NCBI RefSeq assembly: GCF_021190955.1
Contig: NZ_JAIOAO010000001.1
Coordinates: 558,001-622,000 of the forward strand
Direction: 5' to 3'
Source of the DNA: Parachryseolinea silvisoli
Lineage (GTDB): Bacteria; Bacteroidota; Bacteroidia; Cytophagales; Cyclobacteriaceae
Length of the DNA stretch: 64,000 bases
The notes under the pieces were generated by a model. The model had not been told where the DNA came from. It made no database searches and was given only the letters and a program-made list of their open reading frames with translations. Position numbers and translations under genes: made by a program. This document shows, one piece after another, positions 1-64,000 of this stretch (positions are counted from its first letter, which is position 1; each line of letters begins with the position of its first letter).

Positions 1-1803
1 GGTGTACACCGCGACATCGCGGGTTCGCGCAAAGCCATTCCTTTGTATGAAGAAACGCTGCGGCAGCACCCGGAGGACCTGGAGTCGCGCTGGCTGCTGA
101 ACCTGGCCTATATGACATTGGGAGAATACCCCCAACGCGTGCCGCCTGAATTTTATATACCCGGCATGGAGGGCGACACCACGTACCGAATGAATGCGTT
201 TGAGGATATTGCCGGCGACCTGAACCTGGCGACCCGGAACATGGCGGGAGGCGGCATTACAGAAGATTTTGACAACGACGGCTACCTGGATCTGATCACC
301 TCAGGCTGGGGACTGGACGAAGAAATGCATTACTTTCACAACAATGCCGACGGCACGTTTGCGGACTGGTCGGACAAGGCCGGTTTGGAGGGCCTTACAG
401 GCGGTTTAAACATGGTTCAGGCCGACTATAATAATGACGGCCTTCGCGACATACTTGTGCTTCGGGGGGCCTGGAAAGGCGAATACGGGCAAGAGCCCAA
501 TTCCCTGCTGAAAAACAACGGTGATGGTACCTTTTCGGACGTTACCACCCAGGCCGGTCTGCTCTCCTTTCATCCCACACAGACCGCTACCTGGAACGAC
601 TTTAACAATGATGGCTGGCTGGACCTCTTTATCGGCAATGAAACTGACCACCAGGGGTATAACGTTCAGCATCCCTGCGAGCTGTATATCAATAACCAGA
701 ATGGCACTTTTCGCGAGGTAGCTCACCTGGCGAAGGTGGACTATAGATTTTATGTCAAAGCCGTCGCTTCGGGTGATTTCGACAACGACGGTTTGATTGA
801 CTTGTTCTTCTCGAGCATGGATGGCGTACGCAAGCTGCTGCGCAATACGGGCGTGCAAGGCAAAGAGGTGATGTTTGAAGACGTTTCGGCAAAGGCTGGG
901 TTTGACCGTGAGCACGGAAAGACTTTCCCAACATGGTTCTTCGATTACGACAACGACGGCTGGCTGGACGTGTTTGTCTGTGATTATACCTTCTCGCAGT
1001 CGCTTGCATATTATACCGCGGCTGAGAAGCTGGGCATTCCCGCCGGCAGCCCTGAAAAGATGCTGCTGTATCACAACAACCACGACGGAACCTTTACCAA
1101 TGTGGCTCCTGCCATGGGCCTAACCACCAACGTATTTGCCATGGGCTCCAACTTCGGCGACATCGACAACGACGGTTACCTGGACATGTACCTGGGCTCG
1201 GGTAATCCTAATTACCAATCACTCGTGCCGAACAAAATGTTTAAAAACCTGGGCGGGAAAAAATTCGCGGATGTTACCGCGTCGGCCCGCGTGGGGCACT
1301 TGCAAAAGGGCCACGGCGTGTCGTTTGCCGACATGGACAACGACGGCGACCAGGATATTCACATCGAGATGGGCGGTGCGTTTATCGGCGATGCCTATCA
1401 GAATTCGTTCTTCCTGAATCCGGGACAGGGTAACAACCACTGGATCACGATTCTGCTTACCGGCACACAAGCCAACCGCGATGCGATCGGCTCCCGGCTC
1501 AAGATCACCTGTACGGAAAACGGCGTGCGTCGTACCATCTATCGTGACGTGAACAGCGGCGGCAGCTTTGGCGCATCGCCTTTACGCCGGGAGATCGGCG
1601 TGGGACAAGCGACTACCATCGACGAGCTCGAGATCACCTGGCGTGGCAGCGGCACCGTGCAAAAATTCACCAACCTGCGCGCCGACCAGTTTATCCGCAT
1701 TACGGAAGGAAGCGATAAAGTTGAACCTGTAAACCTGAAAACCATTACATGGACCTTGCCCAACCGAATCTGCGAACCGCAATCATTGGCCTATAACCGC
1801 TAA
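1..1803 (+). CDS. VCBS/FG-GAP repeat protein with ASPIC/UnbV domain (5' end outside window)
   Basis: The open frame is already running at base 1, so the N-terminus lies outside the window; the first possible internal start is a TTG at 43, but the upstream codons read as continuous helical, TPR-like protein (…SRKAIPLYEE…). The visible part has seven VCBS/FG-GAP repeats, each with a D-x-D/N-N-D-G-x-x-D calcium-binding loop (for example DFDNDGYLD, DYNNDGLRD, DFNNDGWLD, DMDNDGDQD), which form a beta-propeller. The last about 100 residues, from NHWITILLTG to QFIRITEG, match the ASPIC/UnbV domain. This arrangement is that of CRTAC1-like, secreted or surface-exposed proteins of Bacteroidota. The ligand is unknown. 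It ends at TAA 1801-1803. Confidence 0.85.
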   Translation, partial: GVHRDIAGSRKAIPLYEETLRQHPEDLESRWLLNLAYMTLGEYPQRVPPEFYIPGMEGDTTYRMNAFEDIAGDLNLATRNMAGGGITEDFDNDGYLDLITSGWGLDEEMHYFHNNADGTFADWSDKAGLEGLTGGLNMVQADYNNDGLRDILVLRGAWKGEYGQEPNSLLKNNGDGTFSDVTTQAGLLSFHPTQTATWNDFNNDGWLDLFIGNETDHQGYNVQHPCELYINNQNGTFREVAHLAKVDYRFYVKAVASGDFDNDGLIDLFFSSMDGVRKLLRNTGVQGKEVMFEDVSAKAGFDREHGKTFPTWFFDYDNDGWLDVFVCDYTFSQSLAYYTAAEKLGIPAGSPEKMLLYHNNHDGTFTNVAPAMGLTTNVFAMGSNFGDIDNDGYLDMYLGSGNPNYQSLVPNKMFKNLGGKKFADVTASARVGHLQKGHGVSFADMDNDGDQDIHIEMGGAFIGDAYQNSFFLNPGQGNNHWITILLTGTQANRDAIGSRLKITCTENGVRRTIYRDVNSGGSFGASPLRREIGVGQATTIDELEITWRGSGTVQKFTNLRADQFIRITEGSDKVEPVNLKTITWTLPNRICEPQSLAYNR

Positions 1804-1922
1804 GCACTCTACGCGGCACCCACAGGACCACCTGCTCTTCACAGGCAGGTGGTCCGGGCGGGGCATCGGTATTCCCAAATTAAAATTGTTTCTTTGTGGT
1901 TTCGTATTCTGAAAAAGCCACT

Positions 1923-2342
1923 ATGGAACCCTTGCGTCGACTGCTCAAAGCAGAGTTTACCCGTTTCGTAATCGTCGGCGGTATCTCTGCCGTGCTTGAG
2001 TACTCTCTCTACTTTGCATTCAAAACCATTACCGACTATCGCGTGGCCAATGTGCTGGGCTTTATCCTGACCAATGTCGTGACGTACATCCTCACCAAGC
2101 GATACGTATTCACCTCTACCACACAGGCCAACAGGGTCTACGAAGCCACGCTGTTTGCCATTTGTCTGGCCGGCGCGTTGGCCGTGAACACGGCCGTGCT
2201 GTGGGCACTTGTCGAATTTGTGTCGATGGACGACAAGATCGCCAAGGCCCTCGCCATTGCTGTGGCCGTGGTCTGGAATTTCTTTACCCGCAAGTACATC
2301 GTCTTCCGCAACCGGGACGTGGCACAGCAAACCGGCAACTAG
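1923..2342 (+). CDS. GtrA family membrane protein
   Basis: Protein of 139 residues with about four hydrophobic segments and the GtrA hallmarks FVIVGGISAVLEY near the N-terminus and WNFFTRKYIVFRN at the C-terminus. GtrA-like proteins are small inner-membrane proteins linked to polyprenyl-phosphate-sugar transfer across the membrane and to cell-surface polysaccharide assembly. I chose ATG 1923 (MEPLRRLLKAEF); an in-frame GTG at 1896 adds nine unconserved-looking residues. No glycosyltransferase is adjacent, so the carried sugar cannot be guessed. The TAG stop overlaps the stop of the convergent thrC, so the two genes share CTAG and there is no room for a terminator. Confidence 0.85.
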   Translation: MEPLRRLLKAEFTRFVIVGGISAVLEYSLYFAFKTITDYRVANVLGFILTNVVTYILTKRYVFTSTTQANRVYEATLFAICLAGALAVNTAVLWALVEFVSMDDKIAKALAIAVAVVWNFFTRKYIVFRNRDVAQQTGN

Positions 2343-3643
2343 AGATTTCCCTGCAGATAAGTTTTAAGCGACGCGAAGTCCGATTTCATCGGCACACTAC
2401 GTTTGGAACGCTGCAAGAACTTTTGCAATGCCGGTGGTATGGCGATAGGCTCTTCCAGTATTTCGTCGACCACTTCCTTAAACTTGGCCGGGTGTGCCGT
2501 CTCGAGAAAAATGCCCGTTACCTCGTCAGTCGTTTCGTCCAGGTAGTGCTGCAAACCCAGGTAGCCAATGGCGCCGTGTGGGTCCAGCACATAGTCTGAT
2601 GATGCTTTTACCAGTCGCATCGCCGCGCGGGTCTCGTCGTCGGTAAAGGCGTAGCCTTTGATCAATGCCGATAGTGCTTTGTAGTCGTGCCCCAGGAGCT
2701 CCAATATACGCGGGAAGTTGCTCGGGTTGCCAACGTCCATGGCATTGCTAATGGTCTGTTGCGACGGACGTGGTGTAAACACTTGTGTTTTGAGATACGC
2801 CGGCACCACATCGTTTACGTTGGTAGTCGCGACGAAGGCGTGAATGGGCAGGCCCATCGCCCGCGCCAGTAAGCCACCCGTAATGTTGCCGAAGTTGCCG
2901 CTCGGTACCGAGAACACCACGGGCCGGCCGAGGTGTTGCACCCGTGCGTATGCATAGAAGTAATAAAACGACTGCGGTATGAGTCGTGCGATGTTGATCG
3001 AGTTGGCGGAGGTCAGGAAGTATTTTTTCTTCAGGTCCTCGTCGAGGAATGCTTGTTTTACCAGGCGCTGGCAATCATCAAAGGTGCCGTCTACTTCCAG
3101 GGCCGTAATGTTCTGGCCCAGGGTCGTGAACTGCTTTTCCTGAATGTCGCTTACTTTACCGGAAGGGTACAACACAATTACCCGTGTACCGGGCACGCCG
3201 AGAAAGCCGTTGGCCACCGCGCTGCCGGTATCGCCTGATGTAGCGACGAGTATAACAATTTCTTGTTTCTGACTGCGGGCAAAGTATCCCAGCAGCTGCG
3301 ACATGAAGCGCGCACCAAAATCTTTAAAGGCCAATGTAGGGCCGTGGAAAAGCTCGAGAGCATAAAGGTGGTCATCCACCTCTACCACGGGTGCGTCAAA
3401 CTGAATGGTGTGGTCTACGATGCGCCGCAGCTCGTCGGCGGGCACGTCGTCGCCCACCAGGTTTTGGGCCACGGCAAAGGCCATGTCGGCAAACGACATG
3501 GACGGAAGCCTGGCAAAGAAGTCGGGTGGTAACGTGGGGATCCGTTCGGGCATATAGAGACCGTTGTCGGGTGCCAGGCCCTGGATTACGGCGTCGCGCA
3601 GATCGACTTGTAGTGCTTTGTTATTCGTACTGTAGAATTTCAT
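2339..3643 (-). CDS. thrC: Threonine synthase
   Basis: Converts O-phosphohomoserine to threonine and phosphate, the last step of threonine synthesis, in the cytoplasm with pyridoxal phosphate. The 434-residue protein has the N-terminal threonine synthase segment (MKFYSTNNKALQVDLRD) and the PLP-lysine motif GPTLAFKDFG with Lys107, followed by the SGDTGSA phosphate-binding loop. The start is ATG 3643; an upstream in-frame ATG at 3706 would run into thrB and gives a non-conserved extension. It lies 13 bp after thrB and closes the thrABC operon. The stop codon overlaps that of the convergent GtrA gene. Confidence 0.96.
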   Translation of the reverse strand: MKFYSTNNKALQVDLRDAVIQGLAPDNGLYMPERIPTLPPDFFARLPSMSFADMAFAVAQNLVGDDVPADELRRIVDHTIQFDAPVVEVDDHLYALELFHGPTLAFKDFGARFMSQLLGYFARSQKQEIVILVATSGDTGSAVANGFLGVPGTRVIVLYPSGKVSDIQEKQFTTLGQNITALEVDGTFDDCQRLVKQAFLDEDLKKKYFLTSANSINIARLIPQSFYYFYAYARVQHLGRPVVFSVPSGNFGNITGGLLARAMGLPIHAFVATTNVNDVVPAYLKTQVFTPRPSQQTISNAMDVGNPSNFPRILELLGHDYKALSALIKGYAFTDDETRAAMRLVKASSDYVLDPHGAIGYLGLQHYLDETTDEVTGIFLETAHPAKFKEVVDEILEEPIAIPPALQKFLQRSKRSVPMKSDFASLKTYLQGNL

Positions 3644-3656
3644 TGTCTGGTATGGC

Positions 3657-4583
3657 TTATAGGATTTTGGCCCCGGCGTTGTTGATCTCCGACACAAATA
3701 CGTCACTCTTGAGTTTCAAGTCCGTGAATTGAGCCTGCATGGCCTCCCCCACCCGTTGTGCCGTGGCGGCGTCGGTCGACAATGCAAAGATGGTGGGTCC
3801 GGAGCCCGAGATACCACAGCCCAACGCACCGGCTTTTACAGCCTCTTCCTTGATGCGATCAAAGCCCGGTATCAACACGGAACGAATCGGTTCGGCCACC
3901 ACATCTTTCAAGGATCGACCGATCAATCCAAAGTCCGGTTTCATCAGGCCTACCACCAGGCCGGCAATGTTTCCCCACTGTGTGATGGCATCCTTTATTG
4001 GTATCGTGGCCTTTAACACGCGGCGCGAATCTTCAGTCTTTAATTCGAGATGCGGGTGTACTAAGGTGCAGAATAAACCCGCCGGTGTGGGAATGCTCGT
4101 CACATCCAGTGGGTCATACCCGCGGATCAATACAAAGCCACCCAACAGCGAAGGTGCCACGTTGTCGGCATGGGCCGATCCACAGGCAATGCGCTCCGAC
4201 TCCATGGCGAACGGCAGCAGCTCTTTACGCGAGAGCGGTTCGCCGTGCAGGTGGTTAATGGCCACGAGGGCAGCCACCGAGCTGGCTGCGCTGGACCCCA
4301 TGCCACTGCCGAGTGCCAGGTGTTTATACAGGGTGATCTCTGCACCCTGCTCGCTTTTAATGGCTTTCAAAAATTCGATGACGGCAACACTGGATGTGTT
4401 GCGCGATGCGTCCCGCGGAAGGCGACCGTCGTCGCCAAAGATCTCGCGAATGACCACGCCCGGTTTGTCGGTCAGGGTCACTACTACCTCGTCGGCGGGC
4501 GAGGCTACAGCAAAGCCGAATATATCGAAGCCGCACGAAACGTTTGCTACCGTTGCAGGGGCCGATGCTCTTACAGATTTCAT
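3657..4583 (-). CDS. thrB: Homoserine kinase
   Basis: Phosphorylates homoserine with ATP to give O-phosphohomoserine, the substrate of ThrC. The 308-residue protein is a GHMP kinase: an N-terminal strand with SAPATVANVSCGFD, the glycine/serine-rich ATP loop LGSGMGSSAA at residues 91-100, and the C-terminal GCGISGSGPTIFAL motif. Length is normal for the family. It sits between thrA (43 bp gap) and thrC (13 bp gap) and is surely co-transcribed. Confidence 0.96.
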   Translation of the reverse strand: MKSVRASAPATVANVSCGFDIFGFAVASPADEVVVTLTDKPGVVIREIFGDDGRLPRDASRNTSSVAVIEFLKAIKSEQGAEITLYKHLALGSGMGSSAASSVAALVAINHLHGEPLSRKELLPFAMESERIACGSAHADNVAPSLLGGFVLIRGYDPLDVTSIPTPAGLFCTLVHPHLELKTEDSRRVLKATIPIKDAITQWGNIAGLVVGLMKPDFGLIGRSLKDVVAEPIRSVLIPGFDRIKEEAVKAGALGCGISGSGPTIFALSTDAATAQRVGEAMQAQFTDLKLKSDVFVSEINNAGAKIL

Positions 4584-4626
4584 GAATGCGATGTTTATTG
4601 TTATACGCTATCGTTCGTTATTATCG

Positions 4627-7074
4627 TTAGCGGGCATAGTGGCCGATGCGGATCACGTCGGCAAATACACCGGCGGCCGTTACCGCGGCACCGGCACCCG
4701 GGCCACGAATTACCATGGGACGCTCGTGGTAACGTTCTGTTGTCAACAAGATAATGTTGTCGCTACCCGATAACGAGTAGAACGGATGCGTGTCGTTTAC
4801 CGTACCCAGTGATACCGCCACTTTGCCGTCTTTCAACACGGCCATGTAGCGCAGCTTCTCCCGGCGGCCGGTGGCATCGGCCAACAGTTTCTCAAATGCG
4901 CTGTCATGTTTCTCCAGTGCGGTAAAGAATGCGTCCACGGAAGTCTGCTCGCGGCAGTCACCTGGTACCAGGTTCTCCACGGTAATGTCGCTCAGCTCGT
5001 ACGGCAGGCCCGCCTCGCGGGAGAGGATCAGAATCTTGCGCGCTACATCCATGCCGCTGAGGTCGTCACGCGGATCAGGCTCGGTATATCCTTTCGCTTT
5101 GGCTTCTTTCACCACTTCGCTAAATTTCTTGCCGGCGGAATAAGAGCTGAAGATAAAGTTCAGCGTACCACTCAGCACCCCTTCGATGCTGATGACCTTG
5201 TCACCGCTCAGGAGCAAGTCATTCAGCGTATTGATCACCGGCAGACCGGCCCCTACGTTGGTTTCATACAGGAACTTCACACCGCGGCGGAAGGCGGTAC
5301 GTTTCAGTGACTGGTATTTTTCGAGCGAACCTGAGTTGGCTTTCTTATTCGGTGTTACGACTGAGATGCTGGCCGACAGGATCGCTTCGTAGAACGATGT
5401 CACCTCTTCACTGGAGGTACAATCTACAAAAATGCTGTTGGGCAGGTTGAGCGATACCATCTGCTCTACAAACTTCTCCATGTGCATGGTTTCACCCTTC
5501 GCCTCGTTCTCGTCCAGACAAGTAGCCGGGGGCAACCCCGCTTCCTGGAAAAGCATCTTGCGGCTGTTCGCAACGGCTATAATGTTTATTTCCAGTAGAT
5601 TCTCTTTTGCCAGTTTGTCAAATTGCTCCTGCACCATGTTGATCAGGGCTTTGCCGATCAGGCCCGTGCCCACGAGGAATACGTTAAGCAGCTTGCGATC
5701 CGACAGGAAGAATGCTTCGTGCAATGCGTTCAGCGCTTTCGCGACGTCGGCTTGCCGCACGACGGCGGAGATATTGCGCTCCGAAGAGCCTTGCGCGATG
5801 GCCATGACGTTCACACCATTTTTACCGAGCGCGCTAAACATGCGCCCGCTGGTACCGGGACTTTGTTTCATATTGTCGCCGACGACCGCGATGATCGAGA
5901 GGTCTGTCTCCACGTGTACTTCGTCGATTTCTTCGTTGCGTATTTCGTATTGAAATTCCTTTTCGATAGCCGATTTGGCCTGACGGGTATACAGGCTTTC
6001 GATCGCGAGGCAGATGGAGTGCTCGGACGACGCCTGGCTGATCAGGATCACGTTGACCCGCTCGCGCGCCAGTGTAGCAAACAATCGCGCCGACGCGCCC
6101 ACCACGCCCAGTAAACCACTCCCCTGAACGCTGAGCAGGCTGATGGCATTCATGGACGATATACCTTTGATCACTTTCCCATTCTTCGACTCGGAATGGA
6201 TAACAGTACCCTGGAATGTCGGGTTGAATGTGTTCTTGATCCAGATGGGAATGCGGTTGACCATGGCCGGCTGCATAGTCGCCGGAAAGATCACTTTTGC
6301 GCCAAAGTGCGACAATTCCATCGCTTCTTCATAGCTCATCTGCGGCACCGTGAATGCCTTCTTCACGAGACGTGGGTCAGCCGTCATCATGCCGTCTACG
6401 TCCGTCCAGATCTCGAGGTCTGATGCTTGCAAGGCACCGGCAAAGATGGCGGCGGTATAATCCGAGCCGCTGCGGCCGAGTGTTGTCGTTTCGCCCGTTT
6501 CGCTGGTGCCGATAAATCCGGTGATGATCTGCAGCGCCTGCTGGCGGCTGAAGTGCTCGCGTATCTGTGTGTTGGTTGTGTCGAAGTCTACTTTGGCGTA
6601 ACCAAAGTTAGCGTCGGTACGCACAACGCGGCGCGTGTCGAGAAACTCCGCCGCGACACCACTGTCTTTGAACGCTTCGGCAATGATATAGGCCGACAGG
6701 CGCTCGCCAAAGCTCATGATATAGTCGAGGGTGCGGGGGGTGCGTTCTTTCACGAGGTATACGCCGTGCAGCACGTCCTCCAGCTCGTTAATGGTAAACT
6801 TAACTTGTGCCAGGATGCTGCTTTGTTTTTGCACGCCTACCAGTGCGCGTACGGCATCGAGGTGGCGGCGCTCAATTTCAGCAAGGGTGGCTTTATATTC
6901 CAGGTTGCCTTCGAGGGCCAACCGGCTGATTTGGATCAATACGTCGGTAACACCGCCAAAGGCGGAAAATACGACAGCAACGTCTTCGCGCAGGTACGGC
7001 TTGACGATCTCGATGACCGACTGTATCCGCGCAGGGGTGGCAACCGATGAGCCACCGAACTTCAATATTTTCAT
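4627..7074 (-). CDS. thrA: Bifunctional aspartokinase / homoserine dehydrogenase
   Basis: Carries out the first and third steps of the aspartate pathway towards homoserine. The 815-residue protein begins MKILKFGGSS, the aspartokinase nucleotide loop, and has the kinase residues FGERLSA and TLGRSGSDYTA. A regulatory ACT pair covers roughly residues 310-460 (VNVILISQASSEHS, VNVMAIAQGSSERN). Homoserine dehydrogenase starts near residue 465 with the Rossmann motif VGTGLIGKAL and contains the GTLNFIFS segment. ACT domains in this enzyme normally mediate threonine feedback inhibition. ATG 7074 was chosen because it places KFGGSS at the usual position; an in-frame ATG at 7128 would add 18 residues that lie inside a leader hairpin. 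It is first gene of thrABC and follows a threonine-rich leader peptide. Confidence 0.97.
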   Translation of the reverse strand: MKILKFGGSSVATPARIQSVIEIVKPYLREDVAVVFSAFGGVTDVLIQISRLALEGNLEYKATLAEIERRHLDAVRALVGVQKQSSILAQVKFTINELEDVLHGVYLVKERTPRTLDYIMSFGERLSAYIIAEAFKDSGVAAEFLDTRRVVRTDANFGYAKVDFDTTNTQIREHFSRQQALQIITGFIGTSETGETTTLGRSGSDYTAAIFAGALQASDLEIWTDVDGMMTADPRLVKKAFTVPQMSYEEAMELSHFGAKVIFPATMQPAMVNRIPIWIKNTFNPTFQGTVIHSESKNGKVIKGISSMNAISLLSVQGSGLLGVVGASARLFATLARERVNVILISQASSEHSICLAIESLYTRQAKSAIEKEFQYEIRNEEIDEVHVETDLSIIAVVGDNMKQSPGTSGRMFSALGKNGVNVMAIAQGSSERNISAVVRQADVAKALNALHEAFFLSDRKLLNVFLVGTGLIGKALINMVQEQFDKLAKENLLEINIIAVANSRKMLFQEAGLPPATCLDENEAKGETMHMEKFVEQMVSLNLPNSIFVDCTSSEEVTSFYEAILSASISVVTPNKKANSGSLEKYQSLKRTAFRRGVKFLYETNVGAGLPVINTLNDLLLSGDKVISIEGVLSGTLNFIFSSYSAGKKFSEVVKEAKAKGYTEPDPRDDLSGMDVARKILILSREAGLPYELSDITVENLVPGDCREQTSVDAFFTALEKHDSAFEKLLADATGRREKLRYMAVLKDGKVAVSLGTVNDTHPFYSLSGSDNIILLTTERYHERPMVIRGPGAGAAVTAAGVFADVIRIGHYAR

Positions 7075-7113
7075 GACAAAGTGTTTTCTGGTTGTTGAGG
7101 TGATTGTTTTTCC

Positions 7114-7149
7114 GATTACGCGTAGCACTTCCTGGAGGTGGACGTAATC
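7114..7149 (-). promoter_or_regulatory. Stem-loop between threonine leader and thrA
   Basis: The thr leader transcript can fold GATTACG (7149-7143) against CGTAATC (7120-7114), with possible short inner pairing CAC/GTG. It lies 40 nt upstream of the thrA ATG. The RNA after the stem is A-rich (GGAAAAACAATC), not U-rich, so it is not a classical intrinsic terminator on the thr strand. It could be an antiterminator, pause or translation-control helix; the role is inferred only from position. Confidence 0.45.
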
Positions 7150-7175
7150 CTAATGGGGGCGGAGGTATACATGCA

Positions 7176-7191
7176 TACGGGTTACCCCGTA
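7176..7191 (-). promoter_or_regulatory. Hairpin over the stop codon of the thr leader peptide
   Basis: In the transcript TACGGG pairs with CCCGTA around a GUAA loop, six perfect base pairs with a GNRA-type tetraloop. The helix contains the last leader codons and the TAA stop, so a ribosome that stalls on the preceding Thr/Ile codons or reaches the stop would control its folding. The 3' arm can alternatively pair within GTATGCATGTATAC just downstream. This is the geometry expected of an attenuator, though no terminator was found. Confidence 0.5.
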
Positions 7192-7244
7192 ATGATGGTA
7201 ATGGTAATAATAGTGGTAATAATCGTTGTCACAACGGTAGCCAT
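7182..7244 (-). CDS. thrL: Threonine operon leader peptide
   Basis: A 20-codon reading frame, MATVVTTIITTIITITIITG, ends 107 bp upstream of thrA. Eight of its 20 residues are Thr and seven are Ile, in alternating pairs, very like the gammaproteobacterial ThrL peptide that senses charged tRNA-Thr and tRNA-Ile. Start ATG is at 7244-7242 and stop TAA at 7184-7182. The same frame stays open upstream to an ATG at 7370 but that part looks like ordinary non-coding leader. Composition, position and the surrounding hairpins make a regulatory leader by far the best reading. The peptide itself probably has no function beyond ribosome stalling. Confidence 0.8.
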   Translation of the reverse strand: MATVVTTIITTIITITIITG

Positions 7245-7251
7245 GGCGATA

Positions 7252-7273
7252 GAAGCTTCTGTGAAAAAGCTTC
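7252..7273 (-). promoter_or_regulatory. Hairpin just upstream of the thr leader peptide start
   Basis: GAAGCTT and AAGCTTC form a perfect 7-bp stem with an 8-nt loop, ending 7 nt before the leader ATG at 7244. It could affect ribosome entry on the leader peptide. No functional evidence beyond position. Confidence 0.35.
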
Positions 7274-7519
7274 CAGGGGAAAGTATATATTGTTTCGCCG
7301 GTGTCATTTGATATCCCGAAATAATGAAACCCTTGCCTTGTTTCCTACAGAAAATTGATGATTTTTGCACGAACTAACGGTTATTAGCGCATTGCAATCG
7401 TATGCAACGAGTCTGATAAAAATATTACCTGAAAAAGTACGGGTATCATTTCCTTAAAAAACATCACACGATACTACAACCACCGGAGCCTGCCCGGCGC
7501 CGGCAGCGATCTTTTCACC
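7274..7519. other. Divergent intergenic region between thr leader and thioesterase gene
   Basis: AT-richer than its surroundings and presumably holds the promoter of the thr operon (minus) and that of the thioesterase gene (plus). On the plus strand TTGCC at about 7332 followed by GATTTTTG ending near 7367 is a weak match to the Bacteroidota -33/-7 pattern. I found no clear TAnnTTTG box on the minus strand, so the thr promoter remains unplaced. No gene is visible here. Confidence 0.4.
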
Positions 7520-8053
7520 ATGAGCGAAACACGAAAAAGTAAATTTCCGCGCGAGTCTTTTGTAAGCATGACAGAGCTTGTTCTTCCGAACGACACCAAC
7601 ACCTTCAACAACCTGATGGGGGGACGGCTCATGCATTGGATGGACATCGTTTCGGCCATCGCTGCACAGAAGCATTCCAACCGCCATGTGGTCACGGCAT
7701 CGGTCGACAACATCTCGTTCAAGCATCCCATTCGCCTGGGCAACGTGGTGACGCTGCGCGCACGCGTGACACGCGCATTCCAATCGTCGATGGAAGTGCG
7801 CATCGATGTCGATGCCGAAGATATACCGGCCGCGCACAAGTTTGAAAGTAATGCTGCCTATTTTACCTTTGTCGCGCTCGACAAGGATGGCAAGCCCACC
7901 GACGTACCCGCGGTTGTAACCGAAACGCCGGAAGAAGCCGAATACTACGAAGGAGCGCTGCGCCGCCGCCAGCTGCGTCTCATCCTGGCGGGAAGAATGA
8001 AACCTTCTGAAGCCGCCGAGCTACGATCTATCTTCGACATCAAAGAATCCTAA
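7520..8053 (+). CDS. Acyl-CoA thioesterase (hotdog fold)
   Basis: Cytoplasmic hydrolase that would release CoA from acyl-CoA. The 177-residue protein has the acyl-CoA hydrolase signature: PNDTNTFNNLMGGRLMHWMD with the catalytic Asn and Asp of the hotdog helix, then ASVDNISFKHPIRLGNVVTL, which is the strand and CoA-binding region. It resembles the YciA/BFIT group; chain-length preference cannot be read from sequence. ATG 7520 is the only sensible start. It is followed after 6 bp by an unknown gene, so the two are probably co-expressed. Confidence 0.88.
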   Translation: MSETRKSKFPRESFVSMTELVLPNDTNTFNNLMGGRLMHWMDIVSAIAAQKHSNRHVVTASVDNISFKHPIRLGNVVTLRARVTRAFQSSMEVRIDVDAEDIPAAHKFESNAAYFTFVALDKDGKPTDVPAVVTETPEEAEYYEGALRRRQLRLILAGRMKPSEAAELRSIFDIKES

Positions 8054-8059
8054 GAACGC

Positions 8060-8446
8060 ATGAGCCAGGCAGCCTCCATCGAAACATATCTCTACCAGGA
8101 AGACCTCTATAGCCTCCCACCGCGTGTGCTGGTCATCGTGTCAGACCCGTGGGAGAAACTGACAGAGGCTGAGCAAACGACGCTGACGAAGATGATCACA
8201 GCCCTGCGGCTTAACATCGCCACGGTACAGATCATTACGCGCACGGCCTTTACGATGGCAGACCTGGCCGCCTATGCGCCCACGAAGGTGATTGCACTGG
8301 GCGCTACGTTGCAAGGCTCCAACCGCCTGTACGAGAGTTTTACGCAAGACGGTCTGCCGGTCGTGGTGGCCGATGCCCTGCCGCGCCTGGACGACCTCAA
8401 GAAGAAAAACCTCTGGCTCGCCCTGCGACAGATGTTCGGCGTCTGA
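8060..8446 (+). CDS. Conserved-looking hypothetical protein
   Basis: I do not recognise this 128-residue soluble protein with confidence. It has no signal peptide or membrane segment. Strand-like blocks RVLVIVSDPW, ATVQIITRT and TKVIALGATL, followed by a C-terminal helix KKKNLWLALRQMFGV, suggest a small alpha/beta Rossmann-like fold. The pattern faintly recalls the small uracil-DNA-glycosylase-like or DNA polymerase III psi-like proteins of Bacteroidota, but this is only an impression. It starts 6 bp after the thioesterase gene, and codon use matches its neighbours, so it is a real gene. Confidence 0.7.
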   Translation: MSQAASIETYLYQEDLYSLPPRVLVIVSDPWEKLTEAEQTTLTKMITALRLNIATVQIITRTAFTMADLAAYAPTKVIALGATLQGSNRLYESFTQDGLPVVVADALPRLDDLKKKNLWLALRQMFGV

Positions 8447-8541
8447 CCGCACAACACGTCCTCCTCCGGATATTTCCGGAGTGTGTTAAATGGCACATCT
8501 TCCCCCCTTCCCGTTTCGGGAACAACCGATTGTATTGATCA

Positions 8542-8572
8542 TTTGGCAGATTCGGGCTGATTCCTATCTTTG
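8542..8572 (+). promoter_or_regulatory. Promoter of the membrane pyrophosphatase gene
   Basis: TTTG at 8542-8545 and TATCTTTG at 8565-8572, separated by 19 bp, match the Bacteroidota housekeeping promoter (TTTG at -33, TAnnTTTG at -7) at every defined position. Transcription would begin near 8579, giving a leader of about 64 nt. Confidence 0.75.
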
Positions 8573-8585
8573 CCATCCTTAGTAT

Positions 8586-8613
8586 AAAGCCATCTGGTGT
8601 GCCGGGTGGCTTT
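8586..8613 (+). promoter_or_regulatory. Terminator-like hairpin in the hppA 5' leader
   Basis: AAAGCCATC (8586-8594) pairs with GGTGGCTTT (8605-8613), nine pairs with one G-U, around a 10-nt loop, and is followed by TTATG. It begins about 7 nt after the predicted start of transcription. It could be an attenuator, a stabilising 5' hairpin, or the terminator of the upstream gene read by chance inside the leader. Confidence 0.5.
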
Positions 8614-8642
8614 TATGTATCAATCAGATTTTTAACACCAAT

Positions 8643-10835
8643 ATGAACAGTATTTTACTTCTCATCCCGCTGCTGGGAATTGTCGGCCTGATCGTAATGG
8701 CCATTAAATCCGCCTGGGTAACCAAACAAGACGCCGGCGATGCAAAAATGCAGGAGCTTGCCGGATACATCGCACAAGGCGCCATGGCGTTCCTCCGCGC
8801 CGAGTGGAAGGTGTTGGCTTACTTCGCGGTAATCGCCGCCCTGCTGCTGGCCTGGTCCGGTACGCTGGTGCCCGACTCCAGCCCGCTCATTGCCGTCTCC
8901 TTTCTGATCGGTGCCTTCCTCTCAGCCTTCGCGGGCTACATCGGCATGAAGATCGCCACCAAAGCCAACGTACGCACGACACAAGCCGCGCGTACCAGCC
9001 TGGCCCAAGCCTTGAAGGTGTCGTTCACAGGCGGCTCTGTCATGGGTATTGGTGTGGCCGGTCTCGCCATTCTCGGCCTGGGAGGTCTGTTCATCGTATT
9101 GTATAACATGTACGTGCCCGAAGGCGCCGCCATCACAGGCCCCGGAATGAAGAAGGCTATCGAAGTGCTCGCGGGTTTCTCGCTGGGTGCCGAGTCGATC
9201 GCGCTCTTCGCCCGTGTGGGTGGTGGTATCTATACTAAGGCTGCCGACGTAGGCGCCGACCTCGTGGGTAAAGTAGAAGCCGGCATTCCCGAAGACGACG
9301 TGCGCAACCCTGCGACGATTGCCGACAACGTCGGTGATAACGTAGGCGACGTAGCGGGTATGGGCGCCGATCTTTTCGGTTCGTATGTTGCCACGATCCT
9401 CGCCACCATGGTGCTGGGTCAGGAGATCGATGCCTCGGCGGATAAGTTCGGCGGCCTCTCTCCCATCCTGCTGCCGATGCTGATCGCCGGTCTGGGCCTG
9501 ATCTTCTCAATCGTGGCCACCTGGTTCGTGCGCATCAAGAAAGAGACCGACAGCGTACAGAATGCGCTGAACATTGGCAACTGGTCATCCATCATCATGA
9601 CCGCCATTGCGTCGTTCTTTGCCGTGAAGCACCTGCTGCCGGCAACAATGGTTCACCGCGGTGTGACGTTCACCTCCACCGATGTGTTCATTGCTATTAT
9701 CATTGGTCTTGTCGTGGGCACGCTGATGAGCGTGATCACCGAGTATTATACCGCCATGGGCAAGCGCCCGGTATTATCGATCATCAAACAATCGGGTACT
9801 GGACACGCCACTAACATCATCGGTGGTTTGGCGGTTGGCATGGAATCCACCGTGCTGCCCATCTTTGTACTGGCCGGCGGTATCATGGGCTCATATGCTT
9901 TTGCCGGTCTCTACGGCGTGGCCATTGCCGCCGCGGGTATGATGGCCACTACCGCCATGCAGCTCGCGATCGATGCCTTTGGCCCGATTGCTGATAACGC
10001 GGGGGGTATCGCTGAAATGAGCCAGCTGCCCGAAGAAGTACGTCACCGTACGGACAACCTCGACGCGGTAGGAAACACGACCGCCGCCACGGGCAAAGGC
10101 TTTGCCATTGCTTCTGCTGCTCTTACCTCGCTGGCGCTCTTTGCTGCTTTCGTGGGAATCTCAGGCATTTCTTCCATCGACATCTACAAAGCGCCGGTGC
10201 TGGCGGGCCTGTTTGTGGGCGGTATGATTCCGTTCATCTTTTCGTCGCTGGCTATCGCGGCCGTGGGCCGTGCTGCTATGGACATGGTGAACGAGGTGCG
10301 CCGTCAGTTCCGCGAGATTCCGGGCATCATGGAATACAAAGCCAAGCCTGAATACGAAAAATGCGTGGCCATTTCGACGGCTGCGTCGATCCGCGAAATG
10401 ATCGCCCCCGGTGCCATCGCGCTGCTAGCCCCCGTGATCGTAGGTTTCACCTTTGGCCCGGAAGTGTTGGGCGGCCTGCTGGCCGGTGTGACCGTGTCCG
10501 GTGTACTGATGGGTATGTTCCAGTCTAACGCAGGCGGCGCGTGGGACAATGCCAAGAAGTCGTTCGAGAAAGGCGTGGAGATCAACGGCCAGATGTATTA
10601 CAAAAAATCGGAGCCGCATAAAGCGTCTGTAACAGGCGACACGGTGGGCGACCCCTTCAAAGACACGTCAGGTCCGTCGATGAACATTCTGATCAAGCTG
10701 ACGTCGATCGTGGCGCTGATCATCGCCCCGCACATTGCACACAAAGATCATTCGGCAGCGGCCCTGGCCACCCCGGCAAAGGCTAACACCGAAGTGGTTT
10801 CCGCCATCGTAGCGCCCGAAAAAAGCGCTCAGTAA
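8643..10835 (+). CDS. hppA: Membrane-bound ion-translocating pyrophosphatase
   Basis: Hydrolyses pyrophosphate to pump H+ or Na+ across the inner membrane. The 730-residue protein is almost wholly membrane-spanning (about 16 segments expected for the family). It carries the substrate-binding signature [20 protein letters not shown], the DNVGDNVGD acidic repeat and the late [11 protein letters not shown] motif. The GNTTAAT segment has Ala where potassium-independent pumps have Lys, so it should be the K+-dependent class; that class contains both H+ and Na+ pumps and the ion cannot be decided here. It has its own promoter, a leader hairpin and its own terminator, so it is a single-gene unit. 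Confidence 0.96.
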
Positions 10836-10863
10836 CGGCAAAAAACGCCATCAAATTTAGGGG

Positions 10864-10889
10864 AAGCCTCGGGAATGCCGGGGCTTTTT
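10864..10889 (+). terminator. Intrinsic terminator of hppA
   Basis: AAGCCtCGG pairs with CCGgGGCTT around GAATG (10873-10877) and is followed by TTTTT. It is 29 bp after the hppA stop. Confidence 0.8.
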
Positions 10890-10918
10890 CTATTTTTGAC
10901 GGGTAAAACTATCCGCTT

Positions 10919-11353
10919 ATGCCTCTCCGGATTTTGACATGGACGTTGCTCTTGTGGGCGCACGCCAGCCTGGCCCAGCAAGAGCCTGTGCTGGGAAAAT
11001 GGAAGACGGTCGATGACAACACCGGCAAAGAGCGGTCGGTTGTAGAGCTATATGAGCGTGACGGCAAAGTTTACGGCAGGATTATTAAGCTTGTCCGCGC
11101 TCCCGAAGACGACCCGGACCCGGTCTGTGACGAGTGCCCGGAGGACGACCCCCGCTATAAGAAGAAGATCGTTGGCATGGAAATTATGCAGGACATGGTC
11201 AAATCGGATAGCGAATATACCGACGGCAAGATTCTCGACCCTGAAAGCGGCAAGGTATATGGCTGTAAGATCTGGCTGGATGGAGATGACTTAAAAGTCC
11301 GCGGATACTGGGGGCCATTTTATCGAACCCAAACCTGGAACAGGGTGCATTAA
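10919..11353 (+). CDS. Secreted DUF2147 domain protein
   Basis: A 144-residue protein with a signal peptide (PLRILTWTLLLWAHASLAQ, cleavage near residue 20) and a DUF2147 domain. The domain is recognised from GKWKTVDDNTGKERSVVELY near the start, YGRIIKL in the middle and LKVRGYWGPFYRTQTW at the end. The family folds as a small beta-barrel and its role is unknown; it is common in Bacteroidota and Proteobacteria. A CDEC pair after the DDPDP segment could form a disulfide after export. It stands alone after the hppA terminator. Confidence 0.85.
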   Translation: MPLRILTWTLLLWAHASLAQQEPVLGKWKTVDDNTGKERSVVELYERDGKVYGRIIKLVRAPEDDPDPVCDECPEDDPRYKKKIVGMEIMQDMVKSDSEYTDGKILDPESGKVYGCKIWLDGDDLKVRGYWGPFYRTQTWNRVH

Positions 11354-11448
11354 CCTCTTTAAAGAGCCCATTCGCCGGAAAATTCACAAAAAGACAACCT
11401 CAGAGGTTACAACCCCGCTAAACGATGGTATACAGGTCGAGCTCAAAC

Positions 11449-11988
11449 ATGGACGAAAAAGAGATTTTCGAGCGCATTTGCAAAGGCGACGAGAAAGCTC
11501 TCGAGTTCCTGTACAAGAAGTACTACCGGATGATGACCAAGCTCGTCATCACCAACAGTGGAACAGAAGAAGAGGCCCGCGATGTTTACCAGGACGCCCT
11601 GATCGTCTTCTGGCAAAAAGCCACCTCAGGTAACCTGGTCATGACCTCCAAGATCAGTACCTATATCTACAGCATTTGTCAGAATCTGTGGAGAAAAGAG
11701 CTGGATAGAAAAAAACGCCTCTCGAATGAAGAAAAAGACACGGCTGTGTCGTTAGATACAGAGACGGCCGAACGTGATAGAATAATTTTACGCTGCATCG
11801 AGCAATTAGGGGAAACCTGTAAGAAAGTGCTGATGTATTATTACTTCGACGAGATGTCGATGCAAGAGATTGCCGACAAGCTGGGATTCGCCAACACCGA
11901 TACCGCGAAAACGAAGAAGTACAAGTGTAAGATGAAATTGGATGAATTAGTGAAATCTCAGTACTCTGAGCAGGACTTTTTGGATTAG
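11449..11988 (+). CDS. ECF-type RNA polymerase sigma factor
   Basis: Sigma-70 family factor of about 179 residues. Region 2 covers FERICKGDEKALEFLYKKYY through EEARDVYQDALIVFWQKA, and region 4 covers CKKVLMYYYFDEMSMQEIADKLGF with a helix-turn-helix at the -35 reader. The length and the lack of regions 1 and 3 make it an ECF factor. ATG 11449 (MDEKEIF) fits the family start; an in-frame ATG at 11425 would add eight residues. The next gene starts 4 bp after the stop and encodes a one-pass membrane protein, as often found for ECF sigma/anti-sigma pairs. Confidence 0.9.
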   Translation: MDEKEIFERICKGDEKALEFLYKKYYRMMTKLVITNSGTEEEARDVYQDALIVFWQKATSGNLVMTSKISTYIYSICQNLWRKELDRKKRLSNEEKDTAVSLDTETAERDRIILRCIEQLGETCKKVLMYYYFDEMSMQEIADKLGFANTDTAKTKKYKCKMKLDELVKSQYSEQDFLD

Positions 11989-11992
11989 AATT

Positions 11993-12895
11993 ATGGCACT
12001 GGAAAGAGATTTGGAATTATTAGACCGCTACATTGCGAACGGACTGAAGGGTGAGGAGAAGGCGGCTTTCGAACAACAGTTGAGCGCCGATCCTGAATTG
12101 AGCCGCGAGTACACGTTGCAACAAAGCATTGCCGAAGGTATCCGCCAGACCCGCCGGGTCCAGTTGAAGGCCATGTTGAACGCGATACCGGTTCCTGCTG
12201 CTACTGGCGGCGAAGCTGTATTGGCGAAGACGCTGGCAGGCCTGCTGGTGGCCGGTGCGATTGGCGCAGGTGTATACCTGTACCTGAAGCCGAGCAACGA
12301 CAGCGCTGCGACTGCCCAACAGGAATCACCCGCAACGGAAACACAACCCGAGTCGGTTGTAACGCCTGATACTGCACCGGCTACGGAAACACCCGCTACC
12401 CCGCCGGCAGAGCAACACGAGACAGTGACTGTCCCCGCCCCTACCGAGCAGGCCCCGGCTACCAACAAAACGGCTCGTCCCAAAGACACCGCCGCGGCTG
12501 TGCCGCAAGAGCCGGCCATGGCCAAGCCAAATGTTACCGTGTTTGACCCGAGCGAAGAAGCCGGCAACACTGCACCGCACGAAGATGGTTCACTGCGTGA
12601 ATCTTCGAACGAGCCGAAGAATGGCAAGGCGAAGATCGAGGTGCGCACTGATAACAATAACAAGAAATATACTTTCCACTACCAGTTTAAGGAAGGTAAG
12701 CTCTACCTCTACGGCTCATTCGAAAAGAACCTGTACGAGATCATGGAGTTCTTTAGCGACAACAAACGCACGGTATTCCTCTTCTACAAAGAGAGCTACT
12801 ACCTGCTGAACGAAGAATCTGAGAAGATCCGGCCGCTGACGCCCATTAGCGACCCCGTATTGCTCAAGAAACTGACCGACTACCGCGGCAAGTAA
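11993..12895 (+). CDS. One-pass membrane protein, probable partner of the ECF sigma factor
   Basis: A 300-residue protein with three parts: a charged cytoplasmic N-terminus (residues 1-70, including ANGLKGEEKAAFEQQL, typical of Bacteroidota anti-sigma N-termini), a single membrane span (about 77-98, rich in Leu/Ala/Gly), a Pro/Thr/Glu-rich linker to about residue 200, and a C-terminal basic/aromatic domain of about 75 residues (YTFHYQFKEGKLYLYGSF…). No zinc-finger (HxxxCxxC) is present, so if it is an anti-sigma factor it is of a non-ZAS type. The 4-bp gap and shared terminator support a functional link with the sigma gene; the anti-sigma role is inferred. Confidence 0.75.
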   Translation: MALERDLELLDRYIANGLKGEEKAAFEQQLSADPELSREYTLQQSIAEGIRQTRRVQLKAMLNAIPVPAATGGEAVLAKTLAGLLVAGAIGAGVYLYLKPSNDSAATAQQESPATETQPESVVTPDTAPATETPATPPAEQHETVTVPAPTEQAPATNKTARPKDTAAAVPQEPAMAKPNVTVFDPSEEAGNTAPHEDGSLRESSNEPKNGKAKIEVRTDNNNKKYTFHYQFKEGKLYLYGSFEKNLYEIMEFFSDNKRTVFLFYKESYYLLNEESEKIRPLTPISDPVLLKKLTDYRGK

Positions 12896-12927
12896 CCGCA
12901 GCCGGTACCGCCGAACGCTTTACGACC

Positions 12928-12957
12928 AAGGCCCGCTTCCCGCGGGCCTTGTTTTTT
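12928..12957 (+). terminator. Intrinsic terminator of the sigma/membrane-protein pair
   Basis: A perfect 9-bp stem, AAGGCCCGC and GCGGGCCTT, with loop TTCCC and a following GTTTTTT tract. Confidence 0.88.
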
Positions 12958-13005
12958 ACAGGCCCTGGAGGCCCCACAGAAACTACGGTATTTCGTATTT
13001 TCTCA

Positions 13006-13013
13006 TAACTTTG
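13006..13013 (+). promoter_or_regulatory. -7 box upstream of ftsX
   Basis: TAACTTTG matches TAnnTTTG exactly and ends 11 bp before the ftsX ATG; no convincing TTTG lies 19 bp upstream. If used, the 5' leader would be only about 5 nt. Confidence 0.45.
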
Positions 13014-13024
13014 GGGCTTACAGC

Positions 13025-13903
13025 ATGGAGAAAGCAACAAGAAAGAAGAAATTGGGCGGCTATCCAGCCGTCGGTGTGGTGTTCAGCATCACGCTGGCCC
13101 TCTTTGCCCTGGGCCTGTTTGGCACCCTCATGATCTACTCCCAGGAATTCGGGAAGATGGTGCGCGAAAACCTCAATGTAAAAGTATACCTCAAAAGCAC
13201 GCTGACCGAAAACCAGCGTAGCCAGCTGGAGAAGACCCTGCTGGGAAAAGAATATGTTGCTTCGGGTGAAACCGCACTGAAATACATCTCCAAGGAAGAA
13301 GCCGAAAAAGACCTCGTTGCGCAAATCGGCGACTACAAAGAGATCCTTGGGGAGAACCCCTTAAAAGATGCCTTCATCGTTGGTATCAAGCCCGGGTTTC
13401 AGGATACTACCAACCTGAAAAAAATCAAGGCAGACCTGGAAACCGTCAACGGTATCCTGGAGGCAACCTACGAAAAGCATCTGTTTGACGCGGTCAATAC
13501 GAACTTCTTTAACATCTCGATCGTCCTGATTGTGATTGCCGTCATCATGCTGGTGATAACCTTCCTGCTCGTCAGCAATACCTTGCGCATTGCTTTGTTC
13601 TCGCAGCGTTTCCTGATTCGCAGCATGCAGCTCGTGGGCGCCAAGCGCTGGTTTATTCAGCGCCCTTTTCTGTTCCGCGCAGCGGGCTATGGCCTTCTGG
13701 CCGGTGCGTTGACGAGCGCGTTGCTGTGGGCGCTGTCGGACTACTCGCAGAAAAAACTTCCCGATATTATGCTGGTGCATAACCAGCGGCACTTCCTGTT
13801 CTTACTGGCATTGCTGCTCGGCATCGGCATGGTCGTCGCTGTTGTCAGCACGTTCTTTTCGATCCACCGGTACCTGAAAATGTCTTTAGACGAACTATAC
13901 TGA
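13025..13903 (+). CDS. ftsX: Cell division protein FtsX (ABC permease-like)
   Basis: Membrane half of the FtsEX complex, which links the divisome to peptidoglycan hydrolases. The 292-residue protein has the FtsX plan: a cytoplasmic basic N-terminus, first membrane span at about 17-39, a periplasmic domain of about 115 residues containing NVKVYLKSTLT and YISKEEAEKDL, then three spans (about 160-182, 205-230, 252-275) and the conserved RSMQLVGAKRWFIQRPF loop. FtsE is not encoded nearby. It opens a tight run ftsX-DUF3098-uppP-truB-ribF that I recognise as a typical Bacteroidota gene order. Confidence 0.92.
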   Translation: MEKATRKKKLGGYPAVGVVFSITLALFALGLFGTLMIYSQEFGKMVRENLNVKVYLKSTLTENQRSQLEKTLLGKEYVASGETALKYISKEEAEKDLVAQIGDYKEILGENPLKDAFIVGIKPGFQDTTNLKKIKADLETVNGILEATYEKHLFDAVNTNFFNISIVLIVIAVIMLVITFLLVSNTLRIALFSQRFLIRSMQLVGAKRWFIQRPFLFRAAGYGLLAGALTSALLWALSDYSQKKLPDIMLVHNQRHFLFLLALLLGIGMVVAVVSTFFSIHRYLKMSLDELY

Positions 13904-13916
13904 TAAACCAACCGTC

Positions 13917-14120
13917 ATGCAAAGCAAACTTCCTTTTGGAAAAAAGAACTATCAATGGATGATCATCGGCGTCGTAACGCTTTTATTGGGCTTCATTATT
14001 ATGGCCCTCGATAAGAGCCAGCACGGGTTCGGCTTCCTGGGACTGACGCTGGGCCCGATCGTCGTGATGGCCGGATTCATCATGGAGATCTACGCCATCC
14101 TTCACAAACCTACCGAATAG
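13917..14120 (+). CDS. DUF3098 small membrane protein
   Basis: A 67-residue protein with two membrane helices (about residues 14-31 and 41-60) joined by a short DKSQHGFGF loop; this matches the DUF3098 family found next to ftsX in Bacteroidota. Function unknown. It lies 13 bp after ftsX and 18 bp before uppP, suggesting a role in division or envelope synthesis. Confidence 0.85.
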   Translation: MQSKLPFGKKNYQWMIIGVVTLLLGFIIMALDKSQHGFGFLGLTLGPIVVMAGFIMEIYAILHKPTE

Positions 14121-14138
14121 TCTCAGCACATTTCGTCC

Positions 14139-14930
14139 ATGTCTATCCTACAAGCCATCATTCTCGCCATCATCGAGGGCGTTACGGAATTTCTGCCGAT
14201 CTCGTCTACCGGTCACATGATCATCGGCTCATCGCTGATGGGCATTGGATCTGATCCTTTTGTTAAAATGTTTACGGTGGCCATCCAGTTGGGCGCGATC
14301 CTGTCGGTCATCGTACTGTATTGGAAACGGTTCTTTCAGTCCCTTGATTTTTACTATAAGCTGGTGGTTGCGTTCCTACCCGTGGCCGTCGTCGGGTTGT
14401 TGGTCGAAGACTATATCGACGCCCTGCTGGAGCGTGTGGACGTGGTGGGCTATACGTTGCTGATCGGTGGTATCTTCTTTTTGTTTGTCGACAAGCTTTT
14501 TAAGAATAACGAAAACAGCACGAAAGAGATCGATTACCCCACGGCCTTTAAGGTCGGCGCATTTCAGATCTTTGGACTCATCCCGGGCGTATCGCGCTCG
14601 GCAGCGACTATTATCGGCGGCATGGCCCAGAAGCTGAACAAAAAGACTGCGGCGGAGTTTTCCTTCTTCCTGGCCGTACCGACCATGGCGGGCGCAACCG
14701 GGCTCAAAATGCTGAAATACTTCCTGGAGGGCAACACCTTTGGCGCGCACGAAATTACCTTACTGGCCGTTGGTAACGTCGTGGCCTTTATCGTGGCCAT
14801 CGTCGCCATCAAATCCTTCATCAGTTTCCTGACGCGCTACGGCTTTAAGCTCTTCGGGTATTACCGCATCGTGCTGGGCATCCTCATCCTGGTGCTGTAT
14901 TACCTCAACGTAGGCCTTACCATTATCTAA
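14139..14930 (+). CDS. uppP: Undecaprenyl-diphosphatase
   Basis: Removes a phosphate from undecaprenyl pyrophosphate to recycle the lipid carrier for peptidoglycan and other surface polymers. The 263-residue inner-membrane protein has both BacA/UppP signatures: [15 protein letters not shown] (residues 13-27, catalytic Glu region) and [10 protein letters not shown] (149-158, phosphate-binding Ser/Arg). Length and several membrane helices are standard. Its TAA is directly followed by the truB ATG, so the two are translationally close. High levels give bacitracin resistance in other bacteria. Confidence 0.95.
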
Positions 14931-15587
14931 ATGGAAAACGCTCCCGACAGCGAGGGCCGCGTACTACTCGTCAACAAGCCCCTGGAGTGGACTTCGTTTG
15001 ATGTGGTCAACAAGCTGCGCTACAAGCTCAAGATGAAAAAGATCGGCCATGCCGGCACGCTCGACCCCCTGGCTACCGGCCTGCTCATCATCTGCACCGG
15101 CAAAATGACCAAGAAGATCGAAGAATTCATGGGCCAGGAGAAAGAATATACCGGCCGTTTTATCATTGGTCAGACCACGCCTTCATACGACCTCGAAACC
15201 GAGGTGAGTGAAGCCCAGGATATATCCCACATCACGCCTGATATGATTCGCGCGGCAGCGGCCAAACAAGAAGGCCGCATACAACAACTGCCGCCCGCAC
15301 ATTCCGCCATTCGCATTGGCGGCAAGCGCGCCTACGAATTTGCCCGCCAGGGGAAAGATGTCGTGCTGACACCGCGCGAGGTGGAGATCAGTACGTTTGA
15401 GATCACGGCGATAAACCTGCCCGAAGTATCGTTCCGCATTGTCTGCTCGAAGGGCACCTACATTCGCAGCATCGCGCGCGACCTGGGCGAAACCCTCGGC
15501 GTCGGTGCCTACATGGCCGAGCTTTGCCGCACCCGCATTGGGAAATATACGCTCGAAAACGCCCTGTATATTGACGAAATACAGTAG
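14931..15587 (+). CDS. truB: tRNA pseudouridine(55) synthase
   Basis: Makes pseudouridine 55 in the T-loop of tRNAs. The 218-residue protein has the catalytic motif GHAGTLDPLATGLL with Asp45, the KEYTGRF strand and the later YIRSIARDLGE motif. It lacks a C-terminal PUA domain, so it is of the short type. The ATG abuts the uppP stop (TAAATG), and ribF starts 21 bp downstream. Confidence 0.95.
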   Translation: MENAPDSEGRVLLVNKPLEWTSFDVVNKLRYKLKMKKIGHAGTLDPLATGLLIICTGKMTKKIEEFMGQEKEYTGRFIIGQTTPSYDLETEVSEAQDISHITPDMIRAAAAKQEGRIQQLPPAHSAIRIGGKRAYEFARQGKDVVLTPREVEISTFEITAINLPEVSFRIVCSKGTYIRSIARDLGETLGVGAYMAELCRTRIGKYTLENALYIDEIQ

Positions 15588-15608
15588 GTTTGCCTACCAT
15601 TCAGGAGC

Positions 15609-16541
15609 ATGAAGATCTATCATGGAATCGACGATTTTACCCGCCTGGACTATGCCGTTGTCACCAGCGGCACCTTTGACGGCGTACACGTCGGGCACCA
15701 GAAAATACTAAACCGCCTGCGCGAGGTGGCCCTGAAACATGGTGGCGAGACCGTGGTGATCACCTTCTGGCCGCACCCGCGACTGGTGCTGCACCCCGAA
15801 GATCGCTCCCTCAAGCTGCTGAACACCTTTGAAGAAAAGGCGGAGCTGCTGAAACAACAGGGCATCCAGCACCTGGTGCGCATTCCGTTTACCAAGGAAT
15901 TCTCGCAGCTTACCTCCGAAGAGTTTATTCAGAAGATCCTGGTGCAAACCATCGGCACGAAAAAGCTGGTAATCGGCTATGACCATCGCTTTGGCCACAA
16001 CCGCGAAGGTAGCTTTGAGCAATTGAAGCTCAACGCGCCGCGCTACGGGTTTGACGTGGAAGAAATTCCGCGCCAGGACGTCGACCATGTCGCGGTGAGC
16101 TCTTCCAAGATCAGAAAGGCGTTGGAAGAAGGCGATCTGGAAACTGCCTCGCACCTGCTGGGGCAGCCGTATAGCCTTACCGGTCGTGTTGTCGTTGGCG
16201 ACCGCATCGGGCGGCAGCTGGGCTACCCCACCGCCAACATCGACATCGACACGCATTATAAATTGATTCCTGCCGACGGCATCTATGCTGTTACCGTACT
16301 GCATGGCCGTGCCTTGTATAAAGGCATGTTGTACATCGGCAACCGACCGACGGTAAACGGCACGAAGCGCGCCATCGAAGTAAACCTCTTCGATTTTAGT
16401 GGCGACCTGTACGGCGAAAGCCTGACGCTGCGCTTCCATACGTTTATACGCGGCGACGAGAAATTCCCGGACCTTGACACGTTGAAACAGCAGCTGGCCC
16501 AGGACAAGATCGATGCCCTGCGCTTGCTGCCAGAACAGTAA
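15609..16541 (+). CDS. ribF: Bifunctional riboflavin kinase / FAD synthetase
   Basis: Converts riboflavin to FMN and then FAD. The N-terminal nucleotidyl-transferase half has SGTFDGVHVGHQKIL (residues about 20-34) and the late VSSSKIR motif. The C-terminal flavokinase half has GRVVVGDRIGRQLGYPTANI (about 193-212) and NRPTVNG. At 310 residues it is the usual length. It follows truB, an order common in many bacteria; ribBA of the same pathway lies about 36 kb away in this window. Confidence 0.96.
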   Translation: MKIYHGIDDFTRLDYAVVTSGTFDGVHVGHQKILNRLREVALKHGGETVVITFWPHPRLVLHPEDRSLKLLNTFEEKAELLKQQGIQHLVRIPFTKEFSQLTSEEFIQKILVQTIGTKKLVIGYDHRFGHNREGSFEQLKLNAPRYGFDVEEIPRQDVDHVAVSSSKIRKALEEGDLETASHLLGQPYSLTGRVVVGDRIGRQLGYPTANIDIDTHYKLIPADGIYAVTVLHGRALYKGMLYIGNRPTVNGTKRAIEVNLFDFSGDLYGESLTLRFHTFIRGDEKFPDLDTLKQQLAQDKIDALRLLPEQ

Positions 16542-16559
16542 CGCATACCCCCACCCTCT

Positions 16560-18503
16560 ATGCAACCCCTGTGGATTCCTTCGGAAGAAACGATACAGCA
16601 ATCCAACCTGCTGCGCTATACGCAGTGGCTGGCCCGCACACGCAATCTTTCCTTTGACACCTACGAGGCGCTCTGGCAGTGGTCAACGGCACACGCCGGC
16701 GACTTCTGGCAAAGCCTGTGGGAGTATTTCGACATTCAGCACGACGGCTCCTGTCAGCACGTGGTCACGGGCACGATGCCCCGCGCACAGTGGTTTGAAG
16801 GCACGCGGCTGAACTATGCCGAGCACATCTTTCGCCAGGCCACCGATGCCCATCCGGCGATTATCTTTCAACGCGAAGACGGCCCGTTGCAAGAGACCTC
16901 CTGGGCTACATTGCGCCAGCAGGTAGCGTCGCTGCAGCAGTTCTTTCACACACAAAATATTACGACGGGCGATCGCATTGCCGCCTATATGCCCGGCATC
17001 CCCGAAGCCTCGGCGGCGTTCCTGGCCACGAGCGGGCTGGGCGCAGTATGGTCTTCGTGCTCACCCGACTTTGGTACGCCGGCGGTCATTGACCGCTTTG
17101 CACAGATCGAGCCGAAAATACTGGTAGCCGTCGATGCTTATACGTACGGCGGCAAGACCTTTGACAAGCGGAGCGTCGTACAAGAGCTTGTGCATGCGCT
17201 GCCGTCCTTGCAGTGTGTGATCCTCCTCTCCTCGCAATCAGCACCCCTGACGCTTTCGAAGCCGGTTGTGTTATGGCAAGACGTTACAAAATCGTCAGAC
17301 GTTCCGTTGCAGTTTGTACGCGTACCGTTTAGTCATCCCCTGTGGATCTTATATTCGTCCGGCACTACGGGACTGCCCAAGGCGATTGTGCAGGGGCATG
17401 GCGGCATCCTGTTGGAGCATCTGAAGTACGGTACCTTTCACAATGACTTTAAGCCGGGCGAGCGCTGCTTCTGGTATACCACCACGGGCTGGATGATGTG
17501 GAATTATATCCATGGCAGTTTGCTGGCCGGTGGCACCATGGTGCTCTATGACGGTAGTCCCGGGTATCCGGACCTGAATGTATTGTGGAAGTTTGCTGCC
17601 CAGGCGCGCATTCATCACTTTGGTACCAGTGCGGGCTTTATCCTGGCCTGTATCAAAGCGGGTATACATCCGGCAGCACTTGGCGACCTGAGCACCTTGC
17701 GCTCCGTCAGCTCCACGGGCAGCACGCTGCCGCCGGAGGGCTTTGAGTGGATCTATCGCACGGTGAAGCATGACCTCTGGCTGGCGTCGATGAGCGGCGG
17801 CACCGATGTGTGCAGCGCCTTTGTAGGCGGCAATCCTACCCTGCCGGTATACGCAGGCGAGATTCAATGCCGCGCGCTGGGCTGCAGCCTGGAAGCGTGG
17901 AGTGAAGACGGCCAACCGTTACTGGATGAGGTCGGCGAAATGGTCATCACCCGCCCCATGCCTTCCATGCCGGTATATTTCTGGAACGATCCCGACTTTA
18001 AACGCTATACCGAAAGCTACTTCGAAATGTTCCCGGGCATCTGGCGCCATGGCGACTGGATCCAACTCACACCGCGCCAGGGAGTGATCATTTACGGTCG
18101 CTCCGACGCTACCTTGAATCGCGGCGGCGTGCGCATCGGTACCAGTGAAATATACCGAGCTGTGGACAAGGTGAAGGAAGTGAAGGATAGCCTGGTGATC
18201 TGCCTGGAAAAATCCGGGGGCGAATTTTGGATGCCGCTGTTTGTGGTGATGCAGGAAGGCATTGCTCTCACGGACGATATCCGCAAGAAAATCAATACCG
18301 CGATCCGCAGCGACTACAGCCCACGCCATGTGCCCGACGAGATCATCGCCGTACCGGATGTGCCGTACACCATTAGCGGTAAAAAAACAGAAACACCCGT
18401 AAAGAAGATTTTGCAGGGGAAAGATCCGAAGGCGGTGCTCAACACCGGCTCGTTAAAGAACCCGGCATCCATGGATTTCTTTTTGGGGTTGGTGAAACAG
18501 TGA
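16560..18503 (+). CDS. Acetoacetate-CoA ligase
   Basis: Activates acetoacetate to acetoacetyl-CoA with ATP, feeding ketone bodies or leucine breakdown products into central metabolism. The 647-residue adenylate-forming enzyme has ILYSSGTTGLPKAI at about 262-275 (P-loop), the middle motif WYTTTGWMMWN, and the C-terminal hinge YGRSDATLNRGGVRIGT. The acetoacetate-specific branch is indicated by the long N-terminus with GTRLNYAEHIF and the MSGGTDVCSAFVGGNP motif. The catalytic C-terminal lysine is in ISGKKTETPVKKIL. It starts 18 bp after ribF, so may be co-transcribed although unrelated in function. Confidence 0.93.
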   Translation: MQPLWIPSEETIQQSNLLRYTQWLARTRNLSFDTYEALWQWSTAHAGDFWQSLWEYFDIQHDGSCQHVVTGTMPRAQWFEGTRLNYAEHIFRQATDAHPAIIFQREDGPLQETSWATLRQQVASLQQFFHTQNITTGDRIAAYMPGIPEASAAFLATSGLGAVWSSCSPDFGTPAVIDRFAQIEPKILVAVDAYTYGGKTFDKRSVVQELVHALPSLQCVILLSSQSAPLTLSKPVVLWQDVTKSSDVPLQFVRVPFSHPLWILYSSGTTGLPKAIVQGHGGILLEHLKYGTFHNDFKPGERCFWYTTTGWMMWNYIHGSLLAGGTMVLYDGSPGYPDLNVLWKFAAQARIHHFGTSAGFILACIKAGIHPAALGDLSTLRSVSSTGSTLPPEGFEWIYRTVKHDLWLASMSGGTDVCSAFVGGNPTLPVYAGEIQCRALGCSLEAWSEDGQPLLDEVGEMVITRPMPSMPVYFWNDPDFKRYTESYFEMFPGIWRHGDWIQLTPRQGVIIYGRSDATLNRGGVRIGTSEIYRAVDKVKEVKDSLVICLEKSGGEFWMPLFVVMQEGIALTDDIRKKINTAIRSDYSPRHVPDEIIAVPDVPYTISGKKTETPVKKILQGKDPKAVLNTGSLKNPASMDFFLGLVKQ

Positions 18504-18592
18504 CCAGCGGAGACCACGGTCAGCCCGGGTAGTGGGTATCGGATGTCTATCTGAAGTACCCTGAACCCACCCCTTACCTTGAGATGTCGCAT

Positions 18593-18626
18593 GGATGTTC
18601 CACCCCTTTAAAGGGTAAGGACATCC
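18593..18626. repeat. Imperfect inverted repeat
   Basis: GGATGT (18593-18598) pairs with ACATCC (18621-18626); inside, ACCCCTTTAAAGGGT forms a nested dyad. It could end the acetoacetate-CoA ligase transcript, but no T-run follows. Its 3' arm overlaps the first 11-bp repeat. Confidence 0.55.
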
Positions 18627-18662
18627 GTAGGACATCTATGGGACATGTGTAGGACATCTATG
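18619..18662. repeat. Four degenerate 11-bp tandem repeats
   Basis: Units GGACATCCGTA, GGACATCTATG, GGACATGTGTA and GGACATCTATG follow head to tail; units 2 and 4 are identical and all share GGACAT. The 11-bp period is close to one DNA turn, so same-face protein binding is possible. Related GGATGTC/GATGTC words occur on the opposite strand at 18541 and 18593. Confidence 0.75.
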
Positions 18663-18830
18663 TGGATGAGTCGCCTTTGACTGGGTGAATCCTCCCCTTT
18701 CCCGGGAAACATTTTACCTCTTCCCGACCTCTCCGGGACCCCGCAAAATCATGCACTCGTTCGAACAAACGAAGTCTCGGTACGAATTGTTTCGTTCCTT
18801 TTGCGCCTCTCACAACATCCCTATTCCCCC

Positions 18831-18861
18831 TTGTCCCTTAATCGTTCAGGCTGTAGCTTTA
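18831..18861 (+). promoter_or_regulatory. Possible cydA promoter
   Basis: TTG at 18831-18833, 20 bp, then TAGCTTTA at 18854-18861, one mismatch from TAnnTTTG. It ends 7 bp before the cydA ATG at 18869, so the message would be leaderless or nearly so. Confidence 0.35.
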
Positions 18862-18868
18862 GGCCCCG

Positions 18869-20266
18869 ATGGACGTAGAAATTCTCTCCCGTATACAATT
18901 CGCCTTTACAATTGCCTTTCACTATATCTATCCGCCGTTGAGTATCGGCCTGGGATTAGTGATGGTGTTCATGGAAGGCATGTACCTGAAGACCGGCAAT
19001 GTCATCTATGAAAAGATGACCCGCTTCTGGGTAAAGATCTTTGCGCTGATCTTCGGCATTGGTGTCGCCACCGGCATTGTCATGGAGTTTGAGTTCGGTA
19101 CGAACTGGGCTGTTTACTCGCGGTATGTTGGCGATGTGTTTGGCAGTGCACTGGCGGCCGAAGGTATATTTGCTTTTGCATTGGAGTCGGGTTTCCTCGG
19201 TATTCTCATCTTTGGCTGGAATCGGGTTGGCCCGCGGGTACACTTCTTCTCGACCATCATGGTGACGCTGGGCTCGATGTTCTCGGCCATCTGGATCGTG
19301 GTGGCCAATTCCTGGCAACAGACACCCACCGGATATCACATTGTGGGCGAAGGCATCCATGCCCGCGCGGAGATCACCGACTTCTGGGCGATGGTCTTTA
19401 ACCCTTCGTCGGTTGATCGTATTCTGCACGTGTGGTCAGGTTCTTTTCTGGCAGGTGCATTTCTGGTGACCAGTGTCAGTGCATGGTATATCTTAAAAGG
19501 TAAATATATCGAGCTGTCGCGTGCATCCTTTAAGATCGCATTGACGGTTGCCCTGGGCGCGTCCTTGTTTCAGCTCTTTAGCGGTCACCGTTCGGCTGAC
19601 ATTGTAGCACACTACCAACCGGCAAAGCTTGCTGCCATGGAGGGACATTTTGATTCCCTGGCGGTGGCGGATATGTATTTGTTCGGGTGGGTAAACAAAG
19701 AAGAACAAAAGACTTCAGGGCTCTCCATACCGGGCGGGCTCTCGTTCATGACGCACGGTGATTTCAATGCGCCGGTGCCCGGCCTTAACAGCATTCCTGA
19801 AAAGGACCGGCCGGGAGCGGTAAACTTTGTCTTCCAGACCTATCACACCATGATCGTCATCGGCATGTTCCTGATCGCGTTGTCGCTATACGCTACATTC
19901 TTGTGGTGGCGGGGTACGTTGTTCAACAAACGCTGGTTGTTGTGGCTGTTTGTGTGGGCGGTGCTGTTGCCGCAGATCGGAAACCAGGTGGGTTGGTACA
20001 CGGCCGAAGTAGGACGACAACCGTGGGTGGTCTATAAATTATTGCGCACGTCCGATGCGCTGTCGGAAGCTGTTACGGCCAACCAGGTATTGTCGTCGCT
20101 TATTCTTTTTACCCTGGTATACATCCTGCTGTTTACATTATTTGTGTATCTGCTCAACAAAAAGATCACACACGGGCCGTACGACACGCACAACGAAGAC
20201 CACAGCCCGCGACACCTGGAAATGGCCGATGCTGTTAAATCTTCACACCCTACTAACCCCTCCTAG
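18869..20266 (+). CDS. cydA: Cytochrome bd ubiquinol oxidase subunit I
   Basis: Catalytic subunit of the high-affinity, non-proton-pumping terminal oxidase: oxidises quinol and reduces oxygen to water in the inner membrane. The 465-residue protein has the heme-ligand His18 region ([15 protein letters not shown]), a short Q-loop with [13 protein letters not shown], and the [12 protein letters not shown] signature near the C-terminus. The short Q-loop separates it from the long-loop E. coli type. cydB follows after 3 bp. No cydX-sized partner is evident before gldC. Confidence 0.96.
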
Positions 20267-20269
20267 CGC

Positions 20270-21304
20270 ATGGAAACTTTTGCCGGTATTGATTATGCTA
20301 CCTGGTGGTTCCTCGTGATCGGCGCCGTCTTTACGGGCTACGCCATCCTGGACGGCTTCGACCTGGGGGCCGGGGCGCTGCACCTCTTTCTGAATAAAGA
20401 GAACAGCCGGCGCATTGCGCTGAATGCCATTGGTCCGGTGTGGGACGGTAACGAAGTCTGGCTGGTCATTGGTGGCGGAGCGTTGTTTGCCGGCTTTCCG
20501 GAAGTATATGCTTCGTTGCTGTCGGCATTTTATACGCCCTTCATGATCTTCCTGGTGGCCCTTATCTTCCGTGCGGTATCAATCGAATTCCGCAGCAAAG
20601 AGCCGATGTTGTGGTGGCGGCGCATGTGGGATGTCAGCTATTGTCTCTCCAGCGCGCTGCTGGCATTTCTGCTGGGCATGATGCTAGGCAATGTGGCCCA
20701 GGGCCTACCACTCGACAAAGACCATATATACCGTGGCACCGACATGGCGTTTCTCAATCCCTATGCGTGCATGGTGGGCGTCACCGCGCTGGCGCTCTTT
20801 ATGATGCACGGCGCGATTTACCTGGTCATGAAAACCGAGGACCGGTTATATGCCAAGCTGACGATCATCGTGCGGCGCGCGACCATCTTCTTTGTGATCA
20901 GCTTTGTTATTACCTCGTTCTACACCGTACTGTATATACCCCACATGGCCGACCAGATACACGACAGTCCGTCGATGTTTGTGCTGCCGGTGATTATGAT
21001 CCTGGCGATTGCCAACATTACCCGCATGGTGGCCAAGCGCAAATACCTGCTGGCATTCCTGTCGTCCGCCCTGGTGATCAGTGTGTCGTTGATGATTGTC
21101 TGTTTGGAATTATTTCCGGTAATCCTCTATTCGGCGGGGGCGCCCGAAAATAGCCTGACGGTGTATAACGCGTCCTCGTCGGAGAAGACGCTGGGCATTA
21201 TGCTGACCGTGGCGGCGATTGGTGTGCCGCTGGTGGCGGCCTACACCACCTTTGTATTCTGGACCTTTAAGGGCAAGGTGACATTAGACGAAACAAGCTA
21301 TTAA
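20270..21304 (+). CDS. cydB: Cytochrome bd ubiquinol oxidase subunit II
   Basis: Structural partner of CydA. The 344-residue membrane protein has the CydB N-terminal motif TGYAILDGFDLGAGALHLF and the following GPVWDGNEVWLV, with eight or so hydrophobic segments. Normal length. It begins 3 bp after the cydA stop, so the two are expressed together. No cydDC transporter or heme-assembly gene is in the window. Confidence 0.96.
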   Translation: METFAGIDYATWWFLVIGAVFTGYAILDGFDLGAGALHLFLNKENSRRIALNAIGPVWDGNEVWLVIGGGALFAGFPEVYASLLSAFYTPFMIFLVALIFRAVSIEFRSKEPMLWWRRMWDVSYCLSSALLAFLLGMMLGNVAQGLPLDKDHIYRGTDMAFLNPYACMVGVTALALFMMHGAIYLVMKTEDRLYAKLTIIVRRATIFFVISFVITSFYTVLYIPHMADQIHDSPSMFVLPVIMILAIANITRMVAKRKYLLAFLSSALVISVSLMIVCLELFPVILYSAGAPENSLTVYNASSSEKTLGIMLTVAAIGVPLVAAYTTFVFWTFKGKVTLDETSY

Positions 21305-21334
21305 AGTCAGGAACACTAAACGGCCGACACCTGT

Positions 21335-21342
21335 TATATTTG
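21335..21342 (+). promoter_or_regulatory. -7 box directly upstream of gldC
   Basis: TATATTTG matches TAnnTTTG exactly and ends 4 bp before the gldC ATG (21347). Use of this box would start transcription at or within a base or two of the ATG. No TTTG is seen 19 bp upstream. Confidence 0.4.
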
Positions 21343-21346
21343 GGCT

Positions 21347-21679
21347 ATGAAAAAATCATCGATTCAGTTCAGCGTAGAGCTTGACGACAAAAACATACCC
21401 GAAAAAATACAGTGGGACGCTACCGACAAGCCCGATCCGGGCATGAGTGACACCAAATCCATGATGGTGTCACTGTGGGATCATAAACAGAAAAACACAT
21501 TACGCATTGCCCTGTGGACCAAGGACATGCCGGTAGAGGACATGAAGCGGTTCTATGTAGACTGCATTGGCGGCATCGGTCAGAGCATTTTAGAGGCGAC
21601 CAACGACGAAGCCATGAGCAGTGAGATTAACGCCTTGTGTGAACGCCTGGTGAAGCACGTTCTCAAGAATCCGGAATAG
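21347..21679 (+). CDS. gldC: Gliding motility protein GldC
   Basis: A 110-residue soluble protein matching GldC: the N-terminal FSVELDDKNIPEKIQWDATD, the central SLWDHKQKNTLRIALWTKDMPVEDMKRF and a helical C-terminus. GldC is associated with the gliding machinery of Bacteroidota, where it helps but is not essential. The gene stands alone, 42 bp after cydB, with its own -7 box and a strong terminator. Other gld genes are not in the window. Confidence 0.9.
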   Translation: MKKSSIQFSVELDDKNIPEKIQWDATDKPDPGMSDTKSMMVSLWDHKQKNTLRIALWTKDMPVEDMKRFYVDCIGGIGQSILEATNDEAMSSEINALCERLVKHVLKNPE

Positions 21680-21703
21680 CCGAACCACGATATGCCAAAT
21701 TCG

Positions 21704-21734
21704 GCAGGTATTTGTAAAAATACCTGCTTTTTTT
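21704..21734 (+). terminator. Intrinsic terminator of gldC
   Basis: A perfect 10-bp stem, GCAGGTATTT and AAATACCTGC, with loop GTAA, followed by seven T. Confidence 0.92.
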
Positions 21735-21865
21735 ATGCCCTTTGTGTAAATTTTAATCATCTGACCTCCTTCAATGGCGTTACGTTAGCCCTATCCCTGA
21801 AAAATCCGATAAATCTAAAATGAATTGGTAACGATTTCATATTATGAAAACGACGCCTTCAAACG

Positions 21866-21895
21866 TTTGTTATTTTGATATTTTTTGTACTTTAC
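21866..21895 (+). promoter_or_regulatory. Possible promoter of the TonB receptor gene
   Basis: TTTG at 21866-21869, 18 bp, then TACTTTAC at 21888-21895, two mismatches from the -7 consensus, within an AT-rich tract. The leader would be about 70 nt. Confidence 0.35.
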
Positions 21896-21974
21896 CATAG
21901 GAAAGCTCGGTATGCATAACAAATCGGGCTTCGATAAGGCCCCCTTTCACTTAACCTATTTCCGTATTGAACCC

Positions 21975-24740
21975 ATGAAAAAAATCTACAAAGCTTCGTT
22001 AGCGATCGTGCTGATGGCGCTGTTGTCGGCCTCCGTTCACGCTCAAACCGCTATTTCCGGAAAAGTTACGGATGCTGCCACTGGCGAACCCCTGGCTGGG
22101 GTCAACATTCTCGTCAAAGGACGAGTTATCGGTACCATTTCCGATGCAGGGGGCGAGTTTTCGCTTAAAGCCAGCGATGCACCACCCCTTACCCTTGCCT
22201 TCTCGTTTGTCGGCTACCAGACGGTGGAGGTAGAAGTCACCAACGCCAATACCACGGGCCTGGATGTCAAATTGGAAGAGCAGACCGTACTTGGTCAAGA
22301 GGTGGTTATTTCCGCTTCGCGTGTGGAAGAGAGCATTATGCGCTCACCCGTAACGATCGAGAAAGTCGATCTGCTGGCCATTCAACAGACCCCCGCGCCC
22401 GATTTTTACGACGCGCTGGCCAATGTAAAGGGTGTGCAGTATACTTCGAGCAGTCTCAACTTTCCACAGGTCAACACCCGCGGCTTTGCGACCATTGCCA
22501 ACGTGCGCTTTGTACAATTGGTGGATGGTATGGATACACAAGCTCCTCTGCTGAACTTCCCTACCGGGAACATCATCGGTATCGGCGAGCTCGATGCGGA
22601 AAGTATGGAACTGGTGCCGGGCGCGGCGTCGGCGCTCTACGGTCCCAATGCGTTTAACGGTATCCTGATTATGAAGAGCAAAAGCCCGTTTGAGTACCAG
22701 GGCCTTAGCGCCCAGTTCAAGGGTGGATTGACGACATCAGACGCGCAAGGTAAATCGTACCCGATGACAAGTTTTGGCATTCGCTACGCCAAGGCATTCA
22801 ATAACAAGTTTGCCTTTAAAGTTAACTTCTCGATGATGGATGCCGAAGACTGGCATAGCAACGACTATAAAATGGATGTAAACCGTCCGGAGTCTTCTAT
22901 AGACCTCAGCGGCCAGCCGAACTTCAACGGGGTGAATACCTATGGTGACGAAGCCGTCATACCGGTGCCCCTGCCGGTACCCGGCTATGCACCGCTTGAT
23001 CTGCGTCGCACGGGCTGGAGAGAAGAAGATATTGTCGATAACTACGATGCTAAAAGTATCAAGGCCGATGTAGCATTGCATTATCGCATTACGGACAAGA
23101 TCGAAGCCTTGTATAACTACCGCTACGGTGGCGGTAGCTCCGTATACCAGGGCTCGCAGAAATATGCGCTGCGTGACTTCACGCAGCAGTTCCACAAAGT
23201 AGAATTGCGTGGCAAGAACTTCTTTGTGCGTGGGTATGTAACGGCTACCGACGCCGGTGACTCCTATAACATGGCCGCCCTTGGCGGACTCATGAATGAA
23301 CGCATCAGCCCTACGGCAACCCAGTGGGCACCCGAGTACGCGCAGCGTTATATCCTCGCCATGCAAGGTTATATTCCCGGTGTAACCGGTGGTGATATGG
23401 CCGCGGCACACCAGGCTGCCCGCGCCTATGCGGACCGCAATCGCCCTGCGATTGGCTCTACCGAGTATAAAACCTTAGTGGAGTCTGTGCGCAACGACTA
23501 CTTCCAACGCAATCCTGCCGGTGCAAAATTCAAGGACCAGTCGCGTCTGTACCATGCCGAGTTCAACTACAACTTTGCCGAACTCATCAAGTTTGCCGAG
23601 ATCCAACTGGGTGGCAACTTCCGGCGGTATAGCCTCTTCTCTGACGGCACGATCTTCAACGAAGCGCCCGCAGACGGCGTCAACTTCAAGCGTATTGACA
23701 TCGATGAATTTGGTGTCTACGGTCAGATTTCCAAAACCGTGGCCGATGCGCTCAAGCTGACGGGATCGTTGCGTTTTGATAAGAATCAAAACTTTGACGG
23801 CCGTATAACACCCCGCGTATCGGCGGTGTATACTATGAATGAAAACCACAACATCCGTGCATCGTTCCAAACCGGCTTCCGTAACCCCGACACCCAAGCA
23901 CAGTTCATTTATTTCCCTGCCGGCACGAACATCCTGCTGGGCAGCGCGAAGAAAAATGCCGAACGCTACGGTGTACACAACGGTGGTGCCTGGACGCGCG
24001 CTTCATATGAAGACTTCCGCTCGAACGGCGGCACGCTCAATACCGACGGCTCTGTTGCCAGCGGCGATGCTTCGCGCCTGGTGGAAGCAAATGTGAAGTA
24101 TGTGGAGCCCGAGCAACTGCGCGCATTTGAAGTGGGCTATAAGGGCATCTTCGGCGGCGGCCTGCTGCTCGATCTGAACGCCTATTACAATGCCTACGAA
24201 GACTTTATCGGCTCGCTGGATATTGTCAACAAACGTCCGACCAGCCACCAGGGCAACACAGTCCCTGCGGGCACTGTATACTCGCCCTATGTTAACTCGG
24301 CGGCTACCGTAAGCTCGTTTGGTGTCGGTGCAGGCGTTACGTACAACCTGCCGAAAGGCTATCAGCTGACGGGTAACTATAACTATGCCACGCTGGACGA
24401 AGACAAAGATCAGGATCCCAACTTCCGTTCGGGTTTCAACACACCCAAACACAAGTTCAACGTCGGCATCGGCAATCGGAAGCTGACGAAGACCCTTGGA
24501 TTTAACGTGACTTACCGCTGGCAGGATGAATTCCTGTGGGAGTCTGACTTTGGTGCGTGGAACGTGCCGGAGTTTGGCGTAATCGACGCACAGTTGAGCT
24601 ATAAGATCACGGCAATCAAAACCATCGCGAAAATTGGTGGCTCCAACATTGGTGGTGGCGACTATCGCACCAACCTGGGTGGTCCTTTTGTAGGACAGCA
24701 ATACTATATTTCCCTCACGTTCGATGAATTCTTTAAATAA
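21975..24740 (+). CDS. TonB-dependent outer-membrane receptor
   Basis: A 921-residue receptor: signal peptide to about residue 24 (ASVHAQ), a carboxypeptidase-regulatory-like domain (GKVTDAATGEPLAGVNILVKG … FVGYQTVEVEV), a plug domain (PDFYDALANVKGVQYTSSS, PGAASALYGPNAFNGILIM) and a 22-strand barrel ending in ISLTFDEFF. ATG 21975 (MKKIYKAS) gives a proper signal peptide; a longer frame from 21885 does not. It imports an unknown ligand with TonB energy. The next gene, 18 bp on, is a surface-type SGNH hydrolase lipoprotein, so the pair may bind and process an esterified compound. No SusD is present. Confidence 0.93.
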   Translation: MKKIYKASLAIVLMALLSASVHAQTAISGKVTDAATGEPLAGVNILVKGRVIGTISDAGGEFSLKASDAPPLTLAFSFVGYQTVEVEVTNANTTGLDVKLEEQTVLGQEVVISASRVEESIMRSPVTIEKVDLLAIQQTPAPDFYDALANVKGVQYTSSSLNFPQVNTRGFATIANVRFVQLVDGMDTQAPLLNFPTGNIIGIGELDAESMELVPGAASALYGPNAFNGILIMKSKSPFEYQGLSAQFKGGLTTSDAQGKSYPMTSFGIRYAKAFNNKFAFKVNFSMMDAEDWHSNDYKMDVNRPESSIDLSGQPNFNGVNTYGDEAVIPVPLPVPGYAPLDLRRTGWREEDIVDNYDAKSIKADVALHYRITDKIEALYNYRYGGGSSVYQGSQKYALRDFTQQFHKVELRGKNFFVRGYVTATDAGDSYNMAALGGLMNERISPTATQWAPEYAQRYILAMQGYIPGVTGGDMAAAHQAARAYADRNRPAIGSTEYKTLVESVRNDYFQRNPAGAKFKDQSRLYHAEFNYNFAELIKFAEIQLGGNFRRYSLFSDGTIFNEAPADGVNFKRIDIDEFGVYGQISKTVADALKLTGSLRFDKNQNFDGRITPRVSAVYTMNENHNIRASFQTGFRNPDTQAQFIYFPAGTNILLGSAKKNAERYGVHNGGAWTRASYEDFRSNGGTLNTDGSVASGDASRLVEANVKYVEPEQLRAFEVGYKGIFGGGLLLDLNAYYNAYEDFIGSLDIVNKRPTSHQGNTVPAGTVYSPYVNSAATVSSFGVGAGVTYNLPKGYQLTGNYNYATLDEDKDQDPNFRSGFNTPKHKFNVGIGNRKLTKTLGFNVTYRWQDEFLWESDFGAWNVPEFGVIDAQLSYKITAIKTIAKIGGSNIGGGDYRTNLGGPFVGQQYYISLTFDEFFK

Positions 24741-24758
24741 GCTTCAACTCTGACGATC

Positions 24759-26366
24759 ATGAAAAAGATTATATACCTGGGTTATACCCTTTCGCTCATG
24801 CTTCTGGTCAGCGCCTGCGACCAGGACGTGATCGACCTGCAGCAGCCGGAAACGGTGGCCGACACCGCATGTGAAGATGCGTTGCCCGGTGCTGCCAACT
24901 TCTCGAAGTTTGTGACCATTGGCGAGTCGCTTGTCGCCGGATTCCAGGCCGGTGCGTTGTTCACCGAAGGACAAAATCATTCCTTGGGGTTGATCATTGC
25001 CGATAAACTAAAGTGCGTCGGTGGTGCAGCGACCTTTAATCAGCCGGACATCAACTCGGTGAACGGCTATAACGCTACGTATTCCAACCCTGGGGGGGGA
25101 GTCGTGCGGGGGCGTTTGATCCTGTTCGATTCTGACGGTACGGGCCCGAAGGGGCCGCTGCCGACACCAGCAGGCGCACCCGGCGTACCGGCACCGTACA
25201 ATACCGCGGATATTCCGGGCGCCTATACGGGCGACAAAACGAAGCTCAACAACTTCGCGGTGCCCGGGGTTCAGCTAGTCCAATTTATTGCACCACAGAC
25301 CGGCGGACCCGGTGTTCCTGAAAACCCTGCCTACAACCCTTTGTATGCACGTTTCGCCAGCAACCCTGGTACGTCTACGATCCTCGGCGACGCTCTGGCT
25401 ACGCAGCCCACGTTCTTCCTGTTCTGGGGTGGCAACAACGATGTGTTGGGGTATGCGGTTTCAGGCGGATCTAACGAAGGAATATTAACCAGCGAGGCTG
25501 ATTTCCAAACGCGTTACAACATTATCATTTCTTCGCTCCTCGGCTCCAGCGAAACAATAAAAGGTGTGGTCGGCAACGTACCCGATGTGACATCCATTCC
25601 GCATTTCACCACGGTGAAGTATAACAACATTCCACTGGACGCTGCTACCGTCACGATGTTGAATGCCGGTTTCGCGGGATTTAATAATGCTCTGGATGCG
25701 ACTGTAGCATATTTAGGTCACAACGCTGCCGACGCTGCCCGGCGGAAGATAAACTTTGCCGCGGGTAACAATGCCATTGTGATTCAGGACGAGAGCCTGG
25801 CCGATCTCGGCGACGAGTTCGACATGCTCCGCGCCGCCAATGCCATCGATGACGCGCAGCGGGCTGCGCTTGCACCGTATGAGCAAGCACGCCAGGCCAC
25901 GGCCGAGGATCTCTTTCCACTTTCGGCTGCCTCCGTATTGGGCACAATCCCGAATGGTGGAAACGCAAACACCATCATCGGCGTAACGGTGCCGCTGGCA
26001 GACCAGTATTCGCTGACCAAAACAGAGGTTGAGGTAGTACGTGCCCGCACGACAGCCTTTAACAACATCATCAAAACCGCTGCTGCGCAAAGCTCGCGCA
26101 TAGCGCTGGCGGATGTAAACGCTACGTTCACCGGGTTGGTGACGGCCGGTGCGCAGTCACAAAACAACGTGACCATCACGCCCAACTTTGCCCCTCCTAC
26201 CGGCGCTTTTTCGGAAGACGGCGTGCACCCGAACAGCCGCGGATACGCGTATACCGCGAACATCTTTATCAATGCAATTAATGCTAAGTTTGGATCAACA
26301 ATACCGCTGGTGAACATTGGGGCTCATGGCGGTACGCCGTTGCCGGTGTCTCCTGCCGGGCTATAA
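24759..26366 (+). CDS. SGNH/GDSL-family hydrolase lipoprotein
   Basis: A 535-residue lipoprotein with lipobox LVSAC (Cys20) followed by acidic residues. The catalytic blocks of SGNH esterases are visible: TIGESLVAGF with Ser57, FWGGNNDVLG with the oxyanion Asn, and DGVHPNSRGYAYTANIF with Asp487 and His490. Such enzymes remove acyl groups from lipids, sugars or polysaccharides. There is a Gly/Pro-rich stretch around residues 110-165. It follows the TonB receptor by 18 bp and ends at a shared terminator, so the two form an uptake/processing unit. Substrate unknown. Confidence 0.88.
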   Translation: MKKIIYLGYTLSLMLLVSACDQDVIDLQQPETVADTACEDALPGAANFSKFVTIGESLVAGFQAGALFTEGQNHSLGLIIADKLKCVGGAATFNQPDINSVNGYNATYSNPGGGVVRGRLILFDSDGTGPKGPLPTPAGAPGVPAPYNTADIPGAYTGDKTKLNNFAVPGVQLVQFIAPQTGGPGVPENPAYNPLYARFASNPGTSTILGDALATQPTFFLFWGGNNDVLGYAVSGGSNEGILTSEADFQTRYNIIISSLLGSSETIKGVVGNVPDVTSIPHFTTVKYNNIPLDAATVTMLNAGFAGFNNALDATVAYLGHNAADAARRKINFAAGNNAIVIQDESLADLGDEFDMLRAANAIDDAQRAALAPYEQARQATAEDLFPLSAASVLGTIPNGGNANTIIGVTVPLADQYSLTKTEVEVVRARTTAFNNIIKTAAAQSSRIALADVNATFTGLVTAGAQSQNNVTITPNFAPPTGAFSEDGVHPNSRGYAYTANIFINAINAKFGSTIPLVNIGAHGGTPLPVSPAGL

Positions 26367-26390
26367 AAAATAATACTACCTACCTATGAG

Positions 26391-26422
26391 AAAGGGCCGT
26401 TCGCGAGGACGGCCTTTTTTTT
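26391..26422 (+). terminator. Intrinsic terminator after the SGNH lipoprotein gene
   Basis: AAAGGGCCGT and ACGGCCTTT pair around TCGCGAGG and a run of T follows. The T-run overlaps the stop codon of the convergent YdcF-like gene. Confidence 0.88.
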
Positions 26423-27188
26423 ATACATATCCTGCTGCCTTATACGCCGCCAGCCCCATCCATTCTTTGAAGAGCTTCTGCCAAATCACTAATGCTTCGA
26501 GCTTGGGCAGCAGGTACGCGTCCAGGTAGTAGTGCTCCGGGTGCGAATAAAAGTCTGTCGTGAACGGTTCTAACGCCAGGCCCACCTTGCGGTAGCATGC
26601 CAGCGAACGGCGCATGTGGAAGGCCGAAGTGATCAGCAGGCAATCTTCCGAACGGTAGTGCAGGGAGTCGAGCAGCTTGACAACTTCCCGGGCCGACTCG
26701 GCAGTGTTACGGGTCTCATTCTCGATCAGGATATTGGTCGAGTCGACACCCATCATGATCATCGCTTTCTTAAACTTGTTAGCCTCCGGTTCTTCCTCCC
26801 GCAACAACATGCCGCTGCCGCCGCTGATCAGGATCTTTTTGATCAACCCCAGTTTATACAACTGTACAGTATGCGTTACACGGTCGGCGCCGCGCTGAAA
26901 GTATACCCGATCGTTGGGCGTGCGGAATGGGATGGTCGCACCGGTCAGTACAATGCCCAGCTCGTGCGGGCGCATGTCGGCGTAGGGTACGGTGTCGATC
27001 TCCCAGGCGTGCATGGCTTCATTGGCCAGGAAGCTGTTGCAGAAGAAGTATAGCAACCCGATGCCCGTCCACAACGAGATCTTTTTCCACCGGGCATTGC
27101 GCAGTACGAGCGCCAGCACCAGCAGGATAAAGACGATGGTCAACGGCATGACCAGGTAGCTCAGGGTCTTGGACAGAAAGAAGAACAT
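26421..27188 (-). CDS. YdcF/SanA-like DUF218 membrane protein
   Basis: A 255-residue protein with two N-terminal membrane spans (about 8-28 and 35-53) and a DUF218 domain: LGIVLTGATIPF, DRVYFQRGADRVTHTVQLYKLG, KKILISGGSG, and ENETRNTAESAREVVKLL followed by LLITSAFHMRRSLACYRKVGL. This domain occurs in YdcF, SanA and ElyC, proteins tied to envelope integrity; the acidic and His residues suggest a nucleotide or phosphate ligand. The gene is 16 bp downstream of the large ABC gene and likely co-transcribed. Confidence 0.88.
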   Translation of the reverse strand: MFFFLSKTLSYLVMPLTIVFILLVLALVLRNARWKKISLWTGIGLLYFFCNSFLANEAMHAWEIDTVPYADMRPHELGIVLTGATIPFRTPNDRVYFQRGADRVTHTVQLYKLGLIKKILISGGSGMLLREEEPEANKFKKAMIMMGVDSTNILIENETRNTAESAREVVKLLDSLHYRSEDCLLITSAFHMRRSLACYRKVGLALEPFTTDFYSHPEHYYLDAYLLPKLEALVIWQKLFKEWMGLAAYKAAGYV

Positions 27189-27204
27189 AGCCTACGAAAT
27201 GATA

Positions 27205-30200
27205 TTACGATTTTTTATACAAAGGATTTGACAGGTTGCCCAGTCCCTCGATGACGCGACGCGGCACATCAAAGTACAACGTCAGCGCCAGTACCAGGCA
27301 CATGGACCAGATTACCCCCATATTAAAATACAAGGTATCAATGTTCCGGCCGAGGAAGTGTTTGGCCGGCATGTAAAACTGTGCATCAAAGTCGATCTTA
27401 TGCTCGGGATCCGGGTCTTTGTAGATCGGGAAGATTTTCTGCACAAGTTTACCCTCCACGGCGACAATGCGGTGCCCTTCCGAGATGTTCTTCACCAGGT
27501 CGGTAATGGCGTCGTTGTGATAAGCTTCGCGAAAGGCACTGAACGCAGCATCTTTCTCCGGTGTGTCGGTATAGCGCTTGACAAGCTGCTCGCGTTTATC
27601 GTCGGCCAGGTTGTAGCGTTTTATATAGAAATGTTTACGGGCATCGATGAAGCGCGATACTTCAGCATAGGTTGTCGAATCGAACTTGCCCAACACCAGT
27701 GCATCGGCAGCCCGAAGCGTCTGCCCCGCGGCTTCCAGCTCTTTGCCGACCTCGTGGCGGATCAGGGCCAGGTCAGCCGTGAGGCGGGTCCGTACGGCTT
27801 CGTCTTTTGACTCAAAGTTATTGAGCGCATACTGCAGCCGTGTTTCGAGCTCCGGCAGGTAATATACCTTCTTATAGTCGGCGCCCGCCATGGCTTTGTC
27901 GTATAGAAAGAACTCTTTCTCGAACGGGTTGTCTTTAAACTGGGTGACCATGGCGGCCTCAAAGGCCCACCGCGACGCCATCAGGTCACCGACAAAAGGA
28001 ACCGTGGCAGTATTGCCAATGCTGGGATTGAGCTTGTCAAATTTCACCACTACCCCACTCAGGATCAATTGCGGAATAAGCAGCAGCGGAATGAGTATAT
28101 AGATCGTCACGGCTGAATTAAAACCGGAAGAGATGTTTAGCCCCAACAGGTTGGCGAAGCAGGACGTGGTGAAGAGAATCAGCCAGTGGTTCAGGAACAT
28201 GCCCTGGATCTCCAGGATATAATTGCCGACCAGCACAAACATACAGGTCTGAATGGCCGACAGCATAAACAGGATCGATATTTTCGAAAGGATGTAGCTA
28301 CTGCGGCTCAGGTGCAGAAATGCTTCGCGCTTCAGAATTTTACGGTCGCGGATGATCTCCTCGGCGCTCACCGTTAGTCCCATAAACAACGCCACGATCA
28401 CACTCATGAAGAGGTAGGCCGGGATGTTCAGGTTCTTGCCAAACACATAGCCGGCCAGCGAGGTATCGTCCAGGTTGTAGTATCGTACAATGAATGCGAG
28501 GATGAACGCCAGCAGCGGAGCTTCCAACAGGTTGATGATGAGGTATTGCTGGTTGTGCAGCTTGGCCTGCAGGTCGCGCAGCGAGAACAGGTGTGTTTGT
28601 TTGAGGCGCGTGGGAATATTCAGCGTCGAGTGCGGTACCTCCCGGGATGTTTCGACGGCAAAGGGCCGGTAGTTTTGTTTGAACACGGTGTTCCACTGCT
28701 CGGCGGTAATCTTGCGCTCGTTTGTGAAGTGGCCGTATTCGTTAATGACCTTTGTCTCGATGATGTTAAAGATCTGCTCGGGATTTACGTTGCCGCACGA
28801 ATGACACTCGCCTTCGTCGCTGTTGACCAGGCTGATGCTGCGTTTGAAATATACCACGGCATCGACCGGGTTGCCGTAGTAGATCTGGTAGCCGCCGGAA
28901 TCGAGTATGAGCAACTTGTCAAACATCTTAAAGATGTCAGACGACGGCTGATGGATCACGGCAAATACAAGCTTGCCTTTGAACGAAAGCTCTTTGAGCA
29001 GGTCGATGATATTTTCAGAGTCGCGCGACGACAGGCCACTGGTAGGCTCGTCGCAGAATAGTACGGCCGGCTCGCGCAACAGCTCCAGGCCGATGTTCAG
29101 GCGCTTACGTTGGCCCCCGCTGATGGTCTTGTGCAAGGGCGAGCCTACTTTCAGGTCTTTGGTTTGCTCCAGGCCCAGGTCTTCGAGTACGCGCAGCACC
29201 AGCGCATCGATCTCCGCTTCGGGTTTTGTGCTGAAGCAAAGCTTGGCGGCGTAGTATAAATTTTGGTATACGGTCAGGTCTTCAATCAACAGGTCGTCCT
29301 GCGGTACAAAGCCGATCACGCCTTCAACCTGTTGGGGTGACCGGTGTATGTCGATACCGTTGATCAGTACCTGGCCACCCGAGGGTTTTTCCGAGCCATT
29401 GAGCACGTGCAGCAAGGTCGATTTCCCGGCGCCGCTGGCGCCCATCAGGGCTACGAGGTTACCGGACTCTTCGGTTACGTTTACTTCCCGCAGGCCCAGG
29501 CGGCCGTTTTTGAATTTATAGGTCAGACCTTTGCCTTCGAATGACAGCCGCGGATAGCCGCCGAATTTCTTGAAGCGGTTGAGCAGGTCGCCATAGTATA
29601 CCGGTTCATCTTTCTCCCACCGCAGCATGCTACCGACGGCGAGCACGGCGATCTTGCCGCTTTTGACAGGCACCCCGTTGAGGTACACATCGGTATTACC
29701 CAGGTAGCGTATGAAGTAGATCTCGACTTGTTCGATGTATACCACGGCCACGAAGCCGTTAAGCGCGGGGCGGTACAGGTGGTGGGCCTGTTGAAAAGTT
29801 CCCTGCCTGGAAGCGTCGATCACCAGGATGTGGTCGTGGTCCAGCTGGCGGGATTCGTTGCCCAGGACGAATGTTTTGATAGCATCGACTGACGCGGTCG
29901 ACACTTTGAAGGCAGTGCCGATCGCCTGCACAAGCTCTTCTTCGCGTGCCGAGATGGCGCCATCAGCCTGTACAATGTTGATGAGCTCTAACAGGATGAC
30001 TACCTTTTGTTTTTGGGTAAGCTCGGGGCTCACTTCGGCGCACAATGTTTGTACACGTTGGACGGTGGCCTGTAGGTCACCCGTTTGAGGCGGCAGGGCC
30101 TGCACGTATTCGTCGAACAACGCCAGGTACCGGGCTACGGCTGAGCGACTGATGTGATCTTCTACAAATGTGCGGATGTGTTCCCGCTCCTGGGACGTTA

Positions 30201-30264
30201 CATCATCTTCTTTGGCTACCACGGCAAACAGCCGCAAAATGGCTTTCAGTAAAGGTTCGCTCAT
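27205..30264 (-). CDS. TerB-like / ABC ATPase / ABC-2 permease fusion protein
   Basis: A 1019-residue one-chain half-transporter. Residues 1-135 are helical and resemble a TerB-like domain (IVQADGAISAREEELVQAIG). Residues about 140-235 look like an FHA-type beta domain (YLGNTDVYLNGVPVKSGKIAVLAVGSMLRW). The ATPase has Walker A GASGAGKST (275-283), signature ISGGQRKR (381-388), Walker B VLFCDEPTSG (401-410) and His438. A CHSC motif lies at 487-490. The ABC-2 membrane part begins near residue 575, with a large extracytoplasmic helical segment before a last span at the C-terminus. This order (ATPase before permease, with FHA) is that of ABCG-like exporters. Substrate unknown. Confidence 0.85.
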   Translation of the reverse strand: MSEPLLKAILRLFAVVAKEDDVTSQEREHIRTFVEDHISRSAVARYLALFDEYVQALPPQTGDLQATVQRVQTLCAEVSPELTQKQKVVILLELINIVQADGAISAREEELVQAIGTAFKVSTASVDAIKTFVLGNESRQLDHDHILVIDASRQGTFQQAHHLYRPALNGFVAVVYIEQVEIYFIRYLGNTDVYLNGVPVKSGKIAVLAVGSMLRWEKDEPVYYGDLLNRFKKFGGYPRLSFEGKGLTYKFKNGRLGLREVNVTEESGNLVALMGASGAGKSTLLHVLNGSEKPSGGQVLINGIDIHRSPQQVEGVIGFVPQDDLLIEDLTVYQNLYYAAKLCFSTKPEAEIDALVLRVLEDLGLEQTKDLKVGSPLHKTISGGQRKRLNIGLELLREPAVLFCDEPTSGLSSRDSENIIDLLKELSFKGKLVFAVIHQPSSDIFKMFDKLLILDSGGYQIYYGNPVDAVVYFKRSISLVNSDEGECHSCGNVNPEQIFNIIETKVINEYGHFTNERKITAEQWNTVFKQNYRPFAVETSREVPHSTLNIPTRLKQTHLFSLRDLQAKLHNQQYLIINLLEAPLLAFILAFIVRYYNLDDTSLAGYVFGKNLNIPAYLFMSVIVALFMGLTVSAEEIIRDRKILKREAFLHLSRSSYILSKISILFMLSAIQTCMFVLVGNYILEIQGMFLNHWLILFTTSCFANLLGLNISSGFNSAVTIYILIPLLLIPQLILSGVVVKFDKLNPSIGNTATVPFVGDLMASRWAFEAAMVTQFKDNPFEKEFFLYDKAMAGADYKKVYYLPELETRLQYALNNFESKDEAVRTRLTADLALIRHEVGKELEAAGQTLRAADALVLGKFDSTTYAEVSRFIDARKHFYIKRYNLADDKREQLVKRYTDTPEKDAAFSAFREAYHNDAITDLVKNISEGHRIVAVEGKLVQKIFPIYKDPDPEHKIDFDAQFYMPAKHFLGRNIDTLYFNMGVIWSMCLVLALTLYFDVPRRVIEGLGNLSNPLYKKS

Positions 30265-30312
30265 ACGCTTAGGTTCGGTATACGAAGATAATCAAAGATG
30301 TGCTGCTAATAG

Positions 30313-30340
30313 AAGAGGACTGGTGTTGGCCAGTCCTCTT
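30313..30340 (-). terminator. Dyad downstream of the lipoprotein gene
   Basis: A perfect 11-bp stem, AAGAGGACTGG and CCAGTCCTCTT, with a 6-nt loop, 30 bp after the lipoprotein stop. The T-run is weak (TTCTATTAG on the minus strand), so it may be a partial terminator that lets some transcripts enter the ABC gene. Confidence 0.7.
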
Positions 30341-30370
30341 TGTATTCATTACGCTATGTACGCTAAGCTA

Positions 30371-31258
30371 TTATTCAGTAATACCCTTTCTGAGCTTCTC
30401 TACGATCGAGGTAATTTCCACGAGGTTCTTGTCAGACAGAATCAGGTCACCGCGGTTTTCTTTGATCTTCTCTTCGATATTCAGTGCCGCATAAGCTTTT
30501 TCGAGCGCGGTCAGGTCGGCTACCATGGTCGTTACAGGCTCTGTTTGCTCTACTGTTTGAAGCATCTTCAACAGCTCGCTAACCGATTTCTTTTGTTCCA
30601 GTACCACGCGGGTGAGCGGGGTCAGTACCTGGATGCGCTGGTCGGTCGGCAGCAGGTTTTGGGGATAGGTTTTAATCAGGCCGGTAGAGATGTGCAGGCC
30701 TTCGATAAAGCTACCGGCTACGATGAGCGACGACAGTTTGTTACGGCTGTCATCCTTCAGGAAAATCTCTGTCTTTTTGATCGACTTATCCAGCAGGTGT
30801 GTCAGGGAATCTTTATTCGAAATGTTGGCTTCGAACTTCTTCAGGATCTCGCCATCAAAAGAACCGATAATGCCCAGGTTGTCGGCCAGCGTTTTGCAGG
30901 CGCCCAGGTAATCGATTGCTTCCTGCGTTTTATCGTATGATGTAAGGTAACCGATGTCGGCTGCATATACCCCCAGGTTAAGGGCTGCTTTATCCGTACG
31001 AGCAGCATACTGGTCCACTTTCGTGCGCGGATTCAGCAGTGACTCGTTAAATTCTGCACCAGTAGTCTGGAGCAGGTAGGGAATTTCAGAAGGAGAAGGT
31101 ATATTATAAACCACTTCTTCAATCTGCTCTTTCAGGCTATCTTCCGGAGCCGTAAACTCGTCAGCATTGTTTTTCTTATCGGAAGAACCACCACAGGAGG
31201 CCAGCGTGACCGCCAACGCCCCACTCAAACAGAAGAAAATCAGTCGTTTAAATTTCAT
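30371..31258 (-). CDS. Conserved-looking lipoprotein of unknown function
   Basis: A 295-residue protein with lipobox LASC (Cys22) and a following GGSSDKK linker. The rest is almost fully helical, with segments LGVYAADIGYLTSYDKTQEAIDYL and IVAGSFIEGLHISTGLI, and no known motif that I recognise. It is probably anchored in the inner leaflet of the outer membrane facing the periplasm. It is transcribed away from the response regulator gene at 31401 and lies upstream of the ABC fusion, separated by a dyad, so a functional link is possible but unproved. Confidence 0.75.
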   Translation of the reverse strand: MKFKRLIFFCLSGALAVTLASCGGSSDKKNNADEFTAPEDSLKEQIEEVVYNIPSPSEIPYLLQTTGAEFNESLLNPRTKVDQYAARTDKAALNLGVYAADIGYLTSYDKTQEAIDYLGACKTLADNLGIIGSFDGEILKKFEANISNKDSLTHLLDKSIKKTEIFLKDDSRNKLSSLIVAGSFIEGLHISTGLIKTYPQNLLPTDQRIQVLTPLTRVVLEQKKSVSELLKMLQTVEQTEPVTTMVADLTALEKAYAALNIEEKIKENRGDLILSDKNLVEITSIVEKLRKGITE

Positions 31259-31400
31259 ACACAGAAGCTTAGGTTTTTAGAGTTTCAAGTTTAACACATT
31301 TTTCAGTCCTTTAAAACGGACTGATTACAAATTCGGGTGATTTTTTCCGCCTTCGGTTACTTTTTTGTAAGTTTAGTGATGCACCCTCGAAATAGATGTT

Positions 31401-31805
31401 ATGGCAAGACTAGTTGATAAAACAGTATTGATCGATGATAGCGACATTGATCTGTTCATCCAACGTAGATTCCTGGAGGTTTACAATTTCTCCAATCAAC
31501 TGGTGCTCTACAAGTCGGCTGACGATGCGCTCGACTGGTTGCGGGGTCTCACGGAAGATGCCGCGCCCGATATTATCTTCCTCGACCTCAATATGCCTGA
31601 AACCGACGGTTTTGCGTTCCTGAAGACGTTTTCCGAGCTTCCGCAGGCCGTGCGATCCAAATCCAGGATTGTTGTTCTTACGAGCTCTAACAATCTCAAA
31701 GACCGCGAAGAGGCTTTCTCCTACGACAACGTGATCCAATTTATCACCAAGCCCCTCAAGCAAAAAGACATTGAAGAGCTGAAATTGATGATCGTGAAGG
31801 CGTAA
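31401..31805 (+). CDS. Single-domain response regulator
   Basis: A 134-residue CheY-like receiver with no output domain. The acidic pocket is DDSD (residues 12-15), the phospho-acceptor is Asp62 in FLDLNMPETDGF, the switch Thr/Ser is in VVLTSSNN and the conserved Lys is in ITKPLK. Such proteins pass phosphate on or bind partner proteins. No kinase lies on the same strand; the adjacent LytS/LytTR pair faces it tail to tail, 26 bp away. The partner is unknown. Confidence 0.9.
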   Translation: MARLVDKTVLIDDSDIDLFIQRRFLEVYNFSNQLVLYKSADDALDWLRGLTEDAAPDIIFLDLNMPETDGFAFLKTFSELPQAVRSKSRIVVLTSSNNLKDREEAFSYDNVIQFITKPLKQKDIEELKLMIVKA

Positions 31806-31831
31806 TTCCCGTCTTCTTTCCCGCTGCGGGG

Positions 31832-32593
31832 CTACCGATCCAGCCAATCCTTAAATTCCTGCACACGTTCCCGGGCCACGATAATGTCATTGTCCTGCGA
31901 TGCCTTTAATACCAAGCGTAGTCGGCTATTGGTATAGCTGATGATGTCTTGAATAGCAGGCGCCGCCACCAGGTACTTCCGGCTAATACGAAAGAAACGT
32001 GCGGGGTCCAACAGTTCCTCTACCTGCTCCAACGTGTAATCCAGGATGTGGCTACGGTTGTCGGTCGTGCAACAGAAGGTGGTCTTATCCTGACTATAGA
32101 AATACAGAATGGTGTCCACCTCCACCGTACGCAGATGCTCCCCTACTTTGATCACAAACCGTGTTTTGTGCTTTTTGGTCAGGCCCTGAATGGTTTGTGA
32201 GAGATTCGTCAGCATGTGACGTGTATCGGACTCGTTTCGGTTTAGGCTGCGAAATTTGGTTAATGCCGCCCCGAGCTCGTCTTTGTCTACGGGTTTGAGA
32301 ATGTAGTCGATGCTGTTGACTTTAAAGGCCTTTAGCGCATAGGCATCGTACGCCGTGGTAAAGATTACCGGCGACCTTACCTGCACCTGGTCAAAGATCA
32401 TAAAGCTGATGCCGTCTGCCAGCTGGATGTCCATAAAGATCAGGTCGGGTGGCGGATTCTCCTCCAGCCAGGCCACGGCACGTTTGACGGTGTCGAGCTT
32501 GTCCAGTAGCACGGCCGTGGGCTCGAGGCTTTTTACGAGATTTTCCAGTCGTTGGGCCGCCAGGGGCTCGTCTTCAATGATCAATACCGTCAT
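31832..32593 (-). CDS. LytTR-family response regulator
   Basis: A 253-residue DNA-binding regulator: receiver domain with acidic pocket IEDEP, Asp55 in FMDIQLADG and Lys in ILKPVDKDEL, then a LytTR domain from about residue 145 (KVGEHLRTVEVDTILYFYSQDKT … FFRISRKYLV). It pairs with the upstream LytS-type kinase, whose stop overlaps this ATG by 4 bp. It is last in a five-gene operon with a TonB receptor and a secreted hydrolase, which it may regulate. Confidence 0.93.
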   Translation of the reverse strand: MTVLIIEDEPLAAQRLENLVKSLEPTAVLLDKLDTVKRAVAWLEENPPPDLIFMDIQLADGISFMIFDQVQVRSPVIFTTAYDAYALKAFKVNSIDYILKPVDKDELGAALTKFRSLNRNESDTRHMLTNLSQTIQGLTKKHKTRFVIKVGEHLRTVEVDTILYFYSQDKTTFCCTTDNRSHILDYTLEQVEELLDPARFFRISRKYLVAAPAIQDIISYTNSRLRLVLKASQDNDIIVARERVQEFKDWLDR

Positions 32594-33603
32594 GTCGTTA
32601 CCGGAATGATGGGGAGCTTTACTGTAAATTTATCGTTTTGAATTACCTCCACCGGCAATTTGGTGAGGAACTCGTAGCGGTGGCGAATGTTTTCCAGGCC
32701 CAATCCTGTGGATTCTTCGGGCAAGACCATCTTTTTCTGGAAGTTATTCTCCACCACCAGGTAAGCATCTTGCGCATATACCCGGACCGTGAGTGGATTT
32801 TCCTCGGAAACGATGTTGTGTTTGATGGCGTTCTCAACAAGCATCTGCAACACCAACGGGGGGACCATACTCTGTACACCCTGCAAACGAATATCTACCA
32901 TCAGTTTATTGCCGAACCGCATTTGCTGTAAATACAGGAAGGCGTTGAGGAATTTTTCCTCCTCTTCGAGCGTGACCACTTCCTGGTTATGGGTGTCGAG
33001 CACGTAGCGATACACCTCCGACAGGTGTTTGATAAACTTGACGGCCTTGTCCTGGTCTTCGTATACCAGGTTGGAAAGTACGTTCAGGGTATTGAACAGG
33101 AAGTGCGGGTTGACCTGGCTCTTCAGGTTTTCATACCGGGCCGCGATGTTCTCTTTTTGCAGACGTTCGGTGTCGATCGCCGACTGGCGCCAGCCCAACA
33201 GAAAGGCACGTCCATGCATGAACAGGGAGATGACGAGTGTAAAGCCGATGGTATAGTAGGCACTGTTCCCGAATTTGACATCAAACGTACGGAGGTAGAT
33301 GACATTTAATAAATACATGGCCAGTGTCGTGTAGGCAACCGTCACCAGTAATCCGACCAACACACGGCGTATGGGATACTCGAGCCAGGAGATCTTGAGT
33401 GACACGGCGTCTGCCAGGTACGAATTGCCTTTGAAAAGCAGGATCCACGAAAAGCCGGTAAAAGAGGCAATAATCCAGAATCGTTGTGTTTGAATGTCAC
33501 ATGCGCGGCAGCTCAGCCCGGTATATGTCATCACAAATCCGATCAGCAGCAGGATCGCCATGTCGCGTAACTCAAGCAATATGATCTTTCTGGTCAGTAT
33601 CAT
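32590..33603 (-). CDS. LytS/YehU-type sensor histidine kinase
   Basis: A 337-residue kinase with four N-terminal membrane spans (about 13-30, 41-57, 81-104 and 115-133) and no large sensor domain, then a His_kinase domain with the phosphorylated His167 in LKSQVNPHFLFNTL, the N-box LVENAIKHN and the G-box GLGLENIRHR. A CRAC pair sits in the first loop. The input is probably sensed within the membrane. It overlaps the preceding TPR-like gene and the following regulator by 4 bp each, so the three are translationally coupled. Confidence 0.92.
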   Translation of the reverse strand: MILTRKIILLELRDMAILLLIGFVMTYTGLSCRACDIQTQRFWIIASFTGFSWILLFKGNSYLADAVSLKISWLEYPIRRVLVGLLVTVAYTTLAMYLLNVIYLRTFDVKFGNSAYYTIGFTLVISLFMHGRAFLLGWRQSAIDTERLQKENIAARYENLKSQVNPHFLFNTLNVLSNLVYEDQDKAVKFIKHLSEVYRYVLDTHNQEVVTLEEEEKFLNAFLYLQQMRFGNKLMVDIRLQGVQSMVPPLVLQMLVENAIKHNIVSEENPLTVRVYAQDAYLVVENNFQKKMVLPEESTGLGLENIRHRYEFLTKLPVEVIQNDKFTVKLPIIPVTT

Positions 33604-34250
33604 TCTTTACAGGTACCCTGCAATTTTTCCGCCATGGACCGCCCCCATTGTGGCGCCAGCGGATTTGCAGGCTGGAAGGTAGCAAACTTTTCTGTAGCGC
33701 TCCGCGCGTTGGCGCAAGCTTCTGCGGTGGATGATCCGAAGAACTGCGCCATGCCGTATTGCATTTGCGCCAACAACGCGAGGGCCCGGGGGTTTTCGGG
33801 ATTCAACGCAACGGCACGGGCCAGTGTCTGTGTAGCCTGACCGGCATACTGTTGCCCGCGCGAAGCCGGGTCAATGCTTACGCGCATCATCAGGATAAAA
33901 CCTTCCAGCGCCACGACTTCCGACTCCTGCGGTACCAACGCGCTGGCGTGCGCCAGGGCTTTCGATGCCAGGTCGAGGTAACGATCTTTTTGGAGCTTGT
34001 CGTTTTCGTAGTTCATCATCATGACATAACCAAAGGATGTATAGTAGTACGGTTCCCAGCGAGTCTTCTCGGCCGTCGCGATCCGCTCCAGGGCATTCAC
34101 AGCATTTTGCAGCGGCGGCACGGTATCGGCTGTATAGACGGTACGGATATGCGGCTGCATCGCGGCCGTGTAGCGGTCACCCTGGGCGACGGCAGGTTGC
34201 GTGATGTTCCAGGCGAGCAGGGCGATGAGATAAAGATGTAGATGTTTCAT
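33600..34250 (-). CDS. Secreted TPR-like protein of unknown function
   Basis: A 216-residue protein with a signal peptide (HLHLYLIALLAWNITQPAVAQ, cleavage about residue 23) and helical repeats, among them LDLASKALAHASALVPQESEVVALEGFILM and TLARAVALNPENPRALALLAQMQYG, which read as degenerate tetratricopeptide repeats. It has a GSSTAEACANA segment near the end. The stop overlaps the kinase start by 4 bp, so it could be a periplasmic sensor partner for the kinase, or an adaptor for the TonB receptor encoded 32 bp upstream. Confidence 0.8.
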   Translation of the reverse strand: MKHLHLYLIALLAWNITQPAVAQGDRYTAAMQPHIRTVYTADTVPPLQNAVNALERIATAEKTRWEPYYYTSFGYVMMMNYENDKLQKDRYLDLASKALAHASALVPQESEVVALEGFILMMRVSIDPASRGQQYAGQATQTLARAVALNPENPRALALLAQMQYGMAQFFGSSTAEACANARSATEKFATFQPANPLAPQWGRSMAEKLQGTCKE

Positions 34251-34282
34251 AATCGTAAGGGGTTATAAGCGTGTATCGTTAT

Positions 34283-36439
34283 TTAGAGTGTTGGCAGCTG
34301 GTTTACGGATTTGTCTTTGGACAGCGTCAGGAAGATACCGACGAACAAAAAACGCGGTGCCGCCTGGCGTACGGGGCGACTGTTGTAAAAACCGTCCCCC
34401 GTAGGCGTGTCGCTATAGGTATAGCCAAAGATGTTATCGCGGCCCAGCACGTTGGTACAAGAGAAATATACAATGAGGTAGGGTTTGGGCAGGTAACTCC
34501 AGTTCAGGCTCAGGTCGCTATAGTACGGTGTACGTTCGCTGTTGAACGATGTCTTGTTGGGGTTGTTGTAGGGACGGCCGCTGGTATAGGAATAGGTAGT
34601 GCCTACCTGGCTTTTCAGGGGCTCGATAAAATATTTTACTACCAGCGAGGCGTTGTGCCGGGAGGCAAAGGCGGGCATGGCTGATTCCGGGTAGTTCAGG
34701 TAGTTGCGCCGTGTATCGAGAAAAGAATATGATACCCAATAGTCCACGCCACGCACCGTTTCATTGTCGCGCCAGAAAAGCTCTACCCCCTGCGCGCTGC
34801 CGCGGCCGGTATTGTTTAATTGTGTTGGCTCGGTGGTGCCGGTATATTTTACCAGGTCGCGGTAGCGCTTGTAGTATGTTTCCACGCGAAAGGTTCGCCC
34901 ACCGGTGACGTGTTGATAGTTCAGGATGTAGTGCTCAGCCTTCTCGGCCTCCAGGTTGGCGTTCAGACGTACCCATGTATTGTTCGCCGTTTGCCGGAAG
35001 ATGCCATAGGCCAGTGATACCTGTCCGACGTTGCCCGTCTTGTAGGCCATGGACAGGCGCGGGTCTACGGAAGTCTTGCCCGTTAATGTATTATACTCGC
35101 CGCGTGCCCCGGCGCGCGTGACAAACCGGTTGCTGGCGTACACGTCGGCTTCTGTGAACACGGCGATGCACGTCTCGTCAAATGCCCGGATGGCGGTGGG
35201 CATGCCTTCTGTGTGAATATCCTGGCTGTAGCGGCGTTGCAGCACTTCAGCGCCGGTTTTCAGCTCTACCTTGTCGGTAAGCGAGCCTTCGAATACCGTC
35301 TTGGCGTGAACACCTTTTTCTGTTTCCAGCGTTGCCGTGGTGCCGGCGTGAGAATCGTTTTGCTGGTAGGTATAGGCGGCGCCACCGCGTACCGTCCAGC
35401 GCTCGCTCAACACATCTTTGTAGAAGGCGTTGATATAGCGGTAGTCATTTTGCAAGGCATAGGCAACCCGGCTGGCGGGGTTGTCGATATCGTGTTCATA
35501 CAACGAGAAATCGGTGCGGCTCATGTTGCCATATACTTTCACCATGCCGGTCTTGCCTACCTCGTGGCGGAAGGCGCCGACGCCTTCCCAGGATGCAGGT
35601 GGCGTTCGCCAATCGATCTCCTGGTTTATTAAACCGAAGTAGGGACGGATGTTGGTGTATTGCAACTTACCGGCTACCGAACCACGTTCCCAGGCTTGTG
35701 TATGCGTCACGTCGCCACCTACCGATAACAACCCGATGTCTGTGCGCGTCATCTCGGCTTTGTCGCGCGAGTCCAGCACCAGCGCCGAAGACAACGCCTG
35801 GCCGTACTCGGCGGAATACCCGCCGGTGCTAAAGCTGGTGCCCTTAAACATAAAGGGCAGGAACCGACCGCGGGAGGGTGTATTGGGTGCGGCAGGTCCG
35901 TAGGCATCCAACACCAACATGCCGTCGATGAATGTTTTGGTTTCGTTGCCATCGCCGCCGCGTACAAACAGGCGACCGCTCTCGCCGACTTTTTGTGTTC
36001 CGGGCAATGTATTCAGGGCGCCTGCAATGTCAGCCGTCGCGCCGGCTGTGGTAGCGATATCAATCGCCTTGAGTACGGTGCGGCGTGACTCGTCGCTGGC
36101 CATGAACGAGCCGGCCGTGATCTCCACCGCGTCCAGCTCGTTGATCGTTTCTTCGAGCGCGGCGTGTAAGACCACGGGCCTTCCTGCCAGCACTACCTCT
36201 TGCTCGAAATCTTTATATCCTACGTACTTAACGACCAGCTTGTGCGTGCCCGTTTCGAACGTCTCGAAGCTGAATGCGCCTTCATTGTCGGTGGTGGCAC
36301 CATCGTAGGTACCGGCCAGGATTACATTCGCCAGAGGTATTCCCTGACCTTGCCGGTCGGTTACACGACCGGCAAGTTTGGTTTGTGCGAGGGCAGGCAG
36401 CATGATGATGAATAGCAGCGGAGTAAAGAGTAGTCGCAT
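34283..36439 (-). CDS. TonB-dependent outer-membrane receptor
   Basis: A 718-residue receptor with signal peptide (about residues 1-18, ending ALAQ), a carboxypeptidase-regulatory-like domain (AGRVTDRQGQGIPLANVILAG … YVGYKDFEQEV), a plug (LNTLPGTQKVGESGRLFVRGGDG) and a barrel. The start is ATG 36439; an ATG two codons earlier (36445) is also possible. It is shorter than the receptor at 21975 and lacks a SusD partner. It lies 31 bp after a secreted alpha/beta hydrolase gene and upstream of a LytS/LytTR pair, suggesting uptake of a signal or nutrient released by the hydrolase. Confidence 0.92.
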   Translation of the reverse strand: MRLLFTPLLFIIMLPALAQTKLAGRVTDRQGQGIPLANVILAGTYDGATTDNEGAFSFETFETGTHKLVVKYVGYKDFEQEVVLAGRPVVLHAALEETINELDAVEITAGSFMASDESRRTVLKAIDIATTAGATADIAGALNTLPGTQKVGESGRLFVRGGDGNETKTFIDGMLVLDAYGPAAPNTPSRGRFLPFMFKGTSFSTGGYSAEYGQALSSALVLDSRDKAEMTRTDIGLLSVGGDVTHTQAWERGSVAGKLQYTNIRPYFGLINQEIDWRTPPASWEGVGAFRHEVGKTGMVKVYGNMSRTDFSLYEHDIDNPASRVAYALQNDYRYINAFYKDVLSERWTVRGGAAYTYQQNDSHAGTTATLETEKGVHAKTVFEGSLTDKVELKTGAEVLQRRYSQDIHTEGMPTAIRAFDETCIAVFTEADVYASNRFVTRAGARGEYNTLTGKTSVDPRLSMAYKTGNVGQVSLAYGIFRQTANNTWVRLNANLEAEKAEHYILNYQHVTGGRTFRVETYYKRYRDLVKYTGTTEPTQLNNTGRGSAQGVELFWRDNETVRGVDYWVSYSFLDTRRNYLNYPESAMPAFASRHNASLVVKYFIEPLKSQVGTTYSYTSGRPYNNPNKTSFNSERTPYYSDLSLNWSYLPKPYLIVYFSCTNVLGRDNIFGYTYSDTPTGDGFYNSRPVRQAAPRFLFVGIFLTLSKDKSVNQLPTL

Positions 36440-36470
36440 GGTCATTTGGTAAGCGTTGTGAGCTGCATTG

Positions 36471-37265
36471 TTATTTCAACAGGGCGTCGATGCGGGTCAG
36501 ATATTCCTGCGTGTTTGCTTTCATTCCTTCCAGGTGGCCACCACTATAAACCAATAGATTCTTGCGGCCGGCGGCATTGCTGTAAAGTACTTCGCCTTGC
36601 GCAAAGGGTACCTCTTTGTCTTCCCGGCTGTGCACGACCAGCACCGGTACCGTCTTCAAAAACTTCACATCTTCTTTCGCGGCATACGGCATCGGGATTT
36701 GACGGATCATGGCGTGATGCTCTGCCGGCGCATACGCCAGGGCAATATCCGTGAGCGAGCTCATACCGCCCTCCAGCACCAAACCATTTACCTGTGTACT
36801 CTGGTTGCGGGCCAGGTGTGCGGCGATCTGCGTACCCAGCGATGTACCGAACAGCAACAGCTTCGTGCCTTTTACATCGGGGCGGTTCACCAGGTAGTTG
36901 AAGACAAATTCACCATCGGCTGCTACGGAGGTATGGGTGGGCTTGCCGGTGGATTTGCCGTAGCCACGGAAGTCGATCATGAATACCTGATAGCCATGCT
37001 CTACCAGCGGCTTCGTGATAAACACATACGAGGTGACATTGCCACCGGCACCGTGCAGGAACAGAATGGTGCCCTTCGGCTTACCGGCTGGTTTTAAAAA
37101 GATAGCACTCAGTGACACGCTGTCGTGCGGCAGTGTCACCTCTTCGTAGGGCACGCCGTCCAGGGACTTCCATTCTTTGACGGGGAAGTAAAAACGTTCG
37201 TCCATTTGCGCCTGCGCAGCCGTGGTGATGAAGAAGACAAAGACGAGGAGGATCAGGAGTCTCAT
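36471..37265 (-). CDS. Secreted alpha/beta-hydrolase
   Basis: A 264-residue protein with a signal peptide (RLLILLVFVFFITTAAQAQ, cleavage after about residue 20). The catalytic triad is visible: Ser142 in LFGTSLGT, Asp216 in VHSREDKEVP and His244 in SGGHLEG; the oxyanion HGAGG is at 71-75. It resembles BAAT/Abhd-type serine hydrolases. The substrate is unknown. It is first gene of the operon that continues with a TonB receptor, TPR-like protein and LytS/LytTR pair. Confidence 0.9.
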   Translation of the reverse strand: MRLLILLVFVFFITTAAQAQMDERFYFPVKEWKSLDGVPYEEVTLPHDSVSLSAIFLKPAGKPKGTILFLHGAGGNVTSYVFITKPLVEHGYQVFMIDFRGYGKSTGKPTHTSVAADGEFVFNYLVNRPDVKGTKLLLFGTSLGTQIAAHLARNQSTQVNGLVLEGGMSSLTDIALAYAPAEHHAMIRQIPMPYAAKEDVKFLKTVPVLVVHSREDKEVPFAQGEVLYSNAAGRKNLLVYSGGHLEGMKANTQEYLTRIDALLK

Positions 37266-37506
37266 AGGGCTATGTGTTTTGGATTTTTCCGTTGATTATG
37301 ATCCAAAAATTCACGTTTGAGGCCTCCTTCTCAAAAAAGTGTTACCGAACTGTCGGACCGGCGCGATCAACTGTAAAATCCCCGCACCGGGCGTTCATCC
37401 CTTCGGGCGAAGCGGGCGAGAAAGCAGGTTGCTGGCGGGGCTACGATACACCGCGGGCGGGGCAGGATTCGCCGGCAACAGGCCCTTACAGTACCAGGAA
37501 TTCGTT

Positions 37507-37514
37507 TATTTTTG
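37507..37514 (+). promoter_or_regulatory. -7 box of leuS
   Basis: TATTTTTG matches TAnnTTTG; the -33 side has only a weak TTA around 37486. Transcription would start near 37521, about 22 nt before the leuS ATG. Confidence 0.5.
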
Positions 37515-37542
37515 CCGTTCGTTATTAATAGATTCTTCAAAA

Positions 37543-40353
37543 ATGGCCGATTACAGTAAAGACGAGATCAAACGCATTGAGCAGAAATGGCAGGAGACGT
37601 GGGCAAAAACCGGGGCTTACAAAGTCTCGAACGACACTTCCAAGCCCAAATACTATGTGTTGGACATGTTCCCCTACCCTTCGGGCGCGGGTCTTCACGT
37701 AGGGCACCCGCTCGGCTACATTGCTTCAGACATCGTCTCGCGCTACAAGCGCATTCAGGGCTTCAATGTGTTGCACCCGATGGGCTTTGACGCATTCGGA
37801 CTTCCTGCCGAACAATATGCCATCCAAACGGGGCAACACCCGGCGGTAACGACGGCCAAAAACATCGAGACCTACAAACGCCAGCTGCGCCAAATCGGCT
37901 TTTCCTATGACTGGGACCGCGAAGTTCAAACTTCCGACCCCGCCTACTATCAATGGACGCAGTGGATCTTTATGCAGCTGTTCAACAGCTGGTATAACAA
38001 AAAGTCGCGCACCGTGCATGGCCAACCGGCACCGGACGGCGCGGCCGAACCGATCGAGACCCTGATCGCTGCCTTTGAGAAACAGGGCAATCAGGGTGTT
38101 GAAGCGGTATGCGACGACAACGCCCAGCCTTTCACCGCGGCGCAGTGGCAAGCCTGGGATGCCCGGGAACAAGAAAATGTTTTACAACAATACCGCATCG
38201 CGTATCTGAGCGAGACAATGGTGAACTGGTGCGCGGCGCTGGGCACCGTATTGTCGAACGATGAGATCAAAGACGGTGTGTCGGAACGTGGGGGCTACCC
38301 GGTGGAACGCATCAAAATGATGCAGTGGAGCATGCGGATCACGGCGTATGCCGAGCGCTTGCTGAAGGGACTGGACACCATTGACTGGCCCGAGCCTGTA
38401 CGGGAAATGCAGCGCAACTGGATTGGTAAGTCGACGGGTTGCGAGCTCGACTTCCCGGTGGCCGGCTCGGACGAGACCATCCGCGTGTTCACCACGCGCA
38501 TCGATACCATTTACGGCGTGAGCTTTATGGTGCTTGCGCCGGAGCACGAGCTGGTCGAGAAGATCACCACGGCGGAGCAACGCGCGGAAGTAGACAAGTA
38601 TGTAGAGGTCGCGAAGAATCGTAGTGAGCGTGACCGCATGAGTGAGGTCAAGCGCATCTCCGGCGCCTTTACCGGCGCGTATGTGATCAATCCGTTTAAC
38701 CAGGCTAAAGTGCCTGTGTGGATCGCCGACTATGTACTGGCGGGATATGGTACCGGCGCGGTCATGGCCGTGCCATCGAGTGACACACGCGACTACGCTT
38801 TTGCCAAACACTTCAACCTTCCCATCATTGACGTGCTGGAAGGTCCGACCAGCGACATCACAAAAGACAACTTCGACCCCAAGTCGGGTAAGATGATCAA
38901 CTCTGATTTTCTGAACGGCTTGCCGTGGAACCAGGCGATCGAGAAGGCACTGCAGAAAGTAGAGACGCAGGGCATCGGCGTACGGAAGATCAATTTCCGT
39001 ATGCGCGACGCGATCTTCGGTCGGCAGCGTTATTGGGGTGAGCCGTTCCCGGTATATTTCGAAGACGGTATACCCAAGCTGGTCGCGGAAAAAGATCTGC
39101 CGGTGACGTTGCCGGAGATCGATGCCTATAAGCCGACGGAGACGGGCGAACCGCCACTGGGGCGCGCGAAAGACTGGAACTATAATGGCTTCTCCTACGA
39201 GCTGACGACGATGCCCGGTTGGGCTGGCTCGAGCTGGTACTGGTTCCGGTATATGGATCCTCAAAACAACAAGGCTTTTGCCAGCCGGGAAGCGATTGAC
39301 TATTGGCAAGATGTAGACCTGTATATGGGCGGCTCCGAGCATGCCACAGGACACTTATTGTATTCACGCTTCTGGTGTAAAGTATTGAAAGACCTGGGCT
39401 ATGTGAAGTCGGAAGAACCTTTCCGCAAGCTGATCAACCAGGGACATATACAGGGTGTTTCCAAACTGGCTTACCGGGTCAATGGCACGAATAAATTTGT
39501 TTCCTATAATCTGCGCAAGCAATATGAAGTAACGCCCCTGCACGTCGATGTAACCTTTGTCGACGGCGATGTACTGGATATTGAGAAATTCAAAAACTGG
39601 CGTGACGATTTGAAAGACATCGAGCTGATCCTGGAGAACGGCAAATATCTCTGCGGCTCGGAAGTCGACAAGATGTCGAAGCGTTACTACAACGTGGTAA
39701 ACCCCGACGACATCGTCAGCAGCTACGGTGCCGATACATTGCGCATGTACGAGATGTTCCTCGGTCCGCTGGAGCTGTCCAAGCCGTGGAACACGGCCGG
39801 TATTGATGGCGTCTATAAATTCCTGCGCCGTTTCTGGAACCTCTTCCATGATCAGCAAGGCAACGTCGCGGTGAGTGAAGAAGAACCTACACGCGACGAG
39901 CTGAAGGTGGTACACAAGACCTTGAAGAAAGTTGCCGAAGACATCGAGCGTTTCTCATTCAACACCTCTGTGAGCGAGTTTATGATCTGCAGCAACGAGC
40001 TGAGCGCGCTGAAATGTAACAAGCGTGGTGCGCTGGAGCCGCTGGTCATTGCGTTGTCGCCGTTTGCTCCGCACATCAGCGAAGAGTTGTGGAGCAAGCT
40101 GGGGCATACGGAATCGATCCTGAAGACTACGTACCCGAAGGTGGACGAGCAATACCTGACGGAAAGCTCGTTCGAGTATCCTATTTCGATCAACGGCAAG
40201 GTGCGGGTGAAGATGAACTTTGCGCTGGATGTGCCTGCGGGAGAAATGGAGAAGGTGGTGATGGCGTCGGAAGCGGTGCTGAAATGGACAGAAGGCAAGG
40301 CTCCGAAAAAGGTCATCATTGTGCCGGGGCGGATCGTGAACATCGTGGTTTAG
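37543..40353 (+). CDS. leuS: Leucyl-tRNA synthetase
   Basis: Charges tRNA-Leu. The 936-residue class I synthetase has the HIGH-type motif in YPSGAGLHVGHPLGYIA near the N-terminus, a CP1 editing domain (FTTRIDTIYGVSFM, GTGAVMAVPSSDTRDYAFA) and the KMSKS-type loop VDKMSKRYYN. The anticodon-binding and C-terminal domains are complete. ATG 37543 (MADYSKDEIKRIEQKW) is the family start; the frame is open upstream to 37339 but that part is non-coding leader with the promoter in it. Editing domain residues look intact. Confidence 0.97.
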   Translation: MADYSKDEIKRIEQKWQETWAKTGAYKVSNDTSKPKYYVLDMFPYPSGAGLHVGHPLGYIASDIVSRYKRIQGFNVLHPMGFDAFGLPAEQYAIQTGQHPAVTTAKNIETYKRQLRQIGFSYDWDREVQTSDPAYYQWTQWIFMQLFNSWYNKKSRTVHGQPAPDGAAEPIETLIAAFEKQGNQGVEAVCDDNAQPFTAAQWQAWDAREQENVLQQYRIAYLSETMVNWCAALGTVLSNDEIKDGVSERGGYPVERIKMMQWSMRITAYAERLLKGLDTIDWPEPVREMQRNWIGKSTGCELDFPVAGSDETIRVFTTRIDTIYGVSFMVLAPEHELVEKITTAEQRAEVDKYVEVAKNRSERDRMSEVKRISGAFTGAYVINPFNQAKVPVWIADYVLAGYGTGAVMAVPSSDTRDYAFAKHFNLPIIDVLEGPTSDITKDNFDPKSGKMINSDFLNGLPWNQAIEKALQKVETQGIGVRKINFRMRDAIFGRQRYWGEPFPVYFEDGIPKLVAEKDLPVTLPEIDAYKPTETGEPPLGRAKDWNYNGFSYELTTMPGWAGSSWYWFRYMDPQNNKAFASREAIDYWQDVDLYMGGSEHATGHLLYSRFWCKVLKDLGYVKSEEPFRKLINQGHIQGVSKLAYRVNGTNKFVSYNLRKQYEVTPLHVDVTFVDGDVLDIEKFKNWRDDLKDIELILENGKYLCGSEVDKMSKRYYNVVNPDDIVSSYGADTLRMYEMFLGPLELSKPWNTAGIDGVYKFLRRFWNLFHDQQGNVAVSEEEPTRDELKVVHKTLKKVAEDIERFSFNTSVSEFMICSNELSALKCNKRGALEPLVIALSPFAPHISEELWSKLGHTESILKTTYPKVDEQYLTESSFEYPISINGKVRVKMNFALDVPAGEMEKVVMASEAVLKWTEGKAPKKVIIVPGRIVNIVV

Positions 40354-40401
40354 TAAAAAAAGCCACGACATTTCCCTATTTTTATAGTTAAACTCAATCG
40401 A

Positions 40402-41403
40402 ATGCGCTACTCCAGGATCATAGGTTTGGGGCACCACGTGCCGGACAAGGTCATTACTAATGATTACCTGTCTACTGTCATGGACACCAACGACGCCTGG
40501 ATTGTCGAGCGGACGGGTATCCATGAGCGGCGGTGGGTGGACCCAGCGCAAGACACCGTGGCGAACATGGCAGCCAAGGCTACGCGCATGGCGCTGGAAC
40601 GTGCCAGGCTGAAAGAGACGGACATCGACTTTATCGTCTTTGCCACGATCACCCCCGATTACTTCTTCCCCGGCTCGGGTGTGTTGCTGCAGCGTGAGCT
40701 GGGCCTGGATGGAAGTATTGCCGCGCTGGATATACGCAACGCCTGTTCGGGCTTCATTTACGCTGTGTCGATAGCCGATCAGTTTATCAAGACCGGCATG
40801 TATAAAAATGTGCTGGTTGTCGGTGCCGAGATCCAATCAACCGCATTGGACATCTCTACCCGCGGTCGTAATACCGCCGTGATCTTCGGCGATGGCGCGG
40901 GCGCCGTCATCCTGCAAGCATCGGACAAACCCGGTGTGCTTTCCACTCATTTGCACTCTGATGGCCGCTTTGCGGAAGAGCTTTATATCAAAGACCCGGG
41001 CAGCAGCCGGCCACACTCCGAGCGCCAGCCAGACCAGATCCTGGACACTACCACGTACAAGGTGGTGATGAACGGCAACCAGGTGTTCAAACACGCGGTG
41101 GTGCGTTTTATGGAGGTGATCCAGGAGGCTCTCGACGCCAACAAGCTGCGCAAAGAAGATATTAACCTGCTGGTGCCGCACCAGGCAAATTTACGCATCA
41201 GCCAGTACATCCAGGAGAAGCTGGCGCTAAGCGACGCACAGGTGTACAACAACATCATGCGCTACGGCAATACTACTGCTGCGTCCATACCGATTGCGTT
41301 GAGCGAGGCTTGGGCCGAAGGTAAAATCAAAGAAAATGACTTAATTTGTTTAGCTGCGTTTGGTAGCGGCTTTACGTGGGCTTCGGCCCTGATACGGTGG
41401 TAA
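40402..41403 (+). CDS. 3-oxoacyl-ACP synthase III family protein
   Basis: Beta-ketoacyl-ACP synthase III-like condensing enzyme of 333 residues. The triad is seen as Cys115 in DIRNACSGF, His at about 260 in VPHQANLRI and Asn at about 290 in RYGNTTAASIP. FabH starts fatty acid synthesis from acetyl-CoA and malonyl-ACP, but related enzymes also serve in secondary metabolism. No other fab gene is near, so it may be a FabH paralogue rather than the main enzyme; I leave the symbol empty. It is followed after 17 bp by a small unknown gene. Confidence 0.9.
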   Translation: MRYSRIIGLGHHVPDKVITNDYLSTVMDTNDAWIVERTGIHERRWVDPAQDTVANMAAKATRMALERARLKETDIDFIVFATITPDYFFPGSGVLLQRELGLDGSIAALDIRNACSGFIYAVSIADQFIKTGMYKNVLVVGAEIQSTALDISTRGRNTAVIFGDGAGAVILQASDKPGVLSTHLHSDGRFAEELYIKDPGSSRPHSERQPDQILDTTTYKVVMNGNQVFKHAVVRFMEVIQEALDANKLRKEDINLLVPHQANLRISQYIQEKLALSDAQVYNNIMRYGNTTAASIPIALSEAWAEGKIKENDLICLAAFGSGFTWASALIRW

Positions 41404-41420
41404 CCCTCTAAACCCCCAGC

Positions 41421-41645
41421 ATGAAGACCTCCTCCTACAATCCCAGTCCCCTTGAAGTCGATTTCGCCAACGCGCTCTACATACTCCAAAAGGAACTGGA
41501 AAAACACCTGCAGGACAACCAGGTGATTCACGTTGAAAGCAACATTCGCCGCGACAACCCGATGGTCAAGTTCAGCCTGCTGGACAAAGACGGCGACCCG
41601 CACGAGATCGTGCTGCGGATCATCCAGATACCCGACAAGTTCTAA
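41421..41645 (+). CDS. Small hypothetical protein
   Basis: A 74-residue soluble protein with a helix (FANALYILQKELEKHL) followed by strands (VIHVESNIRRDNPMVKFSLLDKDG, HEIVLRIIQIPDKF). I do not recognise the family. Protein-like composition, a good ATG and a 17-bp distance from the fabH-like gene support a real gene. Confidence 0.7.
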   Translation: MKTSSYNPSPLEVDFANALYILQKELEKHLQDNQVIHVESNIRRDNPMVKFSLLDKDGDPHEIVLRIIQIPDKF

Positions 41646-41757
41646 GCGCAGGCACGTCCGGAGGCCGCCGGGCAGGATAGATGGTTAGACGACTTTCTGC
41701 TTTTTTCTGTAGATTTCGTTTGCATAACCATCACCCTAAACCCAAGGTTACCGAACG

Positions 41758-43068
41758 ATGTCGCTGATTATTATCTTCTTTTGCATTGCCTTGCTGGTGG
41801 TGCTGATCTCCCTGTGCAAGATCAATGCGTTTCTCTCTTTTCTGATTATTTCCATTCTCGCGGGCTTATTGCTCAAGATGCCCCCGGCGATGGTCGCCGG
41901 TGCTGTGCAAAAAGGCGTTGGTGATATGCTGGGCGGCTTGCTCATTATTATCGTGGGCGGAGCCATGCTGGGTAAGCTCGTGGCAGAAAGCGGCGCGGCG
42001 CAACAGATCGCGTCGTCGATGGTACGCTTGTTTGGCGAAAAGAATGTGCTGTGGGCATTGATGGCCACGGGCTTTATGATCGGTATACCGTTGTTTTACA
42101 ACGTGGGGTTTATGCTGGTCGTGCCGCTGATCTTCTCTGTTGCCTATCGCTATAAATTGCCGGCGGTATATATCGGCTTGCCCATGATCGCTTCGCTATC
42201 GGTCACCCATGGCTTCCTGCCGCCGCACCCCTCGCCTACTGCCCTGGCAGCCCAGTTTAACGCCGACATCAGCACGACCCTGATCTATGGTGTTGTCATT
42301 GCCATTCCCACGTTGATCCTGGCCGGCCCCGTCTTTGCGCGTACCTTACGCGATATCAATCCTCCCTTCAGCAAGATCGCGCACGCCGCGCCGCTGCCGG
42401 AAGACAAATTGCCGGGGCTCTTTACGAGCATCTTTACCTCGCTGCTACCGGTCATTCTGCTGGGCGTCACATCGCTCATTGCCGCCATCGAACCTACCGC
42501 CGCGAAGAACCCCGTGGTGGCCTTCGTTGCCGATCCTTCCATGGTCATGCTCCTATCCCTGGGGGTAGCGACATTCACCCTGGGCCTGGGACAAAAGATG
42601 ACGATGACGCGCATCATGGATGTGTATGGCGATGCCGTTAAAGATGTCGCCATGATCCTGATGATCACGAGCGGCGCGGGGGCGCTCAAACAGATTTTGA
42701 TAGCCAGTGGTGTGAGTGATGAGATTGCCGGAATGCTGGGCGCGCTGGACATTCATCCGCTTGTGTTGGGCTGGGGCATTGCGAGTGTGATCCGGGTATG
42801 CGTTGGTTCGGCTACGGTTGCCGGTTTGACCGCTGCGGGCGTGCTCGCACCCCTGATGGGGACGTTGCACGTCGATCCGAATCTGATGGTGATCTCGGTC
42901 GGTGCCGGCAGCCTGATGTTCTCGCATGTAAACGACACGGGCTTCTGGCTTTTCAAAGAATATTTTAATCTCACGATTCGCGAGACAATTCGGTCGTGGT
43001 CACTCATGGAAACGATTGTTTCCGTGTGCGGACTGATCGGCGTCATGATTTTGCAGGCGATTCTGTAA
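41758..43068 (+). CDS. GntP-family H+ symporter
   Basis: A 436-residue permease with about 12-14 membrane helices and GntP features: LSFLIISILAGLLLKMPP near the start, GGAMLGKLVAESGAAQQIA, HGFLPPHPSPTALA, and SAGSLMFSHVNDTGFW-like GAGSLMFSHVNDTGFW near the end. The family carries gluconate and related acids, and also D-serine (DsdX). The downstream genes encode a D-threonine aldolase/D-serine dehydratase-like enzyme, RidA and a dipeptidase, which favours an amino-acid substrate, but no residue decides this. No gluconate kinase is near. Confidence 0.92.
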   Translation: MSLIIIFFCIALLVVLISLCKINAFLSFLIISILAGLLLKMPPAMVAGAVQKGVGDMLGGLLIIIVGGAMLGKLVAESGAAQQIASSMVRLFGEKNVLWALMATGFMIGIPLFYNVGFMLVVPLIFSVAYRYKLPAVYIGLPMIASLSVTHGFLPPHPSPTALAAQFNADISTTLIYGVVIAIPTLILAGPVFARTLRDINPPFSKIAHAAPLPEDKLPGLFTSIFTSLLPVILLGVTSLIAAIEPTAAKNPVVAFVADPSMVMLLSLGVATFTLGLGQKMTMTRIMDVYGDAVKDVAMILMITSGAGALKQILIASGVSDEIAGMLGALDIHPLVLGWGIASVIRVCVGSATVAGLTAAGVLAPLMGTLHVDPNLMVISVGAGSLMFSHVNDTGFWLFKEYFNLTIRETIRSWSLMETIVSVCGLIGVMILQAIL

Positions 43069-43095
43069 TAAATTTGGGGACCGCGTGGACTTTTT

Positions 43096-43112
43096 GCCGC
43101 ATCGCGGCGTTT
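43096..43112 (+). terminator. Weak dyad after the GntP permease gene
   Basis: GCCGC and GCGGC with loop ATC, then GTTTT. The stem is only 5 bp; it may reduce rather than stop transcription into the next gene, which starts 32 bp on. Confidence 0.3.
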
Positions 43113-43143
43113 TGTCCAACGTAGACTTAATTTTTGCGTCGCC

Positions 43144-43776
43144 ATGAAAGGGATTCAAACGAAAGGAGAGGAAATTGCGAATGCCATCACCCATGGGCTC
43201 GGCGCCGTACTGGCCGCTGTTGCTCTGGTCTTTTTGATCCTCGTTGCCGCCGTGAAAGGTACGGCCTGGCACGTGGTGAGCTTTTCCATTTTCGGCGCCA
43301 CCATGTTGCTATTATACATCGCCTCCACCCTGTATCACAGTCTGACGCACGACCGGGCCAAGTTCCTGTTCCGGAAGTTTGACCACATGTCCATCTACCT
43401 GCTCATTGCGGGCACCTATACACCGTTCTGCCTCACGGCGCTAAACGGTTGGGTAGGCTGGACGATCTTCGGCGTGATCTGGGGCTGTGCCATCTTCGGT
43501 GTTGTGCTGAAGGCATTCTATACCGGCAAGAAGGAGATGTTATCGACCATACTCTATGTGGTCATGGGTTGGATGGGCATGCTGGCGGTGAAGCCGCTGT
43601 ACGATACCCTGTCGACACAGAGCTTTATTTTCTTATTGCTGGGTGGGGCGTTTTATACCGCGGGCACACTCTTCTTTGTGCGTGACAACATTCGGTACTT
43701 TCATGGCATCTGGCACCTGTTTGTGCTGGCAGGCAGTGCCGCTCACTTCTTTTCGATCGTAGGATTGCTGGTGTGA
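43144..43776 (+). CDS. Hemolysin III (PAQR) family membrane protein
   Basis: A 210-residue protein with seven predicted membrane helices and the family motifs: GEEIANAITHGLGAV at the N-terminus, STLYHSLTHDRAKFLFRKFDHMSIYLLIAGTYTPF split across helices, and HLFVLAGSAAHFFSI at the C-terminus. The His/Asp set is that of the zinc-dependent PAQR/hydrolase superfamily. Its true bacterial role is unknown, in spite of the name. It lies between the permease and ridA and is probably in the same unit. Confidence 0.92.
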   Translation: MKGIQTKGEEIANAITHGLGAVLAAVALVFLILVAAVKGTAWHVVSFSIFGATMLLLYIASTLYHSLTHDRAKFLFRKFDHMSIYLLIAGTYTPFCLTALNGWVGWTIFGVIWGCAIFGVVLKAFYTGKKEMLSTILYVVMGWMGMLAVKPLYDTLSTQSFIFLLLGGAFYTAGTLFFVRDNIRYFHGIWHLFVLAGSAAHFFSIVGLLV

Positions 43777-43827
43777 CGGGCGATTGCTTATCTTTTGCCT
43801 GAAATTCAGGCTTAAAACGATACGCTC

Positions 43828-44322
43828 ATGCAATCACTCACTCCGGACCAGCGCTTTGAGAAGCTGGGTCTCAAACTTCCTCCCGCGCCCAAACCCATCG
43901 GCGTATATAAACCGTTCCTGATCGTTGGCAACATGGCCTATGTATCGGGGCACGGTACGGTAAAAGACGATGGCACACTCATCATCGGCCGCATTGGCAA
44001 AGACATGAACATGGAAGAAGGCAAGCTCGCCGCCCGGCAAGTAGGCCTCGCCATTCTGGCCACGTTGAAAGCCAACCTCGGCAGCTTTAATAAGATCAAA
44101 CGTGTGGTGAAAGTATTGGGCATGGTCAACGCCGTGTCGGAGTTTGAGCGCCACCCCTTTGTGATCAACGGCTGCAGCGAATTGTTTGCGTCGGTATGGG
44201 GTGACGAGATGGGCATTGGCGTACGCAGCGCGGTCGGCATGGGCACACTGCCCGACAACATTCCCGTCGAGATCGAAGCGATGTTCGAGCTTACCAACGA
44301 CGGCGGCAATGAATTTCGTTGA
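43828..44322 (+). CDS. RidA family protein
   Basis: A 164-residue RidA/YjgF-type enamine/imine deaminase. It has the strand YKPFLIVGNMAYVSGHGTV, the helix LAARQVGLAILATLKANLGS and the signature GVRSAVGMGTLPDNIPVEIEAMFEL, which includes the active-site Arg and Glu. RidA removes 2-aminoacrylate released by PLP enzymes such as serine dehydratases. It overlaps the next gene, a PLP enzyme of the D-serine dehydratase/D-threonine aldolase group, by 14 bp, which fits that role exactly. Confidence 0.9.
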   Translation: MQSLTPDQRFEKLGLKLPPAPKPIGVYKPFLIVGNMAYVSGHGTVKDDGTLIIGRIGKDMNMEEGKLAARQVGLAILATLKANLGSFNKIKRVVKVLGMVNAVSEFERHPFVINGCSELFASVWGDEMGIGVRSAVGMGTLPDNIPVEIEAMFELTNDGGNEFR

Positions 44323-45421
44323 GTGGTACAAGATCCTGAACGCTGAGACGCTGGACACCCCCGCGTTGGCGATATACCCCGAACGCGTACGCGAGAACAT
44401 TCGGATATTGAAGACCTTCGTAAAGAACGTCGACAACCTGCGACCGCATATGAAGACCAGCAAGTCGCCCGAGGTAGCCGCCCTGCTCCTGGAAGCCGGT
44501 ATTCGCAAGTTTAAATGCGCTACCATTGCCGAGGCCGAAATGCTGGCAACGGCTGGAGCACCCGACGTGCTACTGGCATACCAACCTGTAGGCCCCAAAG
44601 CGGAGCGCCTGGCCGCGCTGGTCGCCAGGTTTCCTCAGACAATATTTTCCTGCCTGGTCGACAACCTGACGGCCGGTCAGCATCTCTCCCATGTCTTTCA
44701 GCGGGCGTCTTTAACCATCAGTTTATACATCGATTTGAACGTCGGCATGAACCGTACCGGTGTGTTGCCAGCGGCAGCCTTCGATTTATATATCGCTTTA
44801 TTAGACCTTCCCGGGATCGTGGTCGCCGGCCTTCATGCGTACGACGGCCACTTGCGCGACACGGACCTGGCGGTACGCACGGAAAAGTGTCACGAAGCCT
44901 TTGCCTCCGTAGCAGCACTGCGCAATACCATTATTAGCAAGACAGGCATTACACCGCGCATCATCGCCGGTGGTACACCCACGTTCCCGATACACGCACA
45001 ACGGCCGGATGTAGAATGCAGTCCCGGTACGTTTGTCTATTGGGACAAAGGCTACCAGAGCATTTTACCAGAGCAGCCCTTTTTGTTTGCCGCGCTTGTG
45101 GTCAGCCGGGTAGTGTCGTTGCCTACTGCCGACACGATTTGTGTCGACCTGGGGCATAAGTCCATCGCGTCGGAGAGCCCGCTGAACAACCGGGTATATT
45201 TTCTGAATGCGCCCGAGCTGGTGCCCGAAGGGCATAGCGAAGAGCACCTGATCTTGCGCGCCGGCGCCGGCCATCGTTACCAGGTGGGCGACATTCTGTA
45301 CGGCGTGCCGCACCATATTTGTCCTACCGTAGCATTACACGACCGCGCAGCCATCGTCGAAGACGGGCAGTGGAACCAGTTTTGGTATACTCACGCCCGC
45401 GACCGATACCTGACGGTATAA
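44309..45421 (+). CDS. D-threonine aldolase / D-serine dehydratase-like PLP enzyme
   Basis: A 370-residue protein of the alanine-racemase fold. The N-terminus has the PLP lysine in RPHMKTSK (Lys49), and the C-terminus has HxC (His336 and Cys338 in PHHICPTV), the metal pair seen in zinc-dependent D-serine dehydratases and D-threonine aldolases. It would cleave or deaminate a D-hydroxy-amino acid. ATG 44309 was chosen from MNFVEWYKILNAETLDTPAL, the usual start; it lies inside the end of ridA (14-bp overlap). Dehydratase and aldolase cannot be told apart from sequence alone. Confidence 0.9.
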   Translation: MNFVEWYKILNAETLDTPALAIYPERVRENIRILKTFVKNVDNLRPHMKTSKSPEVAALLLEAGIRKFKCATIAEAEMLATAGAPDVLLAYQPVGPKAERLAALVARFPQTIFSCLVDNLTAGQHLSHVFQRASLTISLYIDLNVGMNRTGVLPAAAFDLYIALLDLPGIVVAGLHAYDGHLRDTDLAVRTEKCHEAFASVAALRNTIISKTGITPRIIAGGTPTFPIHAQRPDVECSPGTFVYWDKGYQSILPEQPFLFAALVVSRVVSLPTADTICVDLGHKSIASESPLNNRVYFLNAPELVPEGHSEEHLILRAGAGHRYQVGDILYGVPHHICPTVALHDRAAIVEDGQWNQFWYTHARDRYLTV

Positions 45422-45435
45422 AAATAACAACACGC

Positions 45436-46506
45436 ATGTTTATCATCGATGCACACCTCGACCTGGCAATGAACGCCATGGAATGGAACCGCGACTACCG
45501 CACACCGATCGACGTAATCCGCGCGCGCGAGCAGGGCATGACCGACAAGCCCGATCGTGGCAACAGTGTGGTTTGTTTTCCCGAGCTGCGCAAGGGCAAT
45601 ATCGGCCTGGTCGTGGCCACGCAGATTGCCCGCTATGTAGCACCCGATAATTCATTGCCGGGGTGGCATTCGCCGGAACAGGCCTGGGCGCAAACGCAAG
45701 CGCAGCTGGCCTGGTATAAAGCGATGGAAGAAGCCGGCGAGCTGGTACAGATCACCGACCTGGCGAGCCTCGACAAACACGTCGCGTGGTGGAACGACGG
45801 TACCCCCAATGACAAGAAGCCCATCGGTTATATCCTAAGCCTGGAAGGCGCGGACTCGCTCGTGACGGTACAACACCTGGAGCGTGCCCACGCGTACGGT
45901 CTGCGTGCCGTAGGTCCCGGCCACTACGGTCCGGGTCGCTATGCCCAGGGCACAAATGCAACGGGTGGTATAGGCAACGCCGGGCGTGCGCTGCTCGCCG
46001 AAATGGAGCGACTGAACATTATACTCGACGCCACACACCTCTGCGATGACAGCTTCTGGGAAGCCATGGATCACTTTCACGGACGCGTGTGGGCCAGCCA
46101 CAACAACACCCGCGCCCTGGTAGACCACAACCGCCAGTTCAGCGACGAGCAGCTGCGCGAGCTCATCCGTCGGGGTGCCGTGATCGGCGGGGTGATGGAT
46201 ACCTGGATGATGGTGCCGGAGTGGATTCGCAATGTCTCGACGCCACTGAGCATGGACTGCGGGCTGGAGAAGCTTATCGACCACATGGATCATATCTGCC
46301 AGATCGCCGGCAACGCCGATCACATTGCCATTGGCTCGGACCTCGACGGTGCTTTTGGCCGCGAGCAAAGTCCCTACGACATCGAGACTATTGCCGACCT
46401 GCAGAAGCTGCCGGCCTTGCTCGCCAAGCGTGGGTATAGCCAGGCTGACATTGAAAAGATACTGCACGGCAACTGGCTGCGGTTTTTGCGCCACGCCTGG
46501 AAGTAA
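45436..46506 (+). CDS. Membrane dipeptidase family protein (M19, renal dipeptidase-like)
   Basis: A 356-residue amidohydrolase-fold peptidase. The zinc ligands are seen as HxD in FIIDAHLDLAM, the Glu bridging both zincs in LEGAD, His in LDATHLCDDSFW and His in WASHNNTRALVDH; the C-terminal HIAIGSDLDGAFG is also typical. The family splits dipeptides, including those with a D-residue at the C-terminus. There is no signal peptide, so it acts in the cytoplasm. It starts 14 bp after the PLP enzyme gene and is the last gene of the cluster. Confidence 0.93.
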   Translation: MFIIDAHLDLAMNAMEWNRDYRTPIDVIRAREQGMTDKPDRGNSVVCFPELRKGNIGLVVATQIARYVAPDNSLPGWHSPEQAWAQTQAQLAWYKAMEEAGELVQITDLASLDKHVAWWNDGTPNDKKPIGYILSLEGADSLVTVQHLERAHAYGLRAVGPGHYGPGRYAQGTNATGGIGNAGRALLAEMERLNIILDATHLCDDSFWEAMDHFHGRVWASHNNTRALVDHNRQFSDEQLRELIRRGAVIGGVMDTWMMVPEWIRNVSTPLSMDCGLEKLIDHMDHICQIAGNADHIAIGSDLDGAFGREQSPYDIETIADLQKLPALLAKRGYSQADIEKILHGNWLRFLRHAWK

Positions 46507-46698
46507 AAAACGGGTAAAAAACCGCAGCGTTATTACGTGGGTAAAATCCACGCGGACAGGCTTTGGAAACGAATTCGGCAGGTTTTGGAAAAGAAGAAAG
46601 AATAACATACATCGGGACTGATTTTAACGTTTAAATAATGAATTTCCCAAGCTGAAAGATGCCTCGCCAGGCCGATTCTGCGTAGACCGTATCCGTGC

Positions 46699-48351
46699 AT
46701 GAACACCAAGAAAAAAATCCTCCTATCCTCCGCCCTGCTGATTACCGTGGCCCTGCTGGCCGCCAGCAAGCCTGCCGAGCGGTATTTCGAAATAGCCAAG
46801 AACCTCGACATTTTCGCGACCCTGTTCAAGGAGGTCAACGCCTTGTACGTAGACGATGTCAACCCCAATAAGCTGGTGCGCACGGGCATTGATGCTATGC
46901 TGAACTCGCTCGACCCGTATACCAACTATATTCCGGAAGATGAGGTGGAAGACTTCCGCACGATCAACACCGGCCAGTACGGGGGCATCGGCGCCATTAC
47001 CCGCGAGATCAACAACCGCACGGTCGTGACCATGATCATGGAAGGCTTCGGCGCCCAGAAAGGCGGACTGCGCATCGGTGATGAGATCCTCAAAATTGAC
47101 GATGCCGAGCTGGCGAAACTATCCCGCGAGCAATCCAGCCACCTGATGAAAGGTCAGGTCGGCACGCCGGTAACACTTACCGTAAAACGTGCCGGCGTGG
47201 AGCAACCCTTAACGCTGCAGTTTAAGCGCGAGAAGATCAAGGTTAACAATGTGCCGTATTACGGCATGGTGGCCACGGATGTCGCCTATATTCAACTTTC
47301 TGACTTTACACCCGATGCCGCGAAAGAAGTAAAGATCGCGTTGATCTCCCTCAAAGAGCAGGGTGCGAAAAGTGTCATCCTCGACCTGCGCGGCAATCCG
47401 GGCGGGCTTTTGATCGAAGCCGTGAATATCACCAACATCTTCCTGCCAAAGGGCAAGCTGGTGGTCAGCACCAAAGGCAAAATACCGGAGAACAACCTGA
47501 ACTATGAAACGCTTAACGCGCCGGTGGACACGGAGATACCAGTGAGTGTACTGATCAATCGCGGGAGTGCTTCGGCTTCGGAGATTGTAGCCGGTACGCT
47601 GCAAGATTATGACCGCGGGGTGATCATCGGCGAGAAGTCGTATGGTAAAGGGCTTGTGCAAGTGAGCCGGCCGCTTTCTTACAATGCACAGCTAAAGGTT
47701 ACGACGGCGAAGTACTATACGCCTACCGGCCGTTGCATCCAGGTGCTGGACTATACACATCGTCGCGAAGATGGTAGTGTGGGTTCAATTCCGGATTCGT
47801 TGAAGAAGGCTTTTAAGACCTCTGCGGGTCGAGTTGTATATGATGGTGGTGGTATTGATCCGGATATTAAGACAGAATCTCCTGAAGCGCATATGCTGAC
47901 GCAGATGTTGTTTGAGCGGGGGTTGCTGTTTAACTACGCTACGCTGTATGTGCAGAAGCATCCGCAGGCAGTGGATCCGCGGACGTTTACGCTGAGCGAT
48001 GAGGACTATAAGGATTTTGTCGTTTGGATGAAGGATAAGAATTATCAGTATAAGTCGTACCTGGAATATGAGCTGCAGCAGTTTGCGGAAGAGGCGAAGA
48101 AGGAAAAATACTATACGGATCTGAAAGCTCAGCTGGACCAGATTCAGACGCGAATTGCGGAAAGTAAGAAGAACGAGCTGATGATGTATAAAGACGAGAT
48201 TAAGATGCTGCTGGAAGAAGATGTTGTATCACGGTATCATTTGGAGAAAGGGAGCATTGAGGCTGGGTTTAAATATGATGATGACGTGAAGAAGGCTGTG
48301 GAGGTGCTTCATGGTAGCGCTCAGTATAAGAAGATTTTGAATATGCAGTAG
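46699..48351 (+). CDS. C-terminal processing peptidase (S41)
   Basis: A 550-residue periplasmic serine protease anchored by an N-terminal span (KILLSSALLITVALLAA). It has a PDZ domain from about residue 85 (GIGAITREINNRTVVTMIMEG … GLRIGDEILKIDD) and the S41 catalytic core with Ser292 in NRGSASASEIVAG and Lys317 in GEKSYGKGLVQ, 25 residues apart as in Prc/CtpA. The C-terminal about 150 residues are helical. From about residue 375 the codons shift strongly to GAT, GGT and TAT, unlike the first part. It likely trims or degrades envelope proteins. Confidence 0.94.
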   Translation: MNTKKKILLSSALLITVALLAASKPAERYFEIAKNLDIFATLFKEVNALYVDDVNPNKLVRTGIDAMLNSLDPYTNYIPEDEVEDFRTINTGQYGGIGAITREINNRTVVTMIMEGFGAQKGGLRIGDEILKIDDAELAKLSREQSSHLMKGQVGTPVTLTVKRAGVEQPLTLQFKREKIKVNNVPYYGMVATDVAYIQLSDFTPDAAKEVKIALISLKEQGAKSVILDLRGNPGGLLIEAVNITNIFLPKGKLVVSTKGKIPENNLNYETLNAPVDTEIPVSVLINRGSASASEIVAGTLQDYDRGVIIGEKSYGKGLVQVSRPLSYNAQLKVTTAKYYTPTGRCIQVLDYTHRREDGSVGSIPDSLKKAFKTSAGRVVYDGGGIDPDIKTESPEAHMLTQMLFERGLLFNYATLYVQKHPQAVDPRTFTLSDEDYKDFVVWMKDKNYQYKSYLEYELQQFAEEAKKEKYYTDLKAQLDQIQTRIAESKKNELMMYKDEIKMLLEEDVVSRYHLEKGSIEAGFKYDDDVKKAVEVLHGSAQYKKILNMQ

Positions 48352-48362
48352 GAAAAACGCGC

Positions 48363-48420
48363 GAGTGTGAGCGCGAGAGCGAACACGTTCCGTTTTTTCT
48401 TCGCTCTCGCGCTCACACTC
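48363..48420. repeat. Perfect 21-bp inverted repeat after the S41 protease gene
   Basis: Arms 48363-48383 and 48400-48420 are exact reverse complements, beginning GAGTGTGAGCGCG, with a 16-nt loop that includes TTTTTT. It sits 11 bp after the protease stop. The arms are purine-rich on one strand, unlike a normal terminator; the T-run is in the loop, not after the stem. Confidence 0.9.
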
Positions 48421-48430
48421 ACGCTGTAAT

Positions 48431-48465
48431 AAAGAACCCCGGCTTTTGGCCGGGGTTCTTTTATT
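48431..48465. terminator. Bidirectional intrinsic terminator between S41 protease gene and glnN
   Basis: A perfect 13-bp stem AAAGAACCCCGGC / GCCGGGGTTCTTT with loop TTTTG, flanked by A- and T-runs that serve both converging genes. Confidence 0.93.
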
Positions 48466-48485
48466 TGCAGATACTGTGTGCGGCA

Positions 48486-50648
48486 TTAGCGCAGGAAGAG
48501 GAGCTCGCGGTATTTTACCAGCGGCCAGTCTTCGTTGTCTACCAGCAGCTCGAGCTTGTCGACGGCGTCGCGGATGGTCTCAAAGTATTTTTCTTTGATG
48601 TCATCGCAGTAGCCGATGGCGCGCTTGTGAGCGTCGGTTTCTTTGTTGATGCGCTTGCGCTCTTCGATCATGGCCCGTACGTTGTTTTTGATCGTATCGA
48701 TGTGACCGGAGATTTCCTTGATGGTTTGTACCACGGCAGTGTTGTCTACGCCCAGGCCTTTCAGGCCGTTTGCGTTTTCAATCAGCTTGGTTTGGTATGC
48801 AATGGCGGTCGGTACGATGTGGTTCATCGCCAGGTCGCCGATCACACGCGCTTCAATTTGCACGCGCTTCATGTAGTTCTCGAGGCGGATCTCTACGCGG
48901 GCTTCTGTCTCTCTGTGTGACATTACGCCGTGTTTTTCGAAGAGGGCCAGGGACTGCTTCGTCAGGTAAAAATCCAGGGCGCGAGGCGTATTCTGAACGT
49001 TGCTCAGACCACGTTTTGCGGCTTCTTTCACCCACTCGTCAGAGTATCCGTCGCCTTCAAAGCGAATCGCTTTTGATTCTTTGATGTATTGACGCAGCAC
49101 GTTTACGATCGCGAGGCGTTTTTCTTCACCTTTTTCGATCTCCTTGTTCACCGCGGTGTAGAACTGGTCGAGCTGTTCGGCCACGATGGTGTTCAGGGCG
49201 GTCATGGGAATCGCGCAGTTGTCGCTGCTGCCCACGGCACGGAATTCGAATTTGTTACCCGTAAAAGCGAATGGCGAAGTACGGTTACGGTCGGTTGCGT
49301 CGAGGATGATCTCCGGGATCTGGTCGATACCCAGTTTCATGTACATGTTGTCACCCTTCTCGATTTTCACGTTACCGTTCTTTTCGAGCTCGTCGAGTAC
49401 GGCCGACATTTGTGAACCGATGAAGGTCGACATGATCGCCGGAGGTGCTTCGTTGGCACCGAGGCGGAAGTCGTTACCCGCCGTCGCGATGCTGGCGCGC
49501 AGCAGGTCGGCGTGTGCGTGTACTGCCTTCACGGTCGTCACGAAGAACGTGAGGAACATCAGGTTGTCGCGGGCGCTGCTGGTCGGGGCGTACAGGTTCA
49601 CACCGGTGTCGGTGATCAGGGACCAGTTGTTGTGCTTGCCGCTACCGTTGATGCCTGCGAAAGGCTTCTCGTGGAAGAGGATGCGCAGGTCGTGGCGGTC
49701 GCCTACGCGTGCCATCACGTCCATCATCAATTGGTTGTGGTCGTTGGCCACGTTTACTTCCTCGAACAGCGGAGCCACTTCGAACTGGCTGGGAGCCACC
49801 TCGTTGTGACGGGTACGTACGGGGATACCCAGTTTCCAGCATTCGATCTCAAAGTCCTTCATGAACGTATAGATACGTGAAGGGATCGAGCCGAAATAGT
49901 GGTCTTCCATTTGCTGACCGCGGGCAGGAGGATGACCGAATACAGAGCGGCCGGCCATGACCAGGTCAGGACGTGCGTCGAAGAGGGCCTTGTCGACGGC
50001 GAAATATTCCTGCTCGGCGCCGAGGGAGGCTACTACGTGTTGTATGTCTTTGTCGAAGAGCTGGCATACTTTGGTAGCGGCCAGGTCAACGGCTTTGAGG
50101 GCTTTCAGAAGGGGTGCTTTGGTGTCGAGGGTTTCGCCTGTATAAGAAACGAATACCGTCGGGATACACAGCGTTGCGCCGTATACAAACATCGGCGAGG
50201 TAGGATCCCACGCTGTATAGCCACGTGCTTCAAACGTGCTGCGGATACCACCGCTCGGGAACGAGGAAGCATCAGGCTCTTGCTGTACCAGCTCGCTGCC
50301 TTTGAACTTTTCGATACCGGCCAGGGCATCGAAGAAGGAGTCGTGCTTCTCAGCCGTACCACCCGTCATCGGCTGGAACCAGTGTGTGAAGTGCGAAGCA
50401 CCTTTTGCAACGGCCCATGCTTTGGCAGCAGAAGCCACCGCGTCAGCCGTTGTCTCGTCAATTTTTTCGTGGTTCTTAATTGCCTGGCTTACTTTCTTAA
50501 AGAGAGCCGGAGCCAGTGTGGCACGCATCTGCTCCATACCATATACGTTCTCGCCAAAGAATTTGGCAACGTTCGGGTTGGGCAGGTCAACATGCACCCG
50601 GGGGCGTTCGCTCAGTTTTTTCAGAGCTTCAAATCGTAAATGCGCCAT
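48486..50648 (-). CDS. glnN: Glutamine synthetase type III
   Basis: Makes glutamine from glutamate, ammonia and ATP, the main route of ammonia assimilation in Bacteroidota. The 720-residue size is typical of type III and far longer than type I. It has the type III N-terminus (FGENVYGMEQMRATL), SFPSGGIRSTFEARGYTAWDP, the active-site segments ETEARVEIRLENYMKR and GINGSGKHNNWSL, and NRTSPFAFTGNKFEFRAVGSSDN. The ATG at 50648 gives AHLRFEALKKLSE. It has its own -7 box about 44 bp upstream and a terminator shared with the convergent protease gene. Confidence 0.97.
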   Translation of the reverse strand: MAHLRFEALKKLSERPRVHVDLPNPNVAKFFGENVYGMEQMRATLAPALFKKVSQAIKNHEKIDETTADAVASAAKAWAVAKGASHFTHWFQPMTGGTAEKHDSFFDALAGIEKFKGSELVQQEPDASSFPSGGIRSTFEARGYTAWDPTSPMFVYGATLCIPTVFVSYTGETLDTKAPLLKALKAVDLAATKVCQLFDKDIQHVVASLGAEQEYFAVDKALFDARPDLVMAGRSVFGHPPARGQQMEDHYFGSIPSRIYTFMKDFEIECWKLGIPVRTRHNEVAPSQFEVAPLFEEVNVANDHNQLMMDVMARVGDRHDLRILFHEKPFAGINGSGKHNNWSLITDTGVNLYAPTSSARDNLMFLTFFVTTVKAVHAHADLLRASIATAGNDFRLGANEAPPAIMSTFIGSQMSAVLDELEKNGNVKIEKGDNMYMKLGIDQIPEIILDATDRNRTSPFAFTGNKFEFRAVGSSDNCAIPMTALNTIVAEQLDQFYTAVNKEIEKGEEKRLAIVNVLRQYIKESKAIRFEGDGYSDEWVKEAAKRGLSNVQNTPRALDFYLTKQSLALFEKHGVMSHRETEARVEIRLENYMKRVQIEARVIGDLAMNHIVPTAIAYQTKLIENANGLKGLGVDNTAVVQTIKEISGHIDTIKNNVRAMIEERKRINKETDAHKRAIGYCDDIKEKYFETIRDAVDKLELLVDNEDWPLVKYRELLFLR

Positions 50649-50691
50649 AGGATGGTTGTAATAAGGTGGTTGTAAAATTGATCTACGGGGC

Positions 50692-50699
50692 CAAATCTA
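50692..50699 (-). promoter_or_regulatory. -7 box of glnN
   Basis: On the minus strand TAGATTTG matches TAnnTTTG exactly, 43 bp before the glnN ATG; a TTTG lies 25 bp upstream, which is longer than the usual 19-21 bp. Confidence 0.5.
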
Positions 50700-50973
50700 T
50701 TTCATTTTTTTAACACCTTCCCTACAAACGATGGCAGAATTTTAACTTTTTGTTAAGAACACGTTTGCGACTAGTTAATTTTTAAGGCATCCGGGCGAAA
50801 ATTATGAAGGTGTCAGATTGGCCCTTCAAAAGCTGCGAAAAAATATGGTTCAATCGTTATTGTGCGGAATATTTTATGGCGCATCAACGGACGAAATGCG
50901 ATAAACTTTGGGGAATATAGAGTGCTTTAGAAGAAACAACTTATGAATTGATAACAATGTCCACCAGGGCTTC

Positions 50974-50991
50974 GGCAGTCTGAAGACTGCC
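50974..50991. repeat. Palindrome near the surE stop (1)
   Basis: GGCAGTC and GACTGCC with a TGAA loop, a perfect 7-bp stem. It belongs to a compact block with the next palindrome and resembles repeated intergenic palindromes of Bacteroidota. Confidence 0.7.
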
Positions 50992-51005
50992 TACGGGTGT
51001 AGTCA

Positions 51006-51036
51006 CAAGTCGCCCTCCCTTCGGTCGGAAGACTTG
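51006..51036. repeat. Palindrome near the surE stop (2)
   Basis: CAAGTC pairs with GACTTG; the interior carries CCCTCCCTTCGGTCGG, which may give a further short stem. It ends 18 bp before the surE stop and could terminate that transcript. Confidence 0.6.
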
Positions 51037-51054
51037 CGCCAGCAATCTCTTTCT

Positions 51055-51903
51055 TTATGCGTGGCCTTCTTTACCCGGATGGCGGTATTCACTCACCTCG
51101 GGGTGGGTACTATCGGCGCGGTCGAGGATCGTCCACTGCTCGTTCAAAAGTGGTATGGTGGTGTGGGCCGTCAGGTCGAACTGGCAGGGCACCACGGACA
51201 CATAGTTATTCGCAATAGCCCACTCGTCGTTGTCTTCGCCTTTGTCAAAATTTACGAAGGCGCCGACCATCCAGAAGTAGCGGCGACCGTTCGGATCGAA
51301 GCGCTGGTCGAATTCTTCCTCCCACTTGGCGTTGGCCTGCCGGCAGATACGAATGCCTTGTATCGCACCCTGGCTGGCGGGCGGGAAGTTAACATTCAAG
51401 GCTACGCCCTTGGGCAGGCCTTTGGCCAGTACCTCGCGGGTGATCTTTTCGATGTAAGCCTCCGTATGCGAGAAGTCGGCGTCGTGCGAGTAGTCACACA
51501 GCGAGAAGCCAATGGCGGGTGTACCTTCAATGGCGCCTTCGATGGCCGCGGACATGGTACCGGAGTACAATACGCTGATGGAAGTATTGCTGCCGTGGTT
51601 AATGCCGCTGACAATAACGTCGGGTTGGCGCTTGCCTTTCAATACAAAGTGGCGCGCCATCTTTACACAGTCGGCCGGTGTGCCGGAGCATTCAAAGGCC
51701 TGAACGTTTTCAAAGATGAAGTTCTCTTCCAGTCGCAGCGACTCCCCTACTGTAATGGCGTGGCCCATACCGGATTGCGGACTGTCGGGGGCTACCACCA
51801 GCACATCGCCGATTCTTTTCATGACATTGATCAGGGTCAGGATGCCTTTGGAAGTAATACCGTCGTCGTTGGAGACCAGAATAAGGGGCTTGGCGTTGCT
51901 CAT
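51055..51903 (-). CDS. surE: 5'-nucleotidase SurE
   Basis: Hydrolyses nucleoside 5'- or 3'-monophosphates, with a divalent metal, in the cytoplasm; linked to stationary-phase survival. The 282-residue protein has the metal-binding N-terminus LVSNDDGITSKG, the DSPQSGMGHAIT loop, and GTPADCVKMA … VSGINHGSNTSISVLYSGTMSAA. Length is normal. It lies 17 bp after an unknown gene and ends the dnaG-ribBA-unknown-surE run. Confidence 0.96.
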   Translation of the reverse strand: MSNAKPLILVSNDDGITSKGILTLINVMKRIGDVLVVAPDSPQSGMGHAITVGESLRLEENFIFENVQAFECSGTPADCVKMARHFVLKGKRQPDVIVSGINHGSNTSISVLYSGTMSAAIEGAIEGTPAIGFSLCDYSHDADFSHTEAYIEKITREVLAKGLPKGVALNVNFPPASQGAIQGIRICRQANAKWEEEFDQRFDPNGRRYFWMVGAFVNFDKGEDNDEWAIANNYVSVVPCQFDLTAHTTIPLLNEQWTILDRADSTHPEVSEYRHPGKEGHA

Positions 51904-51920
51904 GCGGAAGGTGTCGTCGG

Positions 51921-52595
51921 CTAGGTGCCGTACAGTGAGTTGTAATAGGCTATAATCTTGGCAAAGTCGTACTTTTCGTCCACTTTTAGCCGGTTCGTCT
52001 TGATATATTTCTCCACGTCGTCTGCATTTTTCCCCATCAGGTCCAGCAGGTCGCGTTTGTCGCCGGTAAACTCTTCGATCTTACCGTTGTCGTCCATAAA
52101 AAAGTATTTATACACCAACACCAGGCGGGAGTACGAGCCTACATAGTACGGATTGGTATAGGTTCTATATTCGAGTGCTTCGCGCACCAACAGCGTCATC
52201 TTGCCTTCTTCGAGCAGCTCAAAGAACACGGCCGACTTGTAGCCGGCGGGCGTATTAAAGGGCAATGCAAAAAACTGGCGATAGCGATGTACGGTGACAT
52301 CAAAGATCTCAAAAAAGAGCACTTTACGGGCGGAGTAGGCCACGACCTTCTGACCGCTGGCGCCGTTGTATTGCAGCAGGTCTTGCTGCATATCGTATTT
52401 CACCAGGCCGCGCAGGGTGTCCCCTTCCAGCAGCACGACCTTGCCCTCGTGCCACAGCTCAAACGGCCACTCCTGCGCCCGGGCACCGGAGCAGGCACAA
52501 AATAACAGCAATACTGGAACGACCCGGAACAACCCGACGGCACGGAGTACCGAATTCTTATGTGAGAGGCTGGCCGGTAATCGTTGTCCTGTCAT
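51921..52595 (-). CDS. Hypothetical secreted protein
   Basis: A 224-residue protein with a signal-like N-terminus ([17 protein letters not shown]) after about 24 extra residues; a later start is possible. The CAC could also be a lipobox-like stretch but the SGARAQ end favours signal peptidase I. The rest has strands and aromatic segments ([40 protein letters not shown]) and a C-terminal helix region with [19 protein letters not shown] do not recognise the family. The start overlaps the ribBA stop by 4 bp. Confidence 0.72.
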
Positions 52596-53818
52596 TTAGT
52601 TTTTGTTGTCCTCAATATAGTATGTCCGAGCTTATCGCGCTTCGTTAACAAATAACGTTCATTGTGCGGATTGGGTACAATTTCGATCGGAACATTATCC
52701 ACAATTTCAAGACCGTAGCCCATTAGTCCAACCCTTTTCTTAGGATTATTTGTGATGAGCCGGATTTTGGAGAGGTTCAGGCTGCGAAGAATCTGAGCGC
52801 CAACGCCGTAGTCGCGTTCGTCCATGTCGAAGCCGAGCTGCAGGTTTGCCTCCACGGTGTCGAGTCCCTGCTCCTGCAGCTTGTATGCCTTGAGCTTGTT
52901 CAGCAACCCGATGCCCCGCCCCTCTTGCTTCATGTACAGGATCACGCCCTTTCCTTCTTGTTCGACAATTTCCATGGCGCGGTGAAGCTGCGGGCCGCAG
53001 TCGCAGCGGCAGGAGCCAAAGATGTCGCCTGTGACGCAGGAGGAGTGTACGCGCACCAGCACGGGCTCGTCTTTGGCCCACGTGCCTTTGACCAGGGCCA
53101 TGTGTACGTCGCCGGTATTGGTCTGCTCGAAGGCTACCAGGCGGAAGTGGCCGTGCTCGGTTGGCATGTCCACTTCGATCTCGCGGCGGATGAGCGACTC
53201 CTGTTGCAGGCGGTATTCAATCAGGTCTTTTATCGACACCAGTTTGAGCTTAAAACGCTCGGCCACCTTTACCAGGTCGGGCAGGCGTGCCATGGAGCCG
53301 TCTTCGTTCATGATCTCGACCAGTACCCCGGCCGGTTTAAACCCTGCCAGGCGGGCAAAGTCAATGGCAGCCTCGGTATGGCCACTGCGCCGCAGCACGC
53401 CGCCGCGCTTGGCTTTCAGCGGAAAGATGTGACCGGGCTTGCCGAGCTCTTCGGGTTTTGTTTCCGGGTCGACCAGGGCGCGGATGGTTTTAAACCGGTC
53501 GTGGGCGGAAATGCCCGTGGTGCAACCGTGGCCGATCAGATCGATTGACACGGTAAAGGGTGTTTCGAAGGCGGCCGTGTTTTTGCCCACCATCAGGTCG
53601 AGCCCCAGCTCTTCACAACGGTCTTCGATCAGCGGCGCACAGATAAGCCCCCGGCCGTGGGTAGCCATAAAGTTTACGATTTCCGGCGTTACACACTCGG
53701 CCGCGCAGATAAAGTCACCTTCGTTCTCACGATCCTCGTCGTCCACCACGATAATCACTTTCCCGTTCTTAATCTCTTCCAGTGCCTCTTCTATCGTGTT
53801 CAATTTTATCTGATTCAT
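52592..53818 (-). CDS. ribBA: Bifunctional DHBP synthase / GTP cyclohydrolase II
   Basis: Provides both precursors of riboflavin: 3,4-dihydroxy-2-butanone 4-phosphate and the pyrimidine from GTP. The 408-residue protein has the DHBP synthase part first ([17 protein letters not shown] … [16 protein letters not shown]) and the cyclohydrolase II part from about residue 205, with the zinc site [18 protein letters not shown] and the GTP loop [12 protein letters not shown]. It follows dnaG by 54 bp and overlaps the next gene by 4 bp. RibF, which uses the product, is at 15609. Confidence 0.97.
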
Positions 53819-53872
53819 ATAAAAATCTCGTACTTGTAGGTGGTGAACAAAAAATTATATAGGTCCGTTCCG

Positions 53873-55819
53873 TTACTTCGACACAACAATACCCAGGATG
53901 GCGGCGAGCTCTTGCTCAGCGCCTTTGAGCTGTATAAAAATGGTAAAATGTTCCTCTTCCTCTTCCGGCGTGGCGGCCTGCTTTATTTCCTGCAATTTGC
54001 CTTCCATCATGCCCTGAACTTTATAGTACTTTAACCGAATGACGCAGGAATATACAGCGTCATGAACAATTTCCTTCTCTTCTGGAAAGTGGATTTTCTC
54101 CACACTCCACCCCTTGCTGGCTTCATAGCGCCGCGTTGTTAATTCCGCCACGATACTCTTTATGTCGGAGGTGCCGTGTTCCATAAAGTGCATCTGATCG
54201 ATGACCACTCCGTTGCGGTAATTATCTAAGAAAGCGGTAAAAATCTCTTTGTAGATATAATTATCGAATTCGACATCCTCCAGCTCAGCCACCATATAAT
54301 CGATCACGCGCACGTCTGGCTCAAAGGCCTCTTCCGGATAGCATAACAGCAGACGCACGGACTCGCGTTCCTGGCGTTCGATCTTGGCGGCAATGCTTCT
54401 GGTCGATACCGGCTCGTCTTCACCGGGCACAAAGACCGGCGGTGCATCGTCCGGGGGCGGTCCGGGCACATTCCGGTTGCGGCCTTTTTCTGCCGGCGCG
54501 GTTTTCTGCCGTTCGGTTAAGGTGATCTTGTTGAGCTCGGTCTGTAATACATCCTCCTGCATTTTCAGCAGGGTGCTCGTTTCTTGTATATAGACCGACC
54601 GTTTGATGGGATCGGGTATGTGCGATATGCTGGTGACGATCTCACGGATCGCCTCGGCGCGACGAATGGGATCGTGTCCCGACTCCTGGGCCAGCAGGTC
54701 GATCTTGAACGAGATAAAGTCCTTGGCGTGGTCTTTCAGGTACTGCTTCAGCTCGGTGGTGCCCATCTTGCGGGAGAAGCTGTCGGGGTCGTCGCCGTCG
54801 GGCAGTAGTACCACGCGCACATTGAGACCGCCCTTCAACACGAGGTCAATACCCCGCAGGGCCGCTTTGATACCGGCGGCGTCGCCGTCGAACATCACGG
54901 TGACGTTCTCCGTGAACCGACGGATGAGCTTGATCTGCTCTTCGGTAAACGCCGTACCCGACGAGGCCACCACGTTGTCGATACCCGCCTGGTGCATGGA
55001 GATCACGTCGGTATACCCTTCTACGATGTAGCAGAAGTCTTCGCGGCGGATGGCGTTCTTCGCCTGGTACATACCGTAGAGCACATGGCTCTTGTGGTAG
55101 ATGTCCGTTTCCGGCGAGTTGATATACTTGGGCTGGTCCTTGTCTTTAGTGAGTATGCGCGCGCCGAACGCAATGACCTTACCCGACAGGTTGTGTACGG
55201 GAAAGATGACGCGGCCGCGGAAGCGGTCGTAGAAACGGCCGTCGTCCCGTTTGACGATGAGGCCGGCTTTCGCCAGGAGGTCGTCGGTATAGCCGATACC
55301 GAGCGCTTTCTTACTGAGGTGGTCCCAGGCGTCGAGCGTGTAGCCCAGCTCGAACTTCTCGATGGTGCGGTCGTTGAAGCCGCGTTCGCGAAAGTAGCTC
55401 AAGCCGATGCCGCGGCCATCGTCGGTGTTAAACAACAGGTCCTTGAACTGATCCTTGGCGTAGTTCATGAGCCCGTAGAGGCTGTCGCGTTCAGTGTATT
55501 GCGATTGCTCTTCGGCGGACCGTTGGTGGTCCTCCTTCAGGTCGATGCTGTAACGCTTGGCGAGGTAGCGGAGGGTCTCCACATAGCTCATGCCCTCGTG
55601 CTCCATGACGAAGGTGATGGCGTCGCCGCCTTTGCCGCTGCTGAAGTCTTTAAAAATGCCTTTGGAGGGAACGACGTAAAACGAAGCGGTTTTTTCGTTC
55701 GAGAACGGGCTAAGGGCCTTGTAGTTCTGTCCCGAGCGCTTCAGGGTGACGAAATCGCCTACCACATCCACAATATCCAGTCTGCTCCGGATTTCGTCTA
55801 TCGTTTCACGGCTGATCAT
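53873..55819 (-). CDS. dnaG: DNA primase with degenerate zinc domain
   Basis: Makes RNA primers at replication forks. The 648-residue protein has the primase N-terminus (ISRETIDEIRSRLDIVDVVGDFV), the Toprim core with IVEGYTDVISMHQAG and MFDGDAAGIKAALR, the RNA polymerase motif FRGRVIFPVHNLSGKVIAFGAR, and a helicase-binding C-terminus. The N-terminal zinc-binding positions are not Cys/His: the equivalents are Ser37, Ser40, Asp58 and Ser61 (SPFSNEKTASF, KDFSSGKGGD). The fold motif is otherwise intact. A -7 box lies 52 bp upstream. It heads the run that goes on with ribBA. Confidence 0.95.
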   Translation of the reverse strand: MISRETIDEIRSRLDIVDVVGDFVTLKRSGQNYKALSPFSNEKTASFYVVPSKGIFKDFSSGKGGDAITFVMEHEGMSYVETLRYLAKRYSIDLKEDHQRSAEEQSQYTERDSLYGLMNYAKDQFKDLLFNTDDGRGIGLSYFRERGFNDRTIEKFELGYTLDAWDHLSKKALGIGYTDDLLAKAGLIVKRDDGRFYDRFRGRVIFPVHNLSGKVIAFGARILTKDKDQPKYINSPETDIYHKSHVLYGMYQAKNAIRREDFCYIVEGYTDVISMHQAGIDNVVASSGTAFTEEQIKLIRRFTENVTVMFDGDAAGIKAALRGIDLVLKGGLNVRVVLLPDGDDPDSFSRKMGTTELKQYLKDHAKDFISFKIDLLAQESGHDPIRRAEAIREIVTSISHIPDPIKRSVYIQETSTLLKMQEDVLQTELNKITLTERQKTAPAEKGRNRNVPGPPPDDAPPVFVPGEDEPVSTRSIAAKIERQERESVRLLLCYPEEAFEPDVRVIDYMVAELEDVEFDNYIYKEIFTAFLDNYRNGVVIDQMHFMEHGTSDIKSIVAELTTRRYEASKGWSVEKIHFPEEKEIVHDAVYSCVIRLKYYKVQGMMEGKLQEIKQAATPEEEEEHFTIFIQLKGAEQELAAILGIVVSK

Positions 55820-55871
55820 GCTGGTCGGTTCGCTCCGGCCTGAGGGAAAATAGGTGAACCAAGGCCGGGTT

Positions 55872-55879
55872 CAAAGATA
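55872..55879 (-). promoter_or_regulatory. -7 box of dnaG
   Basis: TATCTTTG on the minus strand matches TAnnTTTG exactly, 52 bp before the dnaG ATG. No clear TTTG at -33. Confidence 0.5.
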
Positions 55880-55979
55880 CTAATCAATGATTCAAGGGGC
55901 GTCGGTCGGTGTAAACAATTTTCGTACTAATTTGCAGCGGTTTTGAGACTTTTTTGATGATTTAGCTGTTTCCCCAGAC

Positions 55980-57071
55980 ATGAGTTTTTCCCAATCCGAT
56001 ATTTTAAAAGCCCTTTCGACGGTAGAGGATCCCGACCTGAAACGCGACCTGGTAACCCTGGGCATGATTAAAGACCTGAAAGTGGATCCCCGCAAGGTGA
56101 GCTTCACGGTGGTCTTGACGACGCCGGCCTGTCCCTTAAAAGAGAAGATCCGTCAGGACTGTGTCAACGCCGTCGAAGCCGTTATCGGTCAGGACGTTGC
56201 GCTCGACATAACCATGAGCTCATCCGTCACGACGCTGCGCGACAACGCGCCGTTGCTGCCGGGGGTAAAAAATATCATTGCGGTGGCCTCTGGCAAAGGG
56301 GGTGTCGGTAAATCAACTATCACCGCGAACCTGGCCGTATCGCTGGCCAAAGCGGGCGCCAAGGTGGGGTTGATCGATGCCGACATTTATGGTCCTTCAG
56401 TACCCACCATGTTTAACTGCGAGCATGAGCAGCCTGCTGTAAAACAGATCAACGGCCGGAACATTATTATTCCCATTGAACAATACGGTGTGAAGCTGAT
56501 CTCGATCGGCTTTCTGGCGCCGCCCGATAGCGCGGTGGTGTGGCGTGGCCCGATGGCCAGCTCGGCGCTGAAGCAATTTTTCAGCGACGCCGATTGGGGC
56601 GACCTGGACTACCTGCTGATCGACCTTCCTCCCGGCACCAGCGACATTCACCTGACCATGGTACAGACCGTGCCGGTGACCGGTGCCGTGATCGTGACGA
56701 CACCCCAAAAAGTGGCCCTGGCAGACGTTAAAAAGGGCATCGGCATGTTCAAGCAGCCTCAGATCAATGTGCCAATCCTGGGCATTGTTGAAAACATGGC
56801 GTATTTCACACCCGAAGAGCTTCCCGACAACAAGTACTACATTTTCGGAAAAGACGGCGGCAAGAACTTAGCGGCGCAATATCAGGTTCCTTTCCTGGGG
56901 CAGATCCCCCTGGTGCAAAGCATCCGCGAAAGCGGCGACAGCGGCCTGCCGGCCGCCTTGAAGGAAGGGCCGATGGCGGAAGCTTTCCAGACGCTGGCGG
57001 AGACACTGGCCCGGCAAATCGCCATACGCAATGCGGGGCAGCCTACGGCACTGACGGAAGTTGCAGGATAA
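55980..57071 (+). CDS. Mrp/ApbC-type iron-sulfur carrier ATPase
   Basis: A 363-residue P-loop ATPase that would carry and deliver Fe-S clusters. Residues 1-95 are a MIP18-like (DUF59) domain (LKALSTVEDPDLKRDLVTLGMI). The ATPase has the deviant Walker A GKGGVGKST (about 106-114), DADIYGPSVPTMF and LIDLPPGTSDIHLTM. The CxxC that binds the cluster in most Mrp proteins is missing; the equivalent stretch reads VENMAYFTPEELPDNKYYIFG. A NifU-type protein gene follows after 52 bp, which supports a role in Fe-S work. Confidence 0.94.
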   Translation: MSFSQSDILKALSTVEDPDLKRDLVTLGMIKDLKVDPRKVSFTVVLTTPACPLKEKIRQDCVNAVEAVIGQDVALDITMSSSVTTLRDNAPLLPGVKNIIAVASGKGGVGKSTITANLAVSLAKAGAKVGLIDADIYGPSVPTMFNCEHEQPAVKQINGRNIIIPIEQYGVKLISIGFLAPPDSAVVWRGPMASSALKQFFSDADWGDLDYLLIDLPPGTSDIHLTMVQTVPVTGAVIVTTPQKVALADVKKGIGMFKQPQINVPILGIVENMAYFTPEELPDNKYYIFGKDGGKNLAAQYQVPFLGQIPLVQSIRESGDSGLPAALKEGPMAEAFQTLAETLARQIAIRNAGQPTALTEVAG

Positions 57072-57123
57072 CCGCGCAGAAGTACTACCTTTACATTACC
57101 AAGCAGGCAGAACACATTACCCG

Positions 57124-57384
57124 ATGAATACCATTAGCGACCTCACCCAAAAGATTGAAGCTTCTCTGGACTCCATTCGCCCCTACCTGGAGGCGGACGG
57201 CGGCAACGTGAAGATCCACGAGATCACCGAAGACCATGTGGTTCGGCTGGAGTTTATGGGCGCCTGCGGCAGCTGCCCCATGTCTACCATGACCTTTAAG
57301 GCGGGGGTAGAAGAAGCCATCCGCAAAGCGGTGCCGGAAGTACGGTCGATCGAAGTGATCAACCTCACGGCCGTAGTACGCTGA
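57124..57384 (+). CDS. NifU-like C-terminal domain protein
   Basis: An 86-residue stand-alone Nfu domain: IEASLDSIRPYLEADGGNVKIHEI followed by the cluster-binding CxxC in GACGSCPMSTMTFKAGVEEAI. Such proteins hold a [4Fe-4S] cluster as a dimer. ATG 57124 begins the family-like sequence MNTISDLTQKI. It is 52 bp after the Mrp gene; since that Mrp lacks its CxxC, this protein may hold the cluster in the pair. Confidence 0.93.
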   Translation: MNTISDLTQKIEASLDSIRPYLEADGGNVKIHEITEDHVVRLEFMGACGSCPMSTMTFKAGVEEAIRKAVPEVRSIEVINLTAVVR

Positions 57385-57539
57385 TCCTGCTTGTGTCTCG
57401 CTCACCCTTTCAGCCGTAGCGGAAAAGACGCCAGTCGTCTATATTTCCGGTGAACTATCCGGCTTCAGCATCGTCCATTCGGGTTACTCTTAGTATCTTG
57501 TAACCATTAACCATGGCATGCTGCTGAACGCTTAACTCT

Positions 57540-59714
57540 GTGAAGGCCTTATCTGTACTACACTCCAGCCTCCGGTGGTCGACCTCGCTCGGTTGCCTCT
57601 TTCTTTTACTCTTCTCATTGGATCTTTCTGCGCAGCAACGCTGTGCCACGGTGGAGTATGAGCAGCAGCTGGTACAGGGAAGGAAACTTCCCGTCAACCG
57701 CGACTTCGAGTCGTGGCTTCAGAAAAAGATCGCCGTACGCGCCGGCGCACGCACGCAAGCTTCCACCTATCACATTCCCGTCGTGGTACACATCGTTCAC
57801 AACGGTGAGGCCGTAGGAGTCGGCGGTAACATCTCCGACGACCAGGTACTCTCTCAAATCGCCGTCCTCAACAAAGATTACAATCGCCTGAATACTGACG
57901 CTGACCAGACGCCTTCCGACTTCGCCGGCGTGGCCGGAAGTATCGCTGTTGAATTTGTATTAGCCCGTCAAACACCGAACGGTGGCCCCACCAACGGCAT
58001 CGTGCGCGTAAAAGGCTCGAAAGCCACCTGGTCCATCAACGACAACACGCAGCTCAAAGCGCAAAGCTATTGGCCGTCGGAAGACTATCTCAACATTTGG
58101 GTATGCCGATTATCGGGATACCTGGGATATGCGCAATTCCCCATCTCTGATCTGGCCGGCCTGGAAGATTATCAACAGGAATTAGCCGCCACCGATGGTG
58201 TCGTTTTCAGCTACAAAGACTTTGGCTCATCCTTCGAAGGCTACGGTACTTTTCCCGGGCTCGACACAAAGTATAACCGCGGCCGTACGGCCACGCACGA
58301 GATCGGCCACTTTTTAGGATTGCGCCATATCTGGGGCGATATTGACAATTGTGCCGGCACCGACTATGTGGACGATACACCGGCCCAACGTACGGAGACG
58401 TATGACTGTCCCAGCCATCCCTTGTCGCCCGCGGGCAAATGGTGTAACAGCAAAGCGCCCATGTTTCAAAACTACATGGACTATACCGACGACGCCTGCA
58501 TGAACCTGTTTACGCAGGGGCAAATCAGCCGCATGGTGACCGTGTTGGAAAACAGTCCGCGCCGGAAGTCGCTGCTGACATCGCATGGGCTGATGCCGCA
58601 CGATCCTGTTCCGAACGACGTTGCCATCACGTCCATCCTCGACTTACCCGTCATCTCCTGCAACGCCACCCCCACGCCGAAGCTGCGCGCGACAAATCTC
58701 GGTACGCTGCCGCTTACCTCTTTCAACCTGTCTTATACCGTCAATGGCGGCACGCCGATCGTCCGATCATTTTCGGATCTCAACCTGGCTACCGGAGAAC
58801 ACCTGGATATTACCATCACGGGCATCACCTTTTCCCGACTACATAACGAGCTATCTTTTACCTTGACGGAGCCTAACGGTCTGGACGACGAAAGTCCCTT
58901 TGACAACGACCGGTCGCAGACAACCTATTGGGACGATACCCGCGGCAGCATACCGATGCAGGTAACATTCGAGAACCAGGATTCGCTTCTCTGGACTACG
59001 GTGAACCCGGTCAGCCAGCACGTATGGGAACATGTAAAAACCAACAGCGGCAAAGTCGACCTGACAAATGACAACCAAGCAGTGTATTTCAACGGCTTCG
59101 ACGACCCGCTGCTGTCGGACCAGGCATGGTACGTAAGCCCGGTGCTGGATTTTTCGCAGACCGCCAAATCCACGTTGTTCTTCGATTGGTCGTACCGCCG
59201 CCGCCCGGGGTTCTCCGACAACGTGGTGGTCATGGCATCTTCCGACTGCGGCACGACCTTTACCACGCTATATACCCTGCCCTTAAACAGCGGGGATAGT
59301 CAAGCGACGGAGTGGAAGCCCACGGCGGCCAGCGCCTGGAGTAATAACCAATCCGTTACCCTGGATGCCTACGGCGGCCAGGAGCAGGTGCGCATAGCGT
59401 TTGTCTTTACCAATGGCAACGGCAATAACTTCTACCTCGACAACCTCAACTTCTTTGTGCCCCAGCCCTTCACGCTGTATCCCAATCCTGCCAGCGACAA
59501 TTTCTACATTGCCTTTAACTTCCAGGACGAGACCAGCGCTTCCATTGAAGTGATCGATGCCATGGGCAAGCTGGTGCGCCAGGAGTCGTTGGGTGATGCC
59601 CGCAACCAGAACCACGCCGTACCGGTAGATGCCCTTCGCCCGGGTGTTTATGTCGTGCGTGTCCGTACCTCCACCCAGGTGTGGAGCACGCGTTTTGTGC
59701 GCGGCGGTCAATAA
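57540..59714 (+). CDS. Secreted M43-family zinc metallopeptidase with T9SS sorting domain
   Basis: A 724-residue protein from a GTG start (an in-frame stop at 57525 rules out a start much further upstream). Signal peptide: LGCLFLLLFSLDLSAQ. The catalytic zinc motif HEIGHFLGLRH is at 253-263, with a Met-turn in NYMDYTDDACMN, giving peptidase family M43 (pappalysin/cytophagalysin). A CARDB-like beta domain follows, then a beta-sandwich, and the last about 80 residues (LYPNPASDNFYIAF … LRPGVYVVRVRT) form a type A T9SS sorting domain. It is thus exported through the outer membrane by T9SS. Confidence 0.94.
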   Translation: MKALSVLHSSLRWSTSLGCLFLLLFSLDLSAQQRCATVEYEQQLVQGRKLPVNRDFESWLQKKIAVRAGARTQASTYHIPVVVHIVHNGEAVGVGGNISDDQVLSQIAVLNKDYNRLNTDADQTPSDFAGVAGSIAVEFVLARQTPNGGPTNGIVRVKGSKATWSINDNTQLKAQSYWPSEDYLNIWVCRLSGYLGYAQFPISDLAGLEDYQQELAATDGVVFSYKDFGSSFEGYGTFPGLDTKYNRGRTATHEIGHFLGLRHIWGDIDNCAGTDYVDDTPAQRTETYDCPSHPLSPAGKWCNSKAPMFQNYMDYTDDACMNLFTQGQISRMVTVLENSPRRKSLLTSHGLMPHDPVPNDVAITSILDLPVISCNATPTPKLRATNLGTLPLTSFNLSYTVNGGTPIVRSFSDLNLATGEHLDITITGITFSRLHNELSFTLTEPNGLDDESPFDNDRSQTTYWDDTRGSIPMQVTFENQDSLLWTTVNPVSQHVWEHVKTNSGKVDLTNDNQAVYFNGFDDPLLSDQAWYVSPVLDFSQTAKSTLFFDWSYRRRPGFSDNVVVMASSDCGTTFTTLYTLPLNSGDSQATEWKPTAASAWSNNQSVTLDAYGGQEQVRIAFVFTNGNGNNFYLDNLNFFVPQPFTLYPNPASDNFYIAFNFQDETSASIEVIDAMGKLVRQESLGDARNQNHAVPVDALRPGVYVVRVRTSTQVWSTRFVRGGQ

Positions 59715-59815
59715 TCCAATGCCCCGGTAAAAAGGCGAGAAAACTGCTGGTTCTGGCTTTCTGTGAGCCATTATGCGCAGGGTTTCATTATCTTTCGGCA
59801 ATAAACATTTTTTGA

Positions 59816-60904
59816 ATGCCTAAAAAGAAGAAAGTAGCCATTCTCTATGGCGGCCGGTCCGTTGAGCACGGCGTCTCCATCAATTCAGCCCGCAACATTT
59901 TTGAATTCATTGATAAGAACAAATACGAGCCTCTTCCCATCGGTATCAACACTGCCGGACAGTGGTTCCTGACAAGCGGTGTCAGCAAAGACATCCAGAA
60001 GGATGGTCAGCCGTTGGCACTTTCGCTGAACCCGGGCAAGCCGGAATTTATCGTGCTGAAGACCGGCGAGCGCTTTCAGGCCGACATCGTGTTCCCGGTG
60101 CTGCACGGCACCGACGGCGAAGACGGCAGCATTCAGGGTCTGGTGAAAGCCATGGACCTTCCCATGGTTGGTACGGGTGTGACCGGCTCGGCCATGTCGA
60201 TGAGCAAGATCGTTTCCAAACGCCTATTAAAAGAGGCCGGTCTGCCGGTGACCAACTTCCTTACCTTCCGCTACGACGAGAAAGACAAGTATACGTTCAA
60301 CAGCATTGCCAAAAAGCTGGGCGCGCCCTTCATGGTGAAAGCTGCCAACCTGGGTTCGTCGGTGGGCGTTTCGAAAGTAAAGACGCGCAACGACTTTAAG
60401 AAGGCGCTGGACGATGCCTTCCGCTACGACAACGAGGTGATTGTCGAAGAATATATCACGGGCCGTGAGATCGAGTGTGCCATCCTGGGCAACTATCCGC
60501 CGGAAGCGTCGTACCCGGGCGAGGTGGTGATCAGCGACAAGTACGAGTTCTATACCTTCGACGCCAAGTACGTGGATCCGGATGCCGTGCGCATCGACGT
60601 GCCCGCCAAGCTTTCAAAGCCTGTGGCCGAAAAAATCCGCAAGGCTTCTGTGAAAGCATTTGAGGCTCTGAACTGCGAGGACTTCTCGCGCGTCGACCTG
60701 TTCCTCGACAAAAAAGGCAAGGTATATGTCAACGAGATCAACACGATCCCCGGCTTTACCAACTCCAGCATGTTCCCGGTGATGTGGAAAGAGCGCGGCG
60801 TAAGCTTTGCGAAGCTCATTACCCGCCTGCTGACACTGGCGCAAGAACGGTACGATCGCGGCAAGCGTATTGAACGCGATTTCAAGTCGTCGCTCAAATT
60901 CTAG
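59816..60904 (+). CDS. ddl: D-alanine--D-alanine ligase
   Basis: Joins two D-Ala for peptidoglycan precursors. The 362-residue ATP-grasp enzyme has YGGRSVEHGVSINSA, VLHGTDGEDGSIQG, VKAANLGSSVGVSK and the C-terminal NEINTIPGFTNSSMFP. The omega-loop has FDAKYVD with Lys-Tyr, the residue pattern of dipeptide ligases rather than the D-Ala-D-lactate (VanA-like) type. ATG 59816. It opens a group with a PASTA protein and a T9SS cargo gene. Confidence 0.96.
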   Translation: MPKKKKVAILYGGRSVEHGVSINSARNIFEFIDKNKYEPLPIGINTAGQWFLTSGVSKDIQKDGQPLALSLNPGKPEFIVLKTGERFQADIVFPVLHGTDGEDGSIQGLVKAMDLPMVGTGVTGSAMSMSKIVSKRLLKEAGLPVTNFLTFRYDEKDKYTFNSIAKKLGAPFMVKAANLGSSVGVSKVKTRNDFKKALDDAFRYDNEVIVEEYITGREIECAILGNYPPEASYPGEVVISDKYEFYTFDAKYVDPDAVRIDVPAKLSKPVAEKIRKASVKAFEALNCEDFSRVDLFLDKKGKVYVNEINTIPGFTNSSMFPVMWKERGVSFAKLITRLLTLAQERYDRGKRIERDFKSSLKF

Positions 60905-60931
60905 TCGCCGTTTATTTATATTCCTGCATAC

Positions 60932-61726
60932 ATGAATTTCATTTATAAAAAGTACGGTCGCAACACCCTGGGGGGCATTTTACTCAGCATCCTGCTGGCG
61001 CTGATCATCATTGTGGTGCTGATCGTTATATTTTTCTTCAGCTATCTGCCCCGTGCTACCAATCATGGAGAGACCATTACGGTGCCCAACATCGAAGGGA
61101 TGCAGATCAACCAGTTGGAGAGTTTCCTCGGTTCCAAGGATCTGCGGTTTGAAGTGAACGATTCTTCGTATTCATCGGAACATCCACCGCTGGCGGTATT
61201 AAAACAATACCCACACGCGGGCGCCAAGGTGAAAGAAGGTCGCAAGATCTTTATCTCGGTGAACCGGATCAATCCGCCCACGGTGCCGGTACCCAACCTG
61301 GTCGATGGCTCGATCGTGAATGCGGAGGCTGTGTTGCAAAGCAATGAGCTGAAGCGCGGTCGCATTGTGCAGGTGCCGGGACCTTTTAACGTCGTAAAAG
61401 AAATGAAGTACAAAGGCGCCCACATCGAGCCGGACGTACGGGTTCCCAAAGGATCGGTGATCGACCTGGTGGTGGAGAGTGGAAACAATGGCAGGCCCTT
61501 TCCAATTGACGACCTGGTTGGCCAGGAATTTGAAGATGGCAAACTGTATATCCTTGGCGCTAACCTCAACCTGGGCGATGTGGAACTGGTCGGTGGCGAT
61601 ACGGTCGGTTATAAACCGATTGTGCTAAAACAAAAACCAGAGGGCGGGGAAAATGTAAAGGTAGGTGACGTCGTTACGCTATGGATAGGCAAAGCCGGAA
61701 CTGAACCGCCTGAAGACGAAGACTAA
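60932..61726 (+). CDS. PASTA domain membrane protein
   Basis: A 264-residue protein with a short cytoplasmic N-terminus, one membrane span (about 14-41, very rich in Ile/Leu/Val) and three PASTA repeats in the periplasm (TITVPNIEGMQINQLESFL; PVPNLVDGSIVNAEAVL; FPIDDLVGQEFEDGKLYI). PASTA domains bind peptidoglycan or beta-lactams. Unlike Ser/Thr kinases and class A PBPs it has no catalytic domain, so it may scaffold envelope proteins. It lies 27 bp after ddl and 2 bp before the next gene. Confidence 0.9.
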   Translation: MNFIYKKYGRNTLGGILLSILLALIIIVVLIVIFFFSYLPRATNHGETITVPNIEGMQINQLESFLGSKDLRFEVNDSSYSSEHPPLAVLKQYPHAGAKVKEGRKIFISVNRINPPTVPVPNLVDGSIVNAEAVLQSNELKRGRIVQVPGPFNVVKEMKYKGAHIEPDVRVPKGSVIDLVVESGNNGRPFPIDDLVGQEFEDGKLYILGANLNLGDVELVGGDTVGYKPIVLKQKPEGGENVKVGDVVTLWIGKAGTEPPEDED

Positions 61727-61728
61727 GC

Positions 61729-63705
61729 ATGACAAAACGATGTACCGTATTCCCACGGCCTGAGCGGCCTTTTCGTACCCTGCGCACGGGCGCCGGCCTG
61801 GCCCTGCTGTTGGTGTGTTTACTGACCACCGCGTCCATGGCCCAGCTTACCCGCCAGCCTTTGCCCCTTACGCCGCGCAACCTGCAGGCTGCCCGGGTGT
61901 CGCCGCAGGTGCTCGAAACGCGCTCACTGCCTTTCTGGGAGGACTTCTCGTTTACGGTCATCAACGACACCAGCCACTACGACTACATATCAGACTACCC
62001 GCTCGACTCCATGTGGTACAACAGCAAGAGCGTCCGGATCAGCAACGGCGGCTGGAACGCGCCGAGCGTGAACGTCGCCACCCTGGACGGTCTTGATGTG
62101 CTGGGCATCCCCTACTCCAACGACAACATGCTGAATGGTTTTCGCGACACGCTTATGTCGCATGCCTTCGCGATGACGGAGGTGCCCGAAGCGCAACGCA
62201 ACACGGTATTCTTAAGCTTCTTTTACCAGTGGCAGGGACACGGCGAGCCGCCCGATCCCAACGACTACCTGCAGCTGCAATTCCTAAACAGCGACAGTAT
62301 CTGGGAGAACGTCATGCGCATCATGCCCAAAGAGTCCTTCCAACCGGATGTGTTCTACGACACCATCATCCCGATCTCCGCCGCGAAGTATTACCACGAC
62401 GAGTTTCAATTTCGCTTCCTGAACTATGGCCGCAAGTCCGGTCCGTTTGATACCTGGAACATCGACTATATATACCTCAATAAAAACCGTGCGCTAAACG
62501 ACAACTCGTTCCCCGAACGGGCCATTGCTTCGCCCGCGACACAACTGTTTGGTCAGTATTATGCCGTGCCGATCCAGCATTTCTGGGAGTACGATAAGAC
62601 CATTGGTCCGGTGCAGTTCGATGTCAAGAACATGAAGAACCAGGCGAACGCTATTTCCATCAGCTACGTGGTGAACGGTACGTTCTCGAATTATATCGGC
62701 GGCGCGACGACGCCGTATAGCACGCTCGTGGGCCAGGCCACCATCAAAGGCGAGCTCGGTGGTTTTATGGATCCTTTTGAGCGGGTGCGTGTCAATGTGC
62801 CCTACGAGAATCTGCCCGATACGACCAACACCAGCATGTTCGACCCGGCCGCAGATTCGATTCGAATCAAGCTCACCATGAGCGTGACCGGCGATACCGA
62901 CGACCCGCAAGCGCCCAGCTTTGCGCCGGTAGACTTCACCGCCAACGATACCCTGTCTGTTGTTTATTGGCTGAAAGACTACTATGCGTACGACGATGGT
63001 ACCGCGGAATATTCCGCCCGAATGGCAGCGCCCGAAAACAAGGTAGCCTATGCATTCGACATGGCGCCGGGCCAGACCGATACACTGGCGGGCTTCTATG
63101 CCTACTTTCCCATCGCCGGCCTCACCGGCAACCGCTCGGCCGATTTTACGATTTATGGTGAGACCGACGGCTTACCCGATAACAACAAGATTTTGTATGC
63201 CATTACCGGCAAGACCCTCCAACGCCGGGAGGTAAACCAATTTCAACGCATCGATATACCCGAGGTGGTCCTGGTCCGCGACCGCTTTTACATAGCCTTC
63301 GGCAACACCGCCGCTGGACTCGGCCTTGACGTGAGCCAGGACACCCACGACAAGATCTTTGACTACGTCAATCAGATCTGGGAACCCAACGATCGTATTA
63401 CGGGAAGCCTGATGATCCGGCCTATTTTTGGCAAGGGCATTGAAGGCGTTGTCGGCGTTACGCCCGAAGAGACCGTCACGCCGGTACATTGCTATCCGAA
63501 CCCCAGCAACGGTTCATTCTACATCGACAGCCGCCACTACCAGGTCGTGCGCGTGATCAGCATCACCGGCCAGCCGATCAGCTTTGAAACAGAAGTCAAA
63601 GGCGACGGTCAGCAGATTACATTACGCCAGCCGGTGCCGGGCCTGTACATTCTCCAGCTGCGCCGCGGCGATAGCTTCTGGTCTCAAAAGGTCTTAGTAC
63701 GTTGA
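61729..63705 (+). CDS. Secreted protein with T9SS type A sorting domain
   Basis: A 658-residue protein. Signal peptide of about 38 residues with the core LALLLVCLLTTASMAQ. The body is beta-rich and has no catalytic motif I can name; segments such as LPFWEDFSFT and WWYNS-like SMWYNSKSVRISNGGW are common in T9SS cargo with jelly-roll domains. The last about 75 residues (VHCYPNPSNGSFYID … PVPGLYILQLRRG) match the type A sorting domain. It follows the PASTA gene by 2 bp, so its export may be tied to envelope growth. Confidence 0.85.
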   Translation: MTKRCTVFPRPERPFRTLRTGAGLALLLVCLLTTASMAQLTRQPLPLTPRNLQAARVSPQVLETRSLPFWEDFSFTVINDTSHYDYISDYPLDSMWYNSKSVRISNGGWNAPSVNVATLDGLDVLGIPYSNDNMLNGFRDTLMSHAFAMTEVPEAQRNTVFLSFFYQWQGHGEPPDPNDYLQLQFLNSDSIWENVMRIMPKESFQPDVFYDTIIPISAAKYYHDEFQFRFLNYGRKSGPFDTWNIDYIYLNKNRALNDNSFPERAIASPATQLFGQYYAVPIQHFWEYDKTIGPVQFDVKNMKNQANAISISYVVNGTFSNYIGGATTPYSTLVGQATIKGELGGFMDPFERVRVNVPYENLPDTTNTSMFDPAADSIRIKLTMSVTGDTDDPQAPSFAPVDFTANDTLSVVYWLKDYYAYDDGTAEYSARMAAPENKVAYAFDMAPGQTDTLAGFYAYFPIAGLTGNRSADFTIYGETDGLPDNNKILYAITGKTLQRREVNQFQRIDIPEVVLVRDRFYIAFGNTAAGLGLDVSQDTHDKIFDYVNQIWEPNDRITGSLMIRPIFGKGIEGVVGVTPEETVTPVHCYPNPSNGSFYIDSRHYQVVRVISITGQPISFETEVKGDGQQITLRQPVPGLYILQLRRGDSFWSQKVLVR

Positions 63706-63710
63706 ACCGC

Positions 63711-64000
63711 TTATCCGCCCAGGATCTCCAAGCGTAAGGGAGCCGGGGTAAACGACAGGATAAATACGAGTAGCGAAATCCACCCGAGTATTACACGTTT
63801 GGTATCCAGCGGCTGCTCAATATCGGAATGAGGATGCGGCACGCCCACGAAGCGACCCACCACAAACGCAAACAACATCCAGCCGGGATAACCGTCCACC
63901 GCGGGAAATACCCACGTCAATAATACTTGTACGGCAAACATCAGCACGGCGTACATGCCCCGGTCCCGTCTGCTTCCGCCTAAGGCTCCGAAACACAGAT
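63711..64000 (-). CDS. Membrane protein resembling site-2 protease C-terminus (5' end outside window)
   Basis: The minus-strand frame is open to the window edge; the visible 96 codons give at least two membrane spans (VLMFAVQVLLTWVF, ILGWISLLVFILSF) with the motif GRFVGVPHPHSDIEQPLDTKR between them. This resembles the C-terminal part of Bacteroidota M50 site-2 proteases, but the catalytic HExxH would lie outside the window. The gene converges on the T9SS cargo gene, with 5 bp between the stops. Confidence 0.6.
   Translation of the reverse strand, partial: LCFGALGGSRRDRGMYAVLMFAVQVLLTWVFPAVDGYPGWMLFAFVVGRFVGVPHPHSDIEQPLDTKRVILGWISLLVFILSFTPAPLRLEILGG

Follow-up and report, generated by a model that had tools for sequence, protein, structure and literature searches.

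The threonine operon of Parachryseolinea silvisoli raises the question of how a leader peptide rich in threonine and isoleucine might regulate the genes behind it when no U-rich terminator precedes them. The DNA analysed, referred to here as the window, comprises 64,000 nt of contig NZ_JAIOAO010000001.1 (positions 558,001-622,000), and all coordinates below are window positions. NCBIfam profiles identify an operon in the order thrABC on the minus strand: thrA, encoding bifunctional aspartate kinase/homoserine dehydrogenase I, at 4627..7074 (ThrA, 1044 bits), with its start codon at ATG 7074; thrB, encoding homoserine kinase, at 3657..4583 (ThrB, 388 bits); and thrC, encoding threonine synthase, at 2339..3643 (ThrC, 301 bits; a start at ATG 3643 is assumed). 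The divergent neighbour of the leader, at 7520-8053 on the plus strand, is a YciA-like acyl-CoA thioesterase, scoring 76 bits against a curated cut-off of 162. A preliminary description of the region had noted that no U-rich terminator lies before thrA, and a scan of the minus strand of 6900-7600 likewise found no terminator-like site. The same interval contains a single sigma-70-like promoter match on that strand (7234-7207, 9/12), which is at chance level, as shuffling expects 1.0. Directly upstream of the leader ATG lies a block, TTTCATTATTTCGG (7329-7316, minus strand), that is near-identical in loci L007, L008, L010 and L012; other family members have TTAAGATTG or TAACTTTG boxes a short way upstream of the leader, which we take to be of the Bacteroidota -7 type.

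The frame originally described runs for 20 codons from ATG 7244 to the stop codon at 7184-7182 on the minus strand, and encodes MATVVTTIITTIITITIITG, with eight threonine and seven isoleucine residues. These two amino acids account for 13 of the final 14 codons, the highest value among 5000 mononucleotide shuffles being 8. The frame stays open upstream to ATG 7307, giving a leader of 41 codons (MTPAKQYILSPGSFFTEASIAMATVVTTIITTIITITIITG; 7182..7307, minus strand) with the control codons at its 3' end. A similar extension is found in relatives identified through ThrA, such as MQATFTIPFSGSFITKAAPACPSIITISTITIITG in Chryseolinea serpens, and 62 of the 76 family thr loci have an in-frame ATG at least 25 codons upstream of the stop; an ATG at precisely 20 codons occurs in only seven, the window among them, and eight have no in-frame ATG at all, another start codon being possible there. 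On this comparison of reading frames the window's leader probably starts at ATG 7307 rather than ATG 7244, such that the composition and the terminal codons of the frame first described stand, but its start probably does not. Given these frame counts, the hairpin that had been placed before the ATG (TGGAAGCTTTTTCACAGAAGCTTCTA; H1, 7250..7275, minus strand) does exist, with a folding energy of -11.6 kcal/mol (z -2.9), but probably lies within the leader ORF. Hairpins in the H1 position have a mean z of -0.7 over 65 loci, 26 of which fall below -1, with a median centre 65.5 nt upstream of the stop; they recur in many relatives with differing sequences, and have modest support.

The stop codon itself is enclosed by a second hairpin, TACGGG-GTAA-CCCGTA (H2; 7176..7191, minus strand), in the loop of which it lies. 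This structure had been recognised in the preliminary description, and it recurs in relatives with exchanged arms. In order to establish the distribution of such leaders, thrA loci were scored by a rule specifying a stop codon 55-190 nt upstream of thrA, at least six threonine or isoleucine residues in the last 14 codons and a hairpin of at least five pairs overlapping the stop. A leader was found by this rule at 28 of 38 Cyclobacteriaceae-type loci from a contig set (L007-L044, L047) and at none of the 39 other loci of the same set; under an earlier rule, eight of the ten negatives among the 38 had the same ITG-stop ending with a hairpin of just four pairs. A draw of family loci with thrA identities of 58-84%, some genomes of which are shared with the contig set, gave 38 of 44. 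Among more divergent family loci (thrA identity 46-59%) the count was 6 of 46, the family loci together representing 90 of 124 other genomes with a thrA match, and there were 5 of 26 in the rest of the order and 6 of 47 in the rest of the phylum. Shuffles yielded 0 or 1. The Thr/Ile leader is hence kept upstream of thrA in close relatives, which was the conservation check that had been proposed.

H2 takes several forms. Within the family these include ACGGG-GUAA-CCCGU, as in the window, and ACGGGG-UAA-UCCCGU; in other Bacteroidota, ACCCC-UUAG-GGGGU, AACCCC-AUAA-GGGGUU and CAUGCCC-UAAG-GGGCAUG are found; and before some hisG genes, AUUCCUC-GUAA-GAGGAAU and UUCCUCC-UAA-GGAGGAA. At four loci (L216, L217, L274 and L278) the stop codon lies 3' of the hairpin instead of in its loop. 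H2 also differs in the 19 of 76 family thr loci with type B leaders, in which the stop is UAG followed by C. In several of these (L017, L018, L030, L032 and L033), about 95 nt upstream of the thrA ATG, the 3' arm of H2 with an adjoining ACATA (CTCCCGACATA or close to it) appears by eye to be repeated around 25 nt downstream, so that either copy is a candidate partner for the type B 5' arm CGGGG.

Folded as a whole, the 271-nt leader has an unremarkable minimum free energy (z -1.05); the evidence for its structure is comparative. Covariation in H2 was assessed in alignment A7, which consists of 17 thr and his leader rows chosen for a hairpin with a 4-nt loop, leaders with 3- or 5-nt loops and those of type B being left out; as the rows were selected for the hairpin, and nine of the 17 are related family members, the changes are not independent events. 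In this alignment 91.2% of cells are paired and 29 cells are altered on both sides, neither of which was reached in any of 500 shuffles, and covariation scores 0.70, against 0.17, again in none of 500. Shifting the partner by one column lowers the score to 0.42 or less. Five of the six pairs show change on both sides, although this measure alone was often matched by shuffles (171 of 500). These counts exclude alignments A2, A3, A6 and A9, which are out of register at the third hairpin or where loop sizes differ; a further alignment, A1, comprises 47 of 65 non-redundant rows.

H2 covaries across leaders whose peptides differ, and the peptides keep their composition, either Thr/Ile or His, rather than their sequence. 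Both observations argue against the peptide itself being functional, or its conservation incidental, as does the retention of the bases ending the leader (ATTACGGGGTRR or close variants) in 76 family loci, which were gathered by that motif; the ORF is short and conserved, as such an explanation would have it, but we regard it as highly improbable. Many of the peptides of thr leaders L164-L191 contain cysteine, methionine and phenylalanine besides threonine (for example ESCVLGGSTSMFFTTTTITG in L166), and these leaders possibly sense more than threonine and isoleucine.

Downstream of H2, relatives share a linker with the family consensus CATATNRYCC. In RNA form, CAUAUNRYCC is separated from H2 by 8-10 nt in 45 of 65 rows, most often by 9. 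CATAT occurs within the 32 nt following H2 in 46 of the 76 family thr loci, against 4.7 expected from mononucleotide shuffling, and the fuller CATATN(G/A)(C/T)C in 22, against 0.24; a column profile of the linker drew on 62 of 77 rows, but as these were picked by linker score it is partly circular. Degenerate versions are found in the window and in the relatives closest to it: TATACCTCC in the window, placed by eye at 7161..7169 on the minus strand, 6 nt after H2, and CATACCCCAGCC in Chryseolinea. A second copy of the linker, seen by eye upstream inside some his leaders, was rejected as a general feature, as CATAT is not enriched at this position in thr leaders (11 of 76, against 7.7 when shuffled).

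The third hairpin of the preliminary description, ahead of thrA, is present at 7114..7149 on the minus strand (H3, GATTACG...CGTAATC) on the basis of folding, with TCCAGGA (7136-7130) in its cap. TC(C/A)AGGA is found within 90 nt of the stop in 22 of the 76 family thr loci, that is, the window and 21 relatives, in or near the H3 cap; as judged from these loci, the motif is kept as sequence, beyond what a plain stem would need. Pairing of the C-run of the linker with the 5' arm of H3 was noticed by eye in some rows.

The order of control codons, H2 and H3 resembles that of the trp, his and thr attenuators, and it might be supposed that this is a classical attenuator, in which the 3' arm of H2 pairs downstream as an antiterminator when the ribosome stalls, H3 otherwise acting as a terminator with an unusual tail. 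Taken singly, most relatives do appear by eye to fold H3. However, the covariation of H3 in 15 his rows does not exceed that of shuffles, and a consensus fold computed from 22 thr rows contains H2 alone, although that alignment is out of register at H3. Blocking the 5' arm of H2 and the stop codon, as a stalled ribosome would, leaves the 3' arm mostly single-stranded in predictions over 75 loci (0.84). The freed arm re-pairs in just four of these, below the 8-18 obtained after shuffling of the downstream sequence; the window, where the freed arm is unpaired with a value of 0.22, belongs to these four, and a classical switch is conceivable there. U-tails are also rare: such sites were detected in nine of 76 family thr leaders (0.95 in shuffles), three of the four examined in detail involving H2 itself, and in one of 22 stop-hairpin his leaders (0.25 in shuffles). 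The same scan found them in 7/7 his and 7/8 ilv leaders considered ordinary, two of nine such his loci having dropped out by the scan pattern; these sets were picked by eye for their U-tails, so the counts testify to a working scan and to the existence of such leaders, not to their frequency. We therefore consider the classical arrangement distinctly unlikely.

The stretch that follows H2 is, as a group property of the 76 loci rather than of the window alone, C-rich and G-poor. Over the first 50 nt past H2, cytosine outnumbers guanine in 96% of the 76 thr leaders, as opposed to 45% of 127 thrA loci without a detected leader (p 2.5e-22, a value that is too small given that the rows compared are related). 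The corresponding figure is 77% for 22 his leaders, and 55% for stretches 150-100 nt upstream of the stop. C-rich, G-poor RNA is favourable to Rho, and the composition, together with the lack of a U-tract, is what would be expected of plain Rho attenuation, with Rho loading on the C-rich stretch after translation of the leader, a stalled ribosome or the polymerase excluding it, and H2 merely closing the stop region. Such an explanation seems unlikely, as a fixed linker at a near-constant distance from a covarying hairpin exceeds what Rho should need, the C excess is smaller in his leaders and the stretch before thrA is short, the distance from the stop codon to the thrA ATG having a median of 97 nt (range 75-151 nt). 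At such distances the stop codon also lies beyond simple translational coupling, and whether H2 forms makes no difference to how accessible the thrA start is predicted to be (mean change -0.002, n=75). Both points weigh against control at the level of translation or RNA stability, according to which H2 or H3 would alter thrA translation or constitute a processing site whilst leaving transcription unaffected. The lack of a terminator would suit such control, and CAUAU might, speculatively, be a cleavage site; nevertheless we consider it very unlikely. Of the options originally put forward for a leader without a terminator, translation is thus disfavoured, and the base composition is in keeping with Rho.

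The same arrangement is found ahead of a second operon. Some hisG genes of the same family are preceded by histidine leaders ending VHHFHHSS-stop, in which a hairpin surrounds the stop and the linker reads ACAUAUCGCCC; ATA and CGCCC are invariant across 15 aligned his rows, some of which were found with the linker model. Reading by eye suggests that around 11 of 29 hisG loci have leaders of the stop-hairpin type and nine of the U-tailed type, to which the hisG leader of the window's own genome (L272), an ordinary his attenuator, belongs. Outside the family, 16 of 27 his leaders appear U-tailed by eye, the 27 being 29 new loci less two family members, with 49 further hisG matches left unread. 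Four his leaders, three of them from another family (L381, L382 and L384) and one from the same family (L273), enclose the stop within a GUGC...GCAC hairpin, behind which lies a pyrimidine-rich stretch; they lack the CAUAU linker and a clear U-tail, and are perhaps a related subclass.

In order to search for further examples, we used a covariance model of H2 and the linker, R2, built on A7 with three his rows in training; R2 took the place of an earlier model (R1), made from thr leaders that share one type of arm, which failed to retrieve the his hairpins in the correct register. Among hisG leaders outside the training set, R2 matched L282 (35.1 bits), L280 (31.4 bits) and L266 (25.5 bits) and, with lower scores, L278 (22.4 bits), L262 (19.6 bits) and L263 (17.4 bits). 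Searching 148 genomes of the phylum (E<=0.5) gave 15 matches, ten of them upstream of a thrA-type ORF, as assigned by coordinates in four cases and by reading the N-terminus by eye in six, and five without such a leader. Searching 40 family genomes (E<=2), with filters that may have lost weaker members, gave 52: 25 at thrA, assigned by coordinates and not re-read; 19 before hisG, six assigned by coordinates and the rest by reading the sequence by eye; and eight without a leader, taken as chance. Hence, beyond thrA and hisG leaders, R2 found just weak, chance-like matches in these 148 and 40 genomes. One was at L328 (G274), at approximately 1501-1545 of the reversed locus (23.7 bits, E 0.31), where a hairpin AACCCC...GGGGTT with CATATTACC sits 76 nt upstream of what by eye is an rpoB-like ORF; no leader peptide was seen, and it was taken as chance. 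The window's own leader scores 16.5 bits with R2 (E 0.8 in 267 kb), and a search of the window's own genome returned no match at E<=2, nor at 0.5; with this score and its degenerate linker, the window belongs to the class only weakly.

We favour the reading, to which we give a probability of about one half, that the thrABC leader is a ribosome-mediated attenuator without a U-tract, with H2 exerting its effect on RNA polymerase directly. Comparison of the loci has shown the elements on which it draws, namely the conserved leader, H2 and its covariation, the linker of the relatives, the rarity of U-tails, the sharing with hisG and the lack of a conserved competing partner. Sensing of amino acids by the leader is well supported; its direction, pausing or termination as its output and the helper involved are what we infer. 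The ribosome translating the leader would read a run of threonine and isoleucine codons ending at H2, which overlaps the stop codon. Were charged tRNA-Thr or tRNA-Ile scarce, it would stall on these control codons with its footprint over the 5' arm of H2, H2 would not form, and RNA polymerase would continue into thrA. Were the amino acids abundant, the ribosome would terminate and depart, allowing H2 to fold, and the folded hairpin, about 9 nt from the conserved linker, would cause the polymerase to pause or stop, probably with the help of a factor, for instance Rho, that acts on the C-rich, G-poor stretch; the output may also be a new terminator. Formation of H2 would itself be the signal, since no other well-supported structure is within reach of a ribosome that has arrived at the leader's end, and since H2 lacks a conserved alternative partner. 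In enteric his and trp leaders a hairpin stabilises a polymerase pause, and the arrangement here, with a hairpin some 10 nt back from a conserved sequence, is similar.

A more general proposal, which we put forward tentatively and with some doubt, is that the short hairpin, the spacing of about 9 nt and CAUAUNRYCC together form a distinct stop or pause signal that Bacteroidota use for RNA polymerase, requiring neither a U-tract nor a competing antiterminator. As the stop codon of the leader lies in or beside the hairpin, leader ribosomes would gate it directly, by sitting on it, and the module would serve in the thr and his leaders of this family beside ordinary U-tailed attenuators. Attenuation is the textbook example of RNA-based amino-acid sensing, but its models are built upon enteric bacteria and the U-tract terminator; a covarying, terminator-less leader that operons of a major phylum share would demonstrate a second mode of coupling leader translation to transcription. 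A small, defined RNA would then be available on which to test pausing and factor-dependent termination in Bacteroidota directly, and ordinary attenuators from the same family could act as controls.

Rfam gave no match in the window at the gathering threshold, and nothing but a tRNA in the loci of 20 relatives. Bacteroid-trp RNA precedes trp genes and has a tryptophan leader; its model (RF01692) matched none of 39 genomes, the window's own included, and nothing in the window. It is listed amongst the cis-regulatory motifs of Bacteroidetes in the part of the literature covered (PMC2864571). In Flavobacterium psychrophilum there are strong clues for leader-peptide attenuation ahead of amino-acid operons, and hisG and pheA have conserved 5' elements without Rfam matches (PMC9723704); the section of that paper concerned gives no structure for them, and overlap with the elements described here is possible. 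Short ORFs reminiscent of leader peptides also occur in long 5' untranslated regions of B. thetaiotaomicron (PMC7366714, in the portion available). The portions of the literature searched, which included PMC9723704, PMC7366714, PMC2864571 and PMC8632094, contain no such architecture, although the supplement of PMC9723704 may list parts of it. This suggests that the stop-hairpin leaders of thr and some his operons are an undescribed form of amino-acid sensing.

One close comparison is with the enteric thr attenuator (RF00506), to which the leader had first been likened on account of its peptide. The likeness holds for composition and place, as in both a Thr/Ile-rich leader, presumed to sense charged tRNA, directly precedes thrA(BC), but not beyond: the RF00506 model, Thr_leader, finds no match in 7000-7450 even at E 10, where the only matches are five weak ones to unrelated families, whilst E. 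coli thrL, as a positive control, scores 122 bits. The E. coli leader has a GC stem and a run of nine T before thrA, whereas the window has no U-tract and its stop codon is inside a hairpin loop. An enteric-like attenuator does occur upstream of thrA at L135, from another family of the same class, where a Thr/Ile leader is followed by a stem and U-run (AAGCCTTCC...GGAAGGCTTTTTTG); L130 has a stem like that of L135, with a weaker tail. The ordinary his and ilv attenuators picked by eye within the family (L272; L290 and L298-L300) likewise have a control-codon leader before a biosynthetic operon, but with a strong stem and U-run, and give no credible match to R2. In tnaC-type leaders, tryptophan causes arrest at the stop codon and so induces a catabolic operon, in a Rho-dependent manner. 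These resemble the present leaders in that a ribosome near the leader stop codon would gate termination without a U-tract; they differ in that the stop is, in the present leaders, enclosed by a hairpin and preceded by control codons specifying the end product.
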